Shown in pieces: positions 1-39,836 of a DNA stretch of 39,836 nucleotides (positions are counted from its first letter, which is position 1; each line of letters opens with the position of its first letter). A program made the position numbers and the translations under genes. The notes beneath the pieces are model-generated. The model was given only the letters and a program-made list of their open reading frames with translations. It was not told where the DNA came from and did not search any database. The DNA lies in assembly GCA_903926465.1 (NCBI GenBank), contig CAIYJE010000134.1:1-39836 (forward strand). The letters run 5' to 3'. Source of the DNA: an uncultured Planctomycetales bacterium. GTDB taxonomy: Bacteria > Planctomycetota > Planctomycetia > Isosphaerales > Isosphaeraceae.

Positions 1-2
1 AG

Positions 3-1502
3 GGCCAACAGCAAGGGATGAAGCCCAAGCCCGGCGACCAGGCCGGCCAGGATGCGCAGCAGAACCCTGAGGGTGGCAACCAGGAAAATGCTGGCCAGAA
101 GCCAGCCGATGGTCAAAAACCTGCCGATGGTCAGAAGGGCCAGCAGCAAGGGATGAAGCCCAAGCCGGGAGACCAGGCTGGCCAGGATGCGCAGCAAAAC
201 CCTGATGGTGGCAACCAGGAAAATGCTGGTCAGAAGCCAGCCGACGGTCAAAAACCAGCCGACGGCCAGAAGGGCGAGCAGCAAGGGATGAAGCCCAAGC
301 CCGGCGACCAGGCCAACCAGGATGCGCAGCAGAACCCTGAGGGTGGCAATCCCGAGAACGCAGGCCAGAAGCCAGCCGATGGTCAAAAGCCTGCCGATAG
401 CCAGAAAGGCCAGTCTGGCGAGAAGGGCCAGTCCGGCGAGAAAGGCCAGTCTGGCGAGAAGGGCCAGTCCGGCGAGAAAGGTCAGTCGGGCGAGAAGGGC
501 CAGTCGGGCGAGAAGGGCCAGTCGGGCGAGAAAGGCCAGTCGGGCGAGAAGGGCCAATCCGGCGAGAAGGGCCAGTCCGGCGAGAAAGGCCAGTCTGGCG
601 AGAAGGGCCAGTCCGGCGAGAAAGGCCAGTCCGGTGAGAAAGGCCAGTCCGGTGAGAAAGGTCAGTCCGGTGAGAAAGGTCAGTCCGGTGAGAAAGGTCA
701 GTCCGGCGAGAAAGGCCAGTCTGGTGAGAAAGGTCAGTCCGGCGAGAAGGGCCAGTCTGGCGAGAAAGGTCAGTCCGGTGAGAAAGGTCAGTCCGGCGAG
801 AAAGGCCAGTCTGGTGAGAAAGGTCAGTCCGGCGAGAAGGGCCAGTCTGGCGAGAAGGGCCAATCTGGCGAGGGAAACAAGAGCGAGCGGGCCCAGCCAT
901 CGGACGCGCCCGGGGGTGAATCAATGAGCGAGGGTGGGAATCGGGTTGGGGGTTCCGCTCAACCGCTTGACCCGAATGGCCGTGGCTTTGATCCCCAGAC
1001 AGAGAAGCCAGGGGCCGCTCCTGAAAATCCTGGAGATTTGCCGATCCCCGATCAGGCCTCCAGTAAGCCAGAACTAGTGCTTCGAGAACTCAAGGACCTG
1101 ATCAACAGTGGTCAAGACCTCTCGAAAATCGAGGAGTCAACCGGTTTATCAAGGGATCAGATTGAGCAGTTCGTGAAGAAATTTGAAAAACCGGAACGGG
1201 AAGCTGCAGGCGAAGGTCGGGCGGTCAACTCGGACCAGGGGAACGATCAGGCGGTCAGCCCAGACCGTAAACTTGATAGCCGGGTCAACCAGCCGCTGGT
1301 CAGTGGTCGTGGGAACCGTGGTCCAGGTGCCGTGGTTCAAGACACGATGCGAGATCAAACCCAGGGGCTCAGGAGCCAGGCTCCTGCGGAGATCCGATCC
1401 CGGTTTGAAGCCTATCAGAGCAGTATCTCACGTTCCAAAACCAAAGCCTCGCCAACTTCGAAGGCTCCTGCACCTGGTTCGGGCGCTGGAACTGGAAAGT
1501 GA
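3..1502 (+). CDS. Repeat-rich Gln/Gly protein with collagen-like tract, 3' part only
   Basis: The frame is open to the left edge of the window. The residues before the first Met (GQQQG) continue the repeat, so the true start lies upstream and the Met codons at 18, 153 and 288 are internal repeat residues. Numbering from codon 18, the protein has almost three copies of a 45-residue Gln/Asn/Gly/Lys-rich repeat (MKPKPGDQ start). It continues with 26 tandem hexapeptides GQSGEK at residues 131-286, which are 52 uninterrupted Gly-X-Y triplets. An acidic Ser/Gly linker follows, then a non-repetitive C-terminal domain (about 345-494) containing a short predicted helix-turn-helix-like stretch (LSKIEESTGLSRDQIEQFVK). 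I do not recognise the family with certainty. The tail resembles large planctomycete coiled-coil membrane proteins such as DUF4175-like ones, which is a guess. No signal peptide or membrane segment is visible in this part. nadB follows after about 100 bases. Confidence 0.8.
   Translation, partial: GQQQGMKPKPGDQAGQDAQQNPEGGNQENAGQKPADGQKPADGQKGQQQGMKPKPGDQAGQDAQQNPDGGNQENAGQKPADGQKPADGQKGEQQGMKPKPGDQANQDAQQNPEGGNPENAGQKPADGQKPADSQKGQSGEKGQSGEKGQSGEKGQSGEKGQSGEKGQSGEKGQSGEKGQSGEKGQSGEKGQSGEKGQSGEKGQSGEKGQSGEKGQSGEKGQSGEKGQSGEKGQSGEKGQSGEKGQSGEKGQSGEKGQSGEKGQSGEKGQSGEKGQSGEKGQSGEKGQSGEGNKSERAQPSDAPGGESMSEGGNRVGGSAQPLDPNGRGFDPQTEKPGAAPENPGDLPIPDQASSKPELVLRELKDLINSGQDLSKIEESTGLSRDQIEQFVKKFEKPEREAAGEGRAVNSDQGNDQAVSPDRKLDSRVNQPLVSGRGNRGPGAVVQDTMRDQTQGLRSQAPAEIRSRFEAYQSSISRSKTKASPTSKAPAPGSGAGTGK
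18..407 (+). repeat. 135-bp coding tandem repeat, nearly three copies
   Basis: Near-identical 135-base units start at 18, 153 and 288 and encode a 45-residue repeat. Differences are mostly synonymous (for example cag/caa, ggc/gga) with a few substitutions such as E to D and Q to P. The third copy is cut short where it runs into the 18-base array. More copies probably lie upstream of the window, since the sequence at 3-17 matches the end of a unit. Confidence 0.9.
408..875 (+). repeat. 18-bp coding tandem array, 26 units (Gly-X-Y)
   Basis: Twenty-six head-to-tail 18-base units encode GQSGEK, the last ending GEG. Variation is confined to third positions (tcc/tct/tcg, ggc/ggt, aag/aaa), so the peptide is kept while the DNA drifts. 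A perfect higher-order duplication of five units lies inside the array (672-761 equals 762-851), which points to recent unequal exchange or slippage. Confidence 0.95.
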
Positions 1503-1605
1503 CGGCTGAAGAACGGTTGGGTTGGGGAGTGAGCCTGCCATCCGATTCGGTTAGGATATGTCTGTTAACTCCCGACCCATCCGTGTTTGAAGATGATTTT
1601 TGCTG

Positions 1606-3276
1606 ATGGCCAATCCACCGTCCACGGTTCTTCGCCGGTACTTGACAAGTTTTGACCTTCGAGACGCCCCACATCATTTCACGGATGTGTTGATCATCGG
1701 TGGTGGTGTTGCGGGGCTTCGGGCTGCGCTTGGGATTCCAGAGCCGTTCCGGGCTCTGGTGATTACCAAAGACGAGATCCGAGAGAGTAATTCCGTCTAT
1801 GCCCAAGGTGGAATTGCCGGTGTACTCGATCCCGAAGATGCCTTTGAGGATCATATTGCCGACACGCTTGCTGCCGGCAAGGGGCTTTGCAATCCGGATG
1901 TGGTCAAAGAGGTCATCGAAGCGGCCCCCAAGCGGATTCAGGAGTTGATCCACTGGGGAACGAAGTTTGACCTGGCCGGAGAACAGATGGCGTTGGGCCT
2001 GGAAGGAGGTCATTCGCATGCTCGAATTGTGCATGCCCTGGGTGACGCTACGGGCCGAGAAGTGATGAGGGCAATCATTGCCCAAACGCGCAAGCAGCCC
2101 CAGGTCCGGATCTGGCAGAACAGTTTCACTATTGATTTGATTACTTATGAAGGGCGTTGCCGGGGCGCCATTGTTTGGGATAAGCGCCGCGGGCCTTCTC
2201 TGGTCTGGGCGGCGGCCACCGTGCTTGCCACCGGCGGGGCTGGACAGATTTATCGAGAGAGCACGAACCCGAATATTGCCACCGGAGATGGTCATGCGCT
2301 GGCCTTTCGGGCGGGTGCAGAGCTTCGCGACATGGAATTCATGCAATTCCATCCCACGGTCCTTTACGTGGCTGGCTCATCCAGGCATTTGCTGACCGAG
2401 GCTTTGCGTGGCGAAGGGGCGTATCTGCGAGATAAAGACGGGCACCGATTCATGCCGGATTTCCATCCGCAGGGGGAACTTGCGCCTCGTGATGAGGTTT
2501 CCAAGGCCATTGTGGAGGTGATGTCTCGAACGCAGCACCCATGCGTGTACCTGGACCTCTCTCACCTTGACCCCATCAAAACCCGCAAGCGGTTTCCAGG
2601 GATCGACGAATTGCTGCGCGGGTTTGATCTCGATCTGACCAGCGATCCGATTCCGGTCCGGCCGGGAGCCCACTATTACATGGGGGGTGTAACGGTTGAC
2701 CTTCGCGGCCGAACATCACTGCCTGGTCTTTGGGCGGCCGGCGAAGTGACCTCCAGCGGCCTCCATGGCGCCAATCGGCTGGCCTCAAACAGCCTGCTGG
2801 AAGGCCTGGTTTATGGGGCCTGCGTGGCGGAAGATATTACCGAACGGCTTCAGGAAGAAGGGCCGGTTCGGCTGGAAGTGCCGCCTGTTTTTCCCCACAA
2901 AGAGCTTGCGACCGGCCCTCGTATCCACCTGGACCTGAACGATATCCGGAACGCCCTTCGGTCTCTGATGTGGCGACGGGTCGGAATCACAAGGGATGCG
3001 GCAAGCCTGGAGGAAGCGGCTCGGCAGGTCGATTTTTGGTGCGGATACGCACTTCCACAACTGTTTGACGAGCCAGGAGGATGGACGCTGCAAAATATGC
3101 TCACCATCTCCAGGCTGATGATCGCATCGGCCAGCGAACGACGTGAGTCTCGTGGTGTCCACACCCGATCCGATTTTCCGCAAACCGACCCAGCCCAGGC
3201 CATCCATCTGGCATTCCAAGCGCAAACCGATTCAGCGGCTGGATTTCCGCCCCCATCTTACATAGAGCCAATCTAA
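1606..3276 (+). CDS. nadB: L-aspartate oxidase (NadB)
   Basis: FAD-dependent oxidation of L-aspartate to iminoaspartate, the first step of de novo NAD synthesis in the cytoplasm. The 556-residue protein has the N-terminal dinucleotide-binding motif IIGGGVAGLRAA at about 30-41, then SVYAQGGIAGV, LEGGHSHARIVHALGDATG and LLTEALRGEGAYL. The succinate dehydrogenase/NadB signature HYYMGGVTVD is followed by LPGLWAAGEV and the FAD-binding HGANRLASNSLLEG. A helical C-terminal domain completes a normal family length. The ATG at 1606 was preferred to a TTG two codons upstream; neither has a strong ribosome site. No nadA or nadC is adjacent, so the pathway is dispersed. Identification is secure from the motif order. 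Confidence 0.97.
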   Translation: MANPPSTVLRRYLTSFDLRDAPHHFTDVLIIGGGVAGLRAALGIPEPFRALVITKDEIRESNSVYAQGGIAGVLDPEDAFEDHIADTLAAGKGLCNPDVVKEVIEAAPKRIQELIHWGTKFDLAGEQMALGLEGGHSHARIVHALGDATGREVMRAIIAQTRKQPQVRIWQNSFTIDLITYEGRCRGAIVWDKRRGPSLVWAAATVLATGGAGQIYRESTNPNIATGDGHALAFRAGAELRDMEFMQFHPTVLYVAGSSRHLLTEALRGEGAYLRDKDGHRFMPDFHPQGELAPRDEVSKAIVEVMSRTQHPCVYLDLSHLDPIKTRKRFPGIDELLRGFDLDLTSDPIPVRPGAHYYMGGVTVDLRGRTSLPGLWAAGEVTSSGLHGANRLASNSLLEGLVYGACVAEDITERLQEEGPVRLEVPPVFPHKELATGPRIHLDLNDIRNALRSLMWRRVGITRDAASLEEAARQVDFWCGYALPQLFDEPGGWTLQNMLTISRLMIASASERRESRGVHTRSDFPQTDPAQAIHLAFQAQTDSAAGFPPPSYIEPI

Positions 3277-3717
3277 ACCTTGGTTCGTTTCCAGGAAACC
3301 ATTCTTAACCCGGCCAGACTTGCAGGTTTGTCCCCGGTTCGTACGAGTTCTGAGATTAGCTGCTATCCAGGCGATTTCAAAACCTGGGACAGGTACCTCG
3401 CAAACGCGGAACCAGTCCCAGTTTTGATACGGCTTCTGACCAATGCAAGCTGCCTGCAAAGGAGCAGAGATCAAACTCCCGTTCCTGCATTCGGATCGTT
3501 CTGGTTTTGAACGCTCTGGGGATGCAAAGTAGGCCAAGCTCTCCGATTCTGCTGACGAGATGATGCAGGATTTGAGCGGCCGGGTTGAACCGCGGTGGTC
3601 TTTTGCTGGATAATAAACATTGTTGGTGAGATTCCTTCTCATCTTCCCGCCGGGGCGCTCTTTCGTGACCGCCCTGCCCTCCTGCCTTCATTCCGCTTAG
3701 CGAGGACGTGGTTCCTG
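3277..3717 (+). other. Intergenic region between nadB and the inositol-phosphate-synthase-like gene
   Basis: About 440 bases without a convincing gene; the short open frames here lack ribosome sites and recognisable content. The only structured signal I can support is a sigma-70-type promoter candidate at 3585-3614. The upstream 300 bases show no strong hairpin or RNA fold. Confidence 0.6.
3585..3614 (+). promoter_or_regulatory. Candidate sigma-70 promoter for the inositol-phosphate-synthase-like operon
   Basis: TTGAAC (3585-3590, 4 of 6 matches to the -35 consensus) and GATAAT (3609-3614, 5 of 6 to the -10 consensus) are separated by 18 bases. They lie about 100 bases upstream of the chosen ATG at 3718. 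This is pattern matching only; planctomycete promoters are poorly characterised. Confidence 0.4.
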
Positions 3718-4938
3718 ATGCCTGCGCCTTCTCATCGCCGTGTTGGCCTTTGGCTCGTTGGTGCTTATGGCGGTGTTGGAACCTCGATCGCGGTGGGGCT
3801 TGCAAGCCTCTCTCGCGGACTCAAACCGGCAACCGGTCTGGTGACGGAATTGCCGATGTTCCGAGGTGCCGCACTTCCGGCCCTGAGCGAATTCGTTGTG
3901 GGTGGCCATGATATCCGCCAGGGATCATTTGGCGAATCCGCCTCAGAGTTTCGTGCGGGTTCAGGGGTTTTTGAGCCCGAACTACTGGCGGCCATTAGTG
4001 ATGACCTGGCCGCCGCTTCGGCCAGGGTTCGATCTGGAACCGTTCGGGGCACGGGGAAATCTATCACCCGTATGGCGGACTGGAATCCGTCCGATGGCGC
4101 AGACACCACGGCCCAGGTTCTTGACCGGATCTCGGCCGACCTGGAAGCGTTCGTTCAGAGCGAATCGATTGATCACCTGATCGTTCTTAACGTATCTAGC
4201 ACCGAGCCGCCGTTCCCGGCCAAGCCCGAACATGAGTCTTGGCAGCAATTGAACGCGGCCTTGGCCTCCGATACCGGCGAACTTCTGCCGGCAAGTTCGC
4301 TTTATGCACTGGCTGCGCTCCGCCAGGGCCATACTTATATCAACTTCACGCCAAGCCTTGGTGCCTCATTCCCCGCGGCTCACCAGATTGCTGAACAAAC
4401 TGGCGCACTTCACGCTGGTAAGGACGGCAAGACCGGCGAGACCCTGATGAAGACCGTGCTCGCGCCGATGTTCGCTCACCGAAACCTCCAGGTGATGAGC
4501 TGGGTGGGGCACAATATCTTTGGGAACCGGGATGGCCAAATTCTTGACGATCCGGTCAACAAGGCTTCCAAGGTGAGCACGAAAGACCAGGTGGTACACC
4601 AGATCCTGGGGTACAAGCCATCGACATTGGTCACCATTGAATACATTCCCGACATGGGCGATTGGAAAACCGCCTGGGATCACATTCACTTCAAAGGTTT
4701 CATGGGTACGGCCATGACCCTCCAGTTTACCTGGCAGGGGTGCGATAGTCTGCTCGCCGCTCCGCTCGCAATTGACCTGGCACGGCTAGCCGACCTTGAG
4801 AAGCAGCGCGGTGGGCGTGGCCTCATGAAACACCTGGCCAGCTTCTTCAAAAGCCCAGAGGGGGTCCCCGAGAACGATTTCTTCAGGCAGTTCACCATGC
4901 TTGAGGAATATGTTGCCAGCCTTGGCACTCAAAAGTAA
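3718..4938 (+). CDS. Inositol-3-phosphate synthase-like NAD-dependent cyclase
   Basis: Member of the myo-inositol-1-phosphate synthase family, which converts glucose 6-phosphate to inositol 3-phosphate by NAD-dependent oxidation, aldol cyclisation and reduction. The 406-residue protein has the Rossmann motif GAYGGVG at 15-21, LNVSSTEPP at 158-165, and YINFTPSLGAS at 207-217. The central block KDGKTGETLMK (235-245) holds candidate catalytic lysines. GHNIFGNRDG follows at 264-273, then a C-terminal block with GDWKTAWD and LQFTWQGCDSLLAAPLA. The length fits the shorter bacterial type. The ATG at 3718 has GAGGA 11 bases upstream; the longer frame from 3595 adds an unlikely N-terminus. It leads a four-gene run with TIM-barrel, UbiA and TIM-barrel genes, so the product may feed a prenylated or exported metabolite rather than inositol lipids. 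The exact substrate is not proven by sequence. Confidence 0.88.
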   Translation: MPAPSHRRVGLWLVGAYGGVGTSIAVGLASLSRGLKPATGLVTELPMFRGAALPALSEFVVGGHDIRQGSFGESASEFRAGSGVFEPELLAAISDDLAAASARVRSGTVRGTGKSITRMADWNPSDGADTTAQVLDRISADLEAFVQSESIDHLIVLNVSSTEPPFPAKPEHESWQQLNAALASDTGELLPASSLYALAALRQGHTYINFTPSLGASFPAAHQIAEQTGALHAGKDGKTGETLMKTVLAPMFAHRNLQVMSWVGHNIFGNRDGQILDDPVNKASKVSTKDQVVHQILGYKPSTLVTIEYIPDMGDWKTAWDHIHFKGFMGTAMTLQFTWQGCDSLLAAPLAIDLARLADLEKQRGGRGLMKHLASFFKSPEGVPENDFFRQFTMLEEYVASLGTQK

Positions 4939-5031
4939 TTGCCGGGCAGGATCTCACTAGGGCTTCAGCATCATTCAAGATGGCTATCAACGTGGAGCGG
5001 TCTGTACGCTCCACTGAAGGAAGATCGACCG

Positions 5032-5886
5032 ATGAGACTGGCTTTTAGCACTAACGCATACATGAAGTATCCGTTCGATGAGGCGGCCGCTCGAATCTCT
5101 GCCATTGGCTATGACGGCCTTGAACTCATGGCCGATGTTCCGCATGCCTGGCCCGCCGGACTTCTACCTGGCACCAAGCGCGGCATCCGCGAGGCCATGG
5201 AGCGAAACCATTTACGGTTCTCGAACGTCAATGCGTTCATGATGAATGCGGTCAATGACCATCGCCAGCCCTACTGGTACCCCTCGTTCATCGAGCCAGA
5301 CCTGGGTTATCGTCGGGTCCGGATTGATCATACCCAGCGCTCACTTGAGCTGTGCGCAGAGCTTGGTGCGCCCCATATCACCACGGAACCGGGTGGTCCG
5401 CTGGCACCTGGCCAGAACCGGTCAGATGCCATTACCTTGTTTGTGGAAGCCCTCAAGCCACTCGCCGAGCATGCTGATCGTCTTAGGGTTGGGTTGCTCA
5501 TTGAACCCGAGCCCGGCTTGCTCATTGAGACCACGGAAGAATATCTGGAAGTTGCTGATCGGGTGAACTCGCCATCCATTGGCTTGAATTTTGATGTCGG
5601 CCATGCGTACTGCATGAGCGAGGATATTCCTGCTCAAATTCGCAAGCTGGCGCCACACATTCAGCATTTCCATTTTGAGGATATCGCGGCCACTCGCGTC
5701 CACCATCACCTTGTGCCAGGCTCTGGTGCGATCGACTTCGCCCCAATCATAACCGCCATCCATGAAATTGGATACAACCGCTGGCTCACCGTTGAGCTGT
5801 ATCCGTTCATTGATGATCCCGATGCTGCGGCTCGGCGTGCGTTCGAAGTTCTCAAGCCGCTCGTCGTCAAGACCCAGCCTTCATGA
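5032..5886 (+). CDS. TIM-barrel sugar-phosphate isomerase/epimerase-like protein 1
   Basis: Xylose isomerase-like TIM barrel (AP endonuclease 2 family, PF01261 type), 284 residues and probably cytoplasmic. Visible features are the N-terminal strand MRLAFSTNAYMKYP and IGYDGLELM, then ITTEPGGP, LLIEPEPGLLIET, IGLNFDVGHAYC, HFHFEDIAA and the H-rich HHHLVPGSGAIDF. The last four contribute the Glu/Asp/His metal ligands expected in this fold. The ATG at 5032 has GGAAG about nine bases upstream; the longer frame from a TTG at 4939 is implausible. The stop codon overlaps the start of the UbiA gene (ATGA), so the two are translationally coupled. It is similar to the barrel at 6841 and resembles EboE in fold but is shorter than the EboE proteins I recall. 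Substrate unknown. Confidence 0.88.
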   Translation: MRLAFSTNAYMKYPFDEAAARISAIGYDGLELMADVPHAWPAGLLPGTKRGIREAMERNHLRFSNVNAFMMNAVNDHRQPYWYPSFIEPDLGYRRVRIDHTQRSLELCAELGAPHITTEPGGPLAPGQNRSDAITLFVEALKPLAEHADRLRVGLLIEPEPGLLIETTEEYLEVADRVNSPSIGLNFDVGHAYCMSEDIPAQIRKLAPHIQHFHFEDIAATRVHHHLVPGSGAIDFAPIITAIHEIGYNRWLTVELYPFIDDPDAAARRAFEVLKPLVVKTQPS

Positions 5887-6806
5887 GTGAACCAGGGCGG
5901 CCCGGCCGCATGCTTGCCTTTTTGAAGCTGATCCGGTTGCCCAATGTGTTCACTGCGGCCGCCGATAGCCTGGCTGGCTGGGTGATCGCCGGTTCGGCCC
6001 TCGTCGATCCTGCGCACTGGTGGCCGCTACCGCTGGCTTCCATGTGTGTTTATGCCGCCGGTATGGCTTTGAATGACCTGTGCGATCTGAAGCTTGACCG
6101 GAAGGAGCGGCCTGATCGGCCGCTTCCGTCCGGGGCCATCAAGCCAGCGCACGCTTGGTTTCTGGTTGCCACCCTGTTCAGTCTTGCCTGGTGCCTTGTA
6201 AGCCTGACCCACAGCGTTCAATCTCTGATTGTCCTCGGCAGCCTGATCGCAAGCGTGGTGGCTTACGACGTTTTCCTGCGACGAACTCTGGTTGGGCCGG
6301 TCAGCATGGGCACATGTCGAGGTTTGAACCTCGCACTCGGGCTCAGTGTGGCGGCTGATCTGGGTGGCGTATCTGCTTGGCTGGCCGCGTTGGCGTTTGG
6401 GTTGTTTGTCACCGGCATCACATATATCAGTCTGAGCGAAGTCGAGGGGGGAAGATCCCGATCACTCTGGCTCGGGCGAAATGTGCAACGCGCTGCATTC
6501 GTTGGTTTTGTGCTTTCTGTAGGTCTGCGCCTGTTGCAACACCCTCCAGGTCTGATTCCACCCTGGAACTGGGGATTACCGCCTGTCATCCTGGGTCTGG
6601 CATTATGGAAAAATGAGTTGGCCGGCAAATTGGCCTGGTTTCAGGCCAGTCCAGGGTCGATCCAGAATGTGGTGAGAACTGGAATCTTCTCCCTGATCTG
6701 GCTAGATACGGCGCTTGCGGCATCGGCGGGTGGGCTGTGGGCAATTGCAGTGGCCGCCTGCTGGATTCCTGCCCGGCTGGCTGGAAAATGGCTCTACTCC
6801 ACGTGA
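5883..6806 (+). CDS. UbiA-family prenyltransferase (EboC-like)
   Basis: Integral membrane protein of 307 residues with about eight hydrophobic segments, belonging to the UbiA superfamily that transfers prenyl groups to aromatic or polar acceptors. The first metal/diphosphate motif is intact: NDLCDLKLD at 64-72, followed by RKERPDRPLPSG. The second aspartate motif is not canonical; at the equivalent position after ITYISLS there is only EVEGG. That fits EboC-type members of the superfamily better than UbiA, MenA or digeranylgeranylglyceryl-phosphate synthase, but the assignment is mine. Its ATG overlaps the stop of the preceding TIM-barrel gene by four bases, and the second barrel begins about 35 bases after its end. 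Confidence 0.88.
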   Translation: MSEPGRPGRMLAFLKLIRLPNVFTAAADSLAGWVIAGSALVDPAHWWPLPLASMCVYAAGMALNDLCDLKLDRKERPDRPLPSGAIKPAHAWFLVATLFSLAWCLVSLTHSVQSLIVLGSLIASVVAYDVFLRRTLVGPVSMGTCRGLNLALGLSVAADLGGVSAWLAALAFGLFVTGITYISLSEVEGGRSRSLWLGRNVQRAAFVGFVLSVGLRLLQHPPGLIPPWNWGLPPVILGLALWKNELAGKLAWFQASPGSIQNVVRTGIFSLIWLDTALAASAGGLWAIAVAACWIPARLAGKWLYST

Positions 6807-6840
6807 TTCCCTCCTGAGTTTCCAGATCAATCCCAAGGTC

Positions 6841-7689
6841 ATGACCATGCTGCTAGGCTATAACACAAACGGTCTGCCGCACCATCGGCTCCTAGATGCG
6901 ATTGACCTGCTGGCCGAACTGGGATATCGCAGTGTGGCCATCACTCTCGACGCCGGCGCGCTCGATCCCTTTGACGACCCAGAGCACCTTCAGCGCCAGT
7001 TGAAAGCGGTTCGTGATCGGCTTGATCATCATGGGTTGAACCGTGTGGTTGAAACGGGTGCACGCTTCTTGCTGAACCCGCGTTTGAAGCACGATCCCAC
7101 GCTCCTAGATCCCAATCCGCAGCGCCGGGCGCTCCGAGAACGGTTTCTGAAGGTTGCCATTGATATCGCCCACCAGCTCAACGCAGACGTGGTTTCGCTT
7201 TGGTCGGGGTCTGTACCCGCAGGGGTGTCTCAAGGTGAGGCGATGGAGCACCTTGTGCGTTCAATGCAGCAGGTTCTTTTACACGCGGAAAAAACGGGGT
7301 GCTTGCTCGGTTTTGAACCGGAGCCCGGTTTCTTGATCGATCGGCTCGGGCGGTTCCAGGAACTGGATCGCCGGCTCGATCATCCGCTCTTCCAGTTAAC
7401 GCTGGATATTGGTCATGTTCATTGCAATGAGGAGGGGTCGATCGCGGATCACGTGCGGCGCTGGTCCCATCGCATCGTGAACGTGCACATTGAGGACATG
7501 GTTCCCAACGTGCACGACCACCTGATGTTTGGCGCGGGCACCATTGATTTCACTCCGGTGCTGGATGCGCTCGTGGAGACCGGCTACCAGGGGGGGGTCC
7601 ACGTTGAACTGAGTCGCCATGGGCATGCCGGCGCGGATGCCGCACGGCAGTCGGCCGAATTTCTCAAGCCATTGGCAATTTGGGCTTGA
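6841..7689 (+). CDS. TIM-barrel sugar-phosphate isomerase/epimerase-like protein 2
   Basis: Second xylose isomerase-like TIM barrel of this operon, 282 residues. It starts MTMLLGYNTNGLPHH and carries LGFEPEPGFLID, LTLDIGHVHC, VHIEDMV and HDHLMFGAGTIDF, matching the blocks of the barrel at 5032-5886 one by one. The two are therefore paralogues. Glu, Asp and His metal ligands appear conserved. The frame is open back to 6715 inside the UbiA gene. I chose the ATG at 6841; the ATG at 6847 is also possible, with AAGG nine bases before it. It is the last gene of the operon, since the next 580 bases are non-coding. An EboE-like role in metabolite trafficking is an inference from the UbiA neighbour. 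Confidence 0.87.
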   Translation: MTMLLGYNTNGLPHHRLLDAIDLLAELGYRSVAITLDAGALDPFDDPEHLQRQLKAVRDRLDHHGLNRVVETGARFLLNPRLKHDPTLLDPNPQRRALRERFLKVAIDIAHQLNADVVSLWSGSVPAGVSQGEAMEHLVRSMQQVLLHAEKTGCLLGFEPEPGFLIDRLGRFQELDRRLDHPLFQLTLDIGHVHCNEEGSIADHVRRWSHRIVNVHIEDMVPNVHDHLMFGAGTIDFTPVLDALVETGYQGGVHVELSRHGHAGADAARQSAEFLKPLAIWA

Positions 7690-8269
7690 TCAACGGGTGC
7701 TCGGCCAGATTCCGCGCGGGCAAGCTGACTCCTGGCACGTCTCTCCAGGGCCCTTGATCTACCAAGACCAGGATCGTTGATTTCAAGGCAAGCTCTGGGT
7801 GCAACTGGATTACATTTTGTTTCTTATCGCGGCCGCCATTCGATGAGCGAGCCTGAACCGGGCTATGGATTCGTCAACTGCTAGATCTCCAGGCGTAACC
7901 GCCAGCAAACCTGGCAGATGCCAGGGAGGAACGTGAGGCCTAAAAAAAAAGCTCAATACGGATTTCTTGTAAGTGCTTTGATATACGAGCCTTATGCTGC
8001 GTCGTGGCAATAGTTACAAGTCTGGTTCGCCTTTGGTACGCCCTTTGCTTTTTAATTTTATTGTTGACCCTTTGTGAAGATCGCATAATGTTTTACTTAG
8101 ATCCAACGTTTTTGGATCTATCTTAGCACGCTGCGGTCTCTTTTTGTTCTTTCGAACTCGTTCGTGCTTCTTCGTGATTCCTAGTTGTGTCAGGTTTTTT
8201 GAGGTGCTTTTTTCCTGACGCAGTTGGATCAACTCACGCAACGGAGTACTCCTCTCCCGGAGTTATCGT
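7690..8269 (+). other. Non-coding region with T-rich leader upstream of the lipoprotein/pilin-like genes
   Basis: About 580 bases without a convincing gene. The first half has ordinary composition. From about 7975 the plus strand turns strikingly T-rich and AT-rich compared with all its surroundings and stays so up to the lipoprotein start. This suggests a long promoter/leader for a strongly expressed pilin-like operon. It holds a perfect inverted repeat (8098-8120) and a weak -10-like CATAAT at 8084. Two minus-strand frames here (7810-8010 and 8014-8241, the latter Lys/Arg-rich) reflect composition rather than a gene. Confidence 0.6.
8098..8120. repeat. Perfect 9-bp inverted repeat in leader region
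   Basis: TAGATCCAA and TTGGATCTA are perfect reverse complements separated by CGTTT. No T tract follows, so it is not a classical terminator. It could be an operator or a leader hairpin about 150 bases upstream of the lipoprotein start. Confidence 0.6.
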
Positions 8270-8524
8270 ATGCCCAGAGTCCCAGTGTCGCTTTTTTGTA
8301 AGTTTCTTGCTCCTGCGGCTTTGCTCTCTCTGGTCGGTCTTGCTGGCTGCAGCAGCGATGTTCCTGCTGAAGGAAGTGCCCCACCGGTCTCGACTGGTGC
8401 TGGCGGCAGAAGCAGCAAAGACGGTGCGATGGCCAACATGATTAACCCTGCCGCTGGCGGGAAAATGGACGATCCTTCAGGAAAATCCAAGGTTGCCACT
8501 CAGGGTTCTGGCGACGCTAAATGA
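8270..8524 (+). CDS. Small lipoprotein
   Basis: An 84-residue protein with a short basic N-terminus, a hydrophobic stretch and the lipobox LAGC (Cys at about 26), followed by a Ser/Gly/Ala/Lys-rich, probably disordered, tail. It should be exported and lipidated. No domain is recognisable. CGGAG lies seven bases before the ATG. It sits 131 bases upstream of the DUF1559 gene on the same strand, at the end of the T-rich leader, so the two may share a transcript. Small lipoproteins next to DUF1559 genes are common in planctomycetes, but the function is unknown. Confidence 0.8.
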   Translation: MPRVPVSLFCKFLAPAALLSLVGLAGCSSDVPAEGSAPPVSTGAGGRSSKDGAMANMINPAAGGKMDDPSGKSKVATQGSGDAK

Positions 8525-8655
8525 ATCAACCGGGTCGAACATGCTTTCTAGTTACGCCCAGTTTGCATAATTCCCGAGTGTTCGGCCCCATTCCAAGGGC
8601 GTGACTACTGTTCCTTGCTTTCTTTCGTTTTCATTCTTACTGGGAGGATCTCGTC

Positions 8656-9729
8656 ATGACGATGCCTTCGAAGCTCTCTCGAAGAGCGCGTGGTTTTACG
8701 CTCATCGAACTGCTGGTGGTCATCTCGATTATCGGTGTGCTGGTTTCGCTGCTGCTGCCGGCCGTGCAGTCTGCACGTGAAGCTGCTCGTCGCGCTCAGT
8801 GCGTGAACAACCTGAAGCAACTAGGCCTAGCATCTCATAACTATCTGGACAAGTGGAATGCTCTTCCTTCGGGCTACCGCTGGGATCCTCTAACCGGCTC
8901 GCTGGCAGGGTATGTTGGAACCGGTCACGGTTTCATTCCCCCCTTGCTTTCCGAAATGGAACAGACCTCCGTCATGAATAGCTGGAACATGTCGGTGAAC
9001 ATGTTCTATAACGAGAACCTCACGGTGTGGGGCGTTGCGATCAACACCCTGTGGTGCCCCAGCGACGGTAAGATCAATCAGGTCAAGACCCTGCCCAACT
9101 ACATCGGTTACTTCAGCGACCCTCCGGGACAGTCTGGCAAGATGGCTTACAGCAGCTATGGTGGTAACGGTGGTCTTTGGACCAACAACTGCTACGCCAA
9201 GCGATCAACCTACGGCCAGGTTCTTGCCAACGAAATGGGTATGTTCGGTTGCTTTACCCAGACCCGCCTTCAGGACGTGACCGACGGTACCAGCAACACC
9301 ATGCTGTTCGGTGAGCACGCTCACGGTACCTTCAGCCCTAGCGATCAGGACGGCTGGAACTGGTGGATTTCTGGTAACTGGGGTGACACTTTGAACACCA
9401 CCATGTTCCCACTCAATCCCGTTCGCAAAATCAAGGATGAAGCCGGTGGTCTGAACGCAACGGCGTTCATCGTGGCATTCTCCAGCTTCCACCCTGGTGG
9501 CGGTAACTTCTGCTTTGCCGATGGTTCGGTGAAGTTCATCAAGGATTCGATCAACACCTGGCAGATTAACTCCCAGACTCAGCTTCCCGTGGGCGTGACT
9601 GCGACCACCGTTGGATCCAGTGCTTACTGGGACACGGTCTACGTGATTGCCCCAGGTGCTCGGATGGGCGTTTACCAGCAGCTCTCGACCAAGAATGGTA
9701 ACGAAGTGATCAGCGCAGGCGACTATTGA
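8656..9729 (+). CDS. DUF1559 pilin-like protein with type IV prepilin N-terminus
   Basis: A 357-residue planctomycete/verrucomicrobial DUF1559 protein. After a short basic leader (SKLSRRARG) comes the prepilin cleavage and hydrophobic helix motif [17 protein letters not shown] with Glu at +5. The family block [25 protein letters not shown] follows. The C-terminal H-X-G-DG type signature is present as [18 protein letters not shown]. It should be processed by a prepilin peptidase and assembled through or anchored in the inner membrane as a pseudopilin-like surface protein. A strong GGAGG site is eight bases upstream of the first ATG; a second ATG follows two codons later. Codon use (many aac, ggt, ctg) suggests high expression. 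A strong terminator follows directly. A GspF-like protein is encoded about 7 kb away. Confidence 0.97.
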
Positions 9730-9741
9730 TTATTTGCAGCT

Positions 9742-9774
9742 TCGCCCTGGGTTTAGTCCCAGGGCGACTTTTTT
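9742..9774 (+). terminator. Rho-independent terminator after the DUF1559 gene
   Basis: A perfect 10-base-pair GC-rich stem (TCGCCCTGGG with CCCAGGGCGA) and a six-base loop are followed by C and six T. It begins 13 bases after the DUF1559 stop codon. Confidence 0.93.
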
Positions 9775-9808
9775 CCTGTTCAGACTTGATCCCAGATCCA
9801 AAATGAAA

Positions 9809-9847
9809 GCCTTGGTCAGACAAGAGACGTCTGACCAAGGCGTTTTT
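9809..9847. terminator. Second, probably bidirectional terminator
   Basis: A perfect 13-base-pair stem (left arm 9809-9821, right arm 9829-9841) with a seven-base loop is followed by G and five T. On the other side an A-rich stretch (9801-9808) gives a weaker U tract for the minus strand. It could therefore also stop transcripts of the convergent TatD gene ending at 9982. Confidence 0.88.
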
Positions 9848-9981
9848 CGTTGTCACCGTGAAGTTCAATCAGGCATCACAGAAATTCACAATTGCGTTCC
9901 GCTCTGAGGTCCGAAACAAGCCCGACCAGTGACCTTGAGAATCTCAAAGGGAAATGAACCCCAGATCTTAGACTCATGTGG

Positions 9982-10812
9982 TCAGGAGGTTGCGAGCTTC
10001 TCTTTTCTGGGCTCGAAGCGAAACCGCTGACACTGAGAGAAGAACGCGAGCGGGTTCTCATAAACCACTCTCCGAATTGTGCTTTCTGAATGCCCACGAG
10101 CCCGCATTTCAAAGATGAACTCAGGGACCGCCAAAGGATCGCTGTGGCCCCAATCGCCGGCCGAATTTACCATGATCCGTTCGGTCCCATAAATTTCGAT
10201 CAGGTCGGCTGCCCGACTCGGGGTACACTTCGTAATTGGATAGAGCGTCATTCCAACCCAGTGCCCAGCTTCCAGGGCGGGCCGGATGGTGTGCTCTTCC
10301 ACATGGTCAATACAAACCCGAGAGGCTGAAATCCTGGACTCATGGGCAAGCATGTCCAAAATCATCCGCGTTCCCTGGTACTTATCGGCCAGGTGCGGTG
10401 TATGGACAAGCACCAGTTCATTGGTGCGAGATGCCAGATCGAGGTGTTCCCGGAAGATGATCGATTCATTCTTGGTGTTCTTGTTGAGCCCGATCTCACC
10501 AATCCCTAGAACGTTGGGAAGCTCCAGAAATTCAGGAATCATGGCAATCACTTCGCGTGAAAGCGAGACGTTCTCTGCCTCTTTGGCGTTGATGCAAAGC
10601 CAGCAGGCGTGCTCAATTCCATAAAGCTTCGCACGTCGCCCTTCAACCACGGTGAGCTGACGGAAATAGTCTCGGAACCCCTCGACCCCAGAGCGATCAA
10701 AGCCGGCCCAGAACGCAGGCTCACTCACCAGCGCACAGCCTGCCATGGCCATCCGTTTGTAGTCATCGGTGGTCCGGGAAACCATGTGAATGTGTGGGTC
10801 GATGTAATTCAT
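9982..10812 (-). CDS. TatD-family metal-dependent hydrolase (EboB-like)
   Basis: A 276-residue member of the amidohydrolase/TatD superfamily. The N-terminal DPHIHM gives the D/HxH metal site. GIGEIGLNKN is the conserved Glu region, HTPH and IDHVEEHT follow, and NSAGDWGHSDP supplies the last Asp. GAGGT lies about six bases before the ATG, which supports the start. It is transcribed towards the DUF1559 gene and separated from it by two terminators. A small unknown gene lies upstream on the same strand. The divergence from housekeeping TatD DNases and the presence of a UbiA/TIM-barrel operon 3 kb away make an EboB-like role possible. The substrate is unknown. Confidence 0.85.
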   Translation of the reverse strand: MNYIDPHIHMVSRTTDDYKRMAMAGCALVSEPAFWAGFDRSGVEGFRDYFRQLTVVEGRRAKLYGIEHACWLCINAKEAENVSLSREVIAMIPEFLELPNVLGIGEIGLNKNTKNESIIFREHLDLASRTNELVLVHTPHLADKYQGTRMILDMLAHESRISASRVCIDHVEEHTIRPALEAGHWVGMTLYPITKCTPSRAADLIEIYGTERIMVNSAGDWGHSDPLAVPEFIFEMRARGHSESTIRRVVYENPLAFFSQCQRFRFEPRKEKLATS

Positions 10813-10910
10813 GGCTACCTCGAAAAGGCTACGTGGTTATAAGCCGATTAGCCGGCAGACGGTGTCTGGGGCGTCCGGTTGAGAAGGTTCGGGTCAAGAA
10901 CGTCCGAGGA

Positions 10911-11201
10911 TCAGGAGCGGGGCTCAGAGCCAATCCCGAACGCAGATTGCCACTGCGGGTCATAATCTACAGAAAAGATCCGCTGCACCGTCTCTGCGCG
11001 GCTGGGTTCCGGAATACTAAGAACCTCAAGTGCCAGGCGGATCTGGGCCAGCCTTCGATCTGGATGAGAACCTGGATGCTCCGACGCACGATCGAGTCGG
11101 TCGAGCGAGGCTGCAAGTTCTAGCACCTTGGCCCGGATTTCCAGAAAATCACGGTCCAGAACAGACATGATATTGCGTTTGGGCATGTTGTTCGTAGCCA
11201 T
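10911..11201 (-). CDS. Small protein of unknown function upstream of the TatD gene
   Basis: A 96-residue soluble protein rich in charged helix (FLEIRAKVLELAASLDRLDRA, written here in part), ending in a region with IFSVDYDPQW. The frame starts at 11201, with AAGG ten bases upstream; later Met codons at positions 6 and 12 have no site. The TatD gene begins 98 bases downstream in the same direction, so the two could form an operon. I do not recognise a domain. It is much shorter than the EboA proteins I know of, so I do not assign that name. Confidence 0.65.
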   Translation of the reverse strand: MATNNMPKRNIMSVLDRDFLEIRAKVLELAASLDRLDRASEHPGSHPDRRLAQIRLALEVLSIPEPSRAETVQRIFSVDYDPQWQSAFGIGSEPRS

Positions 11202-11520
11202 CAGAGGCCCACCTTCCCGTCCTTTCAGGACACGTTGAACGTATCAAGCTCATGATGGCAGATCGTCTCTTGAAGGGCAACCGCCCGTACAAGAACTCTG
11301 GATCCGGTCGTCCGAAACCGTCTATTTCCGACGCCGAGCCGTTCCATTTTAACCAATCGGAATTGTCGAAAGATTCAAATGCTGATCTGCCTCATCGAGT
11401 GTCGGCTGGCATCTTGGTTCACTTGACTCAAACTGGTAAAATTCTTCTCGCAGGTGGTAGGACAATCGGCCCTCAGTAAGGGTTGAGCCTCAAGAAATCA
11501 CCACCCTGGAGTCTAGTCTG
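11202..11520 (+). other. Divergent intergenic region
   Basis: About 320 bases between the minus-strand small gene and the plus-strand secreted protein, presumably holding promoters for both. A TTGACT is present at 11423, but no -10 box lies at a proper distance. A 75-codon plus-strand frame (11252-11479) has no recognisable content and I do not call it. Confidence 0.5.
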
Positions 11521-12609
11521 ATGAAAAATGCCACCCGTTCCTGGATGGCCGTGTTTGGCTTATCGGCTGGTCTGGTGAATCCTTTGGGTGCAATCGCTCA
11601 GGTTGCCGACTGTTGCGGCGCTTCTGCTCCCACCCCCACCAGCTATGTTACGACCTCTTATGCGGTCCCAACCACGCAAACCACGGTCATGCGGCCGGTC
11701 ATCGCATACGAAGCACCGGTGATTTACGAATCAACCGGCTATTTGGTCGAACGCCCGACCAGAGGTCTGTTCAGTAACTTGTTCCGGCCTCGTGTCAGGG
11801 AAACAACCTACGTTGAAACGTCTTATGTTCCGCCCACGTATGACTTTGTCACGCCGACTCGGTACACCACAACGTATATCCCCACAACCGTGACTGTCGA
11901 CCTACCGGTTGTAGAAACCTCGATCACTTCCGCCGATCCTTGTAGCACCACGGTTCCAGTAATCAACGGTTCCGTTTATAACGGCAATGGCAACGGAAGT
12001 ACGGCTGTTAGTGAAACCCGGCAGCAGGTGACGGCCGCACCTCAGACCACGGTAACCAACCCGCCCAAGAGCGTTCAGAGTCGAACCGCAGTTGAGCCCG
12101 GCCGTTCCAGCGCCTCCCCTCCGCCTAGCGATGGTGCCAGCAGCGCTGGGATTGGCGGCAACCTCAATGAACCGGCTTATGAATTCCCCGCCAGCCCAAG
12201 GCCAGAGAAAACCGGTACCGATTCTGAGCCAAGCAGTGGTGGAGTGGTTGCACCCCTGGATGATGCCACGAGCCGTTCGTCCTACAAGCCCCGGCCAACC
12301 GAACTCGCTCGCCAACAGTCCAGCAGTGGTCTTGGGGCGTTGCGGGGGCAGGTGATCACGGGTGCCGATGGCAAAGCAGAGTCGAGCATCCGAGTGGTCT
12401 TCAGCGATCTTCGCAACACTTTCAAGGACCGCGAGCGAGAGAGCGATGCCAGTGGCCGCTTTGAAGTGATGTTGCCGAATGGCGACTGGGCCGTGAATGT
12501 TGTGGAGCCCGATGGTAAGCAGACTTCCTACGGCACCATTACCGTGACCTCGGGTCGTTTCTTCGACCAGCAGGATCGACCAATCTCAAGCATTCGCATC
12601 AACCACTGA
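11521..12609 (+). CDS. Secreted Tyr/Thr/Ser-rich protein with carboxypeptidase-regulatory-like domain
   Basis: A 362-residue protein. A signal peptide (about residues 1-27, ending AIAQ) is followed by a low-complexity region to about 150 rich in Tyr, Thr, Val and Pro (TYVETSYVPP, TTTYIPTTVTVD). A Ser/Pro/Gly linker comes next, then a C-terminal beta-sandwich-like module from about 270. That module has LRGQVITGADGKAESSIRVV and DASGRFEVMLPNGDW, typical of carboxypeptidase regulatory-like domains. It is likely extracytoplasmic and structural. GGAG nine bases before the ATG supports the start. A strong terminator follows immediately, so the gene is probably monocistronic. No enzymatic motif is visible. 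Confidence 0.82.
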   Translation: MKNATRSWMAVFGLSAGLVNPLGAIAQVADCCGASAPTPTSYVTTSYAVPTTQTTVMRPVIAYEAPVIYESTGYLVERPTRGLFSNLFRPRVRETTYVETSYVPPTYDFVTPTRYTTTYIPTTVTVDLPVVETSITSADPCSTTVPVINGSVYNGNGNGSTAVSETRQQVTAAPQTTVTNPPKSVQSRTAVEPGRSSASPPPSDGASSAGIGGNLNEPAYEFPASPRPEKTGTDSEPSSGGVVAPLDDATSRSSYKPRPTELARQQSSSGLGALRGQVITGADGKAESSIRVVFSDLRNTFKDRERESDASGRFEVMLPNGDWAVNVVEPDGKQTSYGTITVTSGRFFDQQDRPISSIRINH

Positions 12610-12637
12610 TCAAGGTTGTAAGATCAACTTCGAGTCT

Positions 12638-12678
12638 CCCCGGCAGCTTCCCACACGAACTGCCGGGGTCTTTTTTTT
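12638..12678 (+). terminator. Rho-independent terminator after the Tyr/Thr-rich protein
   Basis: A nine-base-pair stem CCCCGGCAG / CTGCCGGGG with a 13-base loop, then TC and eight T. It starts 29 bases after the stop codon and ends just before the next reading frame. Confidence 0.92.
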
Positions 12679-12707
12679 GGATGAGTCTGCGGTCGAGGCA
12701 AAATCCT

Positions 12708-13913
12708 GTGCAGCCATCCAGCTCAACCACTGCTCCCTGCCGGGTTTGCTTTGTACTCAGCTATTTTTTTCCACTCCAGAGCGGAGCTGAGCGTCAGGCA
12801 CTTGAGCAGGCAATCGAACTTGTGCGCCAGGGGCATGAGGTTCATGTCCTCACGCGCTGGGTGCCAGGTCTCAAGGTTGATGATCAGGTTCGTGGTGTGC
12901 ACATTCATCGATGGGTGAAGCTTGCACGCTGGGGGCCGCTTTTCGGGCTCTCGTTCCTGCACGGGTTCAACCGAGGTCTGGCCAGGCTTCGGCCCCATTA
13001 TGATGTCATTCACACGCATCAGGCGCTCTGGGAGGCGGCAAGTACGGGGCTGTTCCGGATGCGTAATCCCAGCGTACCAACCGTGATTCAACCCGCCAGT
13101 TCCGGGTTTTACGGTGAAGCGCAGGAGCTGGATCGAACTCGGGGGAAGCATAAACTCAGGCGCTGGATCTTGCAAAACTCACGGTTTGCCACGATCTCAC
13201 AAGAGATTGGCCAGGAGTGGCGTGGCCTGGGCGTTCCTGAGGAAAAACTTTTTGCCACGGCCAGCGGGGTCGATACGAACCGATTTCGACCCGGCCCCTG
13301 CGCATTTGACGACGCCCTGCCGCCACACCCGCGTGTGCTATTCACGGGCCGGCTCCACCCACAGAAGAATCTGCCGGTTCTTTTGGATGCCTGGCCCCTG
13401 GTGTTACAGCAATTGCCGGCCCACCTGCTGCTCATTGGCGAAGGGCCTGACCGCCCGGCCATTGAGGCCCAAATTCAAGCCAAAGGGTTGGCTGGTCACG
13501 TCCACCTACTTGGGGCGGTTGCGGATCCTGCCGAGTACCTCCGAGGCGCAGATTTTTTTGTACTTCCCAGCCTGGCAGAAGGAATGAGCAATTCGTTACT
13601 GGAAGCCATGGCAACCGCCGTTCCTTGCCTGGCGTCTGATATTGGTGGTAATCAAGATCTGATTGTGAATGAACAGACCGGTCTATTACTTCCCACGAAT
13701 GACTCGCAGGCCTGGGCCGCAGCGATTGTGAATTTGCTTTCTCGCCCGGAACGGGCAACTCAGCTCGGGCATGCGGGATTTCAATTCGTCCAGCGTGAAC
13801 ACGCGATCTCAAGGATTGTGGATCGAAATCTCAAGCTTTACGCGGAACTGCTTGGCCGTGGCATCGGTTCATCGGTTCATGAATCGGGCTCGGAATTCCT
13901 GGTCAAAACCTGA
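12708..13913 (+). CDS. Glycosyltransferase family 4
   Basis: A GT-B fold retaining glycosyltransferase of about 401 residues. The N-terminal domain starts CRVCFVLSYFFP with the glycine-bearing SGAERQALEQA acceptor loop and IHTHQALWEA. The C-terminal donor domain has FTGRLHPQKNLPVLLDAW, LLIGEGPDRP and VHLLGAV. The EX7E block EGMSNSLLEAMA contacts the nucleotide sugar and is followed by SDIGGNQDLI. The frame is open from an ATG at 12681, but that codon lies three bases after the terminator T tract and has no ribosome site. A GTG at 12708 has GAGG nine bases upstream and still precedes the conserved core, so I prefer it. It may act in surface polysaccharide or glycolipid synthesis; donor and acceptor are unknown. 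Confidence 0.93.
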   Translation: MQPSSSTTAPCRVCFVLSYFFPLQSGAERQALEQAIELVRQGHEVHVLTRWVPGLKVDDQVRGVHIHRWVKLARWGPLFGLSFLHGFNRGLARLRPHYDVIHTHQALWEAASTGLFRMRNPSVPTVIQPASSGFYGEAQELDRTRGKHKLRRWILQNSRFATISQEIGQEWRGLGVPEEKLFATASGVDTNRFRPGPCAFDDALPPHPRVLFTGRLHPQKNLPVLLDAWPLVLQQLPAHLLLIGEGPDRPAIEAQIQAKGLAGHVHLLGAVADPAEYLRGADFFVLPSLAEGMSNSLLEAMATAVPCLASDIGGNQDLIVNEQTGLLLPTNDSQAWAAAIVNLLSRPERATQLGHAGFQFVQREHAISRIVDRNLKLYAELLGRGIGSSVHESGSEFLVKT

Positions 13914-13941
13914 AGCGATTCATGATTGGCTTGCACATGCG

Positions 13942-13972
13942 GGACAGCCGCCCTCGGCTGCCACTTGGGGTT
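13942..13972. repeat. Dispersed palindromic extragenic repeat, copy 1
   Basis: The 19-mer GGACAGCCGCCCTCGGCTG recurs exactly at 31305-31323. The match extends to about 30 bases with two mismatches through CTTGGGGT. The core can fold as a CAGCCG/CGGCTG hairpin. It lies in the gap between the glycosyltransferase and lipase genes. Confidence 0.75.
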
Positions 13973-14035
13973 GGTCATGTGTGCAATCCATTCGTCATTG
14001 CGCTAAGCGTGGAACCTCTGTGAGATCATTTCTGG

Positions 14036-14851
14036 ATGCGGCTCATCAAGAAAAATCATGCTGAGTTCAATTCGGAGGCCGGCACACACGGCCATGCGCC
14101 ACTTGTGATGGCGCATGGACTCATGGGCTTTTCCAGGATCCATCTTGGGCCGTGGACCTTGGCCGCCTACTTTCGAGGAATTCCTGAGTATCTGAACCAG
14201 CTTGGATTTCGAGTTCTCGTCACAAGAGTGCACCCGACCGGCGGAATCGAGCGCCGAGCGAGAAAACTGGCCGAGCAAATTGAAGCGGCGTTCCCAGGAG
14301 AGTCCGTTCATCTGGTCGGCCACAGCATGGGCGGGCTCGATGCTCGTCAACTGCTCAGGGAACCGGGCTGGTCAGATCGCGTACTGAGCTTGGTCACGGT
14401 GGGAACCCCCCACCTGGGCTCATTGCTTGCAGAGCGGTTCAGCCCCAGGTTCAAGCCAATTGCGGTCACCTTCAAGGCCATTCCCTGGGATTTCCAGGGC
14501 TTCTCCGACGTCCTGCCCCAAAAGGCCCGCCGCTGGCATGAGGATCATCCTGCGCCTGAGCAAATCCCCTGCTACGCGGTGGCCGGAAACCCCACCTTGC
14601 AGCAGGTCTGCTGGCCCCTGAAACGACTTCATAAAGAACTCGAAGTGCTGGATGGCCCCAATGATGGACTCGTTTCCCAGCAATCCGCACTGGCATTCGG
14701 GCAACCACTTCTGACCACGCCACTTGATCATTTTCGCCAGATGAACTGGTTCACCAGAGGCCACTCTGCCCAGCTCTGGCCCGAGATTCGAAATCTTTAC
14801 CGCCAGATCGCGGAAAAGATTTCATGCCATGATCCCATTGATCAGGCGTAA
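14036..14851 (+). CDS. Alpha/beta-hydrolase, lipase-like
   Basis: A 271-residue alpha/beta hydrolase resembling triacylglycerol lipases and LipA/lecithin-acyltransferase-like esterases. LVMAHGLMGF (23-32) is the oxyanion-hole region. GHSMGG (95-100) carries the nucleophile Ser97. NDGLV supplies a candidate Asp210 and LDHFRQMNW a candidate His232, in the correct order for a catalytic triad. TVGTPHLGS is typical of lipases. No signal peptide is seen, so it is probably cytoplasmic. The start at 14036 lacks a strong ribosome site, but the next Met falls inside the oxyanion motif. It ends 25 bases from the convergent symporter gene. Confidence 0.88.
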   Translation: MRLIKKNHAEFNSEAGTHGHAPLVMAHGLMGFSRIHLGPWTLAAYFRGIPEYLNQLGFRVLVTRVHPTGGIERRARKLAEQIEAAFPGESVHLVGHSMGGLDARQLLREPGWSDRVLSLVTVGTPHLGSLLAERFSPRFKPIAVTFKAIPWDFQGFSDVLPQKARRWHEDHPAPEQIPCYAVAGNPTLQQVCWPLKRLHKELEVLDGPNDGLVSQQSALAFGQPLLTTPLDHFRQMNWFTRGHSAQLWPEIRNLYRQIAEKISCHDPIDQA

Positions 14852-14876
14852 CTCCAGAACGCCTGAGCCTGTGGTC

Positions 14877-16295
14877 TTACTTCTCCGTCTCACCCGCACG
14901 AGAGCGGTCGAGCAAAATGGCCACGGTCATATCTCCCACTACGTTGGAAGTGGTGCGGCATCGGTCCAGAAACCAGTCGACCGTGAGGAGGATCGGCAAT
15001 TTTTCGGGGCTCAAGTTCACGGCTGAGAGAATGAGCGGCATCGTCACGAAGCTACCGGAGGGAATCCCCCCTGCCCCAACGCTTGCCAGTAACGTGGACG
15101 CCACAATGACCAGTTGCTGGCTAAGATCCAGCGCCATCCCTTGGGTCTGTGCAAAGTAAAGTGCGGCCACCGCCTGATAGAGCGCAGTTCCATCATTGTT
15201 GAAATTCGTGCCCACGCACGCCGCAAGCTGGCTCGACTGCCGAGAGACCCCCAGCTTGGTCTGAAGGCAACGCAGCGTTACCGGCATGGTGGCCGCGGTG
15301 CTCGCGGTTGAGAAGGTGGTGGCCATCACGTCGGCGGCACCTTGCAGGAACCGGCGCGGGCTCATTCGGGCAAAAAGTCCAAGCTGCCCCAGATACCAGA
15401 AGAACTGGATTGAAAGGCCGATCAAGACCGTGAGTATGAACAGCCCGAGGTTGCGGAACAGTTCCAGCCCCTCACGCGCTAGGCTGGTGGCAACCACCCC
15501 GAACACAGCCAAGGGCACCAAGGCCACCACCCAGAGCAAGATCCGCATCAGCAGTTCAAACCCCACGGTGACCACGTTCACTACCGATAGGTAGGCGGTG
15601 TCTCCACGTAACTGTTGATCATCTCTGATTCTGGAGAGGGCAATGGCCGCCGCCAGCGTGAACAACACAAGCTGGGCCAAGTTATTCTGAAGCAACGCAT
15701 CGAACAAGTTGCGAGGAACGATCTCGGTGATCAGATCCTTGACCGATTTGGCCTCGGGCAACTTCTTGGCTGCAGGACTTGAACCACCCAGAACATCAAT
15801 TAACTTGGGAGACTTGGTGGCTGCTGAGACCTGTGCCGAAGTGTCGGAGGCTGTCTTGGTTTCTCGTCCAGGCTGAATCACGTAGGTCAGAACCAGTCCA
15901 ATGGTCATGGCCACAAGCGTGTTGATGAGGTAGTAGACCATCATCCGAACGCCCTGCCGTCCGTGAATCTCATTGGTGATGATTGCCGAGAGAATTGCGA
16001 GCACCACCAGCGGCCCAGCCAGCGCCGTGAGGGCTCTGAGGATCAGCGTGGGGAGCAGTTCCAGCAGCGTCACCAGCGCACTCAGCACAGACCTGGCCCA
16101 CGAGGGCCAGGAGTCGGCCACACTGGCCTGCTGACCTAGAAACAAGCCAACCGGAAAGGCCAAGGCCACGGCAATGAGAACCCAGAGATAAAGCGGAAGC
16201 CCGAAGAGTGAGGGGCTGCTCTCTTCATTGGGGGCCTGTGAAGCCTGAGCGTTATTGCTGCCAAGCGAGTCTGACGAAGTAGAGTGAGACAACAT
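14877..16295 (-). CDS. Dicarboxylate/amino acid:cation symporter
   Basis: A member of the SLC1-like sodium/proton dicarboxylate-glutamate symporter family (DAACS) in the inner membrane, 472 residues with about eight transmembrane helices and two re-entrant loops. Signatures are TTFSTASTAATMPV (hairpin 1), NNDGTALYQ (equivalent to the NMDGT cation/substrate motif, here with Asn for Met), VGAGGIPSGS (hairpin 2) and LTVDWFLDRCRTTSNVVGD with the substrate-binding Asp, Arg and Asn. The ATG at 16295 was preferred to a TTG at 16319. An extended charged loop rich in Ser and Lys lies near residues 140-185. It runs divergently from the GspF-like gene. Confidence 0.95.
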   Translation of the reverse strand: MLSHSTSSDSLGSNNAQASQAPNEESSPSLFGLPLYLWVLIAVALAFPVGLFLGQQASVADSWPSWARSVLSALVTLLELLPTLILRALTALAGPLVVLAILSAIITNEIHGRQGVRMMVYYLINTLVAMTIGLVLTYVIQPGRETKTASDTSAQVSAATKSPKLIDVLGGSSPAAKKLPEAKSVKDLITEIVPRNLFDALLQNNLAQLVLFTLAAAIALSRIRDDQQLRGDTAYLSVVNVVTVGFELLMRILLWVVALVPLAVFGVVATSLAREGLELFRNLGLFILTVLIGLSIQFFWYLGQLGLFARMSPRRFLQGAADVMATTFSTASTAATMPVTLRCLQTKLGVSRQSSQLAACVGTNFNNDGTALYQAVAALYFAQTQGMALDLSQQLVIVASTLLASVGAGGIPSGSFVTMPLILSAVNLSPEKLPILLTVDWFLDRCRTTSNVVGDMTVAILLDRSRAGETEK

Positions 16296-16413
16296 CAAGA
16301 TCCATGAACTGGGTGACAAGATTGAACATCAGGCTGGAGAGTTGCGAGACCATTTTTGTTAGCGTGACGAACCGAGCCGTTGCCAGCAAGGGGTGAGGGC
16401 TGGTGGAATCCGA

Positions 16414-16442
16414 TTGTGGCTCAAGGCGCCAGGCTTGATAAT
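16414..16442 (+). promoter_or_regulatory. Candidate promoter upstream of the GspF-like gene
   Basis: TTGTGG (3 of 6) and GATAAT (5 of 6), spaced 17 bases, about 70 bases upstream of the ATG at 16512 in the divergent region. Weak pattern evidence only. Confidence 0.3.
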
Positions 16443-16511
16443 CAGTTGTCAGGTTCTGGCCGGGCAACAAATTGCTGGGTTCTCAAGAGCCTGCTGAAAG
16501 AGAGTCCTGTC

Positions 16512-17942
16512 ATGAGTCGGCCCCCAGAGAACCCGAGTGGTAACAGTATGCCGGCACCAGACGATGACATCTACGATTTCGCCGATCTTGAGACAACACC
16601 CCCGCCCAGATCCGGATCTCGTCCCCAGGAATCCGCCACGCCTCCCCGATCTCAGCCCTCTCCGTCGTCAACTTTTCGGCCTGCGCCAGCCAAGCCCAAG
16701 GCCCAGCCAGCGAGTAATACAGAATCGAGCGATGACGCCCCGATGCCGCCGCGCAAGCCGCGACCTGGCAAGGAATCTGGGCCTGGACCTGGTGGTTCTG
16801 CCTCAGCCTCTCCCAAGGCACGTCCGGCAGCCTCGGCCAACAATCCATCGCCATCCTCAATCCTCAAAGGGCTGGGAGAGGTTCACCTGTTCGGCAAGGT
16901 CGATGCCGGCACGATTGCAAAATTCAGCCGTCAGCTAGGCACCTACCTGGACTCTGGACTTCCGATCACAAGGGCCTTGGCGAGCCTGCGTGAGCAGGTG
17001 AGCGGAACTTCAATGGGGCCGGTGGTCGATCGGTTCATCGAGGCTGTCAAGGACGGGCAGCCGCTGTCGGATGCCGCCGCCCGAGAAACCCAGGCCTTTG
17101 ACGCCCTCTTCGTGGGCATGCTTAGAGTGGCCGAGGCGCGTGGTGGAGTTCCAGAAACCCTTAAAAGCCTGGCCACGCTTTATGAGGCCCGTCAGCGGAT
17201 GGCTCGTCAGATGCGGTCGGCGCTAATCTACCCGGCCGTGGTGATCTCTCTGGCCCTGGCTGTTGGGGCGTTCCTGACATTCTTTGTGCTGCCGCCCATG
17301 GTGGCAATGCTGGAAGACATGACCAGAGGTGCCCAGCTTCCTGGGCCGACTCGACTGCTGGTTGCGATCACCCATTTCGTGAGCCGGTTCGGCTGGTGGT
17401 TATTTCCGCTGGTCGGCATTGGACTCTGGCTTGTGATTCCCAGGTTCTATCGTTCAGAGGCTGGTAAAAGGCTGCTTGATCCCTGGATTCTTCGGGTCCC
17501 GGTGATGGGGAAACTGATCGGTACGATCGAGACAGCCCGGATGGCTCGTACCCTGGGCGATCTGCTGGGAGCAGGGGTGCCGGCCGATGAGTCGCTGGAG
17601 CTGACTGCGGATGTGCTTCAGTTCACGCCCTTTCAGGATGCCATGGATTCTGTCAGGGACGAGGTGAATGAAGGTTCGGAATTTGCGCCAGCCTTGCGCG
17701 AGACGCGAAGGTTTAACCCTGATCTGCTGGCATTCATTGAAACCGGTGAGGAGACCGGTACCCTTCCCGAGTGCCTGATACGGGTTGCTCGTGAATATGA
17801 GGAGCGAGCGGAGCACATGGTCAAGAATCTTGGCAGCCTGCTCCAGCCCCTCTTCTTCATCATCCTGGGCGTGATTGTTGGTTTCATTGTAATTGCCTTC
17901 ATCATGGCCTACGTGTCCATTATCAGTTCGCTTGCCGGTTGA
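16512..17942 (+). CDS. Type II secretion / type IV pilus platform protein (GspF/PilC family)
   Basis: A 476-residue inner-membrane protein. Residues 1-120 are a Pro/Ser/Lys-rich, probably disordered, cytoplasmic extension (PPPRSGSRPQESATPP and similar), unusual for GspF. Two T2SSF domains follow, each with the helical block and a long hydrophobic hairpin. The first has FSRQLGTYLDSGLPITRALASL and a segment ending FLTFFVLPPMVAML. The second has TARMARTLGDLLGAGVPADESLEL and ends in FFIILGVIVGFIVIAFIMAYVS. The ATG at 16512, preceded by AGAGAG, replaces a longer frame from 16380. No GspE, GspD or GspG gene is adjacent. It could serve pseudopilins such as the DUF1559 protein, which is an inference. 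Confidence 0.93.
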   Translation: MSRPPENPSGNSMPAPDDDIYDFADLETTPPPRSGSRPQESATPPRSQPSPSSTFRPAPAKPKAQPASNTESSDDAPMPPRKPRPGKESGPGPGGSASASPKARPAASANNPSPSSILKGLGEVHLFGKVDAGTIAKFSRQLGTYLDSGLPITRALASLREQVSGTSMGPVVDRFIEAVKDGQPLSDAAARETQAFDALFVGMLRVAEARGGVPETLKSLATLYEARQRMARQMRSALIYPAVVISLALAVGAFLTFFVLPPMVAMLEDMTRGAQLPGPTRLLVAITHFVSRFGWWLFPLVGIGLWLVIPRFYRSEAGKRLLDPWILRVPVMGKLIGTIETARMARTLGDLLGAGVPADESLELTADVLQFTPFQDAMDSVRDEVNEGSEFAPALRETRRFNPDLLAFIETGEETGTLPECLIRVAREYEERAEHMVKNLGSLLQPLFFIILGVIVGFIVIAFIMAYVSIISSLAG

Positions 17943-18003
17943 GCGTTCGGAATTCATTCACCTTCTCGCCACTCTGCCCCGACCTACCGCCTGGAGCGCT
18001 GCC

Positions 18004-19401
18004 GTGCATTTTCTGAGAATCCGATTCTTCTGCATGCTTGCGGTTCTTGGTTCATGGCTAGGAACTTGCTCTTCCGGCCGGGCTCAGGAGCAGGCTGGGG
18101 CCTGGCAGGCCGGTACGGCGAAGGTCTCAATCTCTCCAGATGGACCTATCTGGATGTCTGGTTATGCGGCAAGAAAAGGACCTTCGAAGGGGAGCCGGCA
18201 CGATCTGTGGGCCAAGGCCTTGGTTCTCAAAGACCCGTCTGGTGCGCTTGCCACGCTGGTGACACTGGATATTTGCGGTATTGATCGAGAACTGTCGCTC
18301 AAGATCCGAGATGCGCTCTGTGCGAGTTTTGGCCTGAGCAAGGCGGGGCTGGTGCTGGCCTGTTCGCATACCCACAGCGGGCCGGTGGTCGGCTCGAATC
18401 TGATCACCATGTACTCGCTAGACCCTGCGCAACTTGTCATTGTCCAGAAGTATGCAGTGACTCTGAAGGATCGAATTTTCGAGTGCGTCGAGAAGGCAAT
18501 GGCCCAGCTTGGGCCGGTGAATCTGGCGTATGATATGGGACGGTGCGGATTTGCCGCCAACCGCCGCAATAACGATCAGGGCCGTATCCCTGAGCTGCGC
18601 CAGAGCATCGGCCTTGTTGGGCCCGATGATCACGATGTTCCTGTCCTTCGCGTGAATAACCCGGATGGCTCGGTTCGCAGCATCGTATTTGGATACGCTT
18701 GCCATTGCACCACCCTCGACGATGACGTTTTGAACGGCGATTACGCTGGATATGCGCAAATTGAAATCGAGCGTGCCAATCCGGGCGTAACAGCCTTGTA
18801 TTGGGCCGGGTGCGGCGGAGACCAGAACCCTTTGCCCAGGCGCACCGTGGAACTGGCCGAACAGTATGGCCGGGAACTCGCAGAGGCCGTTCAGCAGGTC
18901 GTTGCCCGTCCCATGCAGCACGTCAAGGGCCCATTGGCAACGGACTATGAAGAGATTCCGCTGGAGTTCGCTCCGTTTCCAGATCATGCGGGCTGGGTGG
19001 AGCGGGCCAGCTCCTCGGATCGCTTCGAGGCCGCGCGGGCCAAGCACCTTCTGGACCGCTGGGAACGCGAAGGCGGGTTGGCAAAAACCTACCCATACCC
19101 GGTTCAGGTCTGGAAGCTAGGCGATAAACTCAACTGGATCTTTCTGGGTGGAGAAGTGGTTGTTGATTACGCGCTTCGCCTGAAACGCAATCTTGGAGAA
19201 GACCGGACCTGGGTAACCGCATACAGCAATGACGTGATGGCCTACATCCCCTCGCTTCGCATCCTCAAAGAGGGCGGATATGAAGGGGGTGGTGCCATGG
19301 TCTATTACGCGCAGCCTGGGCCGTGGAGCGAGCGGGTTGAAGAACAGGTTGTGGAAGCGGTGCAACGGATTCTGAATCGCCTTGCAAACTCCAAGAAATG
19401 A
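18004..19401 (+). CDS. Secreted neutral/alkaline ceramidase-like hydrolase
   Basis: Exported protein of about 465 residues with a signal peptide (RIRFFCMLAVLGSWLG to about residue 27). It has the N-terminal domain of neutral/alkaline non-lysosomal ceramidases. Likely zinc ligands are in SHTHSGP (122-124) and YACHCTTL (His234). The GDVSPN block that carries the Ser nucleophile in true ceramidases is replaced by GCGGDQNP (269-276), so the reaction may differ. The GTG start at 18004 has GGAG eight bases upstream and begins exactly at the signal peptide. The longer frame from 17893 would overlap the GspF-like gene and bury that signal. It follows the GspF-like gene by 61 bases and may be cotranscribed with it. 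Substrate unknown. Confidence 0.88.
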   Translation: MHFLRIRFFCMLAVLGSWLGTCSSGRAQEQAGAWQAGTAKVSISPDGPIWMSGYAARKGPSKGSRHDLWAKALVLKDPSGALATLVTLDICGIDRELSLKIRDALCASFGLSKAGLVLACSHTHSGPVVGSNLITMYSLDPAQLVIVQKYAVTLKDRIFECVEKAMAQLGPVNLAYDMGRCGFAANRRNNDQGRIPELRQSIGLVGPDDHDVPVLRVNNPDGSVRSIVFGYACHCTTLDDDVLNGDYAGYAQIEIERANPGVTALYWAGCGGDQNPLPRRTVELAEQYGRELAEAVQQVVARPMQHVKGPLATDYEEIPLEFAPFPDHAGWVERASSSDRFEAARAKHLLDRWEREGGLAKTYPYPVQVWKLGDKLNWIFLGGEVVVDYALRLKRNLGEDRTWVTAYSNDVMAYIPSLRILKEGGYEGGGAMVYYAQPGPWSERVEEQVVEAVQRILNRLANSKK

Positions 19402-20012
19402 CTTGGGGGTTCCTACGAAAGACGCCTGAAAGATGGGTCCTACGCGTGAGCGTGGGTTTCTGGTTTTGATACAAGCCCGAAGTATCAGCGAGTGGATCTC
19501 TTATCCAAATATGGGCCCTTGCCTCACGTTTGGTCGGCACACCGGGAGGTTCGCCTTGCGGGGTGGAGAACGCGTGCGTTGTTAGACTCGTGGTCGGCGC
19601 TCATAATCCCGGCCCGGTCGCCCTTATCCGGCCTTCGGCCAACTTCTCCCGCAGTGCGGGAGAAGCGGTTCTGCGCCCGCGCCTCAAGTGTGGTCGGCTT
19701 CTAGGCCTTGGTTTCCAGGTACTTGGCCAGAATTGCATTTGTGTCTAGCCTATTTCAGAGCCCGAGGCGCAACCTCAAAGATCGTTCGCGAGTGGATCTC
19801 TTGCGGCTTCTCTTTGTTATGGTCTGAGAAATAGGCGAGGACGGAGAATCCTTCGTTTACGCATCTGACTATGACCTTCGTCTACTGCGAATTTGCGGGC
19901 GCCGACCCAAAAGCGCATCTTCGAAGCTTGCGATTTGGCTCGTATCGAAAAGGGTGCGCCAGGCCAACGTGAACCGCTCGCAGTCAACAACCAAACCCCT
20001 GCGCATCAGCAC
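19402..20012 (+). other. 611-bp gene-free region with hairpins and a direct repeat
   Basis: No convincing gene. The region holds a stem CCTACGC/GCGTGGG at 19439-19456 (with one T-G pair) and a perfect 10-base stem CTTCTCCCGC/GCGGGAGAAG at 19643-19665, next to a GGCC-TTC-GGCC hairpin. A 15-base direct repeat GCGAGTGGATCTCTT occurs at 19488 and 19788. The mixture looks like accumulated extragenic repeats between two convergent genes. Confidence 0.6.
19643..19665. repeat. Perfect hairpin, REP-like element
   Basis: CTTCTCCCGC and GCGGGAGAAG pair perfectly around AGT. It follows CCGGCCTTCGGCC, the arrangement seen in many bacterial extragenic palindromic repeats. No T tract follows. Confidence 0.6.
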
Positions 20013-21518
20013 TCAACCAGAGGCCTGAGCCGTACTGGTCTTTCTGGGCAAGATCCACACCAGGATGAAACTTGTCAGGTACGCGCAGATCACGGCCAAC
20101 GGTAGCTGTGTCGCGATCGACAGTCCCAGCGGCGGGCCCACGACCGGAGAAACGCCAACCAATGTTCCCATCAAGCAAGCCGATAAAACAGGCAGATCCA
20201 ATCCTGGTCTGGGTGTTTCAGGGGTGCCACCGGCTTTGATTCGGCTGGCCACCATGGTTCCAAGAATGGGGGCCACAATTCCGCCCAGCAGGTCAAGAAT
20301 TGCCCCGAGGTCTGCCACCACATTCAGGATCAACAGGGGCCAGGTTGCAAACGCCACGGCAAGCGTCCAGGTCCAGCGAGGTCGATGAGGCCAGCAGCCG
20401 GAAATCAATCGGCCTGCCAGGTAGGGTGAAAAGCAGGCGGGGCCCAGAAACCCAACCGAGAAGATCAAGAGAATCAGGCCCGCGTAAAACCCTGGCAGCT
20501 CGTGCAGAATCAGGTTTCGAACCGAGAACGCATCAACTCCAGACGCCAGGGCGGCCAGTCGGTCTCGTTCCATCGAGGTGGACTGGCTCTCTCCGAGCAA
20601 GGCTTGCTGGTAGCCAAGGTGTGCGGAAAGAGGACCTGCCGTAGCGCTGGTGAGATCATTCCGGCCCAGCGTTCCCGCCACAAAGAGAAACGCGATGATG
20701 GCCAGTACGGGAGCGGCAATCGCAATTCCGGTCGCCCCGCCATCACGGATATCCCTGCGGTCCCGGCTGGCCATGCCCCAGTCTGCACCGAGCGCAGCGG
20801 CAATGGCGAAATAGGCACAGATCCACTGAATCGCTTGAAGAATCGAGAATATCGCAGGATTCACGGGCGTCACCGCGGTGACCGGGTCATAACCCAGGGG
20901 AACAAATTGGGGCGAGGTTCCAATCGCCCAAGCCGCCAGAGCCGTGAGTGAAAGTGCCACAAACGGTTGATAGCCGGCCATGACCGCTGCCACCAGTTTG
21001 TAGGCGAGAGATCCAATAATGGCCGAGGTCACAGACCAGATGGCCGCAACACCAAGAAACAGGGGACCTGGTAGCGTGATCCCACTCACCACCTGGGGAT
21101 CGAGATATTTTCCGTCGATCAGACCGAAGGCCACTAGCGCGCGAGAGGTGACATCAACCGCCTCACGGATCACAACAGCGAACCAGACCAGAAGCGCCAA
21201 GCCCAGCACCAGGCGCATGATCAGCGCTCCGCCCGTAACGCCGAAGGTTCGGGCAGCCAAACGCTCCATGGGCTCACGCGTTTGGAGTGACCAGAGCGCA
21301 AGCGGTCGAAAAAATAGAAAGAAGGCAAGCAGTCCGCCCGCGATCACGCCGATCGACGAGGGCACAAGCCCACCCACAAGCAGAGTTCTTATTGCCAGGC
21401 GGTCGTAATAGACCAGCAGCAGGAACATCGCAATGAATCGGGGTGCAATCCCCTTCGTCCAGCCGATGGCGGGGAACGGAAGAGGTACCAAGGTCGCTGC
21501 GCTCGGGTCCTGAGACAC
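20013..21518 (-). CDS. Polytopic permease, NCS1 (purine/cytosine permease)-like
   Basis: A membrane protein of about 501 residues with roughly twelve hydrophobic segments. The block MERLAARTFGVTGGALIMRL resembles the conserved R-x-S/T-FG region of nucleobase:cation (NCS1) permeases. The overall length and glycine-rich helices fit a LeuT-fold carrier, but no substrate motif is certain. The GTG at 21518, with GGAG about eleven bases before it, was preferred to a TTG at 21539. It lies on the same strand as the MFS gene upstream but is separated from it by a strong terminator, so it has its own promoter. Other amino-acid or nucleobase carriers remain possible. Confidence 0.7.
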   Translation of the reverse strand: MSQDPSAATLVPLPFPAIGWTKGIAPRFIAMFLLLVYYDRLAIRTLLVGGLVPSSIGVIAGGLLAFFLFFRPLALWSLQTREPMERLAARTFGVTGGALIMRLVLGLALLVWFAVVIREAVDVTSRALVAFGLIDGKYLDPQVVSGITLPGPLFLGVAAIWSVTSAIIGSLAYKLVAAVMAGYQPFVALSLTALAAWAIGTSPQFVPLGYDPVTAVTPVNPAIFSILQAIQWICAYFAIAAALGADWGMASRDRRDIRDGGATGIAIAAPVLAIIAFLFVAGTLGRNDLTSATAGPLSAHLGYQQALLGESQSTSMERDRLAALASGVDAFSVRNLILHELPGFYAGLILLIFSVGFLGPACFSPYLAGRLISGCWPHRPRWTWTLAVAFATWPLLILNVVADLGAILDLLGGIVAPILGTMVASRIKAGGTPETPRPGLDLPVLSACLMGTLVGVSPVVGPPLGLSIATQLPLAVICAYLTSFILVWILPRKTSTAQASG

Positions 21519-21653
21519 GATGCCGCGGGCTCCAGTCAATTTGAGGAAAAACGGTCAACCGATCGGTATCTGATGAACATAGAATACCCGAACACGGTGA
21601 CCAGAAGCGATGTCAGAGATTCAACAAGAATGTACGCAATGTTCTCAGGCCAG

Positions 21654-21697
21654 AAAAAGGGGGAGACGAGCTCGGCATGAAGCCGTTCGCCTCCCCC
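21654..21697 (-). terminator. Rho-independent terminator after the MFS gene
   Basis: On the minus strand, GGGGGAG pairs with CTCCCCC (stem extended by three further pairs including a G-T). The loop contains a nested CGGC/GCCG hairpin, and five T follow. It lies 14 bases after the MFS stop codon. Confidence 0.85.
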
Positions 21698-21710
21698 CGC
21701 TTTCTTGGGA

Positions 21711-23438
21711 TCAGAATTCGGCAGGGCCGGCAATGCCACCGGAACGCATCTCGGCTTCTTCATGGTCAGAGACCACGATCTTGGCCTTGTACCCACCGCG
21801 TGCGCGGAAGTAGCCAAGGAGAGCGAGGTAGATCAGGGCCATGGCAGCGGGCACCAGGGCCGTCAACCGAAGGGCTGCCTTGCCGCCCTCAAGGGTGGCT
21901 GCGGTGACCAGAGTCTTGTCGGCCTCCGAGGTAGCCTGGGCGGTATTCCACCAGTCCACCAGGTCCTGCTGGCTCTTGAGAGCCTCGGGATTGGTGTTCT
22001 TATCAGACTTCATAATCTCAAGGGCGCGGATCGCTTCTTTGCCGTTATCTTCCAGCAGGCCGACCTTGGAGCCATCGAGTCCGGCCGTCTTGAAACCAAG
22101 GAACTCGTTCTCCTTGGGGGCCTTGTACCGCTCATAGACCGCTTTGTCTGCACTCTGAAGGTTCTCAGAGGCTTTGTAATCTTGCTTGAATCCGATACCT
22201 GGGCCGCCCAGCAGACCGGCAGAGAGCATACCGACGCCACCCATGGCACCAATCGTCATGGCGCCACCGCGTGGGAACTGTTCAGAGACCACCGCCAGCA
22301 TGGTTGGCCAGAGGAACGTTTTGCCGCAGGCATAAACCGTGGCTGCAACAATACACAGGAATACCGAGTTGGCGTTGCCCAGCAACGTGAGGCCGAGCGC
22401 ACCCAGCACACCGCTACAGAACAACAGTCCCAGGGGCGATGTTTTCTCGACGATCGGTCCGGCAAAGAACCGCATCACAAACATCAACGCCGAGGTGTAG
22501 ACGAAGAGCATGAGTCCGTTGGCTGGAGACTTCATGATGGAACCCGTGATCTTGCTAATCCACGAGTCGGTTCCCAGTTCCACGTAGCCAACCAGTGCGT
22601 GGGTCAGCAGCATCACGGCCAGCAGAATGGGGCCGAGGTGGAACCCTGTGAAGTAGGAGAAAATCAGCCAGAGGCCGCCGGCAATGGCCGCGGCCACGTA
22701 AAGGTCCAGGCCGAGGTCCTTCTTCAGGAAGTAGCCCAGGAAAAAGCAGATCACCGCACCGGCGAGCATGCCGAGTTCGCGGAGCATGCTGCGGGAGGAG
22801 ATCCCCTGCTGGCTGGCTTCGGATTTCGGGAACCGCTGACCCAGCATCATCAGGCCATAGAGCGCCACTGGAATCAGGAAGAGCGACATCTGATACTGCC
22901 AGGCGACAGGCTTGGCTCCTTCGCCACCCACCATGAAGAAGGATGCGAGTCCGCCGATGATCAGCCCGCCTGGCCAGCCTGCATGCAGGATATTCAGGTA
23001 ATGAGTCTTTTCCTTGGGGAAAAGCGTTGCCACCAGGGGATTCACCACAGCTTCCGCAATGCCGTTACCCACGGCGAACAGGAACATCCCCCAGAACAGG
23101 CACTGGAACGCAGCCCCTTTACCGCCCGAGGCAAAGGCCGCTCCGGTTCCAAGCGTAAGCGCGGCCGAGGCGAGGTGCATGACAAAAGCGGTGACCATCA
23201 GCTTGCCATAGCCGAATTTGTCGGCAATCAGCGAGCTGAGCAGGATGATGATGCCGAAACCGGTAAGTCCACCACCGGTAATGGCCCCGAGTTCCGTTTG
23301 TGTAAAGCCGTACTGTTCGGCCCACTGACTGAGGATGCCGGCCCGGATCGAAAATCCGACACCGGATGCCAGAATCGCCATGAATCCCGCCCTGAGCAAG
23401 CGCTGGGAATTCGGGGCGGCGGAGGAATCTTGAGACAT
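21711..23438 (-). CDS. Major facilitator superfamily transporter, sugar/nucleoside type
   Basis: A 575-residue inner-membrane MFS protein with twelve hydrophobic segments. The N-half has FSIRAGILSQWAEQYGFTQTELG and the loop 2-3 motif LIADKFGYGKLM. AVGNGIAEAVVNPLVATLFPKEKTHYLNILHAGWPGG is the region typical of FucP-like and nucleoside-type MFS carriers (written here in pieces of that region). A long hydrophilic insert of about 100 residues (419-521) sits just before the last helix and would face the periplasm. The ATG at 23438 has AAGGA eight bases upstream; the longer frame adds an unlikely leader. Substrate unknown. Confidence 0.9.
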   Translation of the reverse strand: MSQDSSAAPNSQRLLRAGFMAILASGVGFSIRAGILSQWAEQYGFTQTELGAITGGGLTGFGIIILLSSLIADKFGYGKLMVTAFVMHLASAALTLGTGAAFASGGKGAAFQCLFWGMFLFAVGNGIAEAVVNPLVATLFPKEKTHYLNILHAGWPGGLIIGGLASFFMVGGEGAKPVAWQYQMSLFLIPVALYGLMMLGQRFPKSEASQQGISSRSMLRELGMLAGAVICFFLGYFLKKDLGLDLYVAAAIAGGLWLIFSYFTGFHLGPILLAVMLLTHALVGYVELGTDSWISKITGSIMKSPANGLMLFVYTSALMFVMRFFAGPIVEKTSPLGLLFCSGVLGALGLTLLGNANSVFLCIVAATVYACGKTFLWPTMLAVVSEQFPRGGAMTIGAMGGVGMLSAGLLGGPGIGFKQDYKASENLQSADKAVYERYKAPKENEFLGFKTAGLDGSKVGLLEDNGKEAIRALEIMKSDKNTNPEALKSQQDLVDWWNTAQATSEADKTLVTAATLEGGKAALRLTALVPAAMALIYLALLGYFRARGGYKAKIVVSDHEEAEMRSGGIAGPAEF

Positions 23439-23751
23439 GGCGGTTCCTTGTCGCGGTGGTCCATTGGGACCAGTCGAGGGTTTGATAAATCCATGAGTAA
23501 AGGTAGGAGCGGCCGTGCAGGCGTGGTGGGCTTGGCGTGGCACGCCCCGGACCCTGACCCTGGGTACGGGGTTTCAAGCACATCATCTATAAACCGAGAA
23601 TAGAAGGAATGCCAGTCAGTCCCGGTTCTTTGCGATCATTCTTCTTGCCCGAACGGTGTTTTCTGTGTCTGGTTAGGACAATCGGGTTCGCGTGGGCCGT
23701 ACGCAAGCAAGCATCCAGTTCCAAGCCCACCTGGCCGTTTGCGACCAGGTG
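23439..23751 (-). other. Intergenic region between the aminopeptidase and MFS genes
   Basis: About 310 bases with no gene. It should contain the MFS promoter. Directly after the aminopeptidase stop codon lies a perfect seven-base hairpin (CACCTGG 23728-23734, CCAGGTG 23745-23751) without a T tract, at best a weak terminator. Confidence 0.5.
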
Positions 23752-25191
23752 TTACTTGGCCATCCAGGCCTCGATTTCCGCAGGAGAGCTGGCGATATTG
23801 GCCGACAGCTTCCGGAGCCCAGTTTCCGTGACCAGGTAGTCATCCTCAATCCGGATCCCGATCTCTTCACCGGGAATATAAAGGCCAGGCTCGATAGTAA
23901 AGACCTCGCCCGGCTTCATCGGTAAGGTTCCATTACCCACATCATGAACATCCATGCCCAGGTAATGGCCCAGTCCGTGAATGAAGAAGTGGTCCATTGT
24001 GTGCTCTTGGCCGGTTGCATCTTTGGCCCTGAGTGGGCTCTCGCGCAGGAACTCACGCGCCCAGCGATCCATTTCCATCAAACGGGTTTTGCCCGGTTCA
24101 AAGCGGCTGGCGGCATGAGCCTGGGCATCCAGAACAAGCTGATAAAGCGCACGCTGGCGATCATTAAATTTGCCAAGAGCCGGAAAGGTTCGCGTGATGT
24201 CGGCCGTGTAATTCAAGTACTCAGCGCCGATGTCTACAACCACAAGATCTCCGCTGGCAATGCGACGCGTGTTCAAGAAGTAATGGGGAATGCAACTGTT
24301 GGGGCCAGACCCTACAATTGACTTGAACCCAGCCCGAGATGCGCCAAATTCGGTGAAGGTTCCCAGGATTCGGCCTTTAAGCTGGAACTCGAACAGGCCA
24401 GGCTCAAGCATTCGCGCTACCGCGTGCTCAGCTTTGCCGGTAATGCCAATCGCGCGTTCCAGTAGTCTCACTTCCGCATCAGACTTCACCTTGCGTAGCT
24501 CACCGAGCTCCGACCGGAAGTCTTTGAACGCCGTTGTGGGTGCGCCGTCCTTGACGAACTGGAGCAAGCGGGTAGCTGGCGTGCCGTGCTGCACCTTCTT
24601 GAGCGACACGTTGGAATAAATGGAAGCACGGTCTGAACTTGTCGTGGTGCTGTCGGCAAGCGGTTCCGGGTCTTGAATGGCGGTGAATAGATCGCCCAGC
24701 AGATTCTGGAGTCCAGAGACGCGATCGACTCCCAGCCGTTTTGCGGTTGGTTCATCCGCCTTCAGTTCGGCTCGGCCTTCAGAGAATCCCGCCGATGCGG
24801 CGTTATGTTCCCGGACGTAGAGGGTGCTGGTATTGGCCCCCGCATCGAGTACCAGAACTGCGCCTGGCTCGTCGAAGCCGCAGAGATAGGCAAAGTCATT
24901 GGGCTGCCGAAATTTTTGTTCCTCGAAGTCGGCAACCTCGGGGGGATTGGAACCAGAGACGATCACCAGGGCTCGCTTCTGGTTCGCGGGAGAATTAGCC
25001 GTTAGTCCTTCTTTCTCCCGGATCTTGGCCATGAGGTTCTGAGTGCGCAGTCGGTAATCTTCAACCGGCTGTCCACGCAGGCCGGTGATTCCTGGAACCT
25101 CTACGGGAAGCGGTGGGGCCTGCGCGGGGGATCGCGAAACAATTCCCAGGCAGAGAAAACTCAGGATCTGCCAGCGAGTGAACGGCTTCAT
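23752..25191 (-). CDS. pepP: Xaa-Pro aminopeptidase (M24B), exported
   Basis: Dinuclear-metal peptidase that removes N-terminal residues preceding proline, 479 residues. A signal peptide (1-24, ending SPAQ) implies a periplasmic location, unlike the cytoplasmic PepP of E. coli. The N-terminal creatinase-like domain runs to about 230. The pita-bread domain carries all five expected metal ligands: Asp320 (VVVDIG), Asp331 (TADITRTFP), His409 (HGLGHYLGMDVHD), Glu434 (FTIEPGLY) and Glu449 (IRIEDDYLV). The ATG at 25191 begins exactly at the signal peptide; the longer frame adds 25 implausible residues. Only a weak ribosome site (GGAA) is seen. Confidence 0.93.
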   Translation of the reverse strand: MKPFTRWQILSFLCLGIVSRSPAQAPPLPVEVPGITGLRGQPVEDYRLRTQNLMAKIREKEGLTANSPANQKRALVIVSGSNPPEVADFEEQKFRQPNDFAYLCGFDEPGAVLVLDAGANTSTLYVREHNAASAGFSEGRAELKADEPTAKRLGVDRVSGLQNLLGDLFTAIQDPEPLADSTTTSSDRASIYSNVSLKKVQHGTPATRLLQFVKDGAPTTAFKDFRSELGELRKVKSDAEVRLLERAIGITGKAEHAVARMLEPGLFEFQLKGRILGTFTEFGASRAGFKSIVGSGPNSCIPHYFLNTRRIASGDLVVVDIGAEYLNYTADITRTFPALGKFNDRQRALYQLVLDAQAHAASRFEPGKTRLMEMDRWAREFLRESPLRAKDATGQEHTMDHFFIHGLGHYLGMDVHDVGNGTLPMKPGEVFTIEPGLYIPGEEIGIRIEDDYLVTETGLRKLSANIASSPAEIEAWMAK

Positions 25192-25418
25192 GATAGGAAT
25201 TCCAGGCCTGAGTCGGTTCCGGGCTAACTTCTCAGGTTTGATCAATTGGGCAGGCTTGGCACCCATCCGGAAGGGTGATTTTAGACAATCTTACCACCGC
25301 ACAGGTCCGGTTCCACCTGAACGGAGACCGTGATCGAATTGACCTGTTGGCCCTGTCGGCTGATGATTGTGAAGAGGAACAGATTTCATCATATCGGCAG
25401 GACGGGAACCCACACAGA

Positions 25419-25892
25419 ATGTCGTCCTTCCATGCGTATCGGCGACCTGTGCGTCCCCGACTGATCCAGGCAACACTTTACGGTTGGTCTGCGCCAACCA
25501 CCAGCCTCGGGCTAGTTGTCGGCGCCTTGACCCTGGTCAGCGGTGGCTCCATGCGCCTTCGTGAAGGCACTCTGGAGTTCCACGGTGGTTTCACCAACTG
25601 GTTACTAGAGCAAACTCCCATCCAGGCCAGTGCCATGACCCTTGGTCATGTTATTCTCGGGCTGAATGGCCAGGTTCTGGACCTGCTCAGGCCGCATGAG
25701 CAAGTGCACGTCCGGCAGGCTGAGATCTGGGGGCCGTTCTTTCTACCTGCGTATGGATTGGCTAGCTTGTGGGCTCTGGGGATCGGCAAACATTACTACC
25801 TGGATAACTGGTTTGAGCGAGATGCCAGAGCCCGTTCCCAGCTCCCCTGGGATACGAGCCTGGACTCGCTTAACCGCCAATCAAGGACTTGA
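25419..25892 (+). CDS. Conserved membrane-associated protein with HEXXH motif
   Basis: A 157-residue protein with two moderately hydrophobic stretches. LRPHEQVHVRQAEIWGPFFLPAYG contains a zincin-like HEQVH motif (shown in part), and a later Glu in NWFERDA could be a third metal ligand. I recognise this block as a recurrent bacterial family of uncharacterised proteins; protease activity is only suggested by HEXXH. The start is uncertain. The frame is open from 25275, and I chose the ATG at 25419 because the conserved region begins soon after; the ribosome site is weak. Its 3' end overlaps the convergent polysaccharide export gene by 23 bases. Confidence 0.72.
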   Translation: MSSFHAYRRPVRPRLIQATLYGWSAPTTSLGLVVGALTLVSGGSMRLREGTLEFHGGFTNWLLEQTPIQASAMTLGHVILGLNGQVLDLLRPHEQVHVRQAEIWGPFFLPAYGLASLWALGIGKHYYLDNWFERDARARSQLPWDTSLDSLNRQSRT

Positions 25893-26625
25893 TCAGGCCG
25901 GGGGGCTTACCGCCTGGAACCACCACTCGATCTCCGGGCATCAGCTGGTAGTTAGTCTCGGTCTCGCCCTGCTTGATTTGATCCCAATCAATGCGAAGAA
26001 CACGATCAGGCCCGCCCTGCAAGGATGGACGGGCGAGGTACGACTTCTGCGGCAGGCTGTTGGACTTGAGGCCACCCTGCAAAATTGCGTCCAAAACGGT
26101 CTCGTTTCCGGTGATTGGATATGCACCTGGCGCATTCACCGTTCCGAGCACATAGAATTGCTTGCTACGTGAACCATTGACCAGACGAACCGAAACCCGC
26201 ACGGGGTCCTTCTCGCGATCCTTGGCGCTTTTCTCTGGGTTCAGGGGCTGGCTGATAATCTGACGAGCGATTTCGAGTTCGGCCTCGGGTACCGTCAAGC
26301 CGGCCACGTAAACATGGCCGTAGAATCCGAGGTCGATCATCCCATCTTGGTGAACAACCGCACTGCGAGTTGAGAATTCGAGATTGTCGGGACGAGCCGC
26401 AATTTCAAGTTCATCAGGCGGTTCAATCACATAGGCGGGCAACGAAACCTTGTTTAATTCTTTAGGCGAAGTCGGGTCGTAGCCTCCATACTGGGGCACC
26501 TTAGGCTCCTGGTGCTTATCCAATACGCCACAACCGTTACATACGCCAATCAGGGCAAAAATCACAACCCAATCAAAAATCCGGGCAGGTCGGCCATCCG
26601 TGGCGCTTATGAGCAGCGCTGGCAT
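25870..26625 (-). CDS. Polysaccharide biosynthesis/export protein (Wza-like, SLBB)
   Basis: A 251-residue exported protein. The N-terminus has a hydrophobic segment IFDWVVIFALIGV followed by CNGC, a probable but non-ideal lipobox. A Poly_export domain begins YVIEPPDELEI and continues HQDGMIDLGFYGHVYVAGLTVPEAE. The SLBB-type domain has FYVLGTVNAPGAYPITGNETVLDAILQGG, shown here in part. It should form or feed the periplasmic/outer-membrane conduit for an exopolysaccharide. It is shorter than Wza (about 380), as usual for planctomycete versions. The ATG at 26625 has AAGGA 12 bases upstream. No other capsule genes are adjacent. Confidence 0.9.
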   Translation of the reverse strand: MPALLISATDGRPARIFDWVVIFALIGVCNGCGVLDKHQEPKVPQYGGYDPTSPKELNKVSLPAYVIEPPDELEIAARPDNLEFSTRSAVVHQDGMIDLGFYGHVYVAGLTVPEAELEIARQIISQPLNPEKSAKDREKDPVRVSVRLVNGSRSKQFYVLGTVNAPGAYPITGNETVLDAILQGGLKSNSLPQKSYLARPSLQGGPDRVLRIDWDQIKQGETETNYQLMPGDRVVVPGGKPPGLIKSLIGG

Positions 26626-26804
26626 CGACCAAGAGTCCTTTCGCTCGACAGTTGCGCACAATCCGTGAGCCCGATGCAGGACGGGATTGTTCACTGTTTT
26701 ATCGGACCCAGTGTCTCTATACTTCAGAAAAACCGCAGATTTCTTAATCCGCCTTAACTGTGGAGGTTGCCTATCTTCAATTTGGAGCACTTGTAACGAC
26801 GATC

Positions 26805-26838
26805 AAAAAAAGCGAGGGAGGCCGTTCATATGCCTCCC
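26805..26838 (-). terminator. Rho-independent terminator after the phosphofructokinase gene
   Basis: On the minus strand GGGAGGC pairs with GCCTCCC around a nine-base loop, and seven T follow after TCGC. It lies about 48 bases after the stop codon of the phosphofructokinase gene. Confidence 0.8.
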
Positions 26839-26885
26839 CCCCCTGCTTCATCACCGCTTGAGACTATCTGGAATCAACCCGCTTG

Positions 26886-28181
26886 TTACTTCCGGTAGGT
26901 CTGGGGGACGTAAGGAGCGAGTTTTCTGGGAGCCAGGGCTTTGGTGTTGATGCGGGCGAACCGCACCAGGCCATCGACCATGGGAACGCTCACCCAGTCT
27001 TCGCCAATCAGCGGACGGGCGTATTGGACGTATTCATCCGTGACGTCGGTGCCATCACTGGAGAGCCAGGCCTTGGGGAACTCCCGATCTTTGGCGGCCA
27101 CCAGCTTCAGCGGCACCTTGTCAAAGCTGACGTTGTAACTGCTGCGGCTGCGGTCGCGGAGAATGGTCGCCATGAAGCCGTTGCCGTCGGTGAGGGCGAT
27201 CTCCACGGCGTGCCGGCCCACCCCGTACGCTTCGTCCAGGTCGACGGTGCTGGCATAGGCAATGGCATTGCGCCAGTCTGTGCCGGGTACCTGCCCACGC
27301 GCTTTACCGGGCACAGGAAGTTTCAGGCTATTGATGTAATTCACAACCACCTGGGCCACCGTGACCTGGCTTGCTGAAAACTGGGCGTGCCCGAACGTGT
27401 CTCGCACCACGCCTAGTTCACCCACGTCAAAGCCTTCGCTAACCACCACAATGCAGCGGCCATCCCGCTCCAGTTGCTTGATCACATTCTCCCCAAGTCG
27501 TTCAAGGGTCAGGCCGGCCTCGGCCAGGTAGATCTGGAGCGGCATTTCACGGCCAGGGTCGGCCAGTCGTGCGGCGGCCGGGATGAAGCCGATCTTCCGG
27601 CCCATTGCCTGCACAACCAGTACGGGGTCGGCTGGGCAACTGCCTGCGTTCTCCTCATTGGCCTGCCGCACATACTGCGCCATGTAACGAGCCACCGACC
27701 CGTAGCCAGGCGAGTGGTCAAGCAGAGTGAACTCGGGATCTCCCAGGTCGTTATCAATGGTCTTTGGGACCCCCACGGCTACCAGGTCGAGCCCTTGCTG
27801 GCGTGCGATCTCGCTCACCTTGTAGGCGGTGTCCTGAGAGTCGTTCCCACCGATATAGAAGAAATAGCCCACCCGGTGAGCCTTGAAAACCTCTACCACG
27901 CGGGCGAAGTCATCGGTTTGCTCGGGCTTCAGCTTGTAACGGCAGGTTCCAATCGAGCCTGCCGCCGGCGTGGTCCTGAGTAGCGAGATTTCCTGGTCGG
28001 GGGTTGCCGAGAGGTCGATAAGCTCCTCTTTCAGTACCCCTTCAATTCCGAACCGGCCGGCAAACACGGTTCCGAACGCATCGGGCCGGGCTCGGCAGCC
28101 CTCGATAATTCCGCGCAGGCTGTTATTGATCACACAAGTGGGACCGCCCGACTGGGCGACAACGACGTTCAACGGGGGCAT
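26886..28181 (-). CDS. pfp: 6-phosphofructokinase, pyrophosphate-dependent type
   Basis: Phosphorylates fructose 6-phosphate to the 1,6-bisphosphate in glycolysis, reversibly when PPi is the donor. The 431-residue protein has SGGPTCVINN (11-20), GGNDS (111-115) and PKTIDND (139-145), followed by MGRKIGF and EGFD. ATP-dependent enzymes have GGDGS and PGTIDN. The Asp in GGNDS and the Lys in PKTIDND are the residues that select PPi over ATP. The Asn in GGNDS in place of the usual Asp is a small oddity. The gene starts only seven bases after the stop of the upstream exported-protein gene, so the two are cotranscribed. Confidence 0.94.
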   Translation of the reverse strand: MPPLNVVVAQSGGPTCVINNSLRGIIEGCRARPDAFGTVFAGRFGIEGVLKEELIDLSATPDQEISLLRTTPAAGSIGTCRYKLKPEQTDDFARVVEVFKAHRVGYFFYIGGNDSQDTAYKVSEIARQQGLDLVAVGVPKTIDNDLGDPEFTLLDHSPGYGSVARYMAQYVRQANEENAGSCPADPVLVVQAMGRKIGFIPAAARLADPGREMPLQIYLAEAGLTLERLGENVIKQLERDGRCIVVVSEGFDVGELGVVRDTFGHAQFSASQVTVAQVVVNYINSLKLPVPGKARGQVPGTDWRNAIAYASTVDLDEAYGVGRHAVEIALTDGNGFMATILRDRSRSSYNVSFDKVPLKLVAAKDREFPKAWLSSDGTDVTDEYVQYARPLIGEDWVSVPMVDGLVRFARINTKALAPRKLAPYVPQTYRK

Positions 28182-28188
28182 GGTTCAC

Positions 28189-28743
28189 TCAGGGTTTAGG
28201 GTTTTGGGATGGCTGGTTCTCGCGACGGGCTTGCTCGCGAAGAACCCAAGATTCCGCTTCAATGCGATGGTCGAGAATTCGCTGATAATCCAGGGGAGAG
28301 AGAATTCCCTGCTCTTCGAGTCGGCGGTACCGGATCTCAAGGGCTCTCATTCGTTCCAGGTGATGGCGGAGTGATTCCTGAATCTCTGGTCCCGCCAGCG
28401 GTTTCAAGCTGGCGAGATAGATTTCTGGAACCATGGTTCCCGGCTGGTCGCTTGGCAGGCTGAGAAAGATTTCACAACCAGTATGGCGGACCGACCAGAA
28501 ATAATAATCCTGGATAAAACTGGCCGTGGCCGCGCCTCGGTCCAGGGTGTTGTCCAGGATGGCAAGCGAGCGTTTGGCTAGTTCTCGCCGTTCCTGGGCC
28601 ACATCCCGGGCGGTCCTTGCAGGCACCGCCTGGGGGGCTGTACCTGGCGTGGCGGGGACCGGCTCTTGGGCACTTGCTAACCAGGGCTGAATACCGACAA
28701 CCGTGAGTGCCGCAAACGTGACGAGACGGGGGGAAAGCCTCAT
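28189..28743 (-). CDS. Exported protein of unknown function, cotranscribed with phosphofructokinase
   Basis: A 184-residue protein with a clear signal peptide (RLSPRLVTFAALTVVG, cleavage near ASAQ, residue 26). A Pro/Ala-rich linker and a helical C-terminal region rich in Glu and Arg follow (LRHHLERMRALEIRYRRLEE, then ILDHRIEAESWVLREQARR). It is likely periplasmic. No domain is recognised. The ATG at 28743 starts the signal peptide and has AAGAGAG upstream. It ends seven bases before the phosphofructokinase start. The pairing of an exported helical protein with a glycolytic enzyme gives no obvious function. Confidence 0.78.
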   Translation of the reverse strand: MRLSPRLVTFAALTVVGIQPWLASAQEPVPATPGTAPQAVPARTARDVAQERRELAKRSLAILDNTLDRGAATASFIQDYYFWSVRHTGCEIFLSLPSDQPGTMVPEIYLASLKPLAGPEIQESLRHHLERMRALEIRYRRLEEQGILSPLDYQRILDHRIEAESWVLREQARRENQPSQNPKP

Positions 28744-28832
28744 GTTTCTGCTGCTCTCTTGGAATAAGGGGTGGCAAACCGTGAAGGGGTTAAACCCAGG
28801 CCTTGTCGGCTTCATGGCCTGCACCTGGTTTA

Positions 28833-29726
28833 TTAGCTCAGCCAGGTCGGAGTGGCTGGCAGCAAGTCTTCAAACCGAGCGATCAGGGCGTCCATATAGG
28901 CTCCCCGGTAGGTTCCTGCCAGGAATTTTGGCAGGGCTTCGTCGTGGAACCGCTGCCAGGATTCGTCTTCATAGCCAGGATCGATGGGGTAGAAGAGGAC
29001 ATGGTTGGCCTCTGCCGCTTTCCGGTCGCCCGGCGCATCGCCAATCATCAAGATCTTGTCGGTTTCATACTTGCCAACCGCCGCCAGGGCGAGGTGCTCT
29101 TTCTTGCTACCGAGTTCCTGGCCGGCAATCAGGCCGACGAATGAGGCCAGGCCGTGCTCCTGCCACTCACGCTGAAGGGCTTCACCGGGTGTGGCGGAAA
29201 CCACCATGACATCCGCAATGGACTGGATCGCTTGTAATGACTCGCGAACCATTGGGAATGGGGGCACGTTTCGGACCGTTTCTTCAACCGAGTGATTTAC
29301 GTCTTCACTCCAGGCGAGCGTCAGCACCAGGTCTGGGTCCTGGGTGCGGGCCACTTCCGCTTTCAGCGTGGGGTTACCGAGCTTGGATTCTCTGGTAACC
29401 CAGTCTCGCAGCCCCTGCAACTTGGGAACTGAGAACTGCCTGCGGATCACTTCCGGCCGCTGGGCCAGCAGATCAAGAGCCTTGAGGTACGCGGGGAAGC
29501 GGTTCGCTCCGCGATCTTTCGAGTAAAGATTCACGAACTCGCACGCCTCGCGGGCGTACTTGGAAACTGCGGCAAGACCCATGTGTTTGATAAAATTGGG
29601 GATGAAGCATTCTTTGTGCTTCACTTCCATAGTGTCAAACGCGCAGCCGTCGCTATCTATACCGATAAAAAAGTCATGTTTTTTAGGAAAAACGCGAAGA
29701 GAAGCCTGGGGATCGGTCGCAGTCAT
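28833..29726 (-). CDS. HAD-superfamily hydrolase
   Basis: A 297-residue haloacid-dehalogenase-fold phosphatase. Motif I is IGIDSDGCAFDTM, with nucleophile Asp24 and acid Asp26. Motif II is VVSATP. Motif III is the Lys in GSKKEHL, and motif IV is IGDAPGD. A large helical cap of about 130 residues sits between motifs I and II. The ATG at 29726 was chosen because the core begins about 20 residues later; the ATG at 29738 is also possible and no strong ribosome site is seen. The gene is divergent from the kinase gene. The substrate is unknown, probably a small phosphorylated metabolite. Confidence 0.88.
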   Translation of the reverse strand: MTATDPQASLRVFPKKHDFFIGIDSDGCAFDTMEVKHKECFIPNFIKHMGLAAVSKYAREACEFVNLYSKDRGANRFPAYLKALDLLAQRPEVIRRQFSVPKLQGLRDWVTRESKLGNPTLKAEVARTQDPDLVLTLAWSEDVNHSVEETVRNVPPFPMVRESLQAIQSIADVMVVSATPGEALQREWQEHGLASFVGLIAGQELGSKKEHLALAAVGKYETDKILMIGDAPGDRKAAEANHVLFYPIDPGYEDESWQRFHDEALPKFLAGTYRGAYMDALIARFEDLLPATPTWLS

Positions 29727-29959
29727 TGGGCGGTGCATTCCGGATAAGTGGACGAACCGGGAGGAGGCGGCTCCGCAGCCGCATGATTGGTCTCTTATTG
29801 TGCTGGCCAGCCGCCCCTTTTCCAAGAGCGCTCCCGGAGACAGTGCTGCTCATGGAATTGAGCCCAGGAAGAGCTTCTGCTAGCATCAAGGATAGTTCAT
29901 CCTGGGAATTGCCGGCTCCTCTAGCAACGCTCGCAGCCCTTCGAGCCAGAGTTCAGCTC

Positions 29960-31264
29960 ATGGCATCACCAGAAACCACCGGCAAAATTGACGAAGGCCG
30001 ATCCGTGGACCTGCTCGCGGTCCTCAGAGCCTCTGGGGTTCTGCCGTCGGCACAAGTTGATCAGCTTCAGGCCAGGGTGCAGGCTGGCCAGTTACCGGCC
30101 GATGCCATCGAACTGGCACACAGGCTGGTGCGTGACGATACGCTCACCGAGTACCAGGCCAACCGGCTTTTGAAGAAGAAACCCCACGGACTTGCTTTTG
30201 GTAAGTATGTGATTCTTGAGAAGCTGGGCGCGGGTGCCATGGGGCGGGTCTACAAGGCTCGGCACATGTTGATGGGCCGCAATGTGGCCCTCAAGATTAT
30301 TGCACCTGAGATTTCAGGCAACCAGCGCGGCATCGGCAGGTTTCGACGCGAGATGCAACTGGTCGGCCGGCTCGATCATCCCAACGTGGTCAGAGCCTTT
30401 GATGCCGACCAGGTTGGCCGGACCCTGTTCATTGTGATGGAGTTTGTGCAGGGGCAGACACTCGGCCAGTTCGTGAGGCGGGAAGGTCCGCTGCCAGTCC
30501 TTGACGTAATTTCCTACGCCGCCCAGGCGGCTCGCGGGCTTGATCACGCCCATTCCCAGGGAATTGTGCATCGCGACGTCAAACCGAGTAACTTGCTGCT
30601 GGGAGACGACGGCCGCGTACGCGTTTTGGACCTTGGCCTTGGCGTACTTGTAGAGCCAGACCCCGTGAGCGGCTTCATGACCGCCGACGGGATTGCCGTT
30701 GGCACCATTGACTACATGTCTCCGGAACAGGCATTGGGCAGCGAGGTTGACGGTCGCAGCGACATTTACAGCCTCGGTTGCACGATCTTTCATCTCATAA
30801 CTGGTCAACACGTCTTCATCGGAGAGACGAAAGTCGACCGGATGCTCGCACGCGTGGGCAGCCAACCCAGGCAACTCACAGAATTGGTTCACGATCTTCC
30901 GGCCGGAATGGGCCAGGTGATGAACCGGTTTCTGGCGCGTGATCCAGTAAACCGGTTCCAGTCGGCCGCGGATGCGGCAGACGCCCTGGATCGGCTCCTC
31001 GAAACGGCTCCATTTGCTGGCCAGACTCAGAAATTGGGCGTCGCCTCGGTTCGTACCCAGAACCTGGCTTCAGATCAGGCGTTGACAACGTCTGAATATG
31101 ATGCTGAAGGTTCATCGGAACAGTTCGAAGAGGCCTGGGGCTGGCCCTCCGAACTTGCGCTTGGTATGGCCAGCCGACCAGTGCTGAGCCTGCTTCTGAT
31201 GTTCGCGGTGCTCAGTCTGGCCTTTGGGCTTGGCCTGTTTGTCGGGCTCAAGTGGCGTGGCTGA
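29960..31264 (+). CDS. Hanks-type Ser/Thr protein kinase, C-terminally membrane-anchored
   Basis: A kinase of 434 residues. An N-terminal helical region (1-75, DLLAVLRASGVL to LTEYQANRLL) typical of planctomycete kinases precedes the catalytic domain. The glycine loop is LGAGAMGRV (89-97) and the ATP-binding Lys is in VALKII (Lys112). The catalytic loop is HRDVKPSN (204-211). The Mg loop is DLG (224-226), with Leu where DFG has Phe. The activation segment is GTIDYMSPEQ (248-257). One transmembrane helix lies at about 407-430 with only a few residues beyond it, so there is no extracellular sensor. The Met at 29960 fits the conserved N-terminus; the frame extends to 29726. Confidence 0.94.
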   Translation: MASPETTGKIDEGRSVDLLAVLRASGVLPSAQVDQLQARVQAGQLPADAIELAHRLVRDDTLTEYQANRLLKKKPHGLAFGKYVILEKLGAGAMGRVYKARHMLMGRNVALKIIAPEISGNQRGIGRFRREMQLVGRLDHPNVVRAFDADQVGRTLFIVMEFVQGQTLGQFVRREGPLPVLDVISYAAQAARGLDHAHSQGIVHRDVKPSNLLLGDDGRVRVLDLGLGVLVEPDPVSGFMTADGIAVGTIDYMSPEQALGSEVDGRSDIYSLGCTIFHLITGQHVFIGETKVDRMLARVGSQPRQLTELVHDLPAGMGQVMNRFLARDPVNRFQSAADAADALDRLLETAPFAGQTQKLGVASVRTQNLASDQALTTSEYDAEGSSEQFEEAWGWPSELALGMASRPVLSLLLMFAVLSLAFGLGLFVGLKWRG

Positions 31265-31304
31265 GAACGCAAAGATCCCGGTTCCCGAGAGGGTTGCGTA
31301 TGAA

Positions 31305-31335
31305 GGACAGCCGCCCTCGGCTGTCTCTTGGGGTA
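31305..31335. repeat. Dispersed palindromic extragenic repeat, copy 2
   Basis: Same 19-mer as at 13942, here with a perfect eight-base stem GACAGCCG/CGGCTGTC around CCCT. It lies in the 223-base gap between the kinase gene and the convergent aminotransferase gene. Confidence 0.75.
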
Positions 31336-31487
31336 GTTGTAATCTACAATCCAATCAAAAGCCGCTGTCGTCATTCAATGCTTTCGCCAAATCCAGAAAC
31401 CAAAGGTGATTTGGCTGCGGGACTGGCGGCAAATGAATCGAACGCTCCCTGGCCATGTGCCAAGGCAGGCAAAGATCGAATCCGCCT

Positions 31488-32717
31488 TTACGCGGTTGGA
31501 CGGGTTGCTATCACGGTGCGGAGCACCTGGACAACGTGCTGGTTATCTTCGGCGGTTCGCACGGCAATCCGCAAATGTCCGCGGGTTTGGATCTCCTGCC
31601 CTGCCCCAGAGATGACCGCGCCCACTTCAAGGCCCCGGAAGTTGGAGCACTCTCGGGCAAAGACCCCCCGCCGAGCCAGTTCGTCTTGGAGTTGGGTCGA
31701 GGTCCACGCGGTATCGACCAAGCTGACCAGCACCCAGTTGGGAAGCGGAGGCGCACTGGCCGGCCGTTCGGATGAAGGCCAGACCGGCCTGATACTGGGT
31801 ACGTCCCAAAGAGCGTTGCAAAGCCAGCTTGCTTGGCTGCCCATGAGTTCCAGCGTTCGTTGATGATATTCCGTGTCACCGAGGGCACTGATCAAGCCCG
31901 CCTCGCTGGCCGAATCGACACTCCAAGGGTTCTGGAACTGCCGGAGACGCTCAACCAGCGACGGGGAACCAACCGCGTAACCCACCCGTAACCCTGGAAT
32001 GTCAAAGATTTTGGTCACGGAGCGCAATACGAGCAAATTGGACCGCTCAGGTGCAGCCTGAACCAGTGTTCGCTCAGATTCATCGGCCATGAACGAGATG
32101 TACGCCTCATCCACCACGAACAGCAGGTCTGGGTGGGCATCGATGGCCGCCAGAAACCGATCTCGACTCGGCCACACGTGACCAATCGGGCTCACCGGGT
32201 TGCCAGTCCAGTAAATCCCCGAAGCGTTGGGAGGAACGAATTCCGTTGACCAGGCGAGCGCAGGCTGTTTCCAGCCGGTTGTAGCCAGGCCGTTCAGGGT
32301 GGCGGAGCGTCGGTATTCGGCATAGATCGGATCAACCAGGTGCGAGACCGGCTCGTCTCCGTACTCACGAAGCAAGGATTCCCGCAAAACCTGAGCAAGC
32401 AAGCTGATAATTTCGGTGGTGCCAGATCCAACCATGATCGCATCGCCTGAAACACCTAGTTTTTCGGCAAGGGTCGCCACCAGCCTCGGTGAACCTGGTT
32501 CGGGATACGAGCCGGCCCGATCCAGAGCTCGGTGAGCGGCTTCAAGGGCGCGGGCGGGCGGGCCAAGCGGGTTCAGACTCACGGAGACGTCTAGTAACGG
32601 ACGGTCTCCCAGGCCAAGCCGCTGACGAATGGCCCACTGGTTTCCTCCGTGGTGAATCACACGAGTAATCACGTCAGCTTCATCCTTAAAGGCGGACGGT
32701 TGTCTGGTCACTTGCAT
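31488..32717 (-). CDS. PLP-dependent aminotransferase, CobD/HisC-like
   Basis: Fold-type I aminotransferase of 409 residues. HHGGNQW and DVSVSLNPLGPP near the N-terminus are characteristic of L-threonine-O-3-phosphate decarboxylase (CobD) and its HisC relatives. TGNPVSPIG (171-179), VVDEAYISF (201-209) and SVTKIFDIPGLRVGY with the PLP Lys236 complete the active site. The C-terminal block CSNFRGL and LRIAVRT binds the phosphate or carboxylate. No cobalamin genes are seen nearby, so the natural substrate may be another phosphorylated amine. The ATG at 32717 lies 25 bases after the epimerase stop codon; no clear ribosome site is seen. Confidence 0.87.
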   Translation of the reverse strand: MQVTRQPSAFKDEADVITRVIHHGGNQWAIRQRLGLGDRPLLDVSVSLNPLGPPARALEAAHRALDRAGSYPEPGSPRLVATLAEKLGVSGDAIMVGSGTTEIISLLAQVLRESLLREYGDEPVSHLVDPIYAEYRRSATLNGLATTGWKQPALAWSTEFVPPNASGIYWTGNPVSPIGHVWPSRDRFLAAIDAHPDLLFVVDEAYISFMADESERTLVQAAPERSNLLVLRSVTKIFDIPGLRVGYAVGSPSLVERLRQFQNPWSVDSASEAGLISALGDTEYHQRTLELMGSQASWLCNALWDVPSIRPVWPSSERPASAPPLPNWVLVSLVDTAWTSTQLQDELARRGVFARECSNFRGLEVGAVISGAGQEIQTRGHLRIAVRTAEDNQHVVQVLRTVIATRPTA

Positions 32718-32742
32718 TGGAATTAGCCGGCCGGATGGCAGA

Positions 32743-33711
32743 TCAAGACGCTTTGGGCACCTTCTTGAGGATCTCAAGGAGTGCCTGATGCAGAATAGGA
32801 TAAGCGAACTGGAAGCCGAGCGTCTGCGCCTTTGTAGGCATCACCCGCTGTCCTTGCGCCACAACTTCGGCCACATCACCAAGAATCAGCTTCAAAAAGG
32901 CATCGGGTGGACCGATGGGTAGGAACGGCCGCCAGAGCGAATGTGCCAATTGACGTCCAAACTCCGAGTTTCGGACCGGGTTTGGGGCCGTGCCGTTCAG
33001 TGGGCCCACGGCGGTATCCTGATCGAGTGCAAACAAAAAAAGTTCTGTAATATCGTGAATGTGAATCCAGCTCATCCACTGTCGGCCCAGGGCTGGGAGC
33101 CACGGATGCTTCCCGCTCCCAATGGCTGCGGCTCCACCCGGCACATATTTGAAGACCGGCGTCAGCTCTTTCAAAATCCCTTCACCAGGCGCCAGCACGA
33201 TGCCGGTGCGGATGGTTGCCAGCCGAACTCCCAGTTTACTCACGGAAGCCGCGGCCCCTTCCCATTCCTTGCAAACGCTGGCCATGAAGTCTGAGCCCGG
33301 AGGAGATTCCTCGTTCAAAACCTCCTCGCCATGCGGGCCGTAGTAGCCAATGGCTGACCCCTGAACCAGAATTTTGGGCCGTTGCGGTGCGCGGGCAATG
33401 GCTGCAACAAGGTGGCCTGTGCCATAGACCCGGCTATCCCTGATCAGCCGTCTCACTTCCAAAGACCAACGCGCTGAGAAAATGCTCTGGCCCACAAGAT
33501 TGATTGCAGCATCACATCCATCCACTGCCGATTCCCATTCATCGGGGACCAGTGGATCTCCCTGAACCAACTCGGCCCCGGCCAAGGCCGGCAGGTCCTT
33601 AACAGATTCAACCCGTCGTGAGAGCAAAACAACCTCGTCGCCCCGGTCAAGGAGCCGACGTGCGATCGACCGGCCAATCAGTCCTGTGCCGCCCGTGAGA
33701 AAGACCCGCAT
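32743..33711 (-). CDS. TIGR01777-family NAD(P)-dependent epimerase (YfcH-like)
   Basis: An extended short-chain dehydrogenase of 322 residues. FLTGGTGLIGRSIARRLL (4-21) is the Rossmann motif, INLVGQSIFSARW is the family signature, and GSAIGYYGPHGEE holds the Tyr of the active-site region. The C-terminal DUF1731-like tail reads FLKLILGDVAEVVAQGQRV. The physiological substrate of this family is unknown. The ATG at 33711 has AAGGA eight bases upstream, a strong start. It is followed by the aminotransferase gene after 25 bases and preceded by the ACP gene after about 115 bases, so all may be one transcript. Confidence 0.92.
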   Translation of the reverse strand: MRVFLTGGTGLIGRSIARRLLDRGDEVVLLSRRVESVKDLPALAGAELVQGDPLVPDEWESAVDGCDAAINLVGQSIFSARWSLEVRRLIRDSRVYGTGHLVAAIARAPQRPKILVQGSAIGYYGPHGEEVLNEESPPGSDFMASVCKEWEGAAASVSKLGVRLATIRTGIVLAPGEGILKELTPVFKYVPGGAAAIGSGKHPWLPALGRQWMSWIHIHDITELFLFALDQDTAVGPLNGTAPNPVRNSEFGRQLAHSLWRPFLPIGPPDAFLKLILGDVAEVVAQGQRVMPTKAQTLGFQFAYPILHQALLEILKKVPKAS

Positions 33712-33827
33712 ATCAGAATCCTTGGCAAGCCGGATAAAACTGCCGCTCCGGCGCATGGGGCACAGGCTGAATCAAGCGATCTCAATCCGCCTGCTCAAAA
33801 CAAAGCTCAAGCATGTACGGAGCCATT

Positions 33828-34082
33828 TCAGGCTGCAAGTTTACTCTGGATCAGTTCCACAATTCGGTCAACCGTATCCAGGTGATCAACGCCCGCCTCG
33901 TGGGCTTCCAGCTCGACGCCGAATTGTTTTTCGAGAAAGGTCACAACTTTGAGCGTGCCGATGGAGTCCAGGATTCCACCGGTGATCAGCGGTGTCTCGC
34001 CAGTGAGCTCGGCGGGGTCCTCGCCGGGCAGAAACTGTTCAAGGAGATAGGTTCGGACGACGGACTGAATCGGGACGCTCAT
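33828..34082 (-). CDS. Acyl carrier protein
   Basis: An 84-residue acidic four-helix carrier protein. GGILDSIGTLKVV carries the Ser that would accept 4'-phosphopantetheine. The motif is DSIG rather than the DSLD/DSLE of fatty-acid ACP, which points to a specialised carrier. The ATG at 34082 overlaps the stop codon of the upstream phosphodiesterase gene (ATGA), giving translational coupling; CAGGA lies ten bases before it. Its partner synthetase is not in the window. Confidence 0.9.
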   Translation of the reverse strand: MSVPIQSVVRTYLLEQFLPGEDPAELTGETPLITGGILDSIGTLKVVTFLEKQFGVELEAHEAGVDHLDTVDRIVELIQSKLAA

Positions 34083-35716
34083 GAAGAAGTTCCTGGGTCT
34101 TTGGGTACGGCGACCCATCTCTCACGCAACTCTGGCCTTGAGAAGATGGGGGTTGGGGGCTCACCTGGAAAGGGGTCAAATCTGAGTGATTTGGGCCTGG
34201 TTGGACTGAAAGCTGCAGTGTTCATGCCTTCGCCGGCAGGTCCAGGTCGCAGCGGTCGCCCTTGCATGAACCCTGGAACGTCGATCCCAAGAAACGTCAA
34301 AGCGGTGGGGGCAACGTCGGCCAGGCGGCCGGTCAGCACGGGGCCTGAGGTCATTCCGGGTGCCTGAATGGCAATGATCCCCTGGCGATAATGAGTGCCT
34401 GGCAGAGATCGGTCCACGCCAGAGAGCGCAGAACTGCGAGGGTCCCATTTGGCCTGGGCCTGAATTCCATCCACGGATCCGGCAAGAATATCGGGATTCC
34501 CCTGCTCAGCCGGATTGCAGCCATATTTTTGGGCCATGTCAAACGCCTCCACGAAGAGGCGTTCACCGGTTTCGGGATGCCTGGCTCCCTGAAGGTATTC
34601 CGCAATTTCCGCTCGAAGGCTGTCGGCTCTGGCGGTTGTGTGAACCTGATCCTGGTTCAGATACACACAGGCACTCAATTGGCCGAACGGCGCAAACGCC
34701 ACCGTTCGTTTCCAATCACAGCCCACTTCGCCAGCGATTGTGCGTGAAACGGGAGGATTTTCCGTTCCCTGGCGACCGAGTTGGTAACGCCGCCATCGGT
34801 CCGAGAGTCGATGGAACCGGTACCGAAAACGGGTTCCGTAGCTCAGCCTGCGCTGGTAGCCACCGGCTTGAAGCAGGCCGTTGACGTTGATCACAGATTT
34901 GCAGGGGCCAAAACCGTGATCGGAGAGGGCCACAATGGCTGCCCCCCGCTGGTCGGCCAGGTCGATCAGGCGGGCACACGCTTCATCAAGCGTACGGAGT
35001 GTGCGTTCAACGGATCGGGTTCCCGCAGGGCTGGGGGCCGGACCGCCATCTACGTTTAGCTCTGGCCAGGCCCGGTGAAGCAGGCCATCCAGGTTCTGAA
35101 ATTGCACCATCAGGGCCGTCCAGTTGACCTCGGAGTCGGCCATGATTGCCGCCCTGGCCAGTGACTTGAACTGGGCCTCGGTTTTTCGACAGGTGGTATC
35201 AAGTTCTTCGGGCGTGGCTGGCCGCGTTTTCCACAGGTTCCTGGTGGTGAAGCCGGGCTCAGCGGCTGCAAGCTTTGCGGCAAAACTGAGACAGCTTGAA
35301 ATGGCAGCCCGGTGCCCTGGTGCGTCGTTCCCGCTGATTATCAGCCCATCAACGGCCGGCGCGGGATAGGTCATGGGCAAGTTGATCGAGACCACCGACC
35401 GGCCATGTGCCCCAAGAATGTTCCAAAGGGTATCCACCCTGATATTTTTGGCGGTATTGGCCTGAAAGCAGCGGCGTTCTGAATCGAGGTGAAAGAACTC
35501 ATGAATTCCGTGCAGGCCAGGTTCACAACCGGTCAAAAATGAGGTCCAGGCAACCGGCGTGACCATGGGCAATGTGGAGACCAGAGACCCATGCGAGGAT
35601 CGTTCCCACAGTCCGCGCAGGTTGGGCATGACTCCGCGATCGAACATGGGCTGAAGAACGGTTTGTGTTCCCCCGTCTAGCCCAAGAAAAAGAATGCGGT
35701 CGACGCGAGGGTTCAT
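34079..35716 (-). CDS. Alkaline phosphatase-superfamily phosphodiesterase (EboF-like)
   Basis: A 545-residue member of the type I phosphodiesterase/nucleotide pyrophosphatase group. Metal and catalytic residues are visible: Asp14 (FLGLDGG), nucleophile Thr53 (VTPVAWTSFLTG), CEPGLHGIHEFF, Asp210 and His214 (LDGLLH), Asp266 and His267 (LSDHGFG), and a last His in GTHYRQG. There is no signal peptide, so it is probably cytoplasmic. It leads a minus-strand run with ACP, epimerase and aminotransferase genes and overlaps the ACP gene by four bases. The ATG at 35716 was preferred to a GTG at 35728. The ebo cluster contains a phosphodiesterase of this superfamily; the link here is inferred only. Confidence 0.88.
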   Translation of the reverse strand: MNPRVDRILFLGLDGGTQTVLQPMFDRGVMPNLRGLWERSSHGSLVSTLPMVTPVAWTSFLTGCEPGLHGIHEFFHLDSERRCFQANTAKNIRVDTLWNILGAHGRSVVSINLPMTYPAPAVDGLIISGNDAPGHRAAISSCLSFAAKLAAAEPGFTTRNLWKTRPATPEELDTTCRKTEAQFKSLARAAIMADSEVNWTALMVQFQNLDGLLHRAWPELNVDGGPAPSPAGTRSVERTLRTLDEACARLIDLADQRGAAIVALSDHGFGPCKSVINVNGLLQAGGYQRRLSYGTRFRYRFHRLSDRWRRYQLGRQGTENPPVSRTIAGEVGCDWKRTVAFAPFGQLSACVYLNQDQVHTTARADSLRAEIAEYLQGARHPETGERLFVEAFDMAQKYGCNPAEQGNPDILAGSVDGIQAQAKWDPRSSALSGVDRSLPGTHYRQGIIAIQAPGMTSGPVLTGRLADVAPTALTFLGIDVPGFMQGRPLRPGPAGEGMNTAAFSPTRPKSLRFDPFPGEPPTPIFSRPELRERWVAVPKDPGTSS

Positions 35717-36039
35717 GCCGTTTGGCACTCGTCAAGTGTGGCGTTGCCGCAAGCGTGCCGTCTTTTGGATACGGACGCCCACAGAAGCTTGAGTTTCGCG
35801 GAAGCCGGATTTTTGCGAAAAATAGCTGGACTGGCTGGGTTGGTCAAGTCCGACCTGACCTTGAGGAAAGCGGGCGAGCGGGGGTCCCGACACGCTTTGG
35901 CATCTTGACAAGATTGTGTGATTCTTGTGATTCGGCGGCCATTCCTGATGCTCTTGCCGCTAAGTCGATAAAATCGAAATCATGGGGTCGTGGGTCCACG
36001 TTGCCCTGGTTCGCTCCAAACCTACTCAATTGAGTGTTC
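35717..36039 (+). other. Divergent intergenic region
   Basis: About 320 bases between the phosphodiesterase gene and the cytochrome gene. A perfect -35 hexamer TTGACA lies at 35905-35910 on the plus strand, but no matching -10 is present at 16-18 bases. No gene or hairpin that I can support. Confidence 0.5.
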
Positions 36040-37980
36040 ATGAGAACCCACGCACCTTCCAGGCAGATTCAGGCCGTGTTGGCAATCAGTCTGAGTCTGG
36101 GCGTTTTGCTCTGTGTGGGTTACCTCACGTTTTATGCTAGCTCAACCTCGCGTTCGGAATCTCCGTTTGCAGAGGGATATGCCGCGGCCAGATCTGGTGA
36201 CTGGCGGCACACGGCAGATCTGGCCAGGCAGCGGCTGAAGGCTTTGCCCAAAGATCCAGACGCGCTGCTCCTTCTGGCCCGGGCATCGGTCCAGCTTGGT
36301 CGGGAAGAGACGGCTATCGGAATTTATGGCCAGGTGGCTGGTGAGCGTTTGCAAGGTACCGATCGAGCATGGCTGGCGAGCAAGCTGGTGGAACGAGGCA
36401 ATAAGCCGGGCGCAATCGAGATGCTGAAACCGGGGGTTGGCACCGACATCGAGGCCCCCGAACAACTTCACCTTCTGGGCAAACTTCAGGTGGAGGCCGA
36501 CCAGTTGGCGGAAGCGGCACCGGTGGCCAAGAGGCTGGCGGCCTACCCAGGCTGGGAGGCACGCGGTTGGCTGCTGCTGGGTGAAATCCAGCAGGCGATC
36601 TCCGACCCCGTGGCCGCCGCCGAAGCGTATGGCAAGGCTTTGGAAACGGACCTCGCTGGTGTCAGTATCGCCAGAAAGGATCTGGTTCTGAAGCGCGTTC
36701 GGATGCTGATGCGGGCAGGTTCGTTTGAAGAAGCAGAACAGGCGATTTTGCGGCTGGATTCCCAGGCGATGGAAAAAACCAGTTCGGCAACCGGCGAAAC
36801 CGCCTGGCTTTTAAGCCGGATCTTTCTGAATCAGGGAGATCGGACCCGAGCCATTGAATTGCTAGCGAGTTCAGAGGGGTATCGGGCTGACCCGCTCGAT
36901 CAGGAGCCTGCCCCCTACGCTGGTTCCGCAGCCTGTGCCGAATGCCACTCCCAAATTCACGAGTCCCAGCAATCTAGTCACCACGCGTTCACGTTTCTGG
37001 CTGGATCGGCCCTCGCCAAGTTTCCGGGAACCGCAACCCCGGTTGCGGATCCCGTGGATTCTCTGGTGAGCTACCAGGTGGAAAGCGGGACAAGCCCGCT
37101 CACGATCACCGTTGAACGAGACGGACGTTCAGACGCGGCGACCGGGGAATTCGGCTTCGGATCCGGCGATCGGGGAATGACCGTCGTAGGGCATGATTCC
37201 GCCGGAAAACTTCGAGAGTTCCGGGTTTCGTTCTATGCAGATAAACCTGGCTGGGACCTTACCACCGGGCATCCCCAAATTCCAAAGGAAGCCAGGGGCG
37301 AGCCGGAAAACCCGTCCCATTACCTGGGCGAGATCTTGAAGGATGACGAAGTCCGACTCTGTTTTCAGTGCCATACCACCAATGCCCGCGCCGCCCGCCA
37401 GCGAATTGCTCCCACGGTGGCCGACCGAGGCATTGGTTGCGAGACCTGCCACGGCCCCTCAAGCACCCATATCAGAGCCATGAAGGCCGCGCCAGCTTTT
37501 ACAGACCTGGCCATTGCCCGGCCACGTTTGGCCTCTGGCGAAGCTACCGTGAAACTCTGCGGTCGCTGCCATAGCCCAGGCGGACTTGAAGTTTCGGCCA
37601 AGGATCCCACGGCGGTCCGATTTCAGGCCACCACCCTCACATGGAGCCGCTGCTATCAGCGGAGCCAGGGGGAATTCAGTTGCATTACCTGCCACAATCC
37701 CCACCGCGATGCTGTTTCGGACGCTCAATTCTACGAACAGAAATGTCTGGAATGCCACTCTGGAACCGGACCTGTGCCAACCCAAGATTCCACGCGTGAC
37801 GGTACTCGGGCAATCGATCTGGCTGCCGGCGTTCCTCGCAAAATTTGTCCAGTGAACCCCACCAGTTCCTGTGTGGAATGCCATATGCCCGAGATTAAAG
37901 ACGCCTTACCTCACACAAAGTTCACGGACCATTTCATTCGCGTACATCCACGGGAAAAGTCTGGGCAGCCCAGTCATTAG
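36040..37980 (+). CDS. TPR and heptahaem cytochrome c fusion protein
   Basis: A 646-residue exported or membrane-anchored protein. A hydrophobic N-terminal segment lies at about 11-33. Residues 42-285 form tetratricopeptide-like helical repeats (SPFAEGYAAARSGDWRHTADLARQRL and similar, shown in part). The C-terminal half carries seven CXXCH haem-c sites at 299-303, 441-445, 467-471, 507-511, 548-552, 569-573 and 611-615. Spare His residues (SSHHAF, GHP) could be distal ligands. The arrangement resembles planctomycete multihaem cytochromes related to the NrfA/cytochrome c554 type, but a specific reaction cannot be named. The ATG at 36040 was chosen over a GTG two codons earlier. Confidence 0.92.
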   Translation: MRTHAPSRQIQAVLAISLSLGVLLCVGYLTFYASSTSRSESPFAEGYAAARSGDWRHTADLARQRLKALPKDPDALLLLARASVQLGREETAIGIYGQVAGERLQGTDRAWLASKLVERGNKPGAIEMLKPGVGTDIEAPEQLHLLGKLQVEADQLAEAAPVAKRLAAYPGWEARGWLLLGEIQQAISDPVAAAEAYGKALETDLAGVSIARKDLVLKRVRMLMRAGSFEEAEQAILRLDSQAMEKTSSATGETAWLLSRIFLNQGDRTRAIELLASSEGYRADPLDQEPAPYAGSAACAECHSQIHESQQSSHHAFTFLAGSALAKFPGTATPVADPVDSLVSYQVESGTSPLTITVERDGRSDAATGEFGFGSGDRGMTVVGHDSAGKLREFRVSFYADKPGWDLTTGHPQIPKEARGEPENPSHYLGEILKDDEVRLCFQCHTTNARAARQRIAPTVADRGIGCETCHGPSSTHIRAMKAAPAFTDLAIARPRLASGEATVKLCGRCHSPGGLEVSAKDPTAVRFQATTLTWSRCYQRSQGEFSCITCHNPHRDAVSDAQFYEQKCLECHSGTGPVPTQDSTRDGTRAIDLAAGVPRKICPVNPTSSCVECHMPEIKDALPHTKFTDHFIRVHPREKSGQPSH

Positions 37981-38028
37981 GGCCTCGTCCTCAATCCAAC
38001 CGATCTCCATGGATGTGGGGCCGTTTTT
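37981..38028 (+). terminator. Weak candidate terminator after the cytochrome gene
   Basis: GGCCTC (37981-37986) can pair with GGGGCC (38017-38022), including one U-G pair, around a long loop, followed by G and five T. It starts right after the stop codon. The stem is short and the loop large, so this is a weak call. Confidence 0.3.
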
Positions 38029-38265
38029 GAGCCTGGCACCACTTCCCAAGGGCCCTGGGGACCGAATTCAAGAAGGTTGGCAAGACCGCCCTGGGTCGGT
38101 TCTAGCCTTGCTGTTTTTTGAAGAGGTGCCGATCATGGAGTCCATTCACCCCGGTTTGCGTACGACCAACTGATGCCAAACCGGGTGCAGGCCAGAGCAA
38201 TTGCGGTTGCCGCCACCTGCCTGGCCCATTCAAACGATTCGAACACTTTTCGGGGATCTTCGACG

Positions 38266-39732
38266 ATGGCAAATGCGCACGGGACGGCCGATATTGGCCT
38301 GATCGGCCTCGCGGTGATGGGTGAGAACCTGGTTCTGAACATGATCAGCCACGGCTACACGGTGGCCGTATTCAACCGAACCACGTCCAAGGTCGACGCT
38401 TTCGTTAAGGGTCGGGGTGCCGGCCTTTCCGTGGTGGGAACCCACTCGCCCCAGGAACTGGTTGCCGCACTCAAGCGGCCACGAAAAGTCATGATCATGG
38501 TCAAGGCCGGCGACCCGGTTGATCAGGTCATTGACGAACTGGTGCCGCTGCTCGAACCGGGCGACATTCTGATTGATGGTGGGAACGAATACTACCCAAA
38601 CACCACCCGCCGTACCCGGGCGCTCAAGGAAAAAGGGATTCTGTTTGTTGGAACCGGCGTCTCTGGTGGCGAGGAAGGGGCTCTGAAGGGCCCATCGATC
38701 ATGCCGGGCGGAAACCCAGAAGCCTGGCCAGCCGTGAAACCGATTTTTCAGGCCATTGCCGCCAAAGTGGGTGACGGAGCCCCCTGCTGTGACTGGGTCG
38801 GACCCGAAGGTGCCGGCCACTTTGTCAAAATGGTCCATAACGGCATTGAATACGGGGATATGCAGCTCATCGGCGAAGCTTACTGGCTGATGAAGAACCT
38901 GCTGGGGTTGTCGGCCGATTCCTTGCATCAGGTCTTCTCCCGATGGAACAAGGGGCCGCTGGATAGCTACCTGATTGAGATCACGGCCGACATTTTTGCC
39001 TACAAAGATCCCGAAACCGGACGGCCGCTGGTGGACGATATCCTGGATGCGGCCGGCCAGAAGGGCACAGGCAAGTGGACCGTCACCAATTCTCTCGATC
39101 TTGGTGTTCCACTGACTCTGATCGCCGAGGCCGTTTTCGCCCGTTGCCTGTCGGCCCAGAAGACGCAGCGCGTTGAAGCTGCCAAAGTGCTGCAGGGACC
39201 AGGCACGAAATTCGAGGGCCAGGCAGAGCAACTCATTTCCGACATCGAATCGGCGCTTTATGCCAGCAAAATCGTTTCGTACGCTCAGGGCTACAACCTG
39301 ATGGACGCCATGACCGAAGAGGCCGGCTGGCCGATCAACAAGGGTGGCGTGGCTTTGATGTGGCGCGGAGGCTGCATCATCCGGAGCGCCTTCCTGGGCA
39401 AGATCAAAGAGGCATATGACAAGCAGCCCAATCTCCCAAACCTGATGCTTGATCCATATTTTGCCGCTGAACTTATGCGGTGCCAGGCAAGCTGGAGACG
39501 CGTCTGCGCCGCGGCACTCACTCATGGCGTGCCACTGCCGGCCATGACCTCGGCCCTTGCCTATTTCGATGGATTCCGCTCGGCAAGCCTGCCGGCCAAC
39601 CTGCTCCAAGCCCAGCGCGATTATTTTGGGGCTCATACTTACGAGCGCATCGACCGCCCCCGCAAAGAATTCTTCCATACCAACTGGACCGGCCGCGGCG
39701 GTTCCACCGCAAGCACCACCTATAACCGCTGA
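38266..39732 (+). CDS. gnd: 6-phosphogluconate dehydrogenase, decarboxylating
   Basis: Converts 6-phosphogluconate and NADP to ribulose 5-phosphate, CO2 and NADPH in the oxidative pentose phosphate pathway; cytoplasmic homodimer. The 488-residue protein is the usual long form. IGLIGLAVMGENL is the coenzyme-binding motif, followed by FNRTTSKVD, ILIDGGNEYYPNT, VGTGVSGGEEGA and FVKMVHNGIEYGDMQLI with the catalytic Lys. The C-terminal half ends with the YFDGFRS and AQRDYFGAHTYERID blocks. The ATG at 38266 has GGGGA about ten bases upstream; the longer frame from 38173 adds 31 residues unlike the family. No zwf or pgl gene is visible before the window ends. Confidence 0.97.
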   Translation: MANAHGTADIGLIGLAVMGENLVLNMISHGYTVAVFNRTTSKVDAFVKGRGAGLSVVGTHSPQELVAALKRPRKVMIMVKAGDPVDQVIDELVPLLEPGDILIDGGNEYYPNTTRRTRALKEKGILFVGTGVSGGEEGALKGPSIMPGGNPEAWPAVKPIFQAIAAKVGDGAPCCDWVGPEGAGHFVKMVHNGIEYGDMQLIGEAYWLMKNLLGLSADSLHQVFSRWNKGPLDSYLIEITADIFAYKDPETGRPLVDDILDAAGQKGTGKWTVTNSLDLGVPLTLIAEAVFARCLSAQKTQRVEAAKVLQGPGTKFEGQAEQLISDIESALYASKIVSYAQGYNLMDAMTEEAGWPINKGGVALMWRGGCIIRSAFLGKIKEAYDKQPNLPNLMLDPYFAAELMRCQASWRRVCAAALTHGVPLPAMTSALAYFDGFRSASLPANLLQAQRDYFGAHTYERIDRPRKEFFHTNWTGRGGSTASTTYNR

Positions 39733-39836
39733 CCTCCATCTCTGAACCTCATCTCCAAGAATCATGGCGGAGTGGATTCAGATTCGGTCTCCAGGAGTTT
39801 CGGATCTCCCAACAGACGTGTGTCATCCCCGATCGG

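Follow-up and report, generated by a model that had tools for sequence, protein, structure and literature searches.

Cyanobacteria, Bacteroidota, Deinococcota, Planctomycetota, algal plastids and other groups carry ebo genes. In Nostoc punctiforme, export of the scytonemin monomer to the periplasm requires them, as mutants in ebo genes other than eboD have shown (PMC6282210), and a coupling of a cyclitol with an isoprenoid by the ebo pathway was proposed in 2016 (PMC5133447). The same 2016 paper found the ebo genes unclustered in its three Planctomycetes, with eboD missing in two of them, and drew attention to the draft state of the assemblies (PMC5133447). The CDA region of Streptomyces includes SCO3242, listed as a transferase, and SCO3243, listed as a myo-inositol-phosphate-synthase-type cyclase (MIPS) (PMC3610822), and clusters that combine an inositol-3-phosphate synthase with an SCO3242-family prenyltransferase are already annotated in databases.

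The planctomycete locus described here has in common with the canonical eboABCDEF set (PMC5133447, PMC6282210) EboB, an EboC-like UbiA protein, EboF, a xylose-isomerase-like TIM barrel and a sugar-phosphate cyclase. It differs in that MIPS, together with a second TIM barrel (TIM2), is found instead of EboD and another barrel (TIM1) instead of EboE, while EboA was not found and the genes are dispersed.

The locus and its genes

The window, by which we mean the whole 39,836-nucleotide stretch that was analysed, is located on contig C134 of a 6.89-Mb planctomycete draft genome (G000). The relevant genes, with their Pfam matches, are the following:

3718..4938, + strand: MIPS-type cyclase, 406 aa (PF07994, 4e-45; PF01658, 2.3e-34)
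5032..5886, + strand: TIM1, xylose-isomerase-like TIM barrel, 284 aa (PF01261 AP_endonuc_2, 3.7e-43)
5883..6806, + strand: EboC-like UbiA-family prenyltransferase, 307 aa (PF01040, 2.5e-21)
6841..7689, + strand: TIM2, second xylose-isomerase-like TIM barrel, 282 aa (PF01261 AP_endonuc_2, 1.6e-38)
9982..10812, - strand: EboB-type TatD/amidohydrolase, 276 aa (PF01026, weak, 6e-8)
G000:C126:137407-138801, on another contig than the window: EboF relative (612 bits with an EboF profile that includes this sequence itself)

The four genes at 3718-7689 that the sequence-only reading had described are borne out by Pfam. They form a tight run on the + strand with MIPS first, separated by a 93-bp gap, a 4-bp overlap (TIM1/UbiA) and a 34-bp gap, and the UbiA gene does have a PF01261 barrel on either side. 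A promoter and terminator scan of the sequence found no more sites than in shuffles. The inventory had overlooked the EboB-type TatD gene, which lies 2.3 kb from the run on the opposite strand. The locus was also called an ebo-like operon: ebo-type genes are indeed present, but they are dispersed, with EboB on the other strand and EboF on another contig. The ebo genes of this genome thus do not form a single cluster, and those of other Planctomycetota are dispersed too.

The product of 9982-10812 counts as EboB. It is 74% identical to the EboB of locus L011, which adjoins a TIM1-UbiA-EboF cluster, and 41-45% identical to its counterparts in the canonical ebo operons of Bacteroidota; the metal-ligand motifs are kept, and a weak PF01026 match is as published for EboB. 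Similarly, the EboF relative, with 44% identity to Bacteroidota EboF and 41% to that of L011, qualifies as EboF. An EboD profile search of the genome gave no match. The only dehydroquinate (DHQ)-synthase gene in the genome (PF01761), which is on another contig, is a true aroB (382 bits, cut-off 305), and as this was the sole candidate, a hidden EboD was rejected. This is consistent with the earlier statement that the window has no DHQ-synthase-like gene, and no canonical ebo operon with EboD, which would have spoken against a variant pathway, was found elsewhere in the genome. The EboE profile gave no match in this genome either, TIM1 standing there instead. The EboA model (NF035938) matched nothing in this genome, nor in three that carry EboD (G011, G028 and G168), and EboA is therefore not universal.

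The MIPS-type protein aligns end to end with the Archaeoglobus fulgidus enzyme, mIPS (PDB 1U1I; E=3e-93). It shares the fold family and the catalytic residues of that enzyme but has another set of genomic partners. Both Pfam domains and the catalytic Lys and Asn residues place it in the MIPS family: K289, K378 and N266 correspond to Lys278, Lys367 and Asn255 of the A. fulgidus protein, and all are conserved. The two lysines are the residues mutated in the 3QVW and 3QVX structures. Protein comparison of MIPS with EboD found no relationship between the two.

For the UbiA protein, the top NCBIfam model is EboC (NF035940; 178 bits, under the curated cut-off of 250), followed by SCO3242 (NF045897; 166 bits, under its cut-off of 260); the remaining UbiA families, including quinone and ether-lipid enzymes, reach about 75 bits or less. 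The protein carries the EboC motifs NDxxDxxxD and MGxCRxxN and, given its sub-threshold score, is best described as EboC-like. It was previously noted that its second motif is atypical. This is correct, but ordinary for EboC: the second DxxxD is missing from all EboC proteins in the alignment, and its absence is thus a family trait. The motif was accordingly rejected as a sign of an unusual enzyme. In a UbiA tree whose outgroup is a single, very distant haem-O-synthase-type relative from the same genome, the window protein groups with EboC, in a deep position without support, and not in an unrelated clade. One supported clade of this tree holds 10 EboC proteins, half of them from genomes with MIPS and half from genomes with EboD, so EboC proteins that are close to one another occur with either cyclase.

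Distribution of the two cyclases

Does the MIPS-type cyclase exclude EboD, as a variant pathway would predict? Profile searches of 246 planctomycete genomes were done for MIPS and UbiA (threshold 1e-20), EboB (1e-25), EboE (1e-40), EboD and EboF (1e-60) and the two TIM barrels (1e-70). At these thresholds, with only the best few candidates scored in each draft genome, MIPS was present in 139 genomes and EboD in 51: 137 had MIPS only, 49 EboD only and 2 both. The two with both (G106 and G153) belong to one family, and their MIPS proteins are divergent (245 and 165 bits). EboB and EboF are both present in 183 genomes, which divide into 122 with MIPS alone, 44 with EboD alone, 2 with the pair and 15 with neither cyclase (Fisher, 7e-27). 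Where EboB and EboF are both missing (41 genomes), MIPS was found in 3, two of them 77-80% complete, and EboD in none. The window's own class (16 genomes) has 11 with MIPS and 5 with EboD, with zero overlap, and one family in it (f2) includes both cyclase types. The answer is thus a clear yes, and trees agree.

These tallies are uncorrected for relatedness, and a careful EboB tree (a gene tree of 87 rows) was therefore built. On this tree, the cyclase type switches 11 times, at least 7 of which are forced by supported branches. Of the 7 independent contrasts that it yields, an average of 6.8 show MIPS and EboD changing in opposite directions, and none shows a parallel change (sign test, p 0.016). 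The changes of TIM2 and EboD are likewise opposed (p 0.031), as are those of TIM1 and EboE in 7.7 of 8 contrasts (p 0.008). A quick EboB tree gave the same picture. The alternation of MIPS and EboD recurs on independent branches.

The two TIM barrels are distributed differently, and treating them as a single kind was rejected. TIM1 matches EboE in a profile comparison (97.7% probability, E=1.9e-12); the two are found together in 1 of the 246 genomes and otherwise alternate. This alternation is also seen in EboD backgrounds (G041, G077 and G198), and the cyclase and TIM-barrel replacements are therefore separate. TIM2, on the other hand, accompanies MIPS in 110 of 139 genomes and is absent from all 51 that have EboD; since the other 29 MIPS genomes lack it at the threshold used, it is not strictly required. 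Of the 15 genomes that have EboB and EboF but neither MIPS nor EboD, 5 carry TIM2 as well (G029, G073, G150, G173 and G179), which suggests that their MIPS gene lies in a gap of the assembly. Both barrels resemble IolO, IolE, UlaE and IolI, and neither reaches the cut-off of the IolE model (TIGR04379, 290; 51 bits for TIM1 and 39 for TIM2). The sequence-only reading, which listed the two barrels alike, is corrected, since their roles differ: TIM1 takes the place of EboE, and TIM2 goes with MIPS.

Gene clusters in other genomes

MIPS lies within 3.2 kb of UbiA in 10 of the 246 planctomycete genomes. In three loci from other planctomycete families (L115, L116 and L117), the order is MIPS-EboB-TIM1-UbiA-(TIM2)-EboF, contiguous or nearly so. 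By these two observations, the arrangement in the window is more than a chance one. Canonical planctomycete clusters read EboB-UbiA-EboF-EboD-EboE (L113 and L118, with a subset in L119), and many genomes have the ebo genes split up into EboA-EboB, UbiA-TIM2-EboF and MIPS.

Phyla other than Planctomycetota were viewed only through plasmid records. Streptomyces plasmids carry MIPS-UbiA-TIM2-EboA-EboB-EboE-EboF; these resemble the planctomycete set in having MIPS beside UbiA, a TIM2-type barrel, EboB and EboF, but they retain EboA and EboE in one contiguous run, whereas the planctomycete has TIM1 for EboE. In haloarchaeal plasmids (Natronococcus, Halobaculum and Halocatena), EboB-TIM-UbiA-TIM adjoins MIPS-EboF. 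Here, as in the planctomycete set, UbiA stands between a TIM1-type barrel and a second barrel, with EboB first in the run and with MIPS and EboF next to it; in contrast to the planctomycete locus, the second barrel is closer to TIM1 than to TIM2, and EboB and EboF are inside the cluster. A Gemmatirosa plasmid has EboE and EboB-EboF-UbiA-MIPS-TIM2. The EboD+EboE clusters of Deinococcus and Mycetohabitans had no TIM2-type gene within the stretch examined. Some of the haloarchaeal and Streptomyces clusters are near antibiotic or NRPS genes.

Explanations for the gene set

The genomic evidence shows that one slot of the system is filled by either MIPS or EboD and another by either TIM1 or EboE, while EboB, EboC and EboF are kept. 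Very probably, then, the window holds the main part of an ebo pathway whose genes are dispersed: MIPS, an NAD-dependent cyclase that usually comes with TIM2, displaces the unrelated EboD, and the shorter TIM1 displaces EboE. The suggestion of a variant ebo pathway with a MIPS-type cyclase is thereby supported by the exclusion of EboD, by the independent contrasts and by the EboC grouping. Several observations count against it: the UbiA protein scores under the EboC cut-off, EboA was not found in the window's genome, and the genes are not one operon. In addition, TIM2 is lacking from 29 of 139 MIPS genomes, 15 EboB+EboF genomes have neither cyclase, and G106 and G153 have both.

Alternatively, MIPS might be an ordinary supplier of inositol, for phosphatidylinositol or a solute, that by chance sits beside an ebo remnant, the exclusion of EboD being a lineage effect. 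The standard-looking catalytic residues would fit this, as would the commonness of MIPS in Planctomycetota (139 of 246 genomes), mostly at sites that do not adjoin UbiA. However, the exclusion repeats on independent branches and inside one family, genomes without EboB and EboF rarely have MIPS (3 of 41) and never EboD, and MIPS is found within ebo clusters of Actinomycetota, haloarchaea and Gemmatimonadota, all of which makes a mere inositol supplier improbable.

Two further possibilities set the ebo connection aside, and both appear far less probable still. If the run were a catabolic operon for cyclitols or sugar acids, IolE/IolI/IolO-type barrels would process inositol that is made by MIPS or salvaged, and UbiA would be incidental. 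The likeness of the barrels to IolO, IolE, UlaE and IolI is what such an operon would be expected to show, but MIPS is biosynthetic, UbiA and TIM1 overlap by 4 bp, and the same genes stand beside EboA, EboB, EboE and EboF in several phyla; it is thus very hard to credit. It is equally hard to believe that the UbiA product is a quinone or an ether lipid of archaeal type, made independently of ebo, with MIPS providing the polar head: the EboC model gives 178 bits and no quinone or ether-lipid family more than 75, EboC proteins from EboD-type genomes fall among those from MIPS-type genomes, and UbiA is accompanied by EboB and EboF, even though the next-scoring UbiA families include geranylgeranylglycerol-phosphate synthases and haloarchaea have the same gene set.

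A possible pathway and its meaning

What might a MIPS-type ebo pathway make? MIPS would cyclise glucose 6-phosphate to a myo-inositol phosphate, which TIM2 may adapt by isomerisation, epimerisation or dehydration. EboC would then add a prenyl chain to the cyclitol or a derivative of it, giving a membrane-anchored cyclitol, and TIM1 or EboE, EboB and EboF may trim the head group or its phosphate before or after the EboC step. In keeping with the published ebo genetics, the product would help a metabolite to cross the cytoplasmic membrane or to be anchored there. A prenylated or lipidated cyclitol, as first put forward for this locus, is plausible chemistry for the window genes. A relative of EboC is reported to farnesylate quinoline acids in vitro, and cyclitols are not known to be among its acceptors (PMC9235831); the quinoline activity therefore calls for caution in assuming a cyclitol acceptor.

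It is conceivable, if rather doubtful, that glucose 6-phosphate is turned into one six-carbon cyclitol, or into equivalent ones, by two unrelated routes, one through MIPS (with TIM2) and one through EboD. The ebo head group would then be inositol- or inosose-like, and the product a metabolite carrier in the membrane, of inositol type and linked to a prenyl chain. The literature proposal for ebo, in contrast to this six-carbon reading, is a seven-carbon product derived from sedoheptulose 7-phosphate.

The ebo pathway and the annotation of the Streptomyces clusters were known before; the recognition that MIPS and EboD replace each other appears to be new, as no such replacement was found in the openly licensed literature. 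For the published Planctomycetes without eboD, this replacement is a better explanation than draft quality.

The finding brings the haloarchaeal and Streptomyces clusters into one system with ebo. Because EboD is replaced by an enzyme family of known chemistry, from glucose 6-phosphate to inositol phosphate, fewer products and substrates remain as candidates for ebo. If the six-carbon reading is true, the ebo head group would not be the seven-carbon product of sedoheptulose 7-phosphate.

Variation in the ebo clusters and their surroundings

In the contig studied here, a DUF1559 pilin-like gene sits between the MIPS-TIM1-UbiA-TIM2 cluster and EboB, and another reading frame carries a long array of about 25 tandem KGQSGE units, after which its C-terminal part is less repetitive. 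These reading frames, and the genes of related loci discussed below, are as follows.

Genes in and around the ebo clusters
Window 18-1502, + strand: KGQSGE-repeat reading frame, 494 aa
Window 8656-9729, + strand: DUF1559 pilin-like protein, N-terminus of the type IV prepilin kind
L117:10927-12458 (another planctomycete locus): DNA-methylase-like gene and 216-aa gene
L208:4644-4970 (Deinococcus EboD-type ebo cluster): hypothetical protein, 108 aa
L204:5686-6888 (Streptomyces camelliae plasmid): ScyD/ScyE family protein
L205:1-3729 (Streptomyces sp. NBC_01362): NRPS condensation-domain, ornithine carbamoyltransferase and MFS transporter genes

The MIPS-type cluster of L117 has its two listed genes between UbiA and EboF, the 216-aa gene possibly being the restriction partner of the methylase-like gene. 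In the planctomycete genome survey, five genomes (G017, G061, G130, G133 and G219) had EboB, EboE and EboF, while MIPS, EboD and TIM2 were all not found; these genomes may use a third cyclase, or the assemblies may have a gap there.

In Deinococcus, the 108-aa protein immediately precedes EboB, the position of EboA elsewhere. Actinobacterial EboA is reported to be fused to a xylose-isomerase-like domain (PMC5133447), and since TIM2 directly precedes EboA in both Streptomyces loci, this fusion is probably TIM2-EboA. The MIPS-type cluster of NBC_01362 is adjoined by the three genes listed, and that of S. camelliae has the ScyD/ScyE family gene immediately upstream, a neighbor that recalls the cyanobacterial link between ebo and scytonemin.
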